From the IMG/VR virus record IMGVR_UViG_3300009172_000011, positions 1-44,631 of that record: a stretch of DNA of 44,631 bases; one strand, given 5' to 3'. Position numbers and translations under genes: made by a program. Source of the stretch: a virus. Of the stretch, positions 1 through 44,631 are shown in pieces. A model generated the notes under the pieces. The model made no database searches. It worked only from the letters and a program-made list of their open reading frames with translations, and was not told the DNA's origin. How positions within the stretch are numbered: position 1 is the first letter of the stretch; every line of letters begins with the position of its first letter.

Positions 1-2
1 AA

Positions 3-302
3 ACAGAGAAAGTAGAAGAAATTCTAGAAACATGCTCTGATCATTTATCTAAATCATATGAAATGGCTATTAAAGAAGCTATTGAATATGACGGAGATGA
101 TTATCCTGACCATACTTTAGAAAGCTACATGAAGGAAAACGCTTCACTAGTTGCATCATTATCTGCACAATCTTGTGAAGACTGTTATTCCGAAATCAAA
201 GACGAAGATTTAACAAAAGAAATGTACGAGGCTGTACTTAACGAGATGAAAGACTCTTATGTTAAGAAGATAGAAGAGATGAAAGAATCCTGGGTAGGAT
301 AA
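3..302 (+). CDS. Hypothetical protein, 5'-truncated
   Basis: The reading frame is open from the left edge of the window to a TAA at 300-302. The ATG at 63 is therefore probably internal, and the gene starts upstream. The visible 99 residues are acidic and helical in character, rich in Glu and Lys, with two cysteines close together (CEDC). I recognise no domain. A clear terminator follows 40 bases downstream, so this gene ends a transcription unit. Its function cannot be told from this fragment. Confidence 0.6.
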   Translation, partial: TEKVEEILETCSDHLSKSYEMAIKEAIEYDGDDYPDHTLESYMKENASLVASLSAQSCEDCYSEIKDEDLTKEMYEAVLNEMKDSYVKKIEEMKESWVG

Positions 303-342
303 TTTAAGTTGATTAGAGTATCATCGAATTAAACTTTTTAAG

Positions 343-371
343 AAGTCCATGTATAATACATGGACTTTTTT
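343..371 (+). terminator. Rho-independent terminator
   Basis: A perfect 11-bp inverted repeat (343-353 with 357-367) has a 3-base loop and runs into six T residues at 366-371. This is a textbook intrinsic terminator for the truncated upstream gene. It covers the ATG at 349, which argues against that codon as the start of the deaminase. Confidence 0.85.
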
Positions 372-384
372 ATTTAAACGAGAT

Positions 385-891
385 ATGCCTAGAATACCAG
401 TAGAAATCATATACATGCAAATGGCTTACCAAATAGCCAAACTATCCTATGCCGAAAGAAGACGAGTAGGTTGCGTTATTGTAAAAGATACACAGATCAT
501 ATCCACGGGATATAACGGTACACCATATAATTTCGATAACACATGTGAAGAAACACAAACACGACATATCGATAATCCTGACCACATGTTAATTCTAATA
601 GAAAAAGGATATAATTGTAAAGATGGATGTTGTTCTAAAGAGGTAACTAAAAGAGAAGTTTTACATGCAGAATCAAATGCTTTGGCAAAAATTAGTAAAT
701 CAACGCTCTCTTCTGAGGGCGCAGATCTTTATACTACTACATGTCCATGTTTTGACTGCGCAAAATTAATTATTCAATCAGGTATTAAGCGTGTGTTTTA
801 CTCAGAAGACTATAGAGATATGGGTGGAGTAGAATTATTAAAGAAGGCTGGTATCGAAGTAAAAGAAGTTATATGTTGGAATGCAGAGTAA
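385..891 (+). CDS. cd: Deoxycytidylate (dCMP) deaminase
   Basis: This enzyme deaminates dCMP to dUMP in the cytoplasm and so feeds thymidylate synthesis for phage DNA. The zinc-dependent cytidine/deoxycytidylate deaminase signatures are visible: an HAE motif (VLHAESNAL, histidine ligand and catalytic Glu) and a PCFDC motif supplying two cysteine ligands. RRRVGCVIV and the STGYNG loop near the N-terminus are also typical. A Cys/His-rich stretch between them (RHIDNPDH, then KDGCC) resembles the second zinc site of T4 dCMP deaminase. The frame extends up to an ATG at 349, but that codon lies in a terminator stem. I prefer ATG 385 (168 aa); ATG 415 is a second option. The 3' end overlaps the helicase gene by 19 bases, so the two are probably co-translated. 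Confidence 0.9.
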   Translation: MPRIPVEIIYMQMAYQIAKLSYAERRRVGCVIVKDTQIISTGYNGTPYNFDNTCEETQTRHIDNPDHMLILIEKGYNCKDGCCSKEVTKREVLHAESNALAKISKSTLSSEGADLYTTTCPCFDCAKLIIQSGIKRVFYSEDYRDMGGVELLKKAGIEVKEVICWNAE

Positions 892-2603
892 ATGAAATCA
901 TAGACAAGGCTCTTGAAGATAATACATTTGGTAAAGGTTTTAAATTTAGAAAAAACCAAAGAAATGTAATAGAAACCATTTGTAAAACTTATCTCGAGGA
1001 TCCTATGTCTACTGTAGTTGTCGATGCCCCAACAGGTGCTGGTAAATCACTGATAGCTATGTGGTCTGCACATGTTCTAAAAGAATTAGGTAACAAAGGT
1101 TATATGGTAACTAGTGACCTAAGTCTTCAGGATCAATATGAATCTGACTTCTATGATTATGGTTTGAGATGGCCATCTATCAAAGGCGTAGATAATTATG
1201 AATGTTCTGTTAACGGTTTACCCTTTTCTCTTGGAGATTGTAAATTAAAAGGAATGGGATATGAACAGGCTGAAAAACTACCATGTTGGAATACATGTGA
1301 ATATTTACAAAATAGAAAAAGGGCGATTGATCAACCAATATCTTTATTAAATTATTCTTTTTGGTTAATTCAAAGAAATTACGTTGAAGATAAAATGAGA
1401 CAAGAAGAACGCGAAATTCCATTTAAACAAAGGGATTTTGTATTCTTCGATGAAGCTCATAAAATGGATGAAATAGTACAAAATCACTTTAGCCCTCGAG
1501 TTGACGTTAATATCACTGATAGATTAATGACTCTTTCTAGGTTTTTATCTAAACATGGTTTATTGAGTACTAGTTTTACTAAAGGTAGAGTAAATTCTTT
1601 GGTAAATGAGCTGATGACAGGGAATAAACTGGAAGTTCACAGTGCAATGAAAGATTTTGATAGTATTCTTAAAGGATTAAATAGATTGCGTAAGGGTGCT
1701 AACAAATACGTTAAAACAAGATATGGTAATTCTACTGTTCCTAAAGATTGGCAAAAATCATTTGGAACCTTTGATTTAATTAAAGATATGCACTGTAAGT
1801 TTGATGATTATTTAGAATTAATATCTAAAGTAGGTATTGATAAAATGGTATTAGATCAAGGAGAGACTGAAAGTCGATTTATGTGTGTTGAAGAAAGCTC
1901 TATGATTAAAAGATATTTACACGAACGTGCAGATTTTAAGGTTTTTATGAGCGCAACTATTGGAGATCCTCGTGCATTTGTAAAAGTCATGGGTATATCT
2001 AATGCCAAGTTTATCAGATTAGATAATAATTTTAATTATGATAAATCTCCAGTTGTTTTTGTAAACAGACATAAACTCTCATATAGAGAAAGAGAAACTA
2101 GTTTACCTAAAGTTGTAAAAATATTAGATCAGATCATAGAAAAACATGAGGGCCAACGAGGCATCATTCACTGTGGTTCTTATGATTTTATGAATTATAT
2201 AAAAAGAAATTCTAAACATACTTTTAGATTAATGGACTATGAGGGTTCAAGAGAAAAAGGAGATATGTTAGAATTATTTAAAAAGAAAGAAGGCGCTATA
2301 TTAATGGGACCTTCGCTATTAGAAGGATTAGATTTAAAAGACGATATTAGTAGATTTCAAATATTTTTTAAAGTACCATACCCTCATTTGGGTAATCCAT
2401 TGATTAAGGCTAAAATGCAAACATCAAATGAGTGGTACGATTGGAAAACGGGGATTAGTATCATGCAAGGTGTTGGTAGATCAGTAAGAAGTGAAAATGA
2501 CTGGGCTGTAACATATGTACTGGATGCGTGCTTTAGAAGTCTGATAAATAAGAAGGGATTCTTCCCTCCTTCGTTTATGGAAAGAATAAAAACAATTAAT
2601 TAA
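873..2603 (+). CDS. DinG/XPD-type superfamily 2 DNA helicase
   Basis: This is an ATP-driven helicase of 576 aa. Visible motifs are Walker A APTGAGKS (residues 52-59), a DEAH box in FFDEAHKMD (193-196), and a motif VI region QGVGRSVRS (about 532-540). Four cysteines at 111, 123, 138 and 142 lie between motifs I and II, where XPD, DinG and Rad3 helicases bind a 4Fe-4S cluster. Members of this family unwind DNA with 5'-3' polarity and act in repair and in clearing R-loops or D-loops; the phage role is inferred to be replication or recombination. The ATG at 873 overlaps the deaminase gene, and no other in-frame start occurs before Walker A. Confidence 0.85.
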   Translation: MLECRVNEIIDKALEDNTFGKGFKFRKNQRNVIETICKTYLEDPMSTVVVDAPTGAGKSLIAMWSAHVLKELGNKGYMVTSDLSLQDQYESDFYDYGLRWPSIKGVDNYECSVNGLPFSLGDCKLKGMGYEQAEKLPCWNTCEYLQNRKRAIDQPISLLNYSFWLIQRNYVEDKMRQEEREIPFKQRDFVFFDEAHKMDEIVQNHFSPRVDVNITDRLMTLSRFLSKHGLLSTSFTKGRVNSLVNELMTGNKLEVHSAMKDFDSILKGLNRLRKGANKYVKTRYGNSTVPKDWQKSFGTFDLIKDMHCKFDDYLELISKVGIDKMVLDQGETESRFMCVEESSMIKRYLHERADFKVFMSATIGDPRAFVKVMGISNAKFIRLDNNFNYDKSPVVFVNRHKLSYRERETSLPKVVKILDQIIEKHEGQRGIIHCGSYDFMNYIKRNSKHTFRLMDYEGSREKGDMLELFKKKEGAILMGPSLLEGLDLKDDISRFQIFFKVPYPHLGNPLIKAKMQTSNEWYDWKTGISIMQGVGRSVRSENDWAVTYVLDACFRSLINKKGFFPPSFMERIKTIN

Positions 2604-2613
2604 AAACAAAAAA

Positions 2614-2832
2614 ATGGGATTTAACAAGTTAATGCTACCTGATGTAGCTTATTTAAAAGAAAGCCTTAAGGAAAAGGGCAATTTAGAGTTCGGTAAATTT
2701 TGGCATAATAGGTTTATGAAATCAGATGCTATAATGGGACCAAACGAATCACATGAATTTCTTAAACAATTTGTAGAACATGAGTATAATGTTAGTAGAG
2801 AAGATTCTCCTGGCGATGAGAAATCTCTCTAG
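2614..2832 (+). CDS. Hypothetical protein (72 aa)
   Basis: A small soluble protein that starts 10 bases after the helicase stop, behind an A-rich leader (AAAACAAAAAA). It is mixed in charge, ends acidic, and has no membrane segment or domain I recognise. The tight spacing places it in the same operon as the helicase and the following genes. Confidence 0.6.
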   Translation: MGFNKLMLPDVAYLKESLKEKGNLEFGKFWHNRFMKSDAIMGPNESHEFLKQFVEHEYNVSREDSPGDEKSL

Positions 2833-2848
2833 TAAAAAATCTAAAAAA

Positions 2849-3442
2849 ATGAGCACACAAGAACCTAATAAAAAAACGTTTTACGTTTGGACTAAAACTG
2901 AAAGAATAGGACAAATAGTAGAAGTGGCAAAAGAACAAGCTGGAACTACATGGTTGGAATTTACCGATGGTACTAGGTGTAATGCGTCACTTGTATCTGA
3001 AATGTTAATGCATGCTAGAGATGAAGCACAGGCAAATAGCATATCAAAAGATTTCGGAGGTATTAATTTTCTAGTTACAAAAAACGATGAACAAGAAATA
3101 GAAGACTCGAGTCCAGCGAGACCTAGAACTAGACCCGTACGTCCAAGGAAAAACGAAAAAGAAGAAGACGAAAAAGAGATTAATGTTATGTTGGAAATGC
3201 TCAGGAGAATGAGTGCTAAAAACAGAGCAGAAATGCCAGTAAAGGTAAATATTCCTTCTAAGGAGGTTTACGATTTATTGAAAGATCAAATGGACACTAC
3301 TAAAAAAGAATTAAATTCTCAAATCGGAGAGCTCGTAGAGAGTCAGATAGATAACTTAAGAGAGCAATTAAAAGAACAAATAGAATCATTTATTATTAAT
3401 TACTATAACAATGGCAGAACAGACGACACAACCAATTCCTAA
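2849..3442 (+). CDS. Hypothetical protein with C-terminal coiled coil
   Basis: A 197-aa protein of unknown function with three visible parts: a beta-rich N-terminal domain (about residues 1-75), a basic Pro/Arg linker followed by an acidic Lys/Glu run (about 88-112), and a long heptad-like helix (about 135-185) that suggests oligomerisation. The frame is open back to an ATG at 2780, but that start would overlap the previous gene by 53 bases. ATG 2849 follows the previous stop by 16 bases, has the usual A-rich leader, and is preferred. It overlaps the next gene by 32 bases. Confidence 0.65.
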   Translation: MSTQEPNKKTFYVWTKTERIGQIVEVAKEQAGTTWLEFTDGTRCNASLVSEMLMHARDEAQANSISKDFGGINFLVTKNDEQEIEDSSPARPRTRPVRPRKNEKEEDEKEINVMLEMLRRMSAKNRAEMPVKVNIPSKEVYDLLKDQMDTTKKELNSQIGELVESQIDNLREQLKEQIESFIINYYNNGRTDDTTNS

Positions 3443-3803
3443 TCGCAGACAAAGAAGAGCGATGTTAAAACAACAAGGTGTTTTAAAATACCTTAATAGA
3501 TTACCTCATTTTCATGAAACTAGAAATAATTTCAGGGCAAATAATATTGCTACGGGTAAACAGATACATCAAAACTTTGTGGACAAAATGGAAAAGGCAA
3601 ATGAAGAGAGATTAGAAGGTATTCTTGAAAATAAGAAAATTGAATGGAACGCACAAGGATGGAATTCTAAAGAAATTGAATTACTAGAAGAAGCATGGGC
3701 TTTAGGTGCTATCAAAGATAAAGAAACTTATAGAGAAGACAAAAAGAAAGCTAAGTCTTTAAGGAAAGAAGCAGAAGCATTACGAGCTTCTAGAACTAAA
3801 TAA
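3411..3803 (+). CDS. Hypothetical basic helical protein
   Basis: A 130-aa protein, strongly charged and mostly helical, with basic clusters near both ends (RRQRRAMLK near the N-terminus and a Lys/Arg-rich C-terminus). It overlaps the upstream gene by 32 bases in another frame, with ATG 3411 following a short A-rich run. I recognise no family. Its size and charge would fit a scaffold, chaperone or nucleic-acid-binding protein, but nothing in the sequence decides between these. Confidence 0.6.
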   Translation: MAEQTTQPIPNRRQRRAMLKQQGVLKYLNRLPHFHETRNNFRANNIATGKQIHQNFVDKMEKANEERLEGILENKKIEWNAQGWNSKEIELLEEAWALGAIKDKETYREDKKKAKSLRKEAEALRASRTK

Positions 3804-3813
3804 ATATAAAAGA

Positions 3814-4137
3814 GTGATAAGTATAACACTGGAACCAGCAGATAATGGCCTAATTAAGTTTTTACTTGATGATAACGTAAACGGAGGTGGAGAAGAATTT
3901 ACATCTAGAACTGTTTATGAATTTGAAGGACCATATAAAAGGAAAAATCAAGTTAAATTTGTAAAAGATTTAGTATTAGATCTTGGTATAGATTCCGGTA
4001 CAGCACTTGATAAAGATCAGTTAGTGATTAATTCACAATGGGGCGCAAGTTACAATCCATCTAAACAAGAAATAAAAAATAAGATATCTTTTTATGAAAC
4101 TGAGATAAAAAGGTTATCTTCCCAACTAGAAAGATGA
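3814..4137 (+). CDS. Hypothetical protein, GTG start
   Basis: A 107-aa protein that begins at a GTG codon 10 bases after the previous stop. The N-terminal two thirds look like a small alpha/beta fold with the acidic pattern DNVNGGGEE. The C-terminus is a helix of about 30 residues with heptad spacing. Its stop overlaps the next ATG (ATGA), which implies translational coupling. I recognise no family. Confidence 0.6.
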   Translation: MISITLEPADNGLIKFLLDDNVNGGGEEFTSRTVYEFEGPYKRKNQVKFVKDLVLDLGIDSGTALDKDQLVINSQWGASYNPSKQEIKNKISFYETEIKRLSSQLER

Positions 4138-4547
4138 ATTTAAAAGTAGAAGGTGTATGGTGTAAGACAAGAACCGAGTTTGATAAATTGTCTAAAAAGG
4201 ATAATTATGATTTAACCATTTCTTATTTTGACGTTTTTAATCGATTGGTTAAAAGTGATCCATACAGCTCTGAGCCGTCAGGTACTATCATAACATTGTA
4301 TATTCGTAAAATGATACAGAAAGTTCTTTCTTCTATTCAAGAAGAAGACTTGGAAACAGCCAATATTAAAATTCTTTACATGTTTAAGAATTTAAACTCT
4401 GAAACTATTGTTAATTTTAGAGAATTTGTAAATGACCTTGCAAACACAGAATGTGATTTAGATCTAATTATTATTAATCGCTGTGATTACCCTAAAAAAG
4501 GTGTTTTGAGCAAGTTTGATAATGTTAGATTTATAGACAATGATTAA
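4134..4547 (+). CDS. Hypothetical protein (137 aa)
   Basis: An alpha/beta protein without signal peptide or membrane segment. Alternating hydrophobic strands (for example DLDLIIINRCDYP near residue 113) suggest a compact soluble fold. It starts at an ATGA overlap with the gene before and overlaps the gene after by 8 bases, so it is made as part of a coupled set. I recognise no family. Confidence 0.6.
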   Translation: MNLKVEGVWCKTRTEFDKLSKKDNYDLTISYFDVFNRLVKSDPYSSEPSGTIITLYIRKMIQKVLSSIQEEDLETANIKILYMFKNLNSETIVNFREFVNDLANTECDLDLIIINRCDYPKKGVLSKFDNVRFIDND

Positions 4548-5139
4548 ACACCCTCTTTTTTCTAAGGGTGAACAAATACATGCCCTTATTTCAACTACAC
4601 ATAAACCAGATATATTGTTTCCAGTTAGGGCAACTATATACGATGTTAAGTTTCATGATGTAAACCCGCAATACCAAATTAGAATTAAAAAGTTCTATGA
4701 TGATGTTTATTTTCTAAAAAAGAACATGTTTGGTGGTAGATTTATTAAAAACTTTGATGGCAAAGATACTAAAATAAATTTAAAAAGAAAAAACTACTCA
4801 ACAGTTGAAGACATAGAAAATCTAATATTCAATGGTGACAAGTGGAAACAATATTTAATTCTTGTCGATTCCGTATTTTGTGTACGTACCAGAGCTGAAC
4901 AGACTGATCTGTTTAATAAAATACAAACATTCCATATAGAACTAAAGCTAAAAGAACTATTTGAACTAGCTAATAGAAACAGCTATAGAAAAGGATCATA
5001 CTATTGGCACACTAAAGGAGAATACACAAAATCTTTAGAAAAATTCTTAGGAGATAGATATAACAAGGACAGCAAATGGGCTGAAAATCTTCTATATAGA
5101 CCCGAAACCGATGAAATGGATGACATAGAATGGGTCTAA
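4540..5139 (+). CDS. Hypothetical protein (199 aa)
   Basis: A soluble, basic protein of unknown function. The N-terminal 65 residues are beta-rich (strands around ATIYDVKFHDV and YQIRIKKFYDDVYFLKK); the rest is helical with many Lys and Tyr. It is the last of six small unknown genes. The 55-base gap that follows carries a GATATATA element and marks the start of the baseplate block. Confidence 0.6.
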   Translation: MIKHPLFSKGEQIHALISTTHKPDILFPVRATIYDVKFHDVNPQYQIRIKKFYDDVYFLKKNMFGGRFIKNFDGKDTKINLKRKNYSTVEDIENLIFNGDKWKQYLILVDSVFCVRTRAEQTDLFNKIQTFHIELKLKELFELANRNSYRKGSYYWHTKGEYTKSLEKFLGDRYNKDSKWAENLLYRPETDEMDDIEWV

Positions 5140-5194
5140 TATATTAACGTAATATATTTACGATGATATATATAAAAAACAAATTAACTTTAAT
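5138..5194 (+). promoter_or_regulatory. Candidate late promoter/operator, GATATATA element
   Basis: This intergenic stretch precedes the first baseplate gene. It holds GATATATATA at 5165-5174, 30 bases before the ATG, and two copies of the self-complementary octamer AATATATT (5138-5145 and 5151-5158) with AACGT-type spacing. The same GATATATA core lies 32-47 bases before three other gene starts. AT-rich DNA makes chance matches likely, so this is a candidate only. Confidence 0.35.
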
Positions 5195-7027
5195 ATGCCG
5201 TTTCAATTAGTTTCTGATTTTACACATGCTAACCCAAATGCGGAACCAGCAATAGAGCAAACCAAAGAAATCACGGTTAAAGATGAATTAGGTGAAATAG
5301 TTACTGCCGAATTCAATGCTAACAGTGGAACTTTTAGAGGATTGCCTATTTTAGGTTTTCCACCTAAACCTCCAGAAAATGCAGATATTAATCCGCAATC
5401 ACATGGTCATACAAATGCCAGTGGTGAATCAAGTGGGTCATCGGATAGTATATATGGAACAACTGGTAATGAAACTCGAACATACACTGCATTTAAATCT
5501 GTAAGTGGAAGTGAAAATAAACAAAAAGTTGAAGATGCAGGTGAAGAGATAAATGCTGGACCTGCACCTAGAAGTAAAATCAACAAATGGGCATTATTCA
5601 AATACTCTAACATAGCTGGTGTTTCAAATCCAGATACTAGGGATTTAACTCCTAAATATAACAGAGCTGTATTTGCAGGATTAGAGCAAAAGATTTTAAA
5701 TCCTACTGCTAGAAATATAATTACATATTCTCAAGAAACAGGAGGACCATGCTTTTCATATTCAGAAAGTGATTTTTTACAATGTGAACACTATGGTACT
5801 ATTTCTAACGATTATTTAATTACTCTTAGGAGATTTGCATATCCAGTTGGAGACGATATTATGTACCCGAAACAACAAGGTACAAAAGGTGAAATGGTAG
5901 ACGTGAGTCAACCTGATTTGGCGAGAGCTATAACATGGATGTCCCCTGCTCTAGGTAATGATATTAAAGAAATACTTAAATTTAGTACTAAGTTACCATG
6001 GAAAGAAGAGACATCAGGTCTTCAAGAAGCAAGTAGCGGTGATGGATCTAGAGGAGAAGCTGGTGAAGCGGTTGATAGTAATCCTTTGGCAGCTGCAGTC
6101 GAATCAGGTATGAATGGATATAGTTCATTCTCGGCCGCTGATAAAAGAAAAAGAGGTGCATATGATCCAATGTCAGCGACATATCCAAATGCTGTATTTG
6201 GTCCACTTAATATTATTAAAAAAGTTCTAGCAAGAGAAGCTGGATTAGATTTTAGTCAAGAATTTAAATTAACATTTCATTACGATCTTACATCATATAA
6301 CAATACATCTCCTAAGGTTGCATTTATGGACACGCTGTCTAATATACTAGCGTTGACATATAATACTGCGCCATTTTGGGGAGGAGCTGCTAGATATAGT
6401 GGTAATGGAAAGACAGGGAAGCCGTTTGGTGATATTAGTAAATTAAAGAGTGGAGATTACGCCGGATATTTTGGGTCTATTGCAGATACACTAATGAGCA
6501 TGGGTGGAAACTTCTTAGATCAATTAAAGGCAACGGCTGGTAATATAGGTAAGGGCGAAGGAATTAACAAAATAATGGGTGATTCTTCAATTTTAGAAAA
6601 TATAGTTGGTGGAGGTTTAATGAAAAAACTAGGTGGTCCACAGGGTGGATCTATTATAGCAGCATTTTTATCTGGTGATCCAACTGGACAATGGCATGTA
6701 ACGATAGGTAATCCAATGAATCCAATACTGGTTTGTGGAAATTTATGTTTAGAAGACAGTAATGTGTCATTTGAAGGACCATTAGGATATGAAGGTTTTC
6801 CTACTAAAATGAAAGTTGAAATCACACTAAAACCAGGTAGACCTAGAGATAAAGGTGAAATCGAATCAATGTTTAATGCAGGTCGAGGTAGAATGTATTT
6901 ACAACCTGATGTTGAAAACGCAGTAGACTTAGACGCAATATATGACGTTTCTGCATACGGAAATAAAGATAGAAGAAACTTTACAGCAGGATTTGCACAA
7001 AAAATATCTGATATGAACGCAGGCTAA
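5195..7027 (+). CDS. Baseplate / tail-tube-cap-like structural protein
   Basis: A 610-aa virion protein. The first 130 residues are a Ser/Gly/Glu-rich, probably flexible extension. A structured core follows, interrupted near residues 275-315 by a low-complexity Gly/Ser/Glu segment. Near residues 500-575 comes a conserved-looking block with WHVTIGNPMNPILVCGN, then LGYEGFP and LKPGRPRDKGEIESMFN, which resembles C-terminal parts of baseplate proteins that cap the tail tube in T4-like phages. Its position just ahead of gp53-like, hub and gp48/gp54-like genes supports a central baseplate role. The exact T4 counterpart is uncertain; gp48 is my first guess. Confidence 0.5.
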   Translation: MPFQLVSDFTHANPNAEPAIEQTKEITVKDELGEIVTAEFNANSGTFRGLPILGFPPKPPENADINPQSHGHTNASGESSGSSDSIYGTTGNETRTYTAFKSVSGSENKQKVEDAGEEINAGPAPRSKINKWALFKYSNIAGVSNPDTRDLTPKYNRAVFAGLEQKILNPTARNIITYSQETGGPCFSYSESDFLQCEHYGTISNDYLITLRRFAYPVGDDIMYPKQQGTKGEMVDVSQPDLARAITWMSPALGNDIKEILKFSTKLPWKEETSGLQEASSGDGSRGEAGEAVDSNPLAAAVESGMNGYSSFSAADKRKRGAYDPMSATYPNAVFGPLNIIKKVLAREAGLDFSQEFKLTFHYDLTSYNNTSPKVAFMDTLSNILALTYNTAPFWGGAARYSGNGKTGKPFGDISKLKSGDYAGYFGSIADTLMSMGGNFLDQLKATAGNIGKGEGINKIMGDSSILENIVGGGLMKKLGGPQGGSIIAAFLSGDPTGQWHVTIGNPMNPILVCGNLCLEDSNVSFEGPLGYEGFPTKMKVEITLKPGRPRDKGEIESMFNAGRGRMYLQPDVENAVDLDAIYDVSAYGNKDRRNFTAGFAQKISDMNAG

Positions 7028-7824
7028 TGGATTTTAAAAGTTTATCAAATAAAAACACAGAAACGTCAAAATTAATAATGGCGCAACCTACCATGATCTT
7101 TGTAGATCTAGAAAATAGTAGGAAAATATATTACAAAAAGCACGTTGTCAAAGAGGACGAAGTTCTTAGACCTGATTTAATTGCACTAGAATGCTATAAT
7201 GATGAAAGTTTTCTAGATGTTATTTTAAAATTTAATGGAATATCGGATCCGTTTTCTATTATGCCAGGTGAAACGATATTGATTCCAATGCAATCTATAA
7301 AGTATTTTGCACTTGATAGGCCTCAGAATTATGAAGATAATCCTATAAAAAATCAATTCATAGATACTAAAAGATTATCTAAAAAAGATGCGAGAAGATT
7401 AGAGGCGTTAAAAAAGAAATATAATAAAGAAAATCTATTGCCACCTAATGTAATTCCAGTTGGAAAGAAAAACTTTGAATTCAATGGAGATAAAATAAGA
7501 TTCGGCGCACAGGTACAAACAGATGCGGTCGTAGATTCTATTCTTAGAGAAGTGAGTAATGATGCTAGTAAATATGGAACTGTTAATGAACCATTAGATA
7601 CTGAAGCAGTTGGCACTGGTAACACGGGTGACAATGGTAAGTTATCTGATAAAGATCTTGATAAGAAACTAGAAAATAATAATGATAAAAAAGGTAAAAC
7701 CACGAGTGATTCATCTAAGTCTGATAATGCAGACTCTGTTGGAGGTGAACCTGGTGATGGAACTGCACCAAAGGGAACTGATACTATAGATGATTTGACA
7801 ACTGACGGACCTTGTTCTAAATAA
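7027..7824 (+). CDS. Baseplate wedge protein gp53-like with LysM domain
   Basis: A 265-aa protein. Residues about 48-88 look like a LysM motif (RPDLIALECYNDESFLDVI, then GISDPFSIMPGETILIP); T4 gp53 is known to carry a LysM-like domain and bridges neighbouring wedges in the baseplate. A Lys/Arg helix follows (115-137). The last 85 residues are acidic, Gly/Asp/Ser-rich and probably disordered, which is longer than T4 gp53 needs. The ATG shares its A with the previous stop (TAATG), so translation is coupled; an in-frame ATG at 7078 is an alternative start. Confidence 0.65.
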   Translation: MDFKSLSNKNTETSKLIMAQPTMIFVDLENSRKIYYKKHVVKEDEVLRPDLIALECYNDESFLDVILKFNGISDPFSIMPGETILIPMQSIKYFALDRPQNYEDNPIKNQFIDTKRLSKKDARRLEALKKKYNKENLLPPNVIPVGKKNFEFNGDKIRFGAQVQTDAVVDSILREVSNDASKYGTVNEPLDTEAVGTGNTGDNGKLSDKDLDKKLENNNDKKGKTTSDSSKSDNADSVGGEPGDGTAPKGTDTIDDLTTDGPCSK

Positions 7825-7830
7825 TAAGAT

Positions 7831-9828
7831 ATGGCCGAATTAGAAAATAACATATTAGCAGTAGTAGAACCAGCTTTGATGCCTACTAAAATAGAAATAG
7901 AATCTATTAAAGAGGATGAGGGTGATGCGCCTAAACAATCCAAATCTTTTGGAACTATGGTACCTTTTATATTGGTAAATAATTATCAATTTAGTCCCAA
8001 AGATGTCGCTTCCTTTAAATTAGATCTTACTGGAATTTTACCAGCATGTACACTATCTTTATATGATAGTAATAATAAATTCGCGGTCACAGAATACCCT
8101 CGAGATGGTGATTATTTTACAATTTTAATAAATTCTAAAAACCAAGAAACATTCAAGTCTATTCACATGGACTTTGATATTACAACGGTAACGAGTGCAC
8201 AGTCAGATGGTAAAAGTATTTTAAATCTATCTGGTATGGCTAAAATACCAAAATGGATGTCTGAGGATTGTAAAAATTTAGATTCAGATACATCTTTGAA
8301 TCATATAGAATTGTTAGCAAGAGAATTGCAATTGGGTTTGGCAACTAACATAGATGCTACAGATGATGCACAGCCTAGAATTATGCCGTATACAACATAT
8401 TCTGATTTTATTAAAACAGTAATCAGTAGTAGTTATATCAGCGACGATTCTTTTCAAAAGTATTTTATAGATCAATATTACTATTTTAATTACATTGATA
8501 TTAATAAGATTTTTAATTCCCCTAACCCTCCAATTGCAGAATGGGCAGATTCATTGGCTTCATTTGCATCTACTATATCAGCAGATACTAATACTGAACA
8601 CCCAGAAGGAGATAATGCTAGAGTACCTTTATTGTTAACTAATCATGTTAATCTACAGGGAATGAATACATTTGTAGAAAAACAAGAGATTATTAATAAT
8701 TCAATGGCAATCAGTTTATCTTCAGGATATAAAAGAACTGTGATGATATATGATAACAATTCTGAAGGCGCTGAGAGAAAACAAGAATTTACAATAGAAG
8801 CACTATCTTCGGAGAATCTAAGAGATTCTGAAGAACCTATGAAAGGTAATAGGAACGAAACAAGATATGAAGATGAGGTTAAATTTAAATATTTAGGAAG
8901 ACAAAATGCAGGAGAAGATGGTTTAGGGAATACACATGCTAATGCTGCTTTTTCTAAATTACACAATATACAAAATAAATTAGAAATAGAAAAAATGAAA
9001 TTGAAGGTAACTTTAAATTCATTTAATCCTTCTTTTTACAAATTTCAAAAGGTTCCAGTTTTATTATATCACTATGATAAAAAGAAAATAATGCAAGCTC
9101 AACAACAAAAGGTAAAAGCTGAAGAAGCTGGATTAACAGATACTCCATTTGATTTAACGGAGGGAGAAGTAGATGAGCAAGGTTTGCCACAACAAATGGT
9201 TGACGCGTTTCTATCTGGATATTATATTATTGAAAATATTGTTTATGAATTTGATAGTGAATCAGGTAATACTAAACAAACAATGACGTTATTGAGAAGA
9301 GAATGGCCAACTAGAATGGATGCTTTAGTTAATCCACCAGAAGGTGGAGAATTTGAAGCCCCCGAATCTGGAGAAACAGTGATAGAAAGTGATCCGGCAC
9401 CTGAACCGCCTCCAGAACCTACACCTACTCCAGAGCCAGAGCCAACTCCGACTCCGACACCGACACCGGAACCAGAAGATTTAGAAATAACAATACATGT
9501 TAATGGAGGTGGATCAACATTCGTACAAGATGCTTCACAGCCATTTGCTTCGCATAATACGTATTTTGAATGTACAGGTACGTGGACAAAGAATAGAGAA
9601 TTTTCAGGATTTCAAGCTGCTGAAATAGAGTTTGAGGGCGTAATGGAAGGAGACAGCGGTGAGTTTAGTTATCCTAATATAATACCGAAAAAAGATGGAA
9701 CATGGCGATTTGAAACAATACCTACAATATATGACGATGATCTGTATATAGTTAATGTTAGATTTAAAGCAGAGGATAAATGGTTTACTGCAAAGGCCGA
9801 AATTAATATAGTTTACGCCGAAGCTTAA
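7831..9828 (+). CDS. Baseplate hub protein gp27-like with C-terminal extra domain
   Basis: A 665-aa protein. The first 510 residues read as a phage hub of the gp27/gpD type: a beta-rich N-terminal domain (PFILVNNYQFSPKD, LPACTLSLYD) and a late segment LSGYYIIENIVYEFDSESG leading to MTLLRREWP, the strand-rich ending typical of hub proteins. Such hubs form the trimer that joins the tail tube to the spike. A Pro/Thr/Glu linker (about 519-549) then leads to a beta-rich domain of about 115 residues that T4 gp27 (391 aa) lacks. The gp5-like spike base is two genes downstream, as expected for a hub partner. Confidence 0.65.
   Translation: MAELENNILAVVEPALMPTKIEIESIKEDEGDAPKQSKSFGTMVPFILVNNYQFSPKDVASFKLDLTGILPACTLSLYDSNNKFAVTEYPRDGDYFTILINSKNQETFKSIHMDFDITTVTSAQSDGKSILNLSGMAKIPKWMSEDCKNLDSDTSLNHIELLARELQLGLATNIDATDDAQPRIMPYTTYSDFIKTVISSSYISDDSFQKYFIDQYYYFNYIDINKIFNSPNPPIAEWADSLASFASTISADTNTEHPEGDNARVPLLLTNHVNLQGMNTFVEKQEIINNSMAISLSSGYKRTVMIYDNNSEGAERKQEFTIEALSSENLRDSEEPMKGNRNETRYEDEVKFKYLGRQNAGEDGLGNTHANAAFSKLHNIQNKLEIEKMKLKVTLNSFNPSFYKFQKVPVLLYHYDKKKIMQAQQQKVKAEEAGLTDTPFDLTEGEVDEQGLPQQMVDAFLSGYYIIENIVYEFDSESGNTKQTMTLLRREWPTRMDALVNPPEGGEFEAPESGETVIESDPAPEPPPEPTPTPEPEPTPTPTPTPEPEDLEITIHVNGGGSTFVQDASQPFASHNTYFECTGTWTKNREFSGFQAAEIEFEGVMEGDSGEFSYPNIIPKKDGTWRFETIPTIYDDDLYIVNVRFKAEDKWFTAKAEINIVYAEA
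9385..9480 (+). repeat. Repetitive Pro/Thr/Glu linker coding sequence
   Basis: In-frame tandem PEP and PTP units are encoded by near-repeats such as CCGACACCGACACCG. This separates the hub core from its C-terminal domain. Simple repeats of this kind can change in length by replication slippage without breaking the frame. Confidence 0.7.
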
Positions 9829-9859
9829 TACGTAACGATAAAATATGAATATATAAACT

Positions 9860-11284
9860 ATGGCGGATTTTAAAACAATTAGAGAATTTAAGAAGGGTGC
9901 TACTCTGAGAAAGATTAGCGAAGACCCTACATTTCTTAGTTTCTTTTTCTTATTTAATTTTAGTGATGTACATCACTCGCCACTTCTTGCGCCTATTGAT
10001 AAACCAGGTTCTGCCGGCTATTACTTAAAAAACTTTGTGGATAAAGATGCTGGAACAAGGCATCATGAACACTTGGCTAATTTTCAAAAGATATTAAAAA
10101 AGATCAATACAGAACTTCCTTGGTTTTGGAATTCTATTTCTGGTCTAGAATTGACTAAACAATATAATAAAATGGAAGATCCTTATTGGGGCGCTAACAA
10201 GCCTAAATTAGAGATCACGTGTTTAGAGGAAAACGTAGAATTGACTGCAACTGCACTTATCGGATTATACAAAAGGGCTGCATATGATTTTAATAGATAC
10301 GTTGAAGTTTTACCACATAATTTAAGACAATTTGAAACTACTATTTTTGTAACAGAAGTTAGAACATTTCAACAATCCATAACAGCTAGAGATACTAATT
10401 TTTATGATCAACAAATGAGAGGCAGTAGAGCATCTAGTAGTTTTTCATTTAAAAAATCATCGGCCGATAAATCACCCAAGGGACCACATGCTAATACGTT
10501 TGATGAAGATTTAGTAAAACAATATAGCTTAACAGCGAAACCTATTATTTCTATTAGATTGAGCCACTGTGAATGGGACATAGATTCTGGTAATGAAGTT
10601 TTTGCAGATTTAAGTAAAAATCCAGAGATGAAGAAACCTAAGTTAAGTTTCTTTTGGAGACATGCTGAAGAAATGCATGCACATTACGGTGCTAATATAA
10701 ATCAAGAAGTAGAAGAAACTCCTCTTGGCAATGCAGTACCTAAAGATGGTCTTTATCCTGATAAAGCATTTGATCCACTTGGAGATATTGCTGATGCTGC
10801 CGTAGGATTTGCAGAGGGGGCAATAGACGCTGTTTCGAATAGAGTTAATAATATTGTAGGTAGTTTTCAAAATAATAGTGAAATAGGAAATGTATATGGA
10901 CAAACCTTAGGTGGTCCAATAGGCAATCTAGTTGATGGTGCAGTTGATAATGTATTAGGTGCACTACTTTTGGGTAATGTACATGGAGCAAACACACTAA
11001 GTAACATACAAGATGCTATTACGGCTGGAAGTGTTAACGCTATAGCTAATTTAGCAGGGCAGTTATTTACACAAAGTAATAGTGGTGGAGAAGGAACTCA
11101 AACTATTACGCCAGATACGGTATACGATGCTACCACTGGTGGAGGTGGGGTTGATAAAATATCTCCTAAGAAAATATATGACGACGTTGCTGTACCAAAT
11201 GAGGTTCCTATAAATGAAAGAGTTTATGAGCCAGGTGTAGATTCAACTCCAGATGGTAATTTAAATCAAAACGTACATGATTAA
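9860..11284 (+). CDS. Tail tube initiator / baseplate junction protein (gp48/gp54-like)
   Basis: A 474-aa protein. The core shows LPWFWNSISGLE (about residue 92) and VLPHNLRQFETTIFVTEVR (about residue 154), patterns I associate with tube-fold proteins at the base of contractile tails. From about residue 300 it becomes a Gly/Ala/Asn-rich, weakly hydrophobic tail (for example GFAEGAIDAV, GALLLGN, LAGQLF), like the C-terminal extension of T4 gp54. The last 60 residues are Asp/Pro/Gly-rich. It overlaps the gp5-like gene by 8 bases and lies between hub and spike genes. I infer that it starts tail-tube polymerisation on the hub; gp48 and gp54 cannot be told apart here. Confidence 0.55.
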   Translation: MADFKTIREFKKGATLRKISEDPTFLSFFFLFNFSDVHHSPLLAPIDKPGSAGYYLKNFVDKDAGTRHHEHLANFQKILKKINTELPWFWNSISGLELTKQYNKMEDPYWGANKPKLEITCLEENVELTATALIGLYKRAAYDFNRYVEVLPHNLRQFETTIFVTEVRTFQQSITARDTNFYDQQMRGSRASSSFSFKKSSADKSPKGPHANTFDEDLVKQYSLTAKPIISIRLSHCEWDIDSGNEVFADLSKNPEMKKPKLSFFWRHAEEMHAHYGANINQEVEETPLGNAVPKDGLYPDKAFDPLGDIADAAVGFAEGAIDAVSNRVNNIVGSFQNNSEIGNVYGQTLGGPIGNLVDGAVDNVLGALLLGNVHGANTLSNIQDAITAGSVNAIANLAGQLFTQSNSGGEGTQTITPDTVYDATTGGGGVDKISPKKIYDDVAVPNEVPINERVYEPGVDSTPDGNLNQNVHD

Positions 11285-11990
11285 CGAATTAGTAAATGAC
11301 AATATTAGAGAAACGCATTGGCTAGGAGAAGTTGTAATCAATGAAGATCCTCTTTTACAAGGTAGAGTTAGAGTTAAGGTATTCGGTAAATTTGATAAAT
11401 TGCCTGATGATGCTATTCCATGGGCAACTCCTATGAATAGAGATCAAGTAGGTGCACATGCTGTTCCTAGAATCGGCGATATTGTTGCAGTTAGATTTGA
11501 TAATGGAAACATATATCACCCTGAATACTGGTTTCAAGTAGATCAAAACGAAGAATTAAAAGCAGATATTTTAGAAGCATCTGATGCTCCTCAAGATGTT
11601 ATTAGTTTAGTATATGATGCAGAAAGAAATGTTAGAATCTATCATTCTCCTGAAGACGGCTTAGTAATAACTAGAGGTGCTGGTATGAAAGAAAGACCTA
11701 TGATTCAAATAGATGAAGAAGGGTTTATTAAAATATCTACTGGAGAAAAGATATTTATGGATTGCGGAGATATTTTTATATCTAATAGTGGTGAACCGGG
11801 TCAAGATGAAAGTCAGCCAGCTGTAAGAGGTCAATCTTTACAAGATTGGTTACAAATGTGGTTAGATGATTACAATGCACATATTCATCCAACTGGAGTT
11901 GGGCCTTCCGGTCCTCCAATGCCACCAACACCAGTTGTTGTTGGTAAATTAACAAGTACTCATCCAGATTATCAACAAAGAAATAAATAA
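11277..11990 (+). CDS. gp5: Baseplate spike base, gp5/gpV-type OB-fold protein
   Basis: A 237-aa protein. The N-terminal domain has the OB-fold pattern of gp5/VgrG/gpV proteins: GEVVINEDPLLQGRVRVKVF, then IPWATPMN, VPRIGDIVAVRF and GNIYHPEYWF. A strand-rich middle (RNVRIYHSPEDGLVITRG, then FIKISTGEKIFMDCG) suits the start of a spike helix. The C-terminus has HIHPTGVGPSGPPMPP, the His-X-His/Gly-Pro ending common in spike proteins. No lysozyme domain is present, unlike T4 gp5. It is expected to trimerise under the hub and carry the membrane-piercing tip. Confidence 0.85.
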   Translation: MINELVNDNIRETHWLGEVVINEDPLLQGRVRVKVFGKFDKLPDDAIPWATPMNRDQVGAHAVPRIGDIVAVRFDNGNIYHPEYWFQVDQNEELKADILEASDAPQDVISLVYDAERNVRIYHSPEDGLVITRGAGMKERPMIQIDEEGFIKISTGEKIFMDCGDIFISNSGEPGQDESQPAVRGQSLQDWLQMWLDDYNAHIHPTGVGPSGPPMPPTPVVVGKLTSTHPDYQQRNK

Positions 11991-11992
11991 TT

Positions 11993-13735
11993 ATGCCTGC
12001 ACTGTGGCCACAATTTATAGCTAACGTAAGTAACAACATCATGGGTCAAGGTTACAAAGACCCTGGTAGTATTCCACCGCGTGATAATATTGATTCTAAA
12101 AATTTAAACTTTCAAACTCCTGTTTATATACCGCTTGTAACGCCAAGCGGAAGAAGGGATTTTGGAGAAATGGTTGCAAACGAATACATAGCCGCTGTTA
12201 AAAGCATGGCAATGACACACGTTGGAGCAGTACATACTAATAACCCAGCAGCTGAACAAATATTAATTAAAGGATACGGCGAGGCTTTTGAAAGATTGTA
12301 CAGACATCATGATTTAGATCTACAAGATACTAAAGACAAGGATGGTAATATTGTTAAAATGGGAAAAGAATCTCACCCAGCATATGCTGATTTTTGTCCC
12401 GATCCAATTGAAGCACCAGATCCAATAGAAGAACAAAAGAAGCAAGATAAAAAATTCGATGCTTTTGTTCATGAAAAGAAATCAGATACTTATTGGGATT
12501 TATATAAGTTTAGATTTTTTCAATTTCCATGTCTTACGGGTGAAGAAACTCAAGATGAATTAGAAAAAATATTTGCATCCAGGTTATTGCAACAATTTGA
12601 AAATATTACAAATAAAAATACTAAATGGGAATTTTATATGTGGGTGGCATGTTTAGGAAGCCAAAATTATAGCAACTCAAGTGGTTTTGGAGGAAATTGG
12701 TCAGGATTGCCTTGGCCCAATATAAATGATAAAGCTAGAAGCGACATATCATCTGCTGGATATAATTGGCAGCACTTAGCCGACAATGTTAGTACCTTAT
12801 GTGTCGACGCTATTCATGAAGTACACCCAGAAGAAGAAGAAAATACATGGAATTTTTTTAATACAACTCACTTAAGGAAAAGAATTCAGAAAGATCCAAC
12901 TGGATCTATCACATTGCCATATGAATTAGATTGCCCGTTAAACCAATGGAAAATTCAGGTAGCGTATGATTTTGAACATGATCCTCCTGAATATCCAAGT
13001 GGCAAACCTAAAATATTAACATCTAATGTAATTGCGATGTTTTCATGGTACCCTGGATTAAAATCTGGTAATTTTAGTGCAAACTCAGAAGGTGTAATTA
13101 CTAATGCGCCTAAATTTACTAAAAGTAAAAATTGGGTAGAAAGTAAATTTGAAAACACAGAGTGGAAAGATAATTGGAGAAAAGTACCTGAAAGTAAATT
13201 GCGACAAGCTGGAAATTCTCAAAACCCACAAGAAAGTCTTTTAGAAATTAATCCAAAATCTGGCGGAACTATTTTTAAATTTCAAATGTGGCAAGCACTA
13301 AAGGAAAAAGAGGCTGCTGATTTATGTGATGAAAAAGAACCTGACGCAGATCTACCATTTTCATTCGCTGAAGGCGATCCTTATTTAGAAATGGGTGCTA
13401 TAACAATTTCATATTGGTATGCTTGTTTAGTAAAACCGTTTGCTCCAACCACATCTGCTCCTCCTGCACTAATACCACCGCCATTAACTGGAATTTATAT
13501 TCCAATATATTATGGTAGTGCAAAAAGATTAGGCAATAATTTAAGAAAGGCATGGAATACTGGTAAATCATTTAGTATATTACCGGCACCACAACCTCCT
13601 GCATTGGCGGTCGCGACAGCAGTTGCCGCATGTTATGCGTTACATTTGTTAGAATTTAAATTACTTTATTTGGGAGGAATTCCAACACCAGTTGGGCCAG
13701 TTCCAATGGTAGGTTTCGTACCTGTCGTGTTCTAA
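11993..13735 (+). CDS. Unknown protein next to the spike gene, hydrophobic C-terminus
   Basis: A 580-aa protein starting 2 bases after the gp5-like stop, so probably co-translated with it. The N-terminal 100 residues are helical (LWPQFIANVSNNIMGQG, YGEAFERLYRHH). The middle is rich in Trp, Asn and aromatic residues. The C-terminus (about 480-580) is Pro-rich and contains a hydrophobic run (about 534-556, LAVATAVAACYALHLLEF) before a Val/Pro/Gly ending. I recognise no family. The position suggests a virion part at the hub or spike, and the hydrophobic end could touch membrane or sit in the tube. Both ideas are inference. Confidence 0.6.
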   Translation: MPALWPQFIANVSNNIMGQGYKDPGSIPPRDNIDSKNLNFQTPVYIPLVTPSGRRDFGEMVANEYIAAVKSMAMTHVGAVHTNNPAAEQILIKGYGEAFERLYRHHDLDLQDTKDKDGNIVKMGKESHPAYADFCPDPIEAPDPIEEQKKQDKKFDAFVHEKKSDTYWDLYKFRFFQFPCLTGEETQDELEKIFASRLLQQFENITNKNTKWEFYMWVACLGSQNYSNSSGFGGNWSGLPWPNINDKARSDISSAGYNWQHLADNVSTLCVDAIHEVHPEEEENTWNFFNTTHLRKRIQKDPTGSITLPYELDCPLNQWKIQVAYDFEHDPPEYPSGKPKILTSNVIAMFSWYPGLKSGNFSANSEGVITNAPKFTKSKNWVESKFENTEWKDNWRKVPESKLRQAGNSQNPQESLLEINPKSGGTIFKFQMWQALKEKEAADLCDEKEPDADLPFSFAEGDPYLEMGAITISYWYACLVKPFAPTTSAPPALIPPPLTGIYIPIYYGSAKRLGNNLRKAWNTGKSFSILPAPQPPALAVATAVAACYALHLLEFKLLYLGGIPTPVGPVPMVGFVPVVF

Positions 13736-13780
13736 AAAATAAGGGGATATATAATATGTTACACTTTTAATATAAAAAAA
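13736..13780 (+). promoter_or_regulatory. Candidate late promoter, GATATATA element
   Basis: GGGGATATATAATATG begins at 13743, with the GATATATA core at 13746-13753, 35 bases before the ATG of the S1-like gene. An A-run (ATATAAAAAA) touches the start codon and no Shine-Dalgarno sequence is seen. The gap separates the baseplate block from the S1-like gene, a natural place for a promoter. Confidence 0.35.
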
Positions 13781-15067
13781 ATGATTGATAAAAACAAGCG
13801 CAAAAGAATCGGAGATACTGTAATCGATTTAAAAGAAAAAACAACAGTAGAAGAAGTAATCCAAAAGGTAGAAAAGGTAAAAGAAGAGCCGGCCGAAGAT
13901 AACTGGCTAGATGATAACGGGGAATTTATGTGGGAAGCATATGAAGGTACTTGTATTACCAGAAATCGTAAGGTTAATCCACATATCAAAACAAATAACG
14001 GTGATAAAGTATATTCTAGAGAACCATATGCGCAGGCTCTCTATGACAAAATGTATGAACTTGAATCAAATAAAACGTTTATACCTTCTGTCAATAATGG
14101 TGAAATATTAGAAGGTATTATTTATGGAGTTTCTTCAGATTATATTACAGTAGAGGTTGGATATAGACAACTAGTGTATGTTAAATACGAAAAAGAACCT
14201 ATTGAAATACAAGCGTTAAAGCCCGGAGATGAAACCGCAGTTTTAATTACACAAGACGACAGTGGAAGTCTTATTACAGGATCGATTCACGGAGGAGTTA
14301 AACATAAAGTGTTTATGGACCTTAGAGACGGCGTAGAAACAGGAAATACTGCATGGGTTGGAGTTGTTAAAAACATGATAGAAAATGGAGGTTATATTGT
14401 TAACGTTCAAGGCATAGATTGTTTTATGCCAGGTTCACTTGCAGGTATTAATAAATTATCTGATTTTAGTTCAATTATAGAAAAAGAATTATATGTTGTT
14501 CCTGTTAGTTTTTCACCGGAACGAGGTACGTTAGTAGTATCACATAGAAAATATCTACAAGCATTAATACCAAACGCGTTGAATGAAGTTAGGGAAAACA
14601 TGGACGTTGAAAAAACAGGTAAAGTAACAGGTACTGCTAAGTATGGAATATTTGTTGAATTTGATCAGTGTTTAACTGGTATGATTCATAACAATGATTT
14701 AGATTCTGATACATCTGTATTATTTAAGAAACGTGAAATTAAACCAGGTGATTCTATTTCTTTTAAAGTTAAAGATATTGTTAGTGATACTAAAATAACA
14801 TTAACACAAAAAACAAACGTAGAAGTTAGCCCATGGCTTGATATCACTACAAGGTATCAGATTCCTTCGGTTGTTGAAGCTGTTGTAAAGTCTAAAAAAG
14901 ATTACGGTTTATTTATTAACATCGAAGAAGGTATTACTGGATTGTTACATATTAGTGAAATAGGAAGTGACACTATGTCTTTATTTAATAACGGAGATAA
15001 GATCACTGTTCAGATTAACAGGATAGATGTAGACAGCATGAAAGTTTTTCTTAAAATGCCTGAATAA
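13781..15067 (+). CDS. Ribosomal-protein-S1-like RNA-binding protein (four S1 domains)
   Basis: A 428-aa protein. After about 100 residues of charged N-terminal extension (coiled-coil-like at 20-45), four S1/OB RNA-binding repeats follow at about 104-170, 185-265, 275-345 and 355-428. Repeats 3 and 4 are the clearest: GKVTGTAKYGIFVEF with GMIHNNDL, and VVEAVVKSKKDYGLFINIEE with GLLHISEI. Bacterial bS1 usually has up to six such domains and brings mRNA to the 30S subunit. This protein could bind phage mRNA or host ribosomes, or a phage RNA polymerase complex. It lies alone between candidate regulatory gaps inside the structural cluster, so it is probably expressed late. The S1 fold is sure; the role is inferred. 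Confidence 0.8.
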   Translation: MIDKNKRKRIGDTVIDLKEKTTVEEVIQKVEKVKEEPAEDNWLDDNGEFMWEAYEGTCITRNRKVNPHIKTNNGDKVYSREPYAQALYDKMYELESNKTFIPSVNNGEILEGIIYGVSSDYITVEVGYRQLVYVKYEKEPIEIQALKPGDETAVLITQDDSGSLITGSIHGGVKHKVFMDLRDGVETGNTAWVGVVKNMIENGGYIVNVQGIDCFMPGSLAGINKLSDFSSIIEKELYVVPVSFSPERGTLVVSHRKYLQALIPNALNEVRENMDVEKTGKVTGTAKYGIFVEFDQCLTGMIHNNDLDSDTSVLFKKREIKPGDSISFKVKDIVSDTKITLTQKTNVEVSPWLDITTRYQIPSVVEAVVKSKKDYGLFINIEEGITGLLHISEIGSDTMSLFNNGDKITVQINRIDVDSMKVFLKMPE

Positions 15068-15079
15068 CTATTGCAAATT

Positions 15080-15113
15080 GAGTGTGATATATATTCAAAG
15101 TAATATCATACTC
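15080..15113 (+). promoter_or_regulatory. Inverted repeat over a GATATATA element before the amidoligase gene
   Basis: GAGTGTGATAT (15080-15090) pairs with ATATCATACTC (15103-15113): 11 bp with one G-U pair and a 12-base loop. The left arm contains the GATATATAT element (15086-15094), and the repeat ends 4 bases before the ATG at 15118. It could be a DNA operator or an RNA hairpin that controls access to the start codon. No T-run follows, so it is not a terminator. Confidence 0.5.
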
Positions 15114-15117
15114 TAAG

Positions 15118-16428
15118 ATGCAAAAACTAAACATAAAATCTGACAGAACTCAAATACTAAACTCTTCCTTAATAGGATTAGAGTTTGAATTTTACTCAGA
15201 AAGTTCTGTTGAAGAAACACAAAAGTCATTAAGTCAATTGCTTGGTAAAAAAATCAGAGTGGAAGATAAAGCCCACTCTGATTTTCAACCGACAACTGAC
15301 GAGTTTAAATTAGAACCTGACATGTCAGGTGGTAAAGGTCTAGTAGAATTAGTAACTGGTGCAACGCCATACAGAAACGCTAGAATCATTATTATCAAAG
15401 TCTTAAAGTGGATCAGAGAAAATGGCTACACTACAGACAGAGCATCCATACATATAAACCTATCGTTCGATCCTAAGTTTTTAGAAGATAAGCTTATGGT
15501 TTCTAAAATGAATGTACTTAAATTTATTTTAGAATTTGATGAAGATCAAGTATATAGGTTTTTCCCAGACAGAAAAGACTCAACATATGCTAAATCCATA
15601 AAATGGATCATGCCAAGAGAAGAATCGTATTATTATGATGAATCACACACCAGCTCTAACAATTTTAAATTTGCAGATACTAAATACTATGGTATTAATT
15701 TTTCTAAGAAAGAAAAGAATTATTTAGAATTTAGATATATCGGTGGAAAGGATTATGAAAATAGACAGGATGATATTTTATATTTAACGGAAAGATTTAT
15801 ATCTCAAATCTGGAAATCATGTAATGATCCTAGATTTTCTATAGATAATAAACTAGAACTAAAAAAGATCCTTAATAAAAATAAGCCTTTAATAGATATG
15901 TTAAAGGACTATACGTACTTAAACAAGAATTGGCCTAAAATACACCTCATGGTGGATTTACAAGAATCATCTCAATTAATTAGATTACATTGGCCTAGAA
16001 TTAAAAATCAAGTATTAAAATTGATTTCTGATGGAACAATGGAAGCTGGTATTATTAACTATGATTCTGATAATTCTTCACTTCAAGTAAAAGATGGAGT
16101 TTTTAAAACAGCATATTTATTAGAAAACTTAGAGTTGGTTTCTTGTAAAATTAATGGAAACGTAGAAAATTGTATATTATATGACTGTGAATTAGATGGT
16201 TCTCAATTATCACAATGTTCTCTGTATCAGGGTACTAAGGCTAAGGATTCTAAAGTAGAATCTTGTTTTACACATGGAAGTGTTACACTCACCAACTGTT
16301 ATGTTGCAGGTCGTGATAGTATGTTTAAGGGTAAAATGATTGGTGGGATATTTAGAGAAGGTTTTATGAGCGATGATGCTAGATTCGAAGACACTGAAAT
16401 TGTAGTAAGTAAAAAAATAAAAATATAA
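15118..16428 (+). CDS. Amidoligase-like protein with C-terminal beta-helix repeat
   Basis: A 436-aa protein in two parts. Residues about 15-235 show the pattern of COOH-NH2 amidoligases (Amidoligase_2 group): GLEFEF at 20-25, ELVTG at 77-81, a HINLSFD motif at 112-118, and INFSKKEKNYLEFRYIGG at 193-210. Such enzymes form amide or peptide-like bonds with ATP, and family members are known from phages and from peptide-modifying operons. Residues about 331-432 are short repeated strands with regular Cys, Asn and Asp turns (SCKINGNVENCILYDCELDG), like pentapeptide or left-handed beta-helix repeats. The gene sits between S1-like and neck genes and ends 1 base before the next ATG. The substrate is unknown; the amidoligase call is from motif reading alone. 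Confidence 0.6.
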   Translation: MQKLNIKSDRTQILNSSLIGLEFEFYSESSVEETQKSLSQLLGKKIRVEDKAHSDFQPTTDEFKLEPDMSGGKGLVELVTGATPYRNARIIIIKVLKWIRENGYTTDRASIHINLSFDPKFLEDKLMVSKMNVLKFILEFDEDQVYRFFPDRKDSTYAKSIKWIMPREESYYYDESHTSSNNFKFADTKYYGINFSKKEKNYLEFRYIGGKDYENRQDDILYLTERFISQIWKSCNDPRFSIDNKLELKKILNKNKPLIDMLKDYTYLNKNWPKIHLMVDLQESSQLIRLHWPRIKNQVLKLISDGTMEAGIINYDSDNSSLQVKDGVFKTAYLLENLELVSCKINGNVENCILYDCELDGSQLSQCSLYQGTKAKDSKVESCFTHGSVTLTNCYVAGRDSMFKGKMIGGIFREGFMSDDARFEDTEIVVSKKIKI

Positions 16429-16429
16429 A

Positions 16430-17278
16430 ATGAGTGAAATTAGAAGTGGTAACTCCGGTGGTTTAAACACACCAAGGCCAAAGAATTTTGATGAGAATTG
16501 TTTAAACGCATTTTTAGATGAAATAGGTGATGATATGACCGGAGCTTGTATGGTTCCCATTAATTTACCTAAGAAAGAAATTAAAAATATCATCAAAAGA
16601 GCTAAAAAATGGTTCTATAAAAAATACGAATATTCTGTAAAAGAAAATTATTATCATATACCTAGGAGTGTTTTTGACACTTCATATTTTAAATCTACTA
16701 GAACATTGACTTTACCTGATGCAGCAGCAGATGGTAGTGGAATGGTATATTCTGTATATGGATTATATGATCTTCAGTCTGGTTGGAATGGAACCGGTAA
16801 CGGATTAGATGTGAGATTCCAAAGTGGAGGTGATTTTGCAGTAGAGAAAATGTTATTTAGAGGTATGTATGAAGGTAGTGGAATGGCTGAAGCTGCAGAA
16901 GAATTACAATATTATGTTTTAAACGCTTCAATGGCAGACATGTCTAGACAAATTCTAGATAATCCTATTTCTTTTCACTATTCTCAATTAACTGGAGATT
17001 TAAAAATAATGGGTGATACACCTAAGGGTGATGTTATATTAGAAGTGTATGAGACTATACCAGATTGTGCCCTTTACAGCGATGAAATATTCTTTAGATA
17101 TGTTAGTGCTAAGATAAAACAATCGTTAGGATCTAAGCTAGCTATCTTTAAGTTTGCGTTACCTGGTAATGTAGATTTTGATTACGATGCTATAAAATCA
17201 ATGGGAGATGATGAGCTTTCTGAAATAATAGAAGAAATCAACGGCGATGAAGGTGTCGATTGGATGATGCACTCTTAA
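16430..17278 (+). CDS. Neck protein, T4 gp13-like
   Basis: A 282-aa protein. An N-terminal helix with KEIKNIIKRAKKWFYKKYEY and YYHIP, a middle VYGLYDLQ segment and a strand pair before ILEVYETIPD lead to FFRYVSAKIKQSLGSKLAIF, then ALPGNVDFD and a final acidic helix. This order matches the T4 gp13 / cyanophage neck family, whose members end with a WVKDYATAL-type helix, an LPGGV motif and an acidic helix. Here LPGGV is changed to LPGNV. gp13 helps join the filled head to the tail. It starts 1 base after the amidoligase-like stop, and the gp25 gene follows in 21 bases. Confidence 0.6.
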   Translation: MSEIRSGNSGGLNTPRPKNFDENCLNAFLDEIGDDMTGACMVPINLPKKEIKNIIKRAKKWFYKKYEYSVKENYYHIPRSVFDTSYFKSTRTLTLPDAAADGSGMVYSVYGLYDLQSGWNGTGNGLDVRFQSGGDFAVEKMLFRGMYEGSGMAEAAEELQYYVLNASMADMSRQILDNPISFHYSQLTGDLKIMGDTPKGDVILEVYETIPDCALYSDEIFFRYVSAKIKQSLGSKLAIFKFALPGNVDFDYDAIKSMGDDELSEIIEEINGDEGVDWMMHS

Positions 17279-17299
17279 AAAATTTAGATAAATAAAAAG

Positions 17300-17656
17300 A
17301 TGGATTTTTATATTAAGTACATAGGCGACCCAAACTACGAGGCAACTCAAGTTCAAACTAACGGTGAAATAGAAGAATTGATTCAACAAATCGAAACTAT
17401 TTTATTTACCGATAAGCGAGAAGTATTGGGTGAACCTAATTTCGGGTGTAGTCTAGAAGATTTGATATATTCATTTAATGTTAATGAATTTGAATTACAA
17501 ACAAGAATAAATGAACAAATAAATCAATATTGTCCGTTGGCAATTAAATATCACGTATCTACTGAAATAAGTTTCTTAAAAGGAACGGTGAGAGATATTG
17601 CGTATATAGATATTACAATAGATAGTAAGTGGCTTGTTCAACTTAATATAAGATAA
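17300..17656 (+). CDS. gp25: Baseplate wedge protein gp25
   Basis: A 118-aa protein with the gp25/IraD-like fold: IEELIQQIETILFTDKREVL, then GEPNFGCSLEDLIYSF, then helices and a closing strand (RDIAYIDITIDS). gp25 forms the wedge core with gp6, gp7 and gp53 and is the place where sheath contraction is nucleated. The length is near that of T4 gp25 (132 aa). The motif usually written EPRFG reads EPNFG here. The leader TAAATAAAAAG before the ATG is a clear Bacteroidota-type start. gp6 follows 22 bases downstream, the classic order. Confidence 0.88.
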   Translation: MDFYIKYIGDPNYEATQVQTNGEIEELIQQIETILFTDKREVLGEPNFGCSLEDLIYSFNVNEFELQTRINEQINQYCPLAIKYHVSTEISFLKGTVRDIAYIDITIDSKWLVQLNIR

Positions 17657-17678
17657 GAAAATAAAGTAAACCGTAATA

Positions 17679-19511
17679 ATGGCAGAATTAAAAATTTTAA
17701 AAACACTTAGAGTAAATGCAGCCCAAATAAGGGAAGATGCTAGAACATATATTACTAGAGTGTATGGTCGATCTAAGACTTTATTTACAGAGGCTTCCCC
17801 GTTTGCACAGATAATAAAAGTGTTGACTGAGATTACTGAACTTATTATGTTTTATATAGAAGATGCAACGGTTGAACAAAACATATATACCGCACAACAG
17901 CCAGAATCTATATATGGTTTAGCAAGATTAACAGGACATGATGCAACTAGAGGATTTGCAGCTGTAGGTGAACTTGAATTTAGATGGAAACCAGGCGCAG
18001 ATCTTAGTAAAATTGCAGGAACAGGTGTTAACATAGACCCTCGTGCTGAATTTAAAATAGACTTAAATGGTCTTAAATACAGTTGTTTAAATTCTAACGA
18101 TAGATTTAGATTAGAAAAGGCCAATAAGTTTCCTATTAAAACCGCGTTTATTCAGGGTGAATTTGAAAAACAAACTGTGACTGGAACTGGAGAGAATTTA
18201 CAATCTTTTAATGTTAAAACTGGTGGAATAACTGATCATTCTAATGTCAGCGTTTCCGTTAACGGTGAAAAATGGACTAAACATGAATCATTGTATGATT
18301 TATTATCAGACGAAAAAGGATATTTACTTAAAACCGGAATAGGTGGCGGAATAGATGTTTATTTTGGTAATTCTTCATTTGGAGCAGTACCTGCACTAGG
18401 CACAACGGTCGAAGTAGAATATGTCAAACACGAAGGATTAACTGGGAATATAGATGATTCTCCAGATCTTACTATTAAGTGGGATGCCTCTGGTGCAGAT
18501 TCTAATGGAACAGAACATGATCTAAACGAGTTTTTAGATGTAACTATTACGTCTGCCCCTAAAATGGGATCAGATGCTGAAAGCACAGAGTTTACTAAAG
18601 TAATGACGCCTCTTGCCAGTAAATCATTTGTATTAGCTACTCCAGATAATTATGAGTATTTTTTATCGAGGTATAATATGTTTTCTTATGTAGATGCATA
18701 TAACACAACTGACGATCAATATTTAGATGACGATAATGTTATTTATATTTTTGCTGTACCTGATGTGAAAAAGAAATTAGCTAAAAATAAAGATTATTTT
18801 TCAATGGCTGAGGAAGAAATGTTTTTAGATCAAACTGAATATGATGCTATTCAAAAGGTATTACAGGATAGCGGTCAACAAATGGTAACTACTGAAGTTG
18901 TATTTGTCAAGCCTCAGGTTAGAAAATATAGCATGGATATTAATATTAGATATTTTGAAGGTTTTACTAGACAGGAAATATACACAAACGTTAGAGAAAA
19001 AGTTAGTAACTATTTATTAAACGTAACTCGTAGGGATAAATTACCCAAATCTGATATTGTGTATATCTTAGAAGAAATAGAAGGAATTGATGCAGTGAAC
19101 ATTAGATTTATATCTGAAACAGAGGAAACAGCCAGAAGATTGGGTTATTATGAATCTGTAAATGTTTCTGTCGTTCCACAAGAACCAGTTACATTAGAGA
19201 ATGTACAAAATGGAAAACAAAAATATGTATTCTTTAAAAGAGTAGAAGATGTTAAAATAATAGACGTTGATGAAACTACTGAAATACCTGAAGATATCGT
19301 AGGATTAGACAGGTGGGGAGATATTATCATGGATAAAGAAGAAGTTGCAGTTTTTAGAGGAGGTTGGCAAGATAGAGATGGCGATGAAATAGTTGATGAT
19401 GTATTAATTAACGCGGAAGCGGCAATAAGCATAAACTTTGAAGGAGCACCGGTACCTAGAACAATGTATACAAGAGTTCAGGCGGGAAATAGAAGAGCAG
19501 TTAAAAAATAA
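17679..19511 (+). CDS. gp6: Baseplate wedge protein gp6 (baseplate J-like)
   Basis: A 610-aa protein, close to T4 gp6 (660 aa). The N-terminal helices (ASPFAQIIKVLTEITELIMF, EDATVEQNIYTAQQPESIYG) are the baseplate-J pattern, followed by beta-rich inserts. The C-terminal third has the typical QEIYTNVREKVSNYLLN helix, LPKSDIVYILEEIEGID, and then GDIIMDKEEVAVFRGGWQDR, which resembles the GGW-DR ending of T4-like gp6. gp6 dimers make the inner ring of the baseplate. It is coupled to the next gene by TAATG. Confidence 0.88.
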   Translation: MAELKILKTLRVNAAQIREDARTYITRVYGRSKTLFTEASPFAQIIKVLTEITELIMFYIEDATVEQNIYTAQQPESIYGLARLTGHDATRGFAAVGELEFRWKPGADLSKIAGTGVNIDPRAEFKIDLNGLKYSCLNSNDRFRLEKANKFPIKTAFIQGEFEKQTVTGTGENLQSFNVKTGGITDHSNVSVSVNGEKWTKHESLYDLLSDEKGYLLKTGIGGGIDVYFGNSSFGAVPALGTTVEVEYVKHEGLTGNIDDSPDLTIKWDASGADSNGTEHDLNEFLDVTITSAPKMGSDAESTEFTKVMTPLASKSFVLATPDNYEYFLSRYNMFSYVDAYNTTDDQYLDDDNVIYIFAVPDVKKKLAKNKDYFSMAEEEMFLDQTEYDAIQKVLQDSGQQMVTTEVVFVKPQVRKYSMDINIRYFEGFTRQEIYTNVREKVSNYLLNVTRRDKLPKSDIVYILEEIEGIDAVNIRFISETEETARRLGYYESVNVSVVPQEPVTLENVQNGKQKYVFFKRVEDVKIIDVDETTEIPEDIVGLDRWGDIIMDKEEVAVFRGGWQDRDGDEIVDDVLINAEAAISINFEGAPVPRTMYTRVQAGNRRAVKK

Positions 19512-19783
19512 TGAATATATTTAAAGACATACTTCTCTATAAAAGAGAAAAACTGTATAACAAAACTAAGACTAGAAAAACTAGCCTTAAGCACCAGGGA
19601 TATGACTATAAAAATATTAGTTTTATGGCCAAATCAACATCTAGGCATATTCAAAGAAATGAAATAATGGCTAACTTTATGATGTTTATTGATGACACAA
19701 TTAAAACATTACTGGGAAGCGCTAGACATTTAAGAAAATTCAAGAACTTTACAGTTAAAAAAGACGATAATACCACTAGATAA
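19511..19783 (+). CDS. Small basic protein between gp6 and gp7-like genes
   Basis: A 90-aa, strongly basic protein (many Lys and Arg) with a helical middle (MANFMMFIDDTIKTLLGSARHL). It shares one base with the stop of gp6 and one base with the start of the next gene (TAATG at both ends), so it is translated in step with both wedge proteins. I recognise no family. The coupling suggests a small wedge subunit or assembly factor. Confidence 0.65.
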   Translation: MNIFKDILLYKREKLYNKTKTRKTSLKHQGYDYKNISFMAKSTSRHIQRNEIMANFMMFIDDTIKTLLGSARHLRKFKNFTVKKDDNTTR

Positions 19784-22557
19784 TGTATAATAATTTAAGA
19801 TTTTTTAAAGGGTTAGACTATGATTTGAATTTAGAACAAGATTCAAAGGGCGTATGGAATGGTGTTGTATTTTTGCCGGAAGTTTCTGTTGGATTATATG
19901 AAACTATTAATATGTTTATTGTTGAAGAATGTATTTTTAACGGAGATCCATTAATAAATGCTCCAGTCGGTAGAAACCAATGGGCATACGAATTCGGATT
20001 TGAATGGCATGATCCAGATAAATCTCATTCGGAAGATATAATAATGTTTGGTGTTGAGAATACTGGAAATCAACCAGTCATTAAGGAATATAAAACACAG
20101 ACGCATGCACTTTTAGATAGTACTGTTGTTTTAGATTCTGTTAATAGTGATGGTATAAAAGTTATTAATTCTAAAAACAATGTTGCTATTCAGTTAAATG
20201 TTGCTCTTAATTCAAAAGATGACGGACATCATAGAAGAACATTAATGATGTATGAACTTGGACCAGATGGTGGCAAGGGGTTAGTAGCAAAAATTGTTTT
20301 TTATGGAGAAACAGTAGGTGAAGACGAAAGACTTAAAATATTATTAAGAAACTTTGGAGCCGCATTAGAAGATAGCGATTTTATGTTATTTAAATCACAT
20401 GATATTAGTGAAATGTCGCCTGATTTTAAATTACTAAACGCTAAGAGAAAGGAATTACTTTTAGAATTACACAATATAAAACCATTTATAGGCACATATA
20501 AAGCAGTACTGAATGCAATAGATTTTTATGGCTATAGTAAATTAACTCTTAAAGAATATTGGTTAAACATAGATAATAAGAATAAGAATTTCGGTAAGCT
20601 ATTTGCAGTTCCTGTTGCTAACGCTTCGAAAAGAGGGGAATCTATTAGAAAAAGACTTAAGTTTAAGTTACCTTCTAATACTATGAAGAAAACTAGTAAG
20701 TTTAGTTTGGTTTATACATTAAATGAACCGAACGGTACATTTGATCAATGGGATATTCCAAACGTAACTGAAACATTTGATTATACTCCAGAAGAAATTT
20801 TAATTAAACTATATGGATTAAAAAATAAACTTCAAAGAGAATACATGCCACTAAAGGCTAAAATAATCGACATTACTGCCGAAGGTGATTATTTTACGCA
20901 AAGAAACTTAAACGTTTGGAATAATCAAAATCCAATTAGTTATTTTAGCGAAGGACATGATGTGAGGTTTAAAGTTTTACCTGAAAATAGGAATTTATTT
21001 ATTGAAGATACTTCATTAGTTTTAAAAACACTATTAGATCAAAATGATTTAACCAGCAACTACGATACTTTTTTAAATATGAAATTTGGAAAAGAAGGAG
21101 ATTTAACATTAAATCAAAGAGTAGAATTAAAAAATATTTACGATCAATTTTATAGCACGTATTACAATAGAGAATTACATTCATATAATCCAGGCGTTCC
21201 AATAGGGTGCCCAGTAATATTAGATGGAAGAGATAGTTTTGATGATATATGGGACGAAGCTCCTTTTACATGGGAAGATACAACTGGGTTTGGACAAGGT
21301 GCAGATCCAATACCAAACGGAAACATACAAATTCACTCTGGAATTTCTTGGAATAATTGGTGGAAAACATGGGTATATGAAATAGAATGGATCGTTACTT
21401 CTAAAGAAAGGGGATATGCTCAAACATTTAGAGGTCCAATTGATGATTATATTACGTTTCCATTAACATTACCATATGCAGATTCATATGATGTTGAAAT
21501 GAGAACATATGATTTATTCGGTCACAGATCTCACTATAAGATGAAAGATGTTATTGATGTTAAATTAAAAGAATTAGAGATTTACGGTGTTTACAAATGG
21601 CTAGAGAAAAACGATTGGAACCAAAAAGATAACACATGGAATAAATCAGGTGGTTACTGGGACGTACCACAGGATAATCAAACCAAAATAGAAGACAATA
21701 TGTCTACTTATTATTTGACGCTGGACAGAGCTAACTATGTGCACTTTGAAGAAGATCAAGGTGTTAGATTTTCAACAGTAAGAAGATATGTCGACATTTA
21801 TTCTGAAACTGGATTTTCTGAAACAACAGGACCATATCAATGGGGTGAATGTTCTTTTAGATGGAAAGATACTGAACATAATTGGTGGGATGCAATGAGA
21901 GTTGGCCCGGATTTAACTTCTAGTTTTAAAATAAATAATATAGAACAAGGTCACTTTCTTCTGATAACTCATAAGAATCCCAAAACACAAGCAATAGAAA
22001 CGGGAGTACATGTGATTACTAGCCCTACTCCAACAAATGTTTTAGATTTAAATGGATGGAATACAATAGCTGAAGAATTAAACACGAGTACTGATCCTAT
22101 AATAAGTAAATTTAATTACAACCCAGTTTTTGAAGATATAGACAATGTGCCAGTTTCTGGAGATGTATTTAGATTCATGTTGGTAGTTGGAAAAGAATAT
22201 TCAAAAACATATGATTTTGAAAGTGCTACAAACACAGATAATTCTATATCTGGTGAAGTACACTGCCAACACTACAATCCAACTTGGGATGATACCAGAG
22301 TATTTAAGGACTATGCTGAAATAGAAAGATCAACACATGTTACGATTTCTACTGACATTTCTAAGTTTCCTGGATCTCAAAACCCTGTGTGGAAAATAAA
22401 AAATATAAGTAATCCAGAAATAACGGATATATACTATAATAATATGTGGCTTACGTACATATTCCAGCAACCAGGATATTATTCTATAGAGCTGGAAACG
22501 GAAGATACATATGGTAATAAAAACGTTGCAAAACGTAATATGTTAAAAGTAAAATAA
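19783..22557 (+). CDS. Baseplate wedge protein, gp7-like
   Basis: A 924-aa protein, near T4 gp7 in size (1032 aa). A segment at about 200-265 (MSPDFKLLNAKRKELLLELH, then IKPFIGTYKAVLNAIDFYGY) has the phage tail protein I-like pattern seen in wedge proteins that contact gp6. The rest is beta-rich and tryptophan-rich, with Ig-like strands near residues 510-600 and at the C-terminus (PGYYSIELETEDTYGNKNVA). Position after gp25 and gp6 is the main support. It probably initiates the wedge and carries fibre attachment sites. Confidence 0.6.
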   Translation: MYNNLRFFKGLDYDLNLEQDSKGVWNGVVFLPEVSVGLYETINMFIVEECIFNGDPLINAPVGRNQWAYEFGFEWHDPDKSHSEDIIMFGVENTGNQPVIKEYKTQTHALLDSTVVLDSVNSDGIKVINSKNNVAIQLNVALNSKDDGHHRRTLMMYELGPDGGKGLVAKIVFYGETVGEDERLKILLRNFGAALEDSDFMLFKSHDISEMSPDFKLLNAKRKELLLELHNIKPFIGTYKAVLNAIDFYGYSKLTLKEYWLNIDNKNKNFGKLFAVPVANASKRGESIRKRLKFKLPSNTMKKTSKFSLVYTLNEPNGTFDQWDIPNVTETFDYTPEEILIKLYGLKNKLQREYMPLKAKIIDITAEGDYFTQRNLNVWNNQNPISYFSEGHDVRFKVLPENRNLFIEDTSLVLKTLLDQNDLTSNYDTFLNMKFGKEGDLTLNQRVELKNIYDQFYSTYYNRELHSYNPGVPIGCPVILDGRDSFDDIWDEAPFTWEDTTGFGQGADPIPNGNIQIHSGISWNNWWKTWVYEIEWIVTSKERGYAQTFRGPIDDYITFPLTLPYADSYDVEMRTYDLFGHRSHYKMKDVIDVKLKELEIYGVYKWLEKNDWNQKDNTWNKSGGYWDVPQDNQTKIEDNMSTYYLTLDRANYVHFEEDQGVRFSTVRRYVDIYSETGFSETTGPYQWGECSFRWKDTEHNWWDAMRVGPDLTSSFKINNIEQGHFLLITHKNPKTQAIETGVHVITSPTPTNVLDLNGWNTIAEELNTSTDPIISKFNYNPVFEDIDNVPVSGDVFRFMLVVGKEYSKTYDFESATNTDNSISGEVHCQHYNPTWDDTRVFKDYAEIERSTHVTISTDISKFPGSQNPVWKIKNISNPEITDIYYNNMWLTYIFQQPGYYSIELETEDTYGNKNVAKRNMLKVK

Positions 22558-22568
22558 ATAAATAAAAA

Positions 22569-23138
22569 ATGGCAAACATTATTGAAATTTTAGGAACTGA
22601 TTCAGTTTCAGCATCTAGACCAACTATTAATACTAACTTTGAGTTGCTAAATGATGAACTAGCTTCGGTTATGGCTCTGTTAAATCCAACTACGTTGGCT
22701 TTATCTGGAGTTTCTAGCGTTACTACAACATCGCTAACGGTTTCTAGTGGAACAACAAATCTGTTTAAGGTAGAATCAACAGGAGGAATACAAGCATTAA
22801 CGAATGCTTCATTTTCTAACAGCATCACATTAGGTGGTACGTTAGTTAAAAGTGGAGTTGCAGGTTCATTGGCGATTCCAACTACGATTACATCACCATC
22901 AGCAGTAACTGCAATTACATATTTTATAGAAAGTTCATTCAACTTACCGACAGCAACTGACGGTCAAGAATTAACATTAATCAGTGCAAGCGCTAGTATT
23001 TTAGACATAGTGCCTCAAGCTGGTGCATCAATCGGTGCAACTTCTATCAAATTAGACGCAGCAAACTCTACTATAACCTTAAGATGTTTTAACGACGTGT
23101 GGTACATTATTGGCTCACATGCGTGTACTATAGCTTAA
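22569..23138 (+). CDS. Short tail fibre-like protein
   Basis: A 189-aa protein, rich in Ser, Thr, Ala and Ile with short beta strands, as in trimeric fibres. The N-terminal NIIEILGTDSVSASRP and INTNFELLNDEL resemble the start of the collagen-like fibre at 37195, which suggests a common docking motif. A beta-rich tip (about 130-189) with TLRCFNDVWYIIG ends the protein. A 12-base A-rich leader follows the gp7-like stop. I infer a small fibre or whisker attached to the baseplate. Confidence 0.6.
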   Translation: MANIIEILGTDSVSASRPTINTNFELLNDELASVMALLNPTTLALSGVSSVTTTSLTVSSGTTNLFKVESTGGIQALTNASFSNSITLGGTLVKSGVAGSLAIPTTITSPSAVTAITYFIESSFNLPTATDGQELTLISASASILDIVPQAGASIGATSIKLDAANSTITLRCFNDVWYIIGSHACTIA

Positions 23139-23156
23139 ACAAATAAAAATTAACAA

Positions 23157-25094
23157 ATGGCAACACCTTTAGTTAGAATACCACAGCCACAGGGTGGCAC
23201 TATGTATGCATTCGCGTCATCAGCGAAAGACATGACTAGGGCATTTAACAGTTCTGATTTAAACTTTGAGTTTAGTAAATTTGCATTATTAGATTTACCA
23301 GACTTTACGGGATCTGTACAAAACTCTAACACAATTGATTTTGAACTTAATTTAAAACAAGCTTCAGGTCAAAATTATGTCGCAGGTATGCCTAATGTAG
23401 ATTTCGCGCAAACCTTTCAGAATTATGCTCTAAACATGGAAGAGCTTTTATTGAATGATGATGATTATGATCCTATTATCTTACAAACGGATTCGGAAAA
23501 GATTTTCTTTAAATGGCTATCGGCTCTAGGCTCTATAGATTTTAGACCAACTGATTCAAATGAGAGCGTGTTGGGTAATTATGCGGAGAACAATAACGGT
23601 GTGTTCAGTGGAACAAATTATGACAGAGTCGTAAAATATCTTGGTAGCATTGATGCAGAGAATGATGTCAATTATCAAGGAAACACATATCATGAAGTAT
23701 ACATTAATGTTCCTACTTCTGTCGGTTATACGCCAACTGTTTTATTTAGACCAACTGAATACAATAGTTCAGCTACTAAATTATATGCAGAAGATTATAT
23801 TGAAGGAAGAAAGGGACAAAATCACCCAGATCCGAATATTAATTTAAGTACCATTGTAGATGCATACACAGCAGATAGCGGTGCATATTATGATGTACAG
23901 ACAAACGCAACAAACAGTGTTCAAATTGATTGGGATCCATCTTCATACGAAGAAATCAACAATGATAGTAAAACTAAAAGCTTATTAGATTTTGCCAAAA
24001 AAGGCCAAAAATTTAATTTTAATGCGGTTTTAGTTTATTATGATCTTTATAGTAAATCAGTTCCTGCCAACAGAGCTACAAACTTATACGGTATTTTAAT
24101 ACTGGATGATATTGCAGATTCTCCAGGACCTGGTTCAAAAATACATGAACAAATTAAATTTAAACCAAACGAGGTTACAGGTTTAAATGGAAATGCATTT
24201 TCTTTAAAACTAAACATGAAGTTTAATTCTTCATTAGATAATGTTGGTGTAGAAACTAGTGTAAATGATTTTACAACATTCTCTATGGATTTATTCATGG
24301 ACACAACAACTGCGTTAGAGAATGCGGCTGAGGTAATGATACAGGCTAATAAAAGATATAGTAAAATAGTAGAGCGATTAAATGGAATTGAAAACATAGT
24401 GTTTTCTTCTAGAGATGCTGCCACTCTTTCTTCTAAATTAGATTTGCTGGAATCTCAATTCGAGGCTGCTTCTATTCAATTAGCAGATTCAGGTGCACTT
24501 TTAGCACTGATAACTAAAGCACATACTAAGATTAATCAACTAATAGACGGAACTATTCCAGTAGAGTTACAATACAACACTGATGTTATATTTAATGGAA
24601 AGGGAACGGTCATAGATAAATCTATTCCTAATAAAATAAAAATAAACAACACAGTTGAAGGTTATTCTATTAATGAGATATACCTGTGGAACATTGCTGG
24701 TGAAGCAATAGCCGCAAAACTTTCTTCTACTTTGCAATTTGACGTTGCACTTGATGGGGAAGGTGCTGACAAATATGCAATATGGTCTAGTTTATTGTCA
24801 TACTCTAATAGATTAAGTTTAAAAAACATTTTAGACGGAAGCCCTAATAGTGATCTGAATATATACATAGATGATAAAGTAAACTCATGGGAAGCTGGTC
24901 AAGTTTTAAAAATTGCATTTGATGTAATTGACATGTCTGGTAACAATATTAAAATTTGGACTGGATCAACTTCTGGATTTACACAAAGCATCGCAGATAT
25001 TGATATAACACAATTAATCACAAATAAACCGTATATTGAGGTTGTCTGTATAGACCCTGTCTCATATACGTTTGAATATGACATTTTAAGATAA
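23157..25094 (+). CDS. Virion structural protein, unknown (645 aa)
   Basis: A beta-rich protein with many Asp, Asn and Ser residues, no signal peptide and no membrane segment. Its N-terminus (PLVRIPQPQGGTMYAFASSA) reads as a docking arm. Residues about 400-465 form helices with heptad spacing (MIQANKRYSKIVERL, LSSKLDLLESQFEAASIQL), so it may be a trimer. The C-terminal 130 residues are again beta-rich. It sits between fibre genes and touches the next gene with a 1-base gap. It is likely a baseplate-rim or fibre-base component; I recognise no family. Confidence 0.6.
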   Translation: MATPLVRIPQPQGGTMYAFASSAKDMTRAFNSSDLNFEFSKFALLDLPDFTGSVQNSNTIDFELNLKQASGQNYVAGMPNVDFAQTFQNYALNMEELLLNDDDYDPIILQTDSEKIFFKWLSALGSIDFRPTDSNESVLGNYAENNNGVFSGTNYDRVVKYLGSIDAENDVNYQGNTYHEVYINVPTSVGYTPTVLFRPTEYNSSATKLYAEDYIEGRKGQNHPDPNINLSTIVDAYTADSGAYYDVQTNATNSVQIDWDPSSYEEINNDSKTKSLLDFAKKGQKFNFNAVLVYYDLYSKSVPANRATNLYGILILDDIADSPGPGSKIHEQIKFKPNEVTGLNGNAFSLKLNMKFNSSLDNVGVETSVNDFTTFSMDLFMDTTTALENAAEVMIQANKRYSKIVERLNGIENIVFSSRDAATLSSKLDLLESQFEAASIQLADSGALLALITKAHTKINQLIDGTIPVELQYNTDVIFNGKGTVIDKSIPNKIKINNTVEGYSINEIYLWNIAGEAIAAKLSSTLQFDVALDGEGADKYAIWSSLLSYSNRLSLKNILDGSPNSDLNIYIDDKVNSWEAGQVLKIAFDVIDMSGNNIKIWTGSTSGFTQSIADIDITQLITNKPYIEVVCIDPVSYTFEYDILR

Positions 25095-25095
25095 G

Positions 25096-28000
25096 ATGAA
25101 TACAAACAACTCGATTTCAAACACGCTAACTAGACTTCTAGAAATTAATACAAATGCTCTTAGGACATTTGAAAGAATTAACGAAGCCGTAACAACTACT
25201 GAGAAAAATATTCCTTTAGAAATTTTAACAGAGGATGGTACTAGAACCGTTACTGTCCCTTCGTTTGGCTATATGAACGCGGAGTTGGCAAGATTAGGTA
25301 ATAACCTTAAGGCAATGTCAGGTTTAGGACAAGGTAGCACTAAGATTAAATTACCAGATGGATCATATCAGAAAATAGTTACTACTAGTTTAAAAGCACC
25401 TGCAAGCGATATAACTAGCGTAATACGCCCAACTGTTTTTACAACTAAATCTAATTATTTCTTTGAAGACTTTTTAAATCCTTTATTAAAAACATCAATA
25501 GAGGTAGGTGGTCAAATACCAAATGATACTGAAAGGATTTTAGTTAAAAGAATTGTATTCGATTCTACTAATGAACTTACCGTTGATTATTTTAATAACA
25601 ACTTTAAAAACAAAGAAAACCTTAGTTATTTCCAAGCAATTAGAGATGTTGCTAATAATAACTTAACATACGTATTAGACGAGGAAGTCAGAGACATGCC
25701 ATATAGAAGTCCACAATATGTTGGTAAATTTGATGTATTAAAAATTGCTACTGTAAAAAGAGACGTATTAAAAGATGGAGCTACTATCAAAAAATCTATC
25801 AAAAGATATGCGTTAGATAAATTAACGTATAGCGATTCTAAAAAAGATTTAAATGATACAGAGCTAATAAAAACAGGAGACGAACTTACTGTTACTGGTG
25901 GATCAAAAAACACCAGATATAAAATATTAAAAGTAGACGGATCTACGCTTGAAGTAGAACTTGAATTAATAGAGGGATATGAAACTATTAGCATAGGTGT
26001 AAATCAATTTTCAATTTACAAACCTGCAGATAAAAATCTAAGCATCGATGTTAATGTTGGGTTTAATGAAAGGATATTAGTATTCTTTAAAGCTATTGAT
26101 CCTGATTCTAAAATACTTGCAGAGAACTGGTCACCCGGTTATGGTTTGTATACTAATGAATTAACTATTATTCAAGAAGATGGCAGTTCTATTAGATTGG
26201 ATGATTATTACAAAGAAGAGGTGGCTGATTTTGGTCAATTTGTAAAAGCGTTAAAAGACGATGCTATTCCACCAGCAACTGTTGGTGTAACACCAGATGC
26301 CCCATCTTTAGCTTCTTCCAATTTTAAGGTTGTTCAAATCAACAGACACTTAAGTGCAAATAACACAAAGGTTAAGATAAAGAAATTATCAAGTGATAAA
26401 ACCGCGGTTGAAGAAACTATCAAGAAATTAGATGAGACTATTTCTAAAAAGAGAACAGAGACTTCAACTAAAAAATATGAATCAAGTGTAAGAAGAGATA
26501 AAGATAAAAATGAATTAGGATCTTTGATAGAAGAAAGAACTAACGAAACTAATTTATATAACAGTGTTGTAAATCAAATTCAATCTTTAGCTTCAACATC
26601 ATCTGCTGTAAAGGTTAAACCTAAGTACAGGGTACGTGGTTTTTGGAATGTTCCAACTGCTAAAAAGGTAGCCGATACTGCAGATCAAAAAATAGTTAAA
26701 TTTATTGTTCAATATAGATATCTTTCTACTAGTGGCGAAGCAGCAGATGTTGCTCAGTTACCATTCACGGAAGGCGCTAGAGAAAAAACAGCAGTGTTTT
26801 CTAATTGGAATGAAAAAACAACTAAAGTAAGAGATAGAAAAAGAGATTCTATAAGCGGTAAATTTAAATGGCAAGAAAGTAAAGTAGAAGATGGACAAGC
26901 TATTAACTTTAATCAATTAGACATTCCTATTAGAGAGGGTGAATTAGTTGAAATTAGAGTTAAATCTATTTCAGAAGCTGGATATCCTTCTAATGCAATA
27001 GAATCTGATTGGTCAAACCCAATCACAATAGATTTTCCAGAAGCAGAAATAGACACTACTGATTTAGAAAATATTGTACAACAAAATACTGCAGAATTAG
27101 CTAAAGTTAAAATAGCAGAAGAATTGGCGTCGAAAGGGGTTTATTCTCACATTGACGATGCGTTTAGCGCCAATGAGAAATATTGGGCACACACTGCTAC
27201 GGGGTTAGCGTCAGGGTTCTTATCACCTGAACAAAAACCTATTTCAATATATGACAAACTTGCAGAATTAGAGGCACAGATAGCTGCTCTTAAAGGCACA
27301 GTGGAAGTTGAAGTTGGTGAACTTATTGTTAAACTTCAAGATGAAGACGGTACTGTTACAATAATCAAAAAAGACACTACTAATCAAATATTCGCAGGTT
27401 ATTATGTGGACGAAGTCGCAGAGCTTTCAGTTAAAAAAGGACACATTGTAACTAAAACATACAAATTAATTTTAGAAAATACGAAAGCTACTAAACTTGA
27501 GCTAATATCTAGATTGACTGGAAACAGAAATGAACCAGCATATAGATCATCAGCTTCTGGTGATGCAGTACCTACTAATTTCTTTGGTATACTAACAAAC
27601 GACCAGGGTATCGGTACTACTGATAGTAAAATAAGTTCGGATTCATATTATACTTCTGAAGGGCGATATGACATAGCACCTATTCAATATCAAAACCTTT
27701 CTGGTAATCAAATTTCAAGTTTATCTAATTTAGATGAAGCACCATATCAGTGTGTTCAACGAAGAGGTCAATTTGTTTATTCTAGATATATGGATATTGC
27801 AAATAGATACCCACTATATTGTACAGAACCTTTATCAGGAAACGATTCACTAGGATTAGAATCATATGAACATGTTTTAGATTACGCAGGATTTGGTGAT
27901 TCTTCATTCAACGGATCTTTATTACAAGTAGATGGAGATGCAACTTCAAATAACTTTATATGGTCAGGAACATTTGGAAGACACGAAGCTTCTGGTTCAA

Positions 28001-28830
28001 CTGCAAATCTTAATGTTGATATTAGTACCACTAAAATAGACGTTTCTAATATAGGTAGAGTTGGTGCGATTGCTTACAATAATGGTATTTATTTACACAA
28101 AGATCACCCGGATTTAGAAAACATATACAGTGATGCTGCTGAAAATGCAACAAATCCTGCAAATGTTACAGAGACTGAACAAAAAGCAACATTACAAGCG
28201 GTAGTTAACAACGCAATATACTCTATGCCTATTTCCGCAACATACGCAACTGGAACTTCGTTCTGGTTCGGTAACACATGGGGAGGAAATCCAATAGGTA
28301 ATAGTTTCTTTACAACTGCTACTAATTCTATTCAAGCTAAAAAACAATTAGGATATAGAAATTTTAATCAAAACAATGTTAATCTTGCTACAGACAACCA
28401 AAGATCTTTTAAAATGTCATTTGATGCAAATGATCAATTTTTACTGGGAGGTAAATCTGTAGGTTCTTTCTTATATCTTTCTCCAATTAACTTAAATACT
28501 CTTTCAGTTGATGGTGATACCAAACAAAGTAAAAAAAGAATAAAAGGAAAGGTTGCATCACAAGACAATTCTAATGGATTATCAATAGATGTTGTATTCC
28601 AATACAGAATGACTGATTATTATGGTAATAATGCATCTTCTGATAGAGGTAGAATCGGGGGACAAGCTAAATTAACTTTCCCTAACCTAACATATACTAA
28701 GAAAATCGGATTAGATATTTTTGATAAGTACGATGAACAATTCTCGTTTGACTTAGAAGTTTTTGCTAAGTACAGATCTAAAGGTAAAAGTTTAAACTCT
28801 ATTAGAGCGGCTAGATTAATCAGACAATAA
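25096..28830 (+). CDS. Large fibre/baseplate-rim protein with coiled coil and FN3-like domain
   Basis: A 1244-aa protein. The N-terminal helix (SNTLTRLLEINTNALRTFER) is followed by beta-rich domains to about residue 415. A charged coiled coil (about 422-500) leads to a fibronectin-III-like domain at about 505-655 (KYRVRGFWNVP, VKFIVQYRYLS, LVEIRVKSISEAG, SDWSNP). Another helix with heptads (DLENIVQQNTAEL, KLAELEAQIAALKG) lies near 660-735. The last 450 residues are beta-rich and Asn/Ser-rich. FN3 domains in tails commonly act as spacers or glycan contacts. The gene starts 1 base after the previous stop. Confidence 0.6.
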   Translation: MNTNNSISNTLTRLLEINTNALRTFERINEAVTTTEKNIPLEILTEDGTRTVTVPSFGYMNAELARLGNNLKAMSGLGQGSTKIKLPDGSYQKIVTTSLKAPASDITSVIRPTVFTTKSNYFFEDFLNPLLKTSIEVGGQIPNDTERILVKRIVFDSTNELTVDYFNNNFKNKENLSYFQAIRDVANNNLTYVLDEEVRDMPYRSPQYVGKFDVLKIATVKRDVLKDGATIKKSIKRYALDKLTYSDSKKDLNDTELIKTGDELTVTGGSKNTRYKILKVDGSTLEVELELIEGYETISIGVNQFSIYKPADKNLSIDVNVGFNERILVFFKAIDPDSKILAENWSPGYGLYTNELTIIQEDGSSIRLDDYYKEEVADFGQFVKALKDDAIPPATVGVTPDAPSLASSNFKVVQINRHLSANNTKVKIKKLSSDKTAVEETIKKLDETISKKRTETSTKKYESSVRRDKDKNELGSLIEERTNETNLYNSVVNQIQSLASTSSAVKVKPKYRVRGFWNVPTAKKVADTADQKIVKFIVQYRYLSTSGEAADVAQLPFTEGAREKTAVFSNWNEKTTKVRDRKRDSISGKFKWQESKVEDGQAINFNQLDIPIREGELVEIRVKSISEAGYPSNAIESDWSNPITIDFPEAEIDTTDLENIVQQNTAELAKVKIAEELASKGVYSHIDDAFSANEKYWAHTATGLASGFLSPEQKPISIYDKLAELEAQIAALKGTVEVEVGELIVKLQDEDGTVTIIKKDTTNQIFAGYYVDEVAELSVKKGHIVTKTYKLILENTKATKLELISRLTGNRNEPAYRSSASGDAVPTNFFGILTNDQGIGTTDSKISSDSYYTSEGRYDIAPIQYQNLSGNQISSLSNLDEAPYQCVQRRGQFVYSRYMDIANRYPLYCTEPLSGNDSLGLESYEHVLDYAGFGDSSFNGSLLQVDGDATSNNFIWSGTFGRHEASGSTANLNVDISTTKIDVSNIGRVGAIAYNNGIYLHKDHPDLENIYSDAAENATNPANVTETEQKATLQAVVNNAIYSMPISATYATGTSFWFGNTWGGNPIGNSFFTTATNSIQAKKQLGYRNFNQNNVNLATDNQRSFKMSFDANDQFLLGGKSVGSFLYLSPINLNTLSVDGDTKQSKKRIKGKVASQDNSNGLSIDVVFQYRMTDYYGNNASSDRGRIGGQAKLTFPNLTYTKKIGLDIFDKYDEQFSFDLEVFAKYRSKGKSLNSIRAARLIRQ

Positions 28831-28873
28831 ATCTTAGATATATAACTAGAGAATTTCTCTGTATAATAAGATT
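28830..28873 (+). promoter_or_regulatory. Extended hairpin with GATATATA element before the giant gene
   Basis: Nearly the whole gap can fold into one stem: AATCTTA (28830-28836) with TAAGATT (28867-28873), a middle 5-bp part with one bulge, and AGAGAA/TTCTCT (28848-28853 with 28855-28860) around a single T. The GATATATAAC element (28837-28846) lies in the left arm. The ATG of the giant gene is at 28884. This could be an operator, a processing site or a weak terminator; no U-run follows, so terminator is least likely. Confidence 0.45.
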
Positions 28874-28883
28874 TATTGATTAA

Positions 28884-31800
28884 ATGGCAAACAGTATTTA
28901 CATAATAACTCCGGGTGCAAGTAGTGCAACTGATGCGTTAAAAAACGAACCGATAGCAGCTGCATCATTAGGTGGCAGCGCAAATTTAAAGCAGCTTTTC
29001 TACGATGGCGCCTTTGGAAATGGTACTGTTCTCCATGAAACTGACGCCGCGACACTTGCTGATCCATATAACGGTCAAGGATTATTCTACCCCGAAAACG
29101 ATTTACAACAATCTTTTAAAATTGATACAATTGGTGAAGTATCAGACATATACGCCAATATTGCTCCCACAATAACACTTGCACAAAATACGGTAACAGT
29201 TGAGGCTACTACAAATCCAGTTTTTAATAATCCATATGCAGGAAATTATGCGGATGATGCATGGGGAACAAATTCTATTATTGCAGGTCAAGCAGCAAAC
29301 GGAACTCAAAATCCAGCAACTGATGTAGATGTTTCTGATGTTAATATGAATGTTCCTGGTAATTATCAGGTTGTATATAGCATCAATGATGGATATCATG
29401 CAGAAGTTTTATCGATGACAGTTGTAGTACAAGATTTAACAGAACCGGATATAACCGTGAATGGCCCGTTAATTGTAAATCTTCTCGTAGGCGACTCATA
29501 TACTGATGATGGTATTACAGTATCGGATATTGTTACCGCTGATGCAAATATTACAACTACTGCAAGTCCTACAACTATTAATACTGGTGTACCGGGAACA
29601 CATGTCATTACATATACTGCAACTGACGAAGCAGGAAACGTTGCAACAAATTCACAAAAACAAGTAGTAGTTGCAGGATCAACATATAGCGTAACTTTAA
29701 GTCCTGCAAGTAACGTGAATGAAGGCAATAGTTTTACCGCTTCATTTAGTGCAAACACAAATAGTGCTGGACCGTTTACATATGAAATATCTGGCACAGG
29801 TATCACAACAGATGACATTGATGTGCCACTGACCGGTACGGTTACTCTAAACCTCGCTCAACAGTTTAGTTTGCTAATAGCTGTTGCTGCAGATTCTTCT
29901 ATTTTAGAAGGTGATGAGATATTGACAATAGAATTTTTAGACGATGGTACTGTAGAAGATAGTGCAAGTATTACTATAGTCGATACTAGTTTTCTTACGG
30001 CTCCAGTTGCCAACGATAATCAAACCGTAGCTGTGCCATATGAAACTGCGACGTCATTTAACTTTGATGTTACTAATGGAACAACATATACAGTAACAAT
30101 AACTTCTGGACCATCTTCCGGTACTATTACACTTGATCCGTCATCAAATGGATTATTGGCGACATATACTCCAAATAATGGAATATCTAATACGTCAGAC
30201 GTCGTAGAATATAGCGTAGCAGCAAATGGACAAACTGACACTGGTCAAGTTACATTTAATATAGGTGCAGTACCTAATGATCCGCCGGTTATTGTAAATG
30301 GTTCTAGTTTTCAAAGCGGAACATGTAATCAATTAAACAATTATACGTTTAGTGTAATTGCAAATGATCCTGATAATCAAGCAAATAGTTCGAGTCCTAG
30401 TACATTAATTTACAGTTCGGACGTTAGTACAACCACAAATGGCGGAACTATATCCATTTCTAATAACGAATATACATATACTCCAAATCCAACATACAAT
30501 GGTCAAGATATATTTACTGTTATTGTTTCAGATGGAGAAGATACTGCGGAACAAGTTGTTACGATAGAAGTCTTAGAATTAGCTTACATAGAAATAACTG
30601 GTACCCCGTTTGATGGCTCAACAAGTACAGTATGTGAAATAGAGAAGACTGAAACATATTATATGAGTTCTTTAGTGGTTGCAACTATAGATGACATTGC
30701 ACCAGGACAAACAGTATATTCAGACATAGATTTAACATCTCCAGTAAGTACAAATACAAGTGCTCCTCTTATTTCTATAGAAATTGATGCAAATGATGCA
30801 CCTAAAATATTAGGTATTTCTCCAGCTGGAGTAATTAATAGTGTTTTTCCATGTAGTGCACCTTTGGTGGCAACAAGCAGCGATTTAACATATGGTAGCG
30901 GAGATACTCAATATTGTAATAACTTAACTGAGAATATCACTGTATATTATATATGGAATGGTATTGGTCAAGATATAAACGTAGATGGAAACGGTAATGG
31001 TTTATCAGAACCAAACCCTTCTCTGGGTTTAGATGCTGATGCAACAATAGAACAGTTGACAACAGCAGCCTCACTGGATCCTACTTTCAAAATATTTTCA
31101 TCTCAATCTGCACTAAATGACTATGCCGCAGGTTTAAATGATGAATTAACAGGCTTGATTCCCGCAGGTATTTATGCAAATGATGTAGAAAGTACTTATG
31201 CAAAAACAGGAGCAACTAACAATTGGCAATATAACACATCTAATGCCTCTTGGTTATTTGAGTGTCCAATTCCTATTGTTTATATTACAAGAAAGGTTGC
31301 TGGTAATACATTTGTCTCGGCTAATGGAAACGCAAGCGAATGGGAATACTGTACAGGATCAAAAACAGCAGTAGATATATGGTACAGAGCAAGTGAGGAT
31401 GAGATAAATTTACCAGGAGGAGGACAACAACCCGAATGGAGTTTAGATGAAATAGCACAAAACGGCAGGGCAATTTATACTTCTGAAAACGGAGCGACGT
31501 ATGAAGATACAGCTGGCATGTTTGAGAGCAATACTATTGGAAACGAAACATCATACCTAGTTTGGGAAAATGATGGAGATGGTTCTAATTACAGGTGGTT
31601 TGGTTTTAATCCAATATCTGGCAGTTACATGTTGGCCGAAGGCACGACTGCAACATATGGTCAATGTGCATTTGATGATACAACTATTATTACAAATAGT
31701 GAAGTGTTTATATCACCAGAAACTGGAAACATATTAGATAAAAATGTATATTATGCGTTTTTAGCATGTGAACCTTTATTAGACGATACTGAATGGTATT

Positions 31801-34800
31801 GGCCAGTATATGTGATAGATGGTTTCCATGAATGGAATAACGATACTACTTCGCATATAAAAGATTTTATAGAATCAATAATAGGTACTGATGAGCCAAC
31901 TGAATCTGATGTAAGATGGTGTTTTAGCAGTTCTACTATTAATTGTTTACAATATAAACATACTATTGTTGCTGAAAATTCAACAGATGCAGTAAACAAA
32001 TTAAAATCAAATAGTAATTTACCATATGACACGACTGGCAAATATAGAGTTGTTGAGATAGATTCAAGAGAGCTGGGCATGACTAGCGAAAGTACTATTG
32101 AAATATATAATGCCGATGAGCAGTCTTTAGGTGGTACACCCCAGTCTAAGTGTGAGCTATGTACTAACAGTGTTTCGGATCCAAACAACCCAAGCATATC
32201 TACATATCAATTTCCTGTTTTACCTGAATTCTTATCTAATAGCAACGGACCTAATTTTGATATAGAAACTAACTATAAATTAGATAATATTTCTAAACCA
32301 CTATTAAGAACGAATCCCAAGTTAACAACTAATATAAAACTAGTAGTTAATTCAGAAGATGCGCTATACTTAGAAAGCATAGATGCCGATAGAACATTAA
32401 GTGATGTTAGATATAAGAAATTCCCAATCTCACCAGATGGAGAATATGCATACGATATTTCTAAATTCTTTAAAAAGAATACAACCACTAACGAGGTTGC
32501 ATACGCCACTAAAAGAAAAAACTCTGATATATCTGTTCTAGATTCATATGATAAACAAATAGAGGAGGATTATCACTATGGAACAACATATAATTATTCT
32601 AAAATACATTCTGAAAATTTAAGAATATTTGCACCAATTTGGTTAGATGAAAATATGCCCAAAAAGTTTGTTATATTTAGAACAAAAAATCCTAACGGAT
32701 CTACTAGCTTTAAAAATGGCGGTGATGATAAAATTAAAATGATTAACGAGATTGTTAAGAATTCACAAATAGTAAAAACATTTGATTTATCAGAAAACTC
32801 TAACATCGGTAAATATTTAAGAAATCATGTTCAACAAGAAACATTTCCAAAGGCACCGTTAACTTTTTCTTTTGAAAAAGAAGAACAATCTTTTTTTAAT
32901 GGAATAGATTTAAAGAAAGGTGGATTCACTAGTAAGGGTGAATATTTATATAAAGATTTTATATTACAAGATAAGCCATTAATAGAGTCTAATGATTTAA
33001 TAACAGATGGCTTTAAAAGAAATAATATAGTATGTGCAAATTTAATTAATTTAGAATTTTTATTTGATGATGATGCTGTTGACTATTCTATAAACAGATA
33101 TTTTGGACTGTATGTAGATGACATTGATTCTGGAACTGGAGAAATAGTTACAGCAAATCAAAATATTGTTAAATTTACAAATTTACAATCAAGTATTGAT
33201 GTTAACATTGCACATTCTGCAATTCCACCAAATAAATTAATGACATCAACACCAACATTAGGTTATATTAATATTGGTGAGTCATTCTATAAAATATCTA
33301 ATCAAGGTTATTACGATGCGGTTGACAAAGAAGTATTAATATCTACTGATAAAACAGATATTTATGATAAAATAGGAATTAAAAATACTGATAAAACAAT
33401 AGACATTACTGGCAATGATAATTCAGGCTATGATTTTATTAAATTACAAATTGTCGAATCCCCAGAAACTAATGATTCATTTGCTATTGTTGATTCAAGA
33501 GAAGAAGCATATTCTTTTAATTTTATTAAAAGATCACAAGGTGAGGAATTAACAATACAATTAATAGACGGTACTAAAGAATATACGCTAGCGTTTATAG
33601 TTGGGTCGACATGGGCGTTGACTAAAACTGCGCTAGAAACTGCCTTTGATTCGAGTTATATTAAAAACTTTTTGACATTAGAAGTAGAAGATAATAAAAA
33701 TGTGTTTTATTTAACAGAGAAAAGGGCTAATTTAGGTGAATTAGGTATAACGATTACTGGAGCAATTTCTAACATAGTTAGGGTTGATCAGATCCAGTCT
33801 ACCGTACAGTTGGCAAACAATACATTTAGAGCATCATATGATATACCTGCTGGTAAAATAGAAGGAAAAGAATTCTCAAATCAAGGAACGTTAAGTCAAG
33901 TAGCGGCGGCAATTGCCAATGTAGTTAACAACTATGAAGAAAACAAATTTAGTGCATGGAGTGTAGGTACTTCTGTTTATATAAAGAATGATATTCCAGG
34001 GTATATGCTGCTACAACAATCCCTTTTAATAAAAAGATCAAACGTTTCTGATTTCATATATACTGAAAATATTGATGTTGATGGTTTAAAACTAGAATTA
34101 AGAAAAAGAGAAGCATGGACAGAACCAGATAACTTAGTAATATTAGACGCTTGGAAAGCGCATTACTTAAGTGGTGGTAATTCAGCTAAAAAATCTATAT
34201 TTGTTAGCAACGAGACTGTTAGTCAAATTAAAATAGGGGATTACATAGAAACTGGATATAAGGGTATATTTAATCAGGTATTAGATATTGTAGAAGACAT
34301 CGAAACACAGTCTTCTGAATATTCTAAAATAATACTGAAAGATAAAAATACAATATCTAATGGTGATGCTAGTGTGTTTAATGAACAAACTGTAAGTATA
34401 GGTTTATTCTCGGCATATGATATACATGATATGGATTTTGATTTTTATGACACTTCTAATTCTGAATTAAAAGAACTTAATTTAGAAACCCGAGAGAGAA
34501 TGTTATATGAACCGTATGAAAATGCAATAAACTCAATCGATCCAATTACAGGTCAAGCAACAACAGAACTGGACGCAAGTACTATAGTAGACGATGACTT
34601 TGGATTACAGCCTATTGATTATTTTGTTAATTTATCTCCAGTTTTAAAAGAAGAATCTTCTGAAGAAGAAGAACCTACTAGAATTTCTTCAGAGTTCGAC
34701 AGACTACAAGAAAATTACATTAAAGAATACGCGATTAATTCTAGAATAGTGCCTAATATTAATAAGTGGGTGCTTAAAGATGCTGTCACTGTCAGAGAGC

Positions 34801-37193
34801 AGCCTTATTTTTTAAATGCTAATGAAGTTTTCGGAGTAACTAATTTTGCACCAGATCTACAAGTAGAAGAAAGAAATAGGGACAATATGACACATGAGTG
34901 GTTCTATATGGATAAAATGCCAAAGTATATCAAGTACGATGAACTTAATGATACATTTAGTTATATTAATTTTATAGAAGGTTTTGAATTAACACCAGAT
35001 TTATTTAAATCAACCAACTTTAATTATTTTGATAGATTTATGATATCTGATGGATTTGAGAAAACATTAAATTCAGCTGACTTTATTGATTTAAGCCCCA
35101 ACATAAGCACAAACGACTTAACTAGATTAACTGGTGAAATTAATACATTTTTTAAAACAGAGTTAAAAAAGAAATATTCTTTGATCAACGACGGTAGTGA
35201 TATATCTTTTGCTAACACAATATTCAAGGGTGTTAATGTAGAGTTTAGAAAAAGAAAATCATTAGAGAATACATTGGATTTTGTAAAAGACACGGAATTC
35301 AACGGATATAAATTTAGTATTTTGCTTAAACATAATACAGATGTTCAGCAAAATCAAATAGAATATGAGATAATTCAAAATAAAAAATACAAATTTGTTT
35401 TAGTTTATATTAATCTAAACATTAGTGATTTCTGGATAGACGATAATTTTAACAGAAAAATGTTATATGAGATTAAGCACAAGATAGTGTATGACTCTAA
35501 TAAATCAGATTATGTATATGCTAACACTACATTTGGTGGTAGTTTTAATTTTAATTCTGCAGACTGGGGTTCACAACAAGGTCCATATGTTATTAATGGA
35601 ATTCAACATTCTAACGGCAGTCTACCTAATTATGAAACGCAAATAGCCGTAAATGACGAGGGTTTATATGGAGATATTTTAATAGATCTAGATCCTCTGG
35701 ATCCTTCAAGTACAAAATATAAAATGTCTATAGTTGAAATAGATAGCGAATCACAGATTAAGGTTGCTGGAAAACCAGTAAACGTAGATGATCCAACAGA
35801 CATCTTAGATGTTGAATATTTACCAAATAGCATACAACTTAAAGCGACGTATCAATATGTTGATGGTGGTACTAATATGCACAAGGTGTTATTGGAAAAG
35901 CTGTCTATAGGTAATTTTACAGAATTGTTAAATACCGATAGTGAAGAAATCAAGTATGTTACAGTTGAAGAAGATGGACAGGTTTTAGAAAATAAATTTG
36001 TATTAAGATTCTTTGACGGTAAAGAGTTTGCTAAAAAAGCAACACTTACTATTGAGGAAGATGATGATAAACCTAAATCTTTTAAATTATCTAAAGGTAA
36101 TATTGGATTTAATTTAATAGAATCCAAAGAGGCTGATTATTATCCATTCTTAGTAAGACATAGTGGTAAATACACCATAAATTTAAAACCAGTAGTTACA
36201 TTTACTGACACATATACACATTTTAAATCTAATAGATTGCACACTACTATAGATTCTAGGGAATTAGGAATAGAAGAGTTTTTATATAAGCACAGTTTAA
36301 CTGATGTTGAGGAATTAAATTTAGCTAAGTCTTATTATAGGAAATATAATAGATGTGGAACTTCTTTTAATTTAAACTTTATACAAGATAATAAAATACA
36401 CGATGGTAATTGGGGTATTATTAAAAATCATTTTTATCACAAGGTGAATGAATTAAATCCACTAGGTGTAACTAAACTTTCTGTTTCTACCGAAAAGTTA
36501 CCTCTATATCCACTTATTGGCGAAATTGCAATAGACAAAAAAGACGTTAATGTGTTTAGATCATCTTGGGATTCTAATTATTTTATTAGATCTTTAAAGG
36601 GTGGTAGTTTTGAAAGATTACCTGGAACGATAGATACTTCAGAAGAAAGATCATATATGGCGTCTACTATTATGAAACCAAAAAATGAATATACGCTTTT
36701 GTCGTATTCTACATACAGAGTAGAAACGCAACAGCATATGGATGAAATATTAAAAAATGATAATAGCAAAACAGAAACAGTTATATATGAAAATGACAAA
36801 TATATTATTATTGATTTTTATATTTATGATGTTTTAAAAAGAGTCATAAGTGAAGACGGTGTGTTATCTTCAATTTCTAAATATGTATTACCTTCCAATT
36901 CAGCGGGTGACAAAACAACATTAGATGACGATGCTTTACTATATGTTGAAAATAACTTGCTTAAACAGTATATTATAGATTCTATATTCTTATATTCTAA
37001 AAAGAAGAAAGGTGAAAAATCAAATTTGATAAGTATAAATGAAGTAGATGAATTATCAACTGGAGGATATTCCAATGATAATAATTTTAGATATAAACAG
37101 CACAAGCAAAAGCCTATGAATTTTAGGTTGATATATAGTAAAAGAAGAGGATATTCTTACGATATCAAAACAATGTTAAAAATAAAGTCATAA
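28884..37193 (+). CDS. Giant virion protein with Ig-like, Calx-beta-like and cadherin-like modules
   Basis: A 2769-aa protein, the largest in the window. Residues 1-90 are a small N-terminal domain. Then come adhesin-like modules: an Ig-like pair at about 95-265 (the second with GDSYTDDGITV and HVITYTATDEAGNVA, the DUF5011/HYR pattern), a Calx-beta-like module at about 267-367 (VNEGNSFTASFSA, ILEGDEILTIEF), and two cadherin-like modules at about 373-461 and 465-565 (YTYTPNPTYNGQDIFTVIVS). Residues about 565-1110 hold Cys-containing repeats. The last 1650 residues are a long Lys/Asn/Asp-rich structural part. It is probably a baseplate-rim or fibre protein that displays binding modules. The adhesin modules are at the N-terminal side, unlike ordinary fibres. 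The exact role is inferred. Confidence 0.65.
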   Translation: MANSIYIITPGASSATDALKNEPIAAASLGGSANLKQLFYDGAFGNGTVLHETDAATLADPYNGQGLFYPENDLQQSFKIDTIGEVSDIYANIAPTITLAQNTVTVEATTNPVFNNPYAGNYADDAWGTNSIIAGQAANGTQNPATDVDVSDVNMNVPGNYQVVYSINDGYHAEVLSMTVVVQDLTEPDITVNGPLIVNLLVGDSYTDDGITVSDIVTADANITTTASPTTINTGVPGTHVITYTATDEAGNVATNSQKQVVVAGSTYSVTLSPASNVNEGNSFTASFSANTNSAGPFTYEISGTGITTDDIDVPLTGTVTLNLAQQFSLLIAVAADSSILEGDEILTIEFLDDGTVEDSASITIVDTSFLTAPVANDNQTVAVPYETATSFNFDVTNGTTYTVTITSGPSSGTITLDPSSNGLLATYTPNNGISNTSDVVEYSVAANGQTDTGQVTFNIGAVPNDPPVIVNGSSFQSGTCNQLNNYTFSVIANDPDNQANSSSPSTLIYSSDVSTTTNGGTISISNNEYTYTPNPTYNGQDIFTVIVSDGEDTAEQVVTIEVLELAYIEITGTPFDGSTSTVCEIEKTETYYMSSLVVATIDDIAPGQTVYSDIDLTSPVSTNTSAPLISIEIDANDAPKILGISPAGVINSVFPCSAPLVATSSDLTYGSGDTQYCNNLTENITVYYIWNGIGQDINVDGNGNGLSEPNPSLGLDADATIEQLTTAASLDPTFKIFSSQSALNDYAAGLNDELTGLIPAGIYANDVESTYAKTGATNNWQYNTSNASWLFECPIPIVYITRKVAGNTFVSANGNASEWEYCTGSKTAVDIWYRASEDEINLPGGGQQPEWSLDEIAQNGRAIYTSENGATYEDTAGMFESNTIGNETSYLVWENDGDGSNYRWFGFNPISGSYMLAEGTTATYGQCAFDDTTIITNSEVFISPETGNILDKNVYYAFLACEPLLDDTEWYWPVYVIDGFHEWNNDTTSHIKDFIESIIGTDEPTESDVRWCFSSSTINCLQYKHTIVAENSTDAVNKLKSNSNLPYDTTGKYRVVEIDSRELGMTSESTIEIYNADEQSLGGTPQSKCELCTNSVSDPNNPSISTYQFPVLPEFLSNSNGPNFDIETNYKLDNISKPLLRTNPKLTTNIKLVVNSEDALYLESIDADRTLSDVRYKKFPISPDGEYAYDISKFFKKNTTTNEVAYATKRKNSDISVLDSYDKQIEEDYHYGTTYNYSKIHSENLRIFAPIWLDENMPKKFVIFRTKNPNGSTSFKNGGDDKIKMINEIVKNSQIVKTFDLSENSNIGKYLRNHVQQETFPKAPLTFSFEKEEQSFFNGIDLKKGGFTSKGEYLYKDFILQDKPLIESNDLITDGFKRNNIVCANLINLEFLFDDDAVDYSINRYFGLYVDDIDSGTGEIVTANQNIVKFTNLQSSIDVNIAHSAIPPNKLMTSTPTLGYINIGESFYKISNQGYYDAVDKEVLISTDKTDIYDKIGIKNTDKTIDITGNDNSGYDFIKLQIVESPETNDSFAIVDSREEAYSFNFIKRSQGEELTIQLIDGTKEYTLAFIVGSTWALTKTALETAFDSSYIKNFLTLEVEDNKNVFYLTEKRANLGELGITITGAISNIVRVDQIQSTVQLANNTFRASYDIPAGKIEGKEFSNQGTLSQVAAAIANVVNNYEENKFSAWSVGTSVYIKNDIPGYMLLQQSLLIKRSNVSDFIYTENIDVDGLKLELRKREAWTEPDNLVILDAWKAHYLSGGNSAKKSIFVSNETVSQIKIGDYIETGYKGIFNQVLDIVEDIETQSSEYSKIILKDKNTISNGDASVFNEQTVSIGLFSAYDIHDMDFDFYDTSNSELKELNLETRERMLYEPYENAINSIDPITGQATTELDASTIVDDDFGLQPIDYFVNLSPVLKEESSEEEEPTRISSEFDRLQENYIKEYAINSRIVPNINKWVLKDAVTVREQPYFLNANEVFGVTNFAPDLQVEERNRDNMTHEWFYMDKMPKYIKYDELNDTFSYINFIEGFELTPDLFKSTNFNYFDRFMISDGFEKTLNSADFIDLSPNISTNDLTRLTGEINTFFKTELKKKYSLINDGSDISFANTIFKGVNVEFRKRKSLENTLDFVKDTEFNGYKFSILLKHNTDVQQNQIEYEIIQNKKYKFVLVYINLNISDFWIDDNFNRKMLYEIKHKIVYDSNKSDYVYANTTFGGSFNFNSADWGSQQGPYVINGIQHSNGSLPNYETQIAVNDEGLYGDILIDLDPLDPSSTKYKMSIVEIDSESQIKVAGKPVNVDDPTDILDVEYLPNSIQLKATYQYVDGGTNMHKVLLEKLSIGNFTELLNTDSEEIKYVTVEEDGQVLENKFVLRFFDGKEFAKKATLTIEEDDDKPKSFKLSKGNIGFNLIESKEADYYPFLVRHSGKYTINLKPVVTFTDTYTHFKSNRLHTTIDSRELGIEEFLYKHSLTDVEELNLAKSYYRKYNRCGTSFNLNFIQDNKIHDGNWGIIKNHFYHKVNELNPLGVTKLSVSTEKLPLYPLIGEIAIDKKDVNVFRSSWDSNYFIRSLKGGSFERLPGTIDTSEERSYMASTIMKPKNEYTLLSYSTYRVETQQHMDEILKNDNSKTETVIYENDKYIIIDFYIYDVLKRVISEDGVLSSISKYVLPSNSAGDKTTLDDDALLYVENNLLKQYIIDSIFLYSKKKKGEKSNLISINEVDELSTGGYSNDNNFRYKQHKQKPMNFRLIYSKRRGYSYDIKTMLKIKS

Positions 37194-37194
37194 T

Positions 37195-39240
37195 ATGGCA
37201 ATCAATATTCAAGAAATACTACATCCGAGCGATTCTGACTCTATTAAGTTTGAAAAAATAAACTATAATTTTGATCAAATATTGGCTCATGGTGGTGGAC
37301 CTCAAGGCCCCAGAGGATTTAAGGGTGCACAAGGTTTACCTGGTGAAACAGGTCAAAAAGGTCAAAAAGGCGATTTAGGACAACAAGGTTTTAAGGGAGA
37401 TGAAGGAACATCTGATAGCCCATGGTATGCAATAGATATTGATTTAGATAACGATAGTGCAACAACAACAGATACATATAAAATTCTAAAACCAAAAGTA
37501 ACTGGATTTGGATATAATCCAATCATATGGTTAGGTGATGATTCATTTATAGAAGATTCACAAAATGGAGATATTTCTACTAATGCAAAATTAACTATAG
37601 CAAAAGGAGGAGTATTTGATAATTATTTAAAACTTGTTCATACTGGAAACAATACATCTAAGCTTGTAGTAACTTCTAGTGATGACGGAGTATATTCTGA
37701 GTTTGCAATTCAAAATGATTTTGGCAGTCCGGATGTTGCATTTAAATTAAATGTAGATAAAATATTTTTGGAAGCATCTACTTCTAGCTTAGACCTAAGG
37801 GGTATTGCTATTAATCTTACTGCTCTTAATAATTCCAATATAACATTCGATGCATTGGGTTCTGGTATTTTTGACGTTGATATTGATACTGAATTTAAAG
37901 GTTATTTAAATTTACCAAAAGGTACAACTTCAAACAGACCAAGTAATCCTTCGACTGGGATGATTTATTTTAATACTGAATTAGACGTTACTGAAGTATA
38001 TTATGCTAACAGTGGTATAGGTGAATGGAGAGAATTATGTACTACATGTGGAGAAATTCAGCCAGCAACAATAGGAATATCTGGAGATGATATCGAGGCT
38101 AATGCAGATGGTACTCCAGTATTTACGTCATTGTCACTTACTGGTGGAGATTACGATGCTAATGCAGATGGATCAGAAGTTGAAGATTCAGTTACAACAA
38201 CATATCAATTCGATGCCGATTACACAACTGGTAACACATTTGTATCACAGTTTGGAGCGGTTGTCGTTGGAGGTGGTGGTGTAGGAGTTGGAGGTGGAGG
38301 TTTCTCAACGCCAACTGTAACACCTACTGGTTATGTAACACTAACGCCAACTGGGACGGTTCAAGCATCTCCAAATGCTTCACTTAATCTAGGTGTAGTT
38401 GGATCTCCAACACCAACTGATCCATGGTCTATTAAATCTATAAATGGAATAAATATCAGTAATTTGACGGTAACTTCAGGTATTGTTTCATTAAATATTG
38501 ATAAACAACCTGGAAGTATACAAGATTTTGTAATTGTGTTAGAAACAGACACATCCTATGTGTTTGATAATCCATCATCTGTTTTAATTAACAGTGCATC
38601 TAGATTATCATTGGTTGCTAGTTCTGAAACAATTTCCGGAAATGAACTTACATTTACACTAAGAGATGATAGTACGCCAACTTCTACTGGAACAGAATCT
38701 ACACAAATTAATGTAGGTACACAAGTGGCAGTAGCGGCAACTTTAGAAGTAACAAATGGAAACACATGGAACTGGACGCCAGGTGAAAATCAAACTAGAA
38801 CAGTTTATTGGAAAATTACAGCATCTGGTAGTGTTGGTGGAATTACGCCTGTTATTCAAAATGAAAATGCAAGTTGGTTATCTGTTCAAGGCATGACAGC
38901 CTCTAATTCTAGCGGTTATGGTACCTGTGATGTAATTATCAGTGGACAACCTAGTGTTGGATCTAGCGAAATATTTGTAATAGCTCACCCTACAGTGAAT
39001 ACAGCAAATGATAATATGACGGTTGGAGTAATGTCTCTTCCGATTCCGTGTCAAGAGTGGATTATTACCGGTAGTAGCTGGAGCTCCAATGCTATAACTT
39101 ATACTAACTGTGCAGGAAATAGCCAAACACAGCTACTGGGCTTTGGAAGCAGTAACACTCTAATTTGTGCACTGTCTGTACAGAACGTCTCCGGAATTGG
39201 TGGATCGTATACATCTAGCGGTAATTTGTGTCAAATATAA
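37195..39240 (+). CDS. Collagen-like tail fibre with C-terminal BACON-like domain
   Basis: A 681-aa protein. An N-terminal motif (NIQEILHPSDSDS, INYNFDQIL) like that of the fibre at 22569 is followed by 12 Gly-X-Y collagen triplets (about 35-70). A beta-rich trimer region ends near residue 285 (TGMIYFNTELDVTEVYY, a common fibre-tip pattern). Two ANADG repeats (about 301 and 321), a Gly-rich hinge (about 357-368) and Thr/Pro-rich strands follow. A BACON-like domain (about 513-615, NASWLSV) and a Cys/Ser-rich ending complete it. BACON domains are thought to bind glycans or mucin. It is probably a receptor-binding fibre. Confidence 0.7.
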   Translation: MAINIQEILHPSDSDSIKFEKINYNFDQILAHGGGPQGPRGFKGAQGLPGETGQKGQKGDLGQQGFKGDEGTSDSPWYAIDIDLDNDSATTTDTYKILKPKVTGFGYNPIIWLGDDSFIEDSQNGDISTNAKLTIAKGGVFDNYLKLVHTGNNTSKLVVTSSDDGVYSEFAIQNDFGSPDVAFKLNVDKIFLEASTSSLDLRGIAINLTALNNSNITFDALGSGIFDVDIDTEFKGYLNLPKGTTSNRPSNPSTGMIYFNTELDVTEVYYANSGIGEWRELCTTCGEIQPATIGISGDDIEANADGTPVFTSLSLTGGDYDANADGSEVEDSVTTTYQFDADYTTGNTFVSQFGAVVVGGGGVGVGGGGFSTPTVTPTGYVTLTPTGTVQASPNASLNLGVVGSPTPTDPWSIKSINGINISNLTVTSGIVSLNIDKQPGSIQDFVIVLETDTSYVFDNPSSVLINSASRLSLVASSETISGNELTFTLRDDSTPTSTGTESTQINVGTQVAVAATLEVTNGNTWNWTPGENQTRTVYWKITASGSVGGITPVIQNENASWLSVQGMTASNSSGYGTCDVIISGQPSVGSSEIFVIAHPTVNTANDNMTVGVMSLPIPCQEWIITGSSWSSNAITYTNCAGNSQTQLLGFGSSNTLICALSVQNVSGIGGSYTSSGNLCQI

Positions 39241-39264
39241 ATAATGAAAAAATAAAAAGAAATT

Positions 39265-39546
39265 ATGTCAACACCACCTACTGAATCAGGATATGCATAT
39301 GAAAGAACAGTAAACATAACGCCAAACGCTGCGATAGCTTCTTTTGGTGTTAATAATTGGTCAGATAACGCAAACGCAATAGGTAATTGGATTACGGTAT
39401 CACCTAGTCCAAGTAATCCTAATATTTGGAGTATTAGAGTATTACCTAATGAATCTGGACAAGCTCGTGATGCCATATTAACAGCAACACACCCTACCGA
39501 TTCCAGCGTGATAGATACGATTAGTGTAAATCAACAAGCAACATAA
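39265..39546 (+). CDS. Single-domain BACON-like protein
   Basis: A 93-aa protein that is almost entirely one BACON-like domain: NNWSDNANAIGNWITVSPSP, then WSIRVLPNESGQARDAIL, THPTDSS and a final DTISVNQQA strand. It has no signal peptide, so it is more likely a virion or fibre-associated lectin than a secreted protein. It lies 24 bases after the fibre gene and aligns well with the first half of the next gene, which suggests tandem duplication. Binding to host surface glycans is inferred from the family. Confidence 0.7.
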   Translation: MSTPPTESGYAYERTVNITPNAAIASFGVNNWSDNANAIGNWITVSPSPSNPNIWSIRVLPNESGQARDAILTATHPTDSSVIDTISVNQQAT

Positions 39547-39561
39547 AAATAAATAAAAGCT

Positions 39562-40158
39562 ATGTCAGTACCTACAATTAATAATCAATTTACTAGAACA
39601 CTAGTGGTTAGTCCTACATCTGCACAAAATAACATAAGTCTTAGCAATTGGTCATCTACTAATAATGCTTTGAATAATTGGTTAAATGTAACACAAGATC
39701 CTAATGATAGTACTTTATGGGATTTTGTATTATCTGCTAATAATAGCCCAATAAATAGACAAACAACAGTAACTGTAACACATCCTGATGATAGCAATAC
39801 TACTCAATCATTTGATGTATCACAAAGCGGCACGGGAACAGTACCACCTGTGATTAATAATTTTACAGCAGTGGAAGTAGGATCTGATGAAATCGAAACA
39901 TTATGGGATGGTGTTACTGGAGCAACAGGAAATCTAACTATTACTTGGGGTACAGGAGGAAGCTATACTAATGTAGGAAGTGGAACATCAAATGATTTCA
40001 ACGATGGATCATTTAATTTAGAAAGCTTATCTCCAAACACCACTTACTATATTAGAATGACTGCTACTAATGCAGAAGCCTCTATGACAGTTCAAACAAT
40101 CGAAACAACAGCAACAGTTGGTACACCGTTACCGACAACAATAGTCGTTGCAGGTTAA
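39562..40158 (+). CDS. BACON-like plus FN3-like protein
   Basis: A 198-aa protein. Residues 1-92 repeat the BACON-like pattern of the preceding gene (LSNWSSTNNALNNWLNVTQ, THPDDSN, FDVSQSGT). Residues about 95-185 are fibronectin-III-like (INNFTAVEVGSDEIETLWDG, then LSPNTTYYIRMTATNAEA). The leader AAAATAAATAAAAGCT is A-rich. No signal peptide or membrane segment is present. It is probably a virion-displayed binding protein or a fibre tip and a diverged copy of its neighbour with an added domain. Confidence 0.7.
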   Translation: MSVPTINNQFTRTLVVSPTSAQNNISLSNWSSTNNALNNWLNVTQDPNDSTLWDFVLSANNSPINRQTTVTVTHPDDSNTTQSFDVSQSGTGTVPPVINNFTAVEVGSDEIETLWDGVTGATGNLTITWGTGGSYTNVGSGTSNDFNDGSFNLESLSPNTTYYIRMTATNAEASMTVQTIETTATVGTPLPTTIVVAG

Positions 40159-40166
40159 TTAAAGAT

Positions 40167-40973
40167 ATGGAAACAATAAAAAAAATATTATCTAATAAAA
40201 ATACATTAACATTCGTGGCATGCGCTGTGTTTGTTTTGTTTTTTCTTAAACAATGTAATCAAATAGAAACGCTAAAACAAGATATCGAGTTTGCGCATAA
40301 CGATGCAAATAGGAATTTGAACAATTATTTAGCTTCTAAAGATTCTATAGAGGTTTTAAGAAATGATAATGGAGAAAAATTAGTTCAAATAAGATCTTAT
40401 GAATTGGATTTAAGTCAATTGAAAGATAGCGAAAATAAATTAACAAAAAAATATAGAGATGCATTAGACTTAAATAAAGATTTACAAGATGTAAATTCTT
40501 TAATATCTGCAGATTTAGAAATAAAAGATAGTTTATTAGCAGACGCAAGTGTTACACAAATTGATTCTACGTCAGCTGAAGTAACGTATGATTCTTTTAA
40601 AGATTATGGTAATGGTAATAGTAGAAGTTTATTCGGAACATCTACTTTAAAATATGACTTTGGTCAATTCAAGGTATTGGACAGTAAATTTGAATTAAAA
40701 CAAACGTTAAGTTTATTTGCAGCAATAGAAAAAGGAGAAGACGGAGCAGATAGACTTAAGCTTGGAACAAGTTACCCAGGAATTAAGATAAATAATATAG
40801 AAAACATTAACCTCGTTAATACTAGATTAAACAGAAAAGCAAAGAAAAAGGCTGGATGGTCAATAGGTATTGGAGTTGGTTATGGTATAAACTTAAATAA
40901 TAATCAAGTAATTAGTACTGGCCCTTCTATTGGTTTAGGAGTTTATTGGTCACCTAAATTTTTGAGATTTTAA
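40167..40973 (+). CDS. Membrane-anchored coiled-coil protein, spanin-like architecture
   Basis: A 268-aa protein. A short N-terminal basic stretch precedes one hydrophobic segment (about 13-27, TLTFVACAVFVLFFL). A coiled coil (about 30-125) comes next, and then a beta-rich C-terminal part ending in GWSIGIGVGYGINL, IGLGVYW and a final Phe, as in outer-membrane beta-signals. An inner-membrane anchor, a periplasmic rod and an outer-membrane-like end would fit a spanin that fuses membranes at lysis. FVAC is a weak lipobox-like alternative. No holin or endolysin is seen nearby, so the role is not proven. Confidence 0.55.
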   Translation: METIKKILSNKNTLTFVACAVFVLFFLKQCNQIETLKQDIEFAHNDANRNLNNYLASKDSIEVLRNDNGEKLVQIRSYELDLSQLKDSENKLTKKYRDALDLNKDLQDVNSLISADLEIKDSLLADASVTQIDSTSAEVTYDSFKDYGNGNSRSLFGTSTLKYDFGQFKVLDSKFELKQTLSLFAAIEKGEDGADRLKLGTSYPGIKINNIENINLVNTRLNRKAKKKAGWSIGIGVGYGINLNNNQVISTGPSIGLGVYWSPKFLRF

Positions 40974-40979
40974 AACAAC

Positions 40980-43049
40980 ATGGCACAATCATCAAGATAT
41001 TATTACATAGATTCTGACGTAATGTTAGAGTTCATCTATCACGACCAAAGTGAAGCTGACAAATACAAAATAGAGGTCGACGACAATGGTAGTGAGGTAA
41101 AATTCTTAGACACTGTAGACGGAGACGAATTTAAGACTAGGCATTTAATAAATGAATTAGGTAGTGCGGTCGTAAATTTCGAGGTTACATCTGTTAGTGG
41201 ATATTTAGCTGTTGAAAACTTTGCAGCTAGAACACTGTTATTGCAAAATGGTAAAACGTATAAATTTGATTTAAGTGCATTAGAAAATCCTAGTTTATTT
41301 ATTATCAGCGGTGCTAATGGAATATTTAATTATTCTTCAACTACACATATAGCATCATTTACACCTAATCAAAATGGTAATATAGAATATACATATGACG
41401 GTTTAATAGGTGGTAAAATAATAATAGACAATAGAGCTAATCCTTTGTTTGCTGATCCTGACGAAAATACTGGAAATGATATTAATCAAATAATAGGAAG
41501 ATATCATGGTATATCTATAGACAGTGAGGACTCTACAAAGCATGCACTATTAGGATATGATTCAACTGGTTATTATGAAATGTTTAATTACATTAATAAC
41601 AATATAGAATGGAAGGGTGGAAATGAAGCTGATTTAATACAGTATCAATCTGAAGCAACTGCAAATATAAATTATATAAAATACGATACTGTTAGATTGC
41701 ATTTAAGAAGCGGTTTTAGTTTTGCTGCTAGAAATTATGAAGGATTTTTGTTTGAAGTAACAACTGAAAGAACATCAGGCATAAAAAACTATTTAACTCA
41801 ATTAGTTTATTTGAATACTAGCAATTATGAATATTCAAATCCAAAGCCGTTTATGTTAGGTGAAAAATTATATACTAAATTTATAGATATAAAAGTACCT
41901 ACTTTAATAGACCAGAATACTGAATTTTTAGATAGATTTTACGGAGACGGGACTTCGGGTTCTAGTGATTTAAATCCAAGCTCTAATTATGGTATTAGTT
42001 TTAAATTAATAGATAAACTAGAAGCTTCTGGAGGGTATGATTATTTTTATACTGGCGAAGAAAATTCTTTTACTGTTTCTAGAGAAGATGAATTTCAAGA
42101 TTTTACAGTAACAATAGAAGATGCAGATGACGGTGATTATTTTAAAATATATGGAGAAAAAGACAATTCCATAGGAGCGTTTGAAGCATATGTATTAAAT
42201 AGAATATCTACAACATCAGACGATATTGTTGTATTATATGACGTAGACATATATGAATTTATCAGAACTAGTGAAATTAAAACATTTTCCACAACATATA
42301 CTCAATATGAGAGTTTTAATGATCCTATTGTGTTTAGACCTGTTATTATGAATAGTAGTATAGCCTCTAATTTTTCTATAGAAGTTACTATGAGAATCTA
42401 TAATCAAACCGACAATACACAAATAGTAAAAAGAGCAAGTTTGACACTAGAGCAAGCTGGTAGATATGGTAAAAAATTAAACAAACTTAAAATAGATTCT
42501 CCAAATCAATTAACAGAAGTTTACAATGTATTGCCACAATTAGCAGCTAATAAATTAATATCTGGTTTCATAACTGATAGTTTACCTAGATCTGTAAAAT
42601 ATGTACCTGCGTTTATTGAAAGACATAATATAATAGCTTCAAAATCAACGGTATCTTTAATAGGAACTGGTGAAAACGAAGGAATAAAGGATGTGGAAGA
42701 AACTGAAACTGGTGAATTTAAAGGAGAGAATGAAACTGAAATTTTAGTTCCTAGAACAACATCTTATTACAAATTCGTTGTAGCAAAAAAGAAATCTGAT
42801 GATTTTGAATATCTATCATTTGATAATGCTGAAAGAATGGTAATGGTATTTAATGATGGAAAGACTAATTTAAAGTTTAACAATATCTATAATAAAGATA
42901 TAGATATGGGATCAGGTGAAATTTTATTTAAAATAACAGAATCAAATGCTATTAAAATAAGTGGAATGAATACCAACAAGTTTTATATAAACTTATATAA
43001 TGGACAGGAAGAAACCATGGTGATATCTGGTAAATTTAAAATAATATAA
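40980..43049 (+). CDS. Virion structural protein, unknown (689 aa)
   Basis: A beta-rich protein, high in Asn, Asp, Tyr and Ile, without signal peptide or membrane segment. The N-terminus (SSRYYYIDSDVMLEFIYHD) looks like a docking domain. A Glu/Thr-rich stretch (about 560-585) precedes a compact beta-rich C-terminal domain of about 100 residues. The 1-base gap to the tube-like gene indicates joint translation. It may belong to the tail or baseplate; I recognise no family. Confidence 0.55.
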   Translation: MAQSSRYYYIDSDVMLEFIYHDQSEADKYKIEVDDNGSEVKFLDTVDGDEFKTRHLINELGSAVVNFEVTSVSGYLAVENFAARTLLLQNGKTYKFDLSALENPSLFIISGANGIFNYSSTTHIASFTPNQNGNIEYTYDGLIGGKIIIDNRANPLFADPDENTGNDINQIIGRYHGISIDSEDSTKHALLGYDSTGYYEMFNYINNNIEWKGGNEADLIQYQSEATANINYIKYDTVRLHLRSGFSFAARNYEGFLFEVTTERTSGIKNYLTQLVYLNTSNYEYSNPKPFMLGEKLYTKFIDIKVPTLIDQNTEFLDRFYGDGTSGSSDLNPSSNYGISFKLIDKLEASGGYDYFYTGEENSFTVSREDEFQDFTVTIEDADDGDYFKIYGEKDNSIGAFEAYVLNRISTTSDDIVVLYDVDIYEFIRTSEIKTFSTTYTQYESFNDPIVFRPVIMNSSIASNFSIEVTMRIYNQTDNTQIVKRASLTLEQAGRYGKKLNKLKIDSPNQLTEVYNVLPQLAANKLISGFITDSLPRSVKYVPAFIERHNIIASKSTVSLIGTGENEGIKDVEETETGEFKGENETEILVPRTTSYYKFVVAKKKSDDFEYLSFDNAERMVMVFNDGKTNLKFNNIYNKDIDMGSGEILFKITESNAIKISGMNTNKFYINLYNGQEETMVISGKFKII

Positions 43050-43050
43050 G

Positions 43051-43602
43051 ATGATATTAAATAGTAGAAATAATTCTTTTGATTTCAGATTTCCTAGAAA
43101 ATTTATCCCTGAGGAAGTAGCTAATAAATATAAAAAGTATTTAAATAAAGTACCAGGTGGTCTTTTAGCCGAACCTATTGATTTTGTAAACATGTCTATT
43201 CAGGGTATTAATATTCCTGGAATATCGTTTGATCCAATATCACAAGAAGATAATGATGGTACTACACGATATCATAGAGGTGCAATACCTATTCAAAATA
43301 CAATTCAAAGAGAGTTTACAGTAACTATGCAATTGTTAGATGGTTTCATAAACTATTGGATTATGATGGACACTCTTTTATATTATTATGCTAGAAGTAC
43401 AAAAAGAGCATATACTGATCCATTAACTTTAAGAATATTAGATGCTGAAGGTGCATCGGTTGCATATATGGAATTTGATAAACCAATCATGAATTCTATT
43501 AATGAATTAAGTTTAAATTTTGCAGAAAATGTTGCAGATTTTAGTACATTTGATGTTACCTTTTTTTACAATAAGTTAAATTTAAAATTAGAAATAGAAT
43601 AA
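43051..43602 (+). CDS. Tail-tube-fold protein (gp19-like)
   Basis: A 183-aa protein, near T4 gp19 (163 aa) in size. It has FRFPRKFIPEEVANKYKKYL, a strand with INIPGISFDP, REFTVTMQLLDGFINYWIMM and the closing SLNFAENVADFSTFDVTFFY. The FTVT strand, the W-containing helix and the final F-VTF strand are what one expects of contractile tail tube proteins and of related baseplate tube-fold proteins. It is either the major tube protein or a specialised ring. The tube and sheath genes could also lie outside this window. Confidence 0.55.
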   Translation: MILNSRNNSFDFRFPRKFIPEEVANKYKKYLNKVPGGLLAEPIDFVNMSIQGINIPGISFDPISQEDNDGTTRYHRGAIPIQNTIQREFTVTMQLLDGFINYWIMMDTLLYYYARSTKRAYTDPLTLRILDAEGASVAYMEFDKPIMNSINELSLNFAENVADFSTFDVTFFYNKLNLKLEIE

Positions 43603-43612
43603 TATATAGAGT

Positions 43613-44056
43613 ATGAAACACATAAAACTATTTAAACAATATGTTAATGAGAAAATAGAATACTCATCTTCTACTGTTAACGGCAAAAAGATAGAATCTT
43701 CATGGTCAGGAAGTGCGAATTCTCTTAAAGATTTTATTAAACTAATAAAAGAAATACCTGAAACTTTAAAATCTATTAGAGTTCAAACAGGAACTAGTAC
43801 TTTTAATCCAGAATCAACAGATATAGATGGACCATTTAATTCTTCTAAGATAAATAAAATAATTAAATTGGTTAAAGATACAGATAAAGCATTCGGCAAA
43901 CAAGACGAAAACATACACACATATTTGTTATCGTCTTATTACGGATCCGGTGGTAAAAATCACAACTCTGATCCTGCATATATTTCATATAGAACTGAAC
44001 GTAGCGACAAATTTGGAAAAGCAATGTCTTCAGGAAAACACGGATCATTAGACTAA
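43613..44056 (+). CDS. Small protein with capsid-targeting-like N-terminus
   Basis: A 147-aa protein. It opens with MKHIKLFKQYVNEK, which resembles the T4 capsid-targeting peptide of internal proteins (MKTYQEFIAEA) that gp21 protease cuts after (I/L)-X-E. Here the site would be V-N-E at residue 13. The rest is Ser/Lys-rich with a helical middle and no recognised domain. I infer a packaged internal head protein or a scaffold-core protein. The gene follows the tube-like gene by 10 bases. Confidence 0.55.
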   Translation: MKHIKLFKQYVNEKIEYSSSTVNGKKIESSWSGSANSLKDFIKLIKEIPETLKSIRVQTGTSTFNPESTDIDGPFNSSKINKIIKLVKDTDKAFGKQDENIHTYLLSSYYGSGGKNHNSDPAYISYRTERSDKFGKAMSSGKHGSLD

Positions 44057-44082
44057 TAAAATATAAAAATATAAACAATATC

Positions 44083-44631
44083 ATGGCAGAACAAAAAACA
44101 TACACATTTTGGGGATCTAATCCAGAAAAAGGAGATCGTTTCGATAAAGCAGAGGACTGGATAGCAGCTGTATTTGAAACTGAAGAAGAAGCAAATGCCT
44201 TTGCAGATTCTAAAGGTAAAGGTTATGAATTTACAGGTATAAGTAATTACGACATCAAATCAGGTATACGTGTAGCTAGCGGCTTTCACAGTGGTAGAAT
44301 ATTTTGCGAGAATATGTCTGAAAACAAAGCTAAGAAGGAATTACAGAATTTAAACACTAGATGCTCAGCTTACTTTAAAAAACCCGTAAAAGGTGGAAGC
44401 TACGTTAAATTCGATAAAGACGGATTTGTTGAAGGTGAAGGATATGAGTTTTACTCAAACGCAGATAATGAAATTCAAGAGTCTAGAAAATCATTAAAAC
44501 ACTTACTGTTATTTGAACAATTTATTGGAGAAGCAAAAAAATTAAAACCAATTAAAATTAGCGTAAAAAAATCTAGGAAAAACCCATATACATTTAGTGA
44601 TAAAATGGATAATGATGAATTATTAAAATTG
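44083..44631 (+). CDS. Two-part protein with internal capsid-targeting-like motif, 3'-truncated
   Basis: The frame is open from ATG 44083 to the window end (183 residues so far). Residues 1-135 form an alpha/beta domain (FETEEEANAFADSKGKG, FHSGRIFCENMSENKAKKEL) of unknown function. Residues 138-150 (LKHLLLFEQFIGE, then AKK) match the start of the preceding gene and the T4 capsid-targeting peptide, with an ideal I-G-E cleavage site. A basic segment (KKLKPIKISVKKSRK) comes next. Leader DNA is A-rich. I infer a head protein or protease substrate, possibly a fusion. Confidence 0.6.
   Translation, partial: MAEQKTYTFWGSNPEKGDRFDKAEDWIAAVFETEEEANAFADSKGKGYEFTGISNYDIKSGIRVASGFHSGRIFCENMSENKAKKELQNLNTRCSAYFKKPVKGGSYVKFDKDGFVEGEGYEFYSNADNEIQESRKSLKHLLLFEQFIGEAKKLKPIKISVKKSRKNPYTFSDKMDNDELLKL

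Follow-up and report, generated by a model that had tools for sequence, protein, structure and literature searches.

We identified an amidoligase-like gene, fused to a beta-helix domain and located among structural genes, that is a core gene of a widespread marine huge-phage group. The gene was found in a 44.6-kb virus record (the window, by which we mean the whole 44,631-nucleotide stretch that was analysed). We propose that its product is an active member of the glutamine-synthetase superfamily, a stand-alone carboxylate-amine ligase that uses ATP, would be produced late, would receive its substrate with the help of its own beta-helix, and would most likely serve the covalent, amide-bond tailoring of a phage (or host) protein while virions are produced. 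We give this statement as a whole a probability of roughly 0.45. The family, the fold, the intact active site, the core status, the structural setting and the lack of a GATase_6 partner, taken alone, are highly secure. The locus contains the following genes.

13781 to 15067, + strand: ribosomal-protein-S1-like gene (NCBIfam 30S ribosomal protein S1 match, E 1e-45)
15118 to 16428, + strand: gene for the amidoligase, helical linker and beta-helix (436-amino acid ORF, ATG to stop; a family under purifying selection)
16430 to 17278, + strand: neck or head-tail adaptor gene (PHROG 211, E 3e-10), the constant 3' neighbour
17679 to 19511, + strand: baseplate wedge gene gpJ, the independent anchor for the test of amidoligase presence

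The S1-like and neck genes had been named as flanks in a preliminary description of this DNA, and both bear the profile matches listed above. The amidoligase gene is separated from them by gaps of 50 and 1 nucleotides, respectively, and in most loci it likewise lies about 50 nucleotides past S1 and a few nucleotides ahead of the neck gene. After the neck gene, the window carries gp25-like and then gpJ-like baseplate genes. The window is presumably a piece of a bigger phage, because its relatives sit on far longer contigs. A 580-amino acid gene of unknown family (window 11993-13735), located between gpV and S1, is kept by some relatives and was undetected there in others.

The best Pfam match of the window protein is Amidoligase_2 (PF12224; E 3e-4), with a score of 21.2 bits that is just below the 22-bit cut-off of this family. 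Seven of 18 family members match Amidoligase_2 independently (best E 2.5e-6), and the relative from Agrobacterium phage Atu_ph07 (gp196) exceeds the cut-off with 30.2 bits. When a profile of 50 catalytic domains was compared by hhalign with nine annotated phage amidoligases, the two aligned across 193 columns (E 1.7e-7), and D68, E77, H112, R152, N194, E204 and R206 were paired with counterparts in the annotated enzymes. The AlphaFold2 model has a pLDDT of 87.9 for the full protein and 92.9 for residues 1-304. Foldseek searches of the PDB with the catalytic-domain model ranked only glutamine synthetases, homologues of these, and gamma-glutamylcysteine/glutathione synthetase at the top (best E 2.6e-5, prob 1.00). 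The fold is shared with glutamine synthetase (PDB 8fbp among others), GshF/GCS and GlnA homologues at about 10% identity, and the relation is a distant one, since the TM-score is only about 0.4. Among viral models, the top named matches are annotated as amidoligases, apart from one uncharacterised close match. A PDB sequence search with the single window protein returned only noise, one with the catalytic-domain profile gave no match, and a scan of GTDB species genomes with strict patterns revealed no bacterial relatives. The preliminary description had inferred an amidoligase from the motifs GLEFEF, HINLSFD and NYLEFRYIGG, all three of which are present in the ORF, and had suggested a fold search and an Amidoligase_2 HMM search as checks; both point the same way, and the predicted fold is glutamine-synthetase-like rather than unrelated. 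By profile comparison and modelled structure, residues 1-236 are thus a divergent Amidoligase_2 domain, with the following elements.

15118 to 15825, + strand: Amidoligase_2, glutamine-synthetase-like COOH-NH2 ligase domain, residues 1-236 (Pfam, hhalign, AlphaFold2 with Foldseek)
15175 to 15189, + strand: GxExE motif (G20, E22, E24), first strand of the metal/ATP site (151/151)
15313 to 15333, + strand: EPDxSGG, counterpart of the classical D(G/S)S, aligned by hhalign (D68, S70 and G72 151/151; E66 147/151)
15346 to 15348, + strand: E77 of ELVTG, counterpart of ELVSP (151/151)
15451 to 15459, + strand: H112-x-N114, HxN replacing the classical HxH (151/151)
15682 to 15699, + strand: KYYGIN (K189, Y190, G192, N194) (151/151)
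15727 to 15735, + strand: E204-x-R206 (EFR), counterpart of the catalytic ExR, aligned by hhalign (151/151)

Conservation was assessed in 151 distinct homologues, down to about 30% identity. The signature ExE, DxS, E, HxN, R, KYxGxN, ExR is near-invariant in this sample. G20, E22, E24, D68, S70, G72, E77, T80 and H112 are invariant, as are N114, K189, Y190, G192, N194, E204, R206, Y207 and G209. The one departure from the classical pattern is HxN, present in all 151 proteins, whereas all nine annotated phage amidoligase references carry HxH. HxN also occurs in Atu_ph07 gp196, and HxS is found in both copies of Salicola phage SCTP-2. Because gp196 has HxN yet passes the Pfam cut-off, HxH is not defining for Amidoligase_2, and from these alignments we read the HxN family as a distinct branch rather than as decayed or excluded from Amidoligase_2. 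The replacement of the second classical histidine by asparagine means that enzymatic activity is not certain. Together with the position of the gene among neck and baseplate genes, this replacement would fit a structural role for a dead glutamine-synthetase-like fold that touches the virion through its beta-helix. However, retention of the other signature residues across 151 proteins is unexpected for a dead enzyme, and we consider this explanation quite improbable. A loss of ATP- and carboxylate-binding residues in relatives, which the preliminary description had raised as an objection to its own proposal, was not seen; the catalytic residues are kept in all relatives examined.

Members of the glutamine-synthetase superfamily form acyl-phosphates in an ATP-dependent manner and make amide bonds. 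The enzyme described here would similarly activate a carboxylate as an acyl-phosphate and then couple it to an amine, which would probably be a free or peptide amine and not ammonia derived from an amidotransferase.

The remainder of the protein consists of two predicted parts.

15826 to 16029, + strand: helical linker, residues 237-304 (AlphaFold2 secondary structure)
16030 to 16425, + strand: pentapeptide-type right-handed beta-helix, residues 305-436, with invariant N314 and R413 (AlphaFold2, profiles, Foldseek)

The beta-helix itself is about 85 residues long. In the model of residues 305-436, short strands recur every five residues (353, 358, 363) and are followed by longer coils, and the autocorrelation of C-terminal hydrophobicity has peaks at lag 5 (z 2.8) and lag 16 (z 3.0). 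Six of 18 members match Pentapeptide_4 in Pfam (best 5.6e-6), the full-length family profile matches pentapeptide proteins in the PDB, and Foldseek finds AlbG for this part of the model. The fusion to a beta-helix noted in the preliminary description is therefore borne out by modelled strands, PDB matches and periodicity of five and 16 residues, which agree. That description also suggested that the helix could hold the enzyme on a fibre or the baseplate, and such a passive-anchor view is weakened by the presence of invariant residues within the domain and by purifying selection about as strong as on the catalytic domain. Among the 151 homologues, N314 and R413 never vary, and K379 and G347 hardly do; the helix domain may therefore do more than anchor the enzyme. 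Most likely it would help to bring the substrate, a peptide or a protein, to the catalytic barrel. Counting against our overall proposal, the relatives in Atu_ph07 and SCTP-2 have no helix. The right-handed beta-helix is shared with the pentapeptide proteins AlbG, Qnr and MfpA, and from this structural likeness the domain could be thought a DNA mimic or a defence-interaction module, with the ligase domain secondary. This we find very improbable: the likeness is generic to every pentapeptide fold, the helix has only about four short coils, and the best-conserved part of the protein is the catalytic domain. In addition, the helix differs from those proteins in its length of only about 85 residues, its partly 16-residue coils and its fusion to an enzyme.

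A profile scan of IMG/VR revealed at least 547 relatives. The dN/dS ratio is about 0.07 in the catalytic domain, compared with 0.10 in the linker and 0.08 in the helix domain; with more than 500 relatives and a ratio of about 0.07, the ORF is not a chance one. To avoid circularity, loci were fetched through the baseplate gene gpJ. The amidoligase gene is present in all 71 of these loci that have room upstream, intact in 70 and with apparent frameshifts in one. This only disrupted copy (locus L224, 5445-6743) was considered as a case of decay and rejected, its parts lying in different frames perhaps through assembly errors. Distances between loci for the amidoligase correlate with those for gpJ (0.95), neck (0.94) and S1 (0.94), as expected for a vertically inherited core gene.

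In the marine clade, an S1 homologue directly precedes the amidoligase gene in 63 of 63 loci with room. This linkage, and the correlation of S1 distances, would be consistent with a ligase that modifies the translation machinery, acting on the ribosome or on the S1-like protein encoded next to it; RimK, which acts on S6, provides a functional parallel. However, the gpJ and neck correlations are equally high, and the linkage does not extend to the other carriers. S1 is encoded far from the amidoligase gene in the megaphages above 630 kb and in three of five long megaphage-type contigs; it was not found in the other two contigs, and Atu_ph07 and SCTP-2 have the enzyme and no S1 match. We therefore rejected S1 as an obligate partner in general, its gene being unlinked in megaphages, and regard modification of the translation machinery as improbable.

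The gene is also present in LR756501 (735 kb), LR756502, LR756504, LR745206 and LR756500; these huge-phage carriers measure 735, 642, 636, 635 and 462 kb. Al-Shayeb et al. assign genomes larger than 634 kb to the Mahaphages, for which Bacteroidetes are the predicted hosts (PMC7162821), and judging by their matching lengths, LR756501, LR756502, LR756504 and LR745206 are probably among these genomes. Gene order is scrambled in the 460-735-kb phages, and in 48 megaphage-type loci the amidoligase gene is often a separate unit that adjoins the structural genes and is divergent from them. The placement within a tail gene cluster given in the preliminary description is thus strict in the marine clade and only loose in megaphages, and because the megaphage gene is not locked to a structural operon, the link to the virion is weakened. 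Several further observations were made in these genomes. Weak second amidoligase-like ORFs occur in LR756502 (208759-208974) and LR756501 (380852-381298). About half of the megaphage loci have, one to three genes past the amidoligase gene, a gene that weakly matches DHH-phosphoesterase and winged-helix families (L037, 9688-11679), and another megaphage gene (L036, 1793-3064) encodes a NusA homologue with NusA_N and KH domains.

The intergenic region upstream of the amidoligase gene contains a further element.

15080 to 15113, + strand: inverted repeat that contains the promoter-like box GATATATA (15086-15093), downstream of the S1 stop and upstream of the amidoligase ATG

The box conforms to RATATATA. 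The + strand of the window carries ten copies, six of them within the 567 nucleotides of intergenic DNA, a figure inflated by the AT-rich intergenic sequence. Counted simply over the full length of the window, the box is no more frequent than expected by chance. The intergenic + strand copies, at 5165, 9848, 13746, 15086, 28837 and 43601, precede groups of structural genes. Among relatives, the box is present in 84 of 88 distinct marine upstream regions (3.9 in dinucleotide shuffles) and upstream of the megaphage gene in 17 of 40 (2.8 in shuffles), support that kinship overstates in both cases. An RNA hairpin before the start codon was considered and rejected. The inverted repeat is real in the near clade and carries no compensatory changes; in view of this lack of covariation, a DNA element is likelier. 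RATATATA may be a promoter element in this group of phages, and its position and its sharing with structural gene groups suggest that it could act late. From the same position and shared box, the amidoligase would be expressed late together with virion genes.

Phage amidoligases have been known in other settings. A GATase, ATP-grasp or second ligase gene adjoins the amidoligase gene in LUZ24, O4, LAh_9, Bas91, Laroye, Vibrio 1.293.O and ctwe8250, mostly in early or replication regions. The amidoligase of phage UFV-P2 is likewise partnered (PMC3890496), and a cyclotransferase gene is found near the amidoligase gene in Christensenellales and Bacillus phages. Compared with PF12224 phage members such as LUZ24 gp18 and those of Pseudomonas O4, Aeromonas LAh_9 and Arthrobacter Laroye, the window family has the same domain order and the common motifs GxExE, DxS, ELV(S/T), H, R, N and ExR. 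It differs in HxN, in the C-terminal beta-helix, and in its location among structural genes with no GATase, ATP-grasp or second-ligase neighbours. The preliminary description had remarked on the absence of partners, and we found no adjacent amidotransferase, ATP-grasp or small-peptide gene, nor any GATase-II or ATP-grasp partner gene within the window. A GATase partner elsewhere in the genome was also rejected, as GATase_6 (class-II amidotransferase) is absent from all 12 huge-phage records and present in 14 of 14 control genomes. Gamma-glutamyl cyclotransferase was rejected as a partner as well; it occurs in only four of the 12 records, distant from the amidoligase gene.

These comparisons bear on the leading alternative, in which the targets of the ligase are peptides of the host envelope or peptidoglycan, or its product is a small peptide-like metabolite, with a block of superinfection as one conceivable purpose. 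For the amidoligases of phiEco32-type phages, a role of this kind has been put forward (Iyer 2009, cited in PMC10580990), and the hhalign result places the window family in the same superfamily. However, the well-annotated phage amidoligases that we inspected, such as those in islands of phiEco32/LUZ24 type, are mostly early or replication-associated, and the genes beside them encode GATase-II, ATP-grasp, another COOH-NH2 ligase or gamma-glutamyl cyclotransferase, whereas the window family lies in a neck and baseplate array, without GATase_6 and with the few cyclotransferases far away. We judge a wall or metabolite role possible, at well below even odds.

The window family is not alone in its structural setting: in Porphyromonas phage018a_AFR5B1 (L199, 9923-10876), the amidoligase gene is likewise located between an adaptor and a neck gene, and the region shown contains no partner enzyme. 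Unlike the window family, this enzyme has no beta-helix and a classical HxH, and it belongs to phages of about 48 kb with unrelated genes before the neck gene. The nearest relatives that we found in isolated phages are Atu_ph07 gp196 and SCTP-2 gp125 and gp124, which in contrast to the window family lack the beta-helix and have long N-terminal insertions. The two SCTP-2 genes (L039, 13924-15744 and 15741-17684) are tandem, diverged copies. The gp196 gene lies near the portal gene, within the CDS 170-215 range, which is rich in virion proteins according to a mass spectrometry study (PMC6102473); gp196 is not named in the main text of that study.

Packaging of the enzyme inside the head was rejected, as it lacks the T4-like N-terminal leader carried by products of neighbouring megaphage genes. 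In these relatives (L035, L037, L040, L119-L155), many unrelated small proteins share an N-terminal leader, for example MKYLKxFE or MIKKYNxFINEE, which is found in 34 of 757 ORFs compared to 2.2 in shuffles. We take this leader to resemble the targeting leader of T4 internal proteins, an analogy which suggests that many of the small proteins may be packaged in the head.

Our proposal of amide-bond tailoring during virion production has one further point against it, in that no co-segregating substrate gene was found. A more specific form of it is a late-stage protein ligase of huge phages that, with its own beta-helix as guide, would form an amide or isopeptide bond between a virion protein, for example of the neck or the baseplate, and an amino acid, a peptide or a polyamine. 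In that detail the proposal is doubtful; modification of the virion in general is plausible. In the open-licence literature, we found no description of a partner-free, beta-helix-fused core amidoligase of huge phages, and the literature searched offers no substrate for any phage amidoligase, although the enzymes are widely annotated.

If virion modification is correct, the enzyme would carry out a covalent step of tail or neck maturation that has not been described so far, and in function would resemble PafA-type protein ligation more closely than the synthesis of a metabolite. The gene is conserved and fixed in a widespread marine huge-phage group and is carried by some of the largest known phages. 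As a partner-free enzyme encoded among structural genes, it narrows the range of substrates to be considered and may provide a simple system for learning what amidoligases join.
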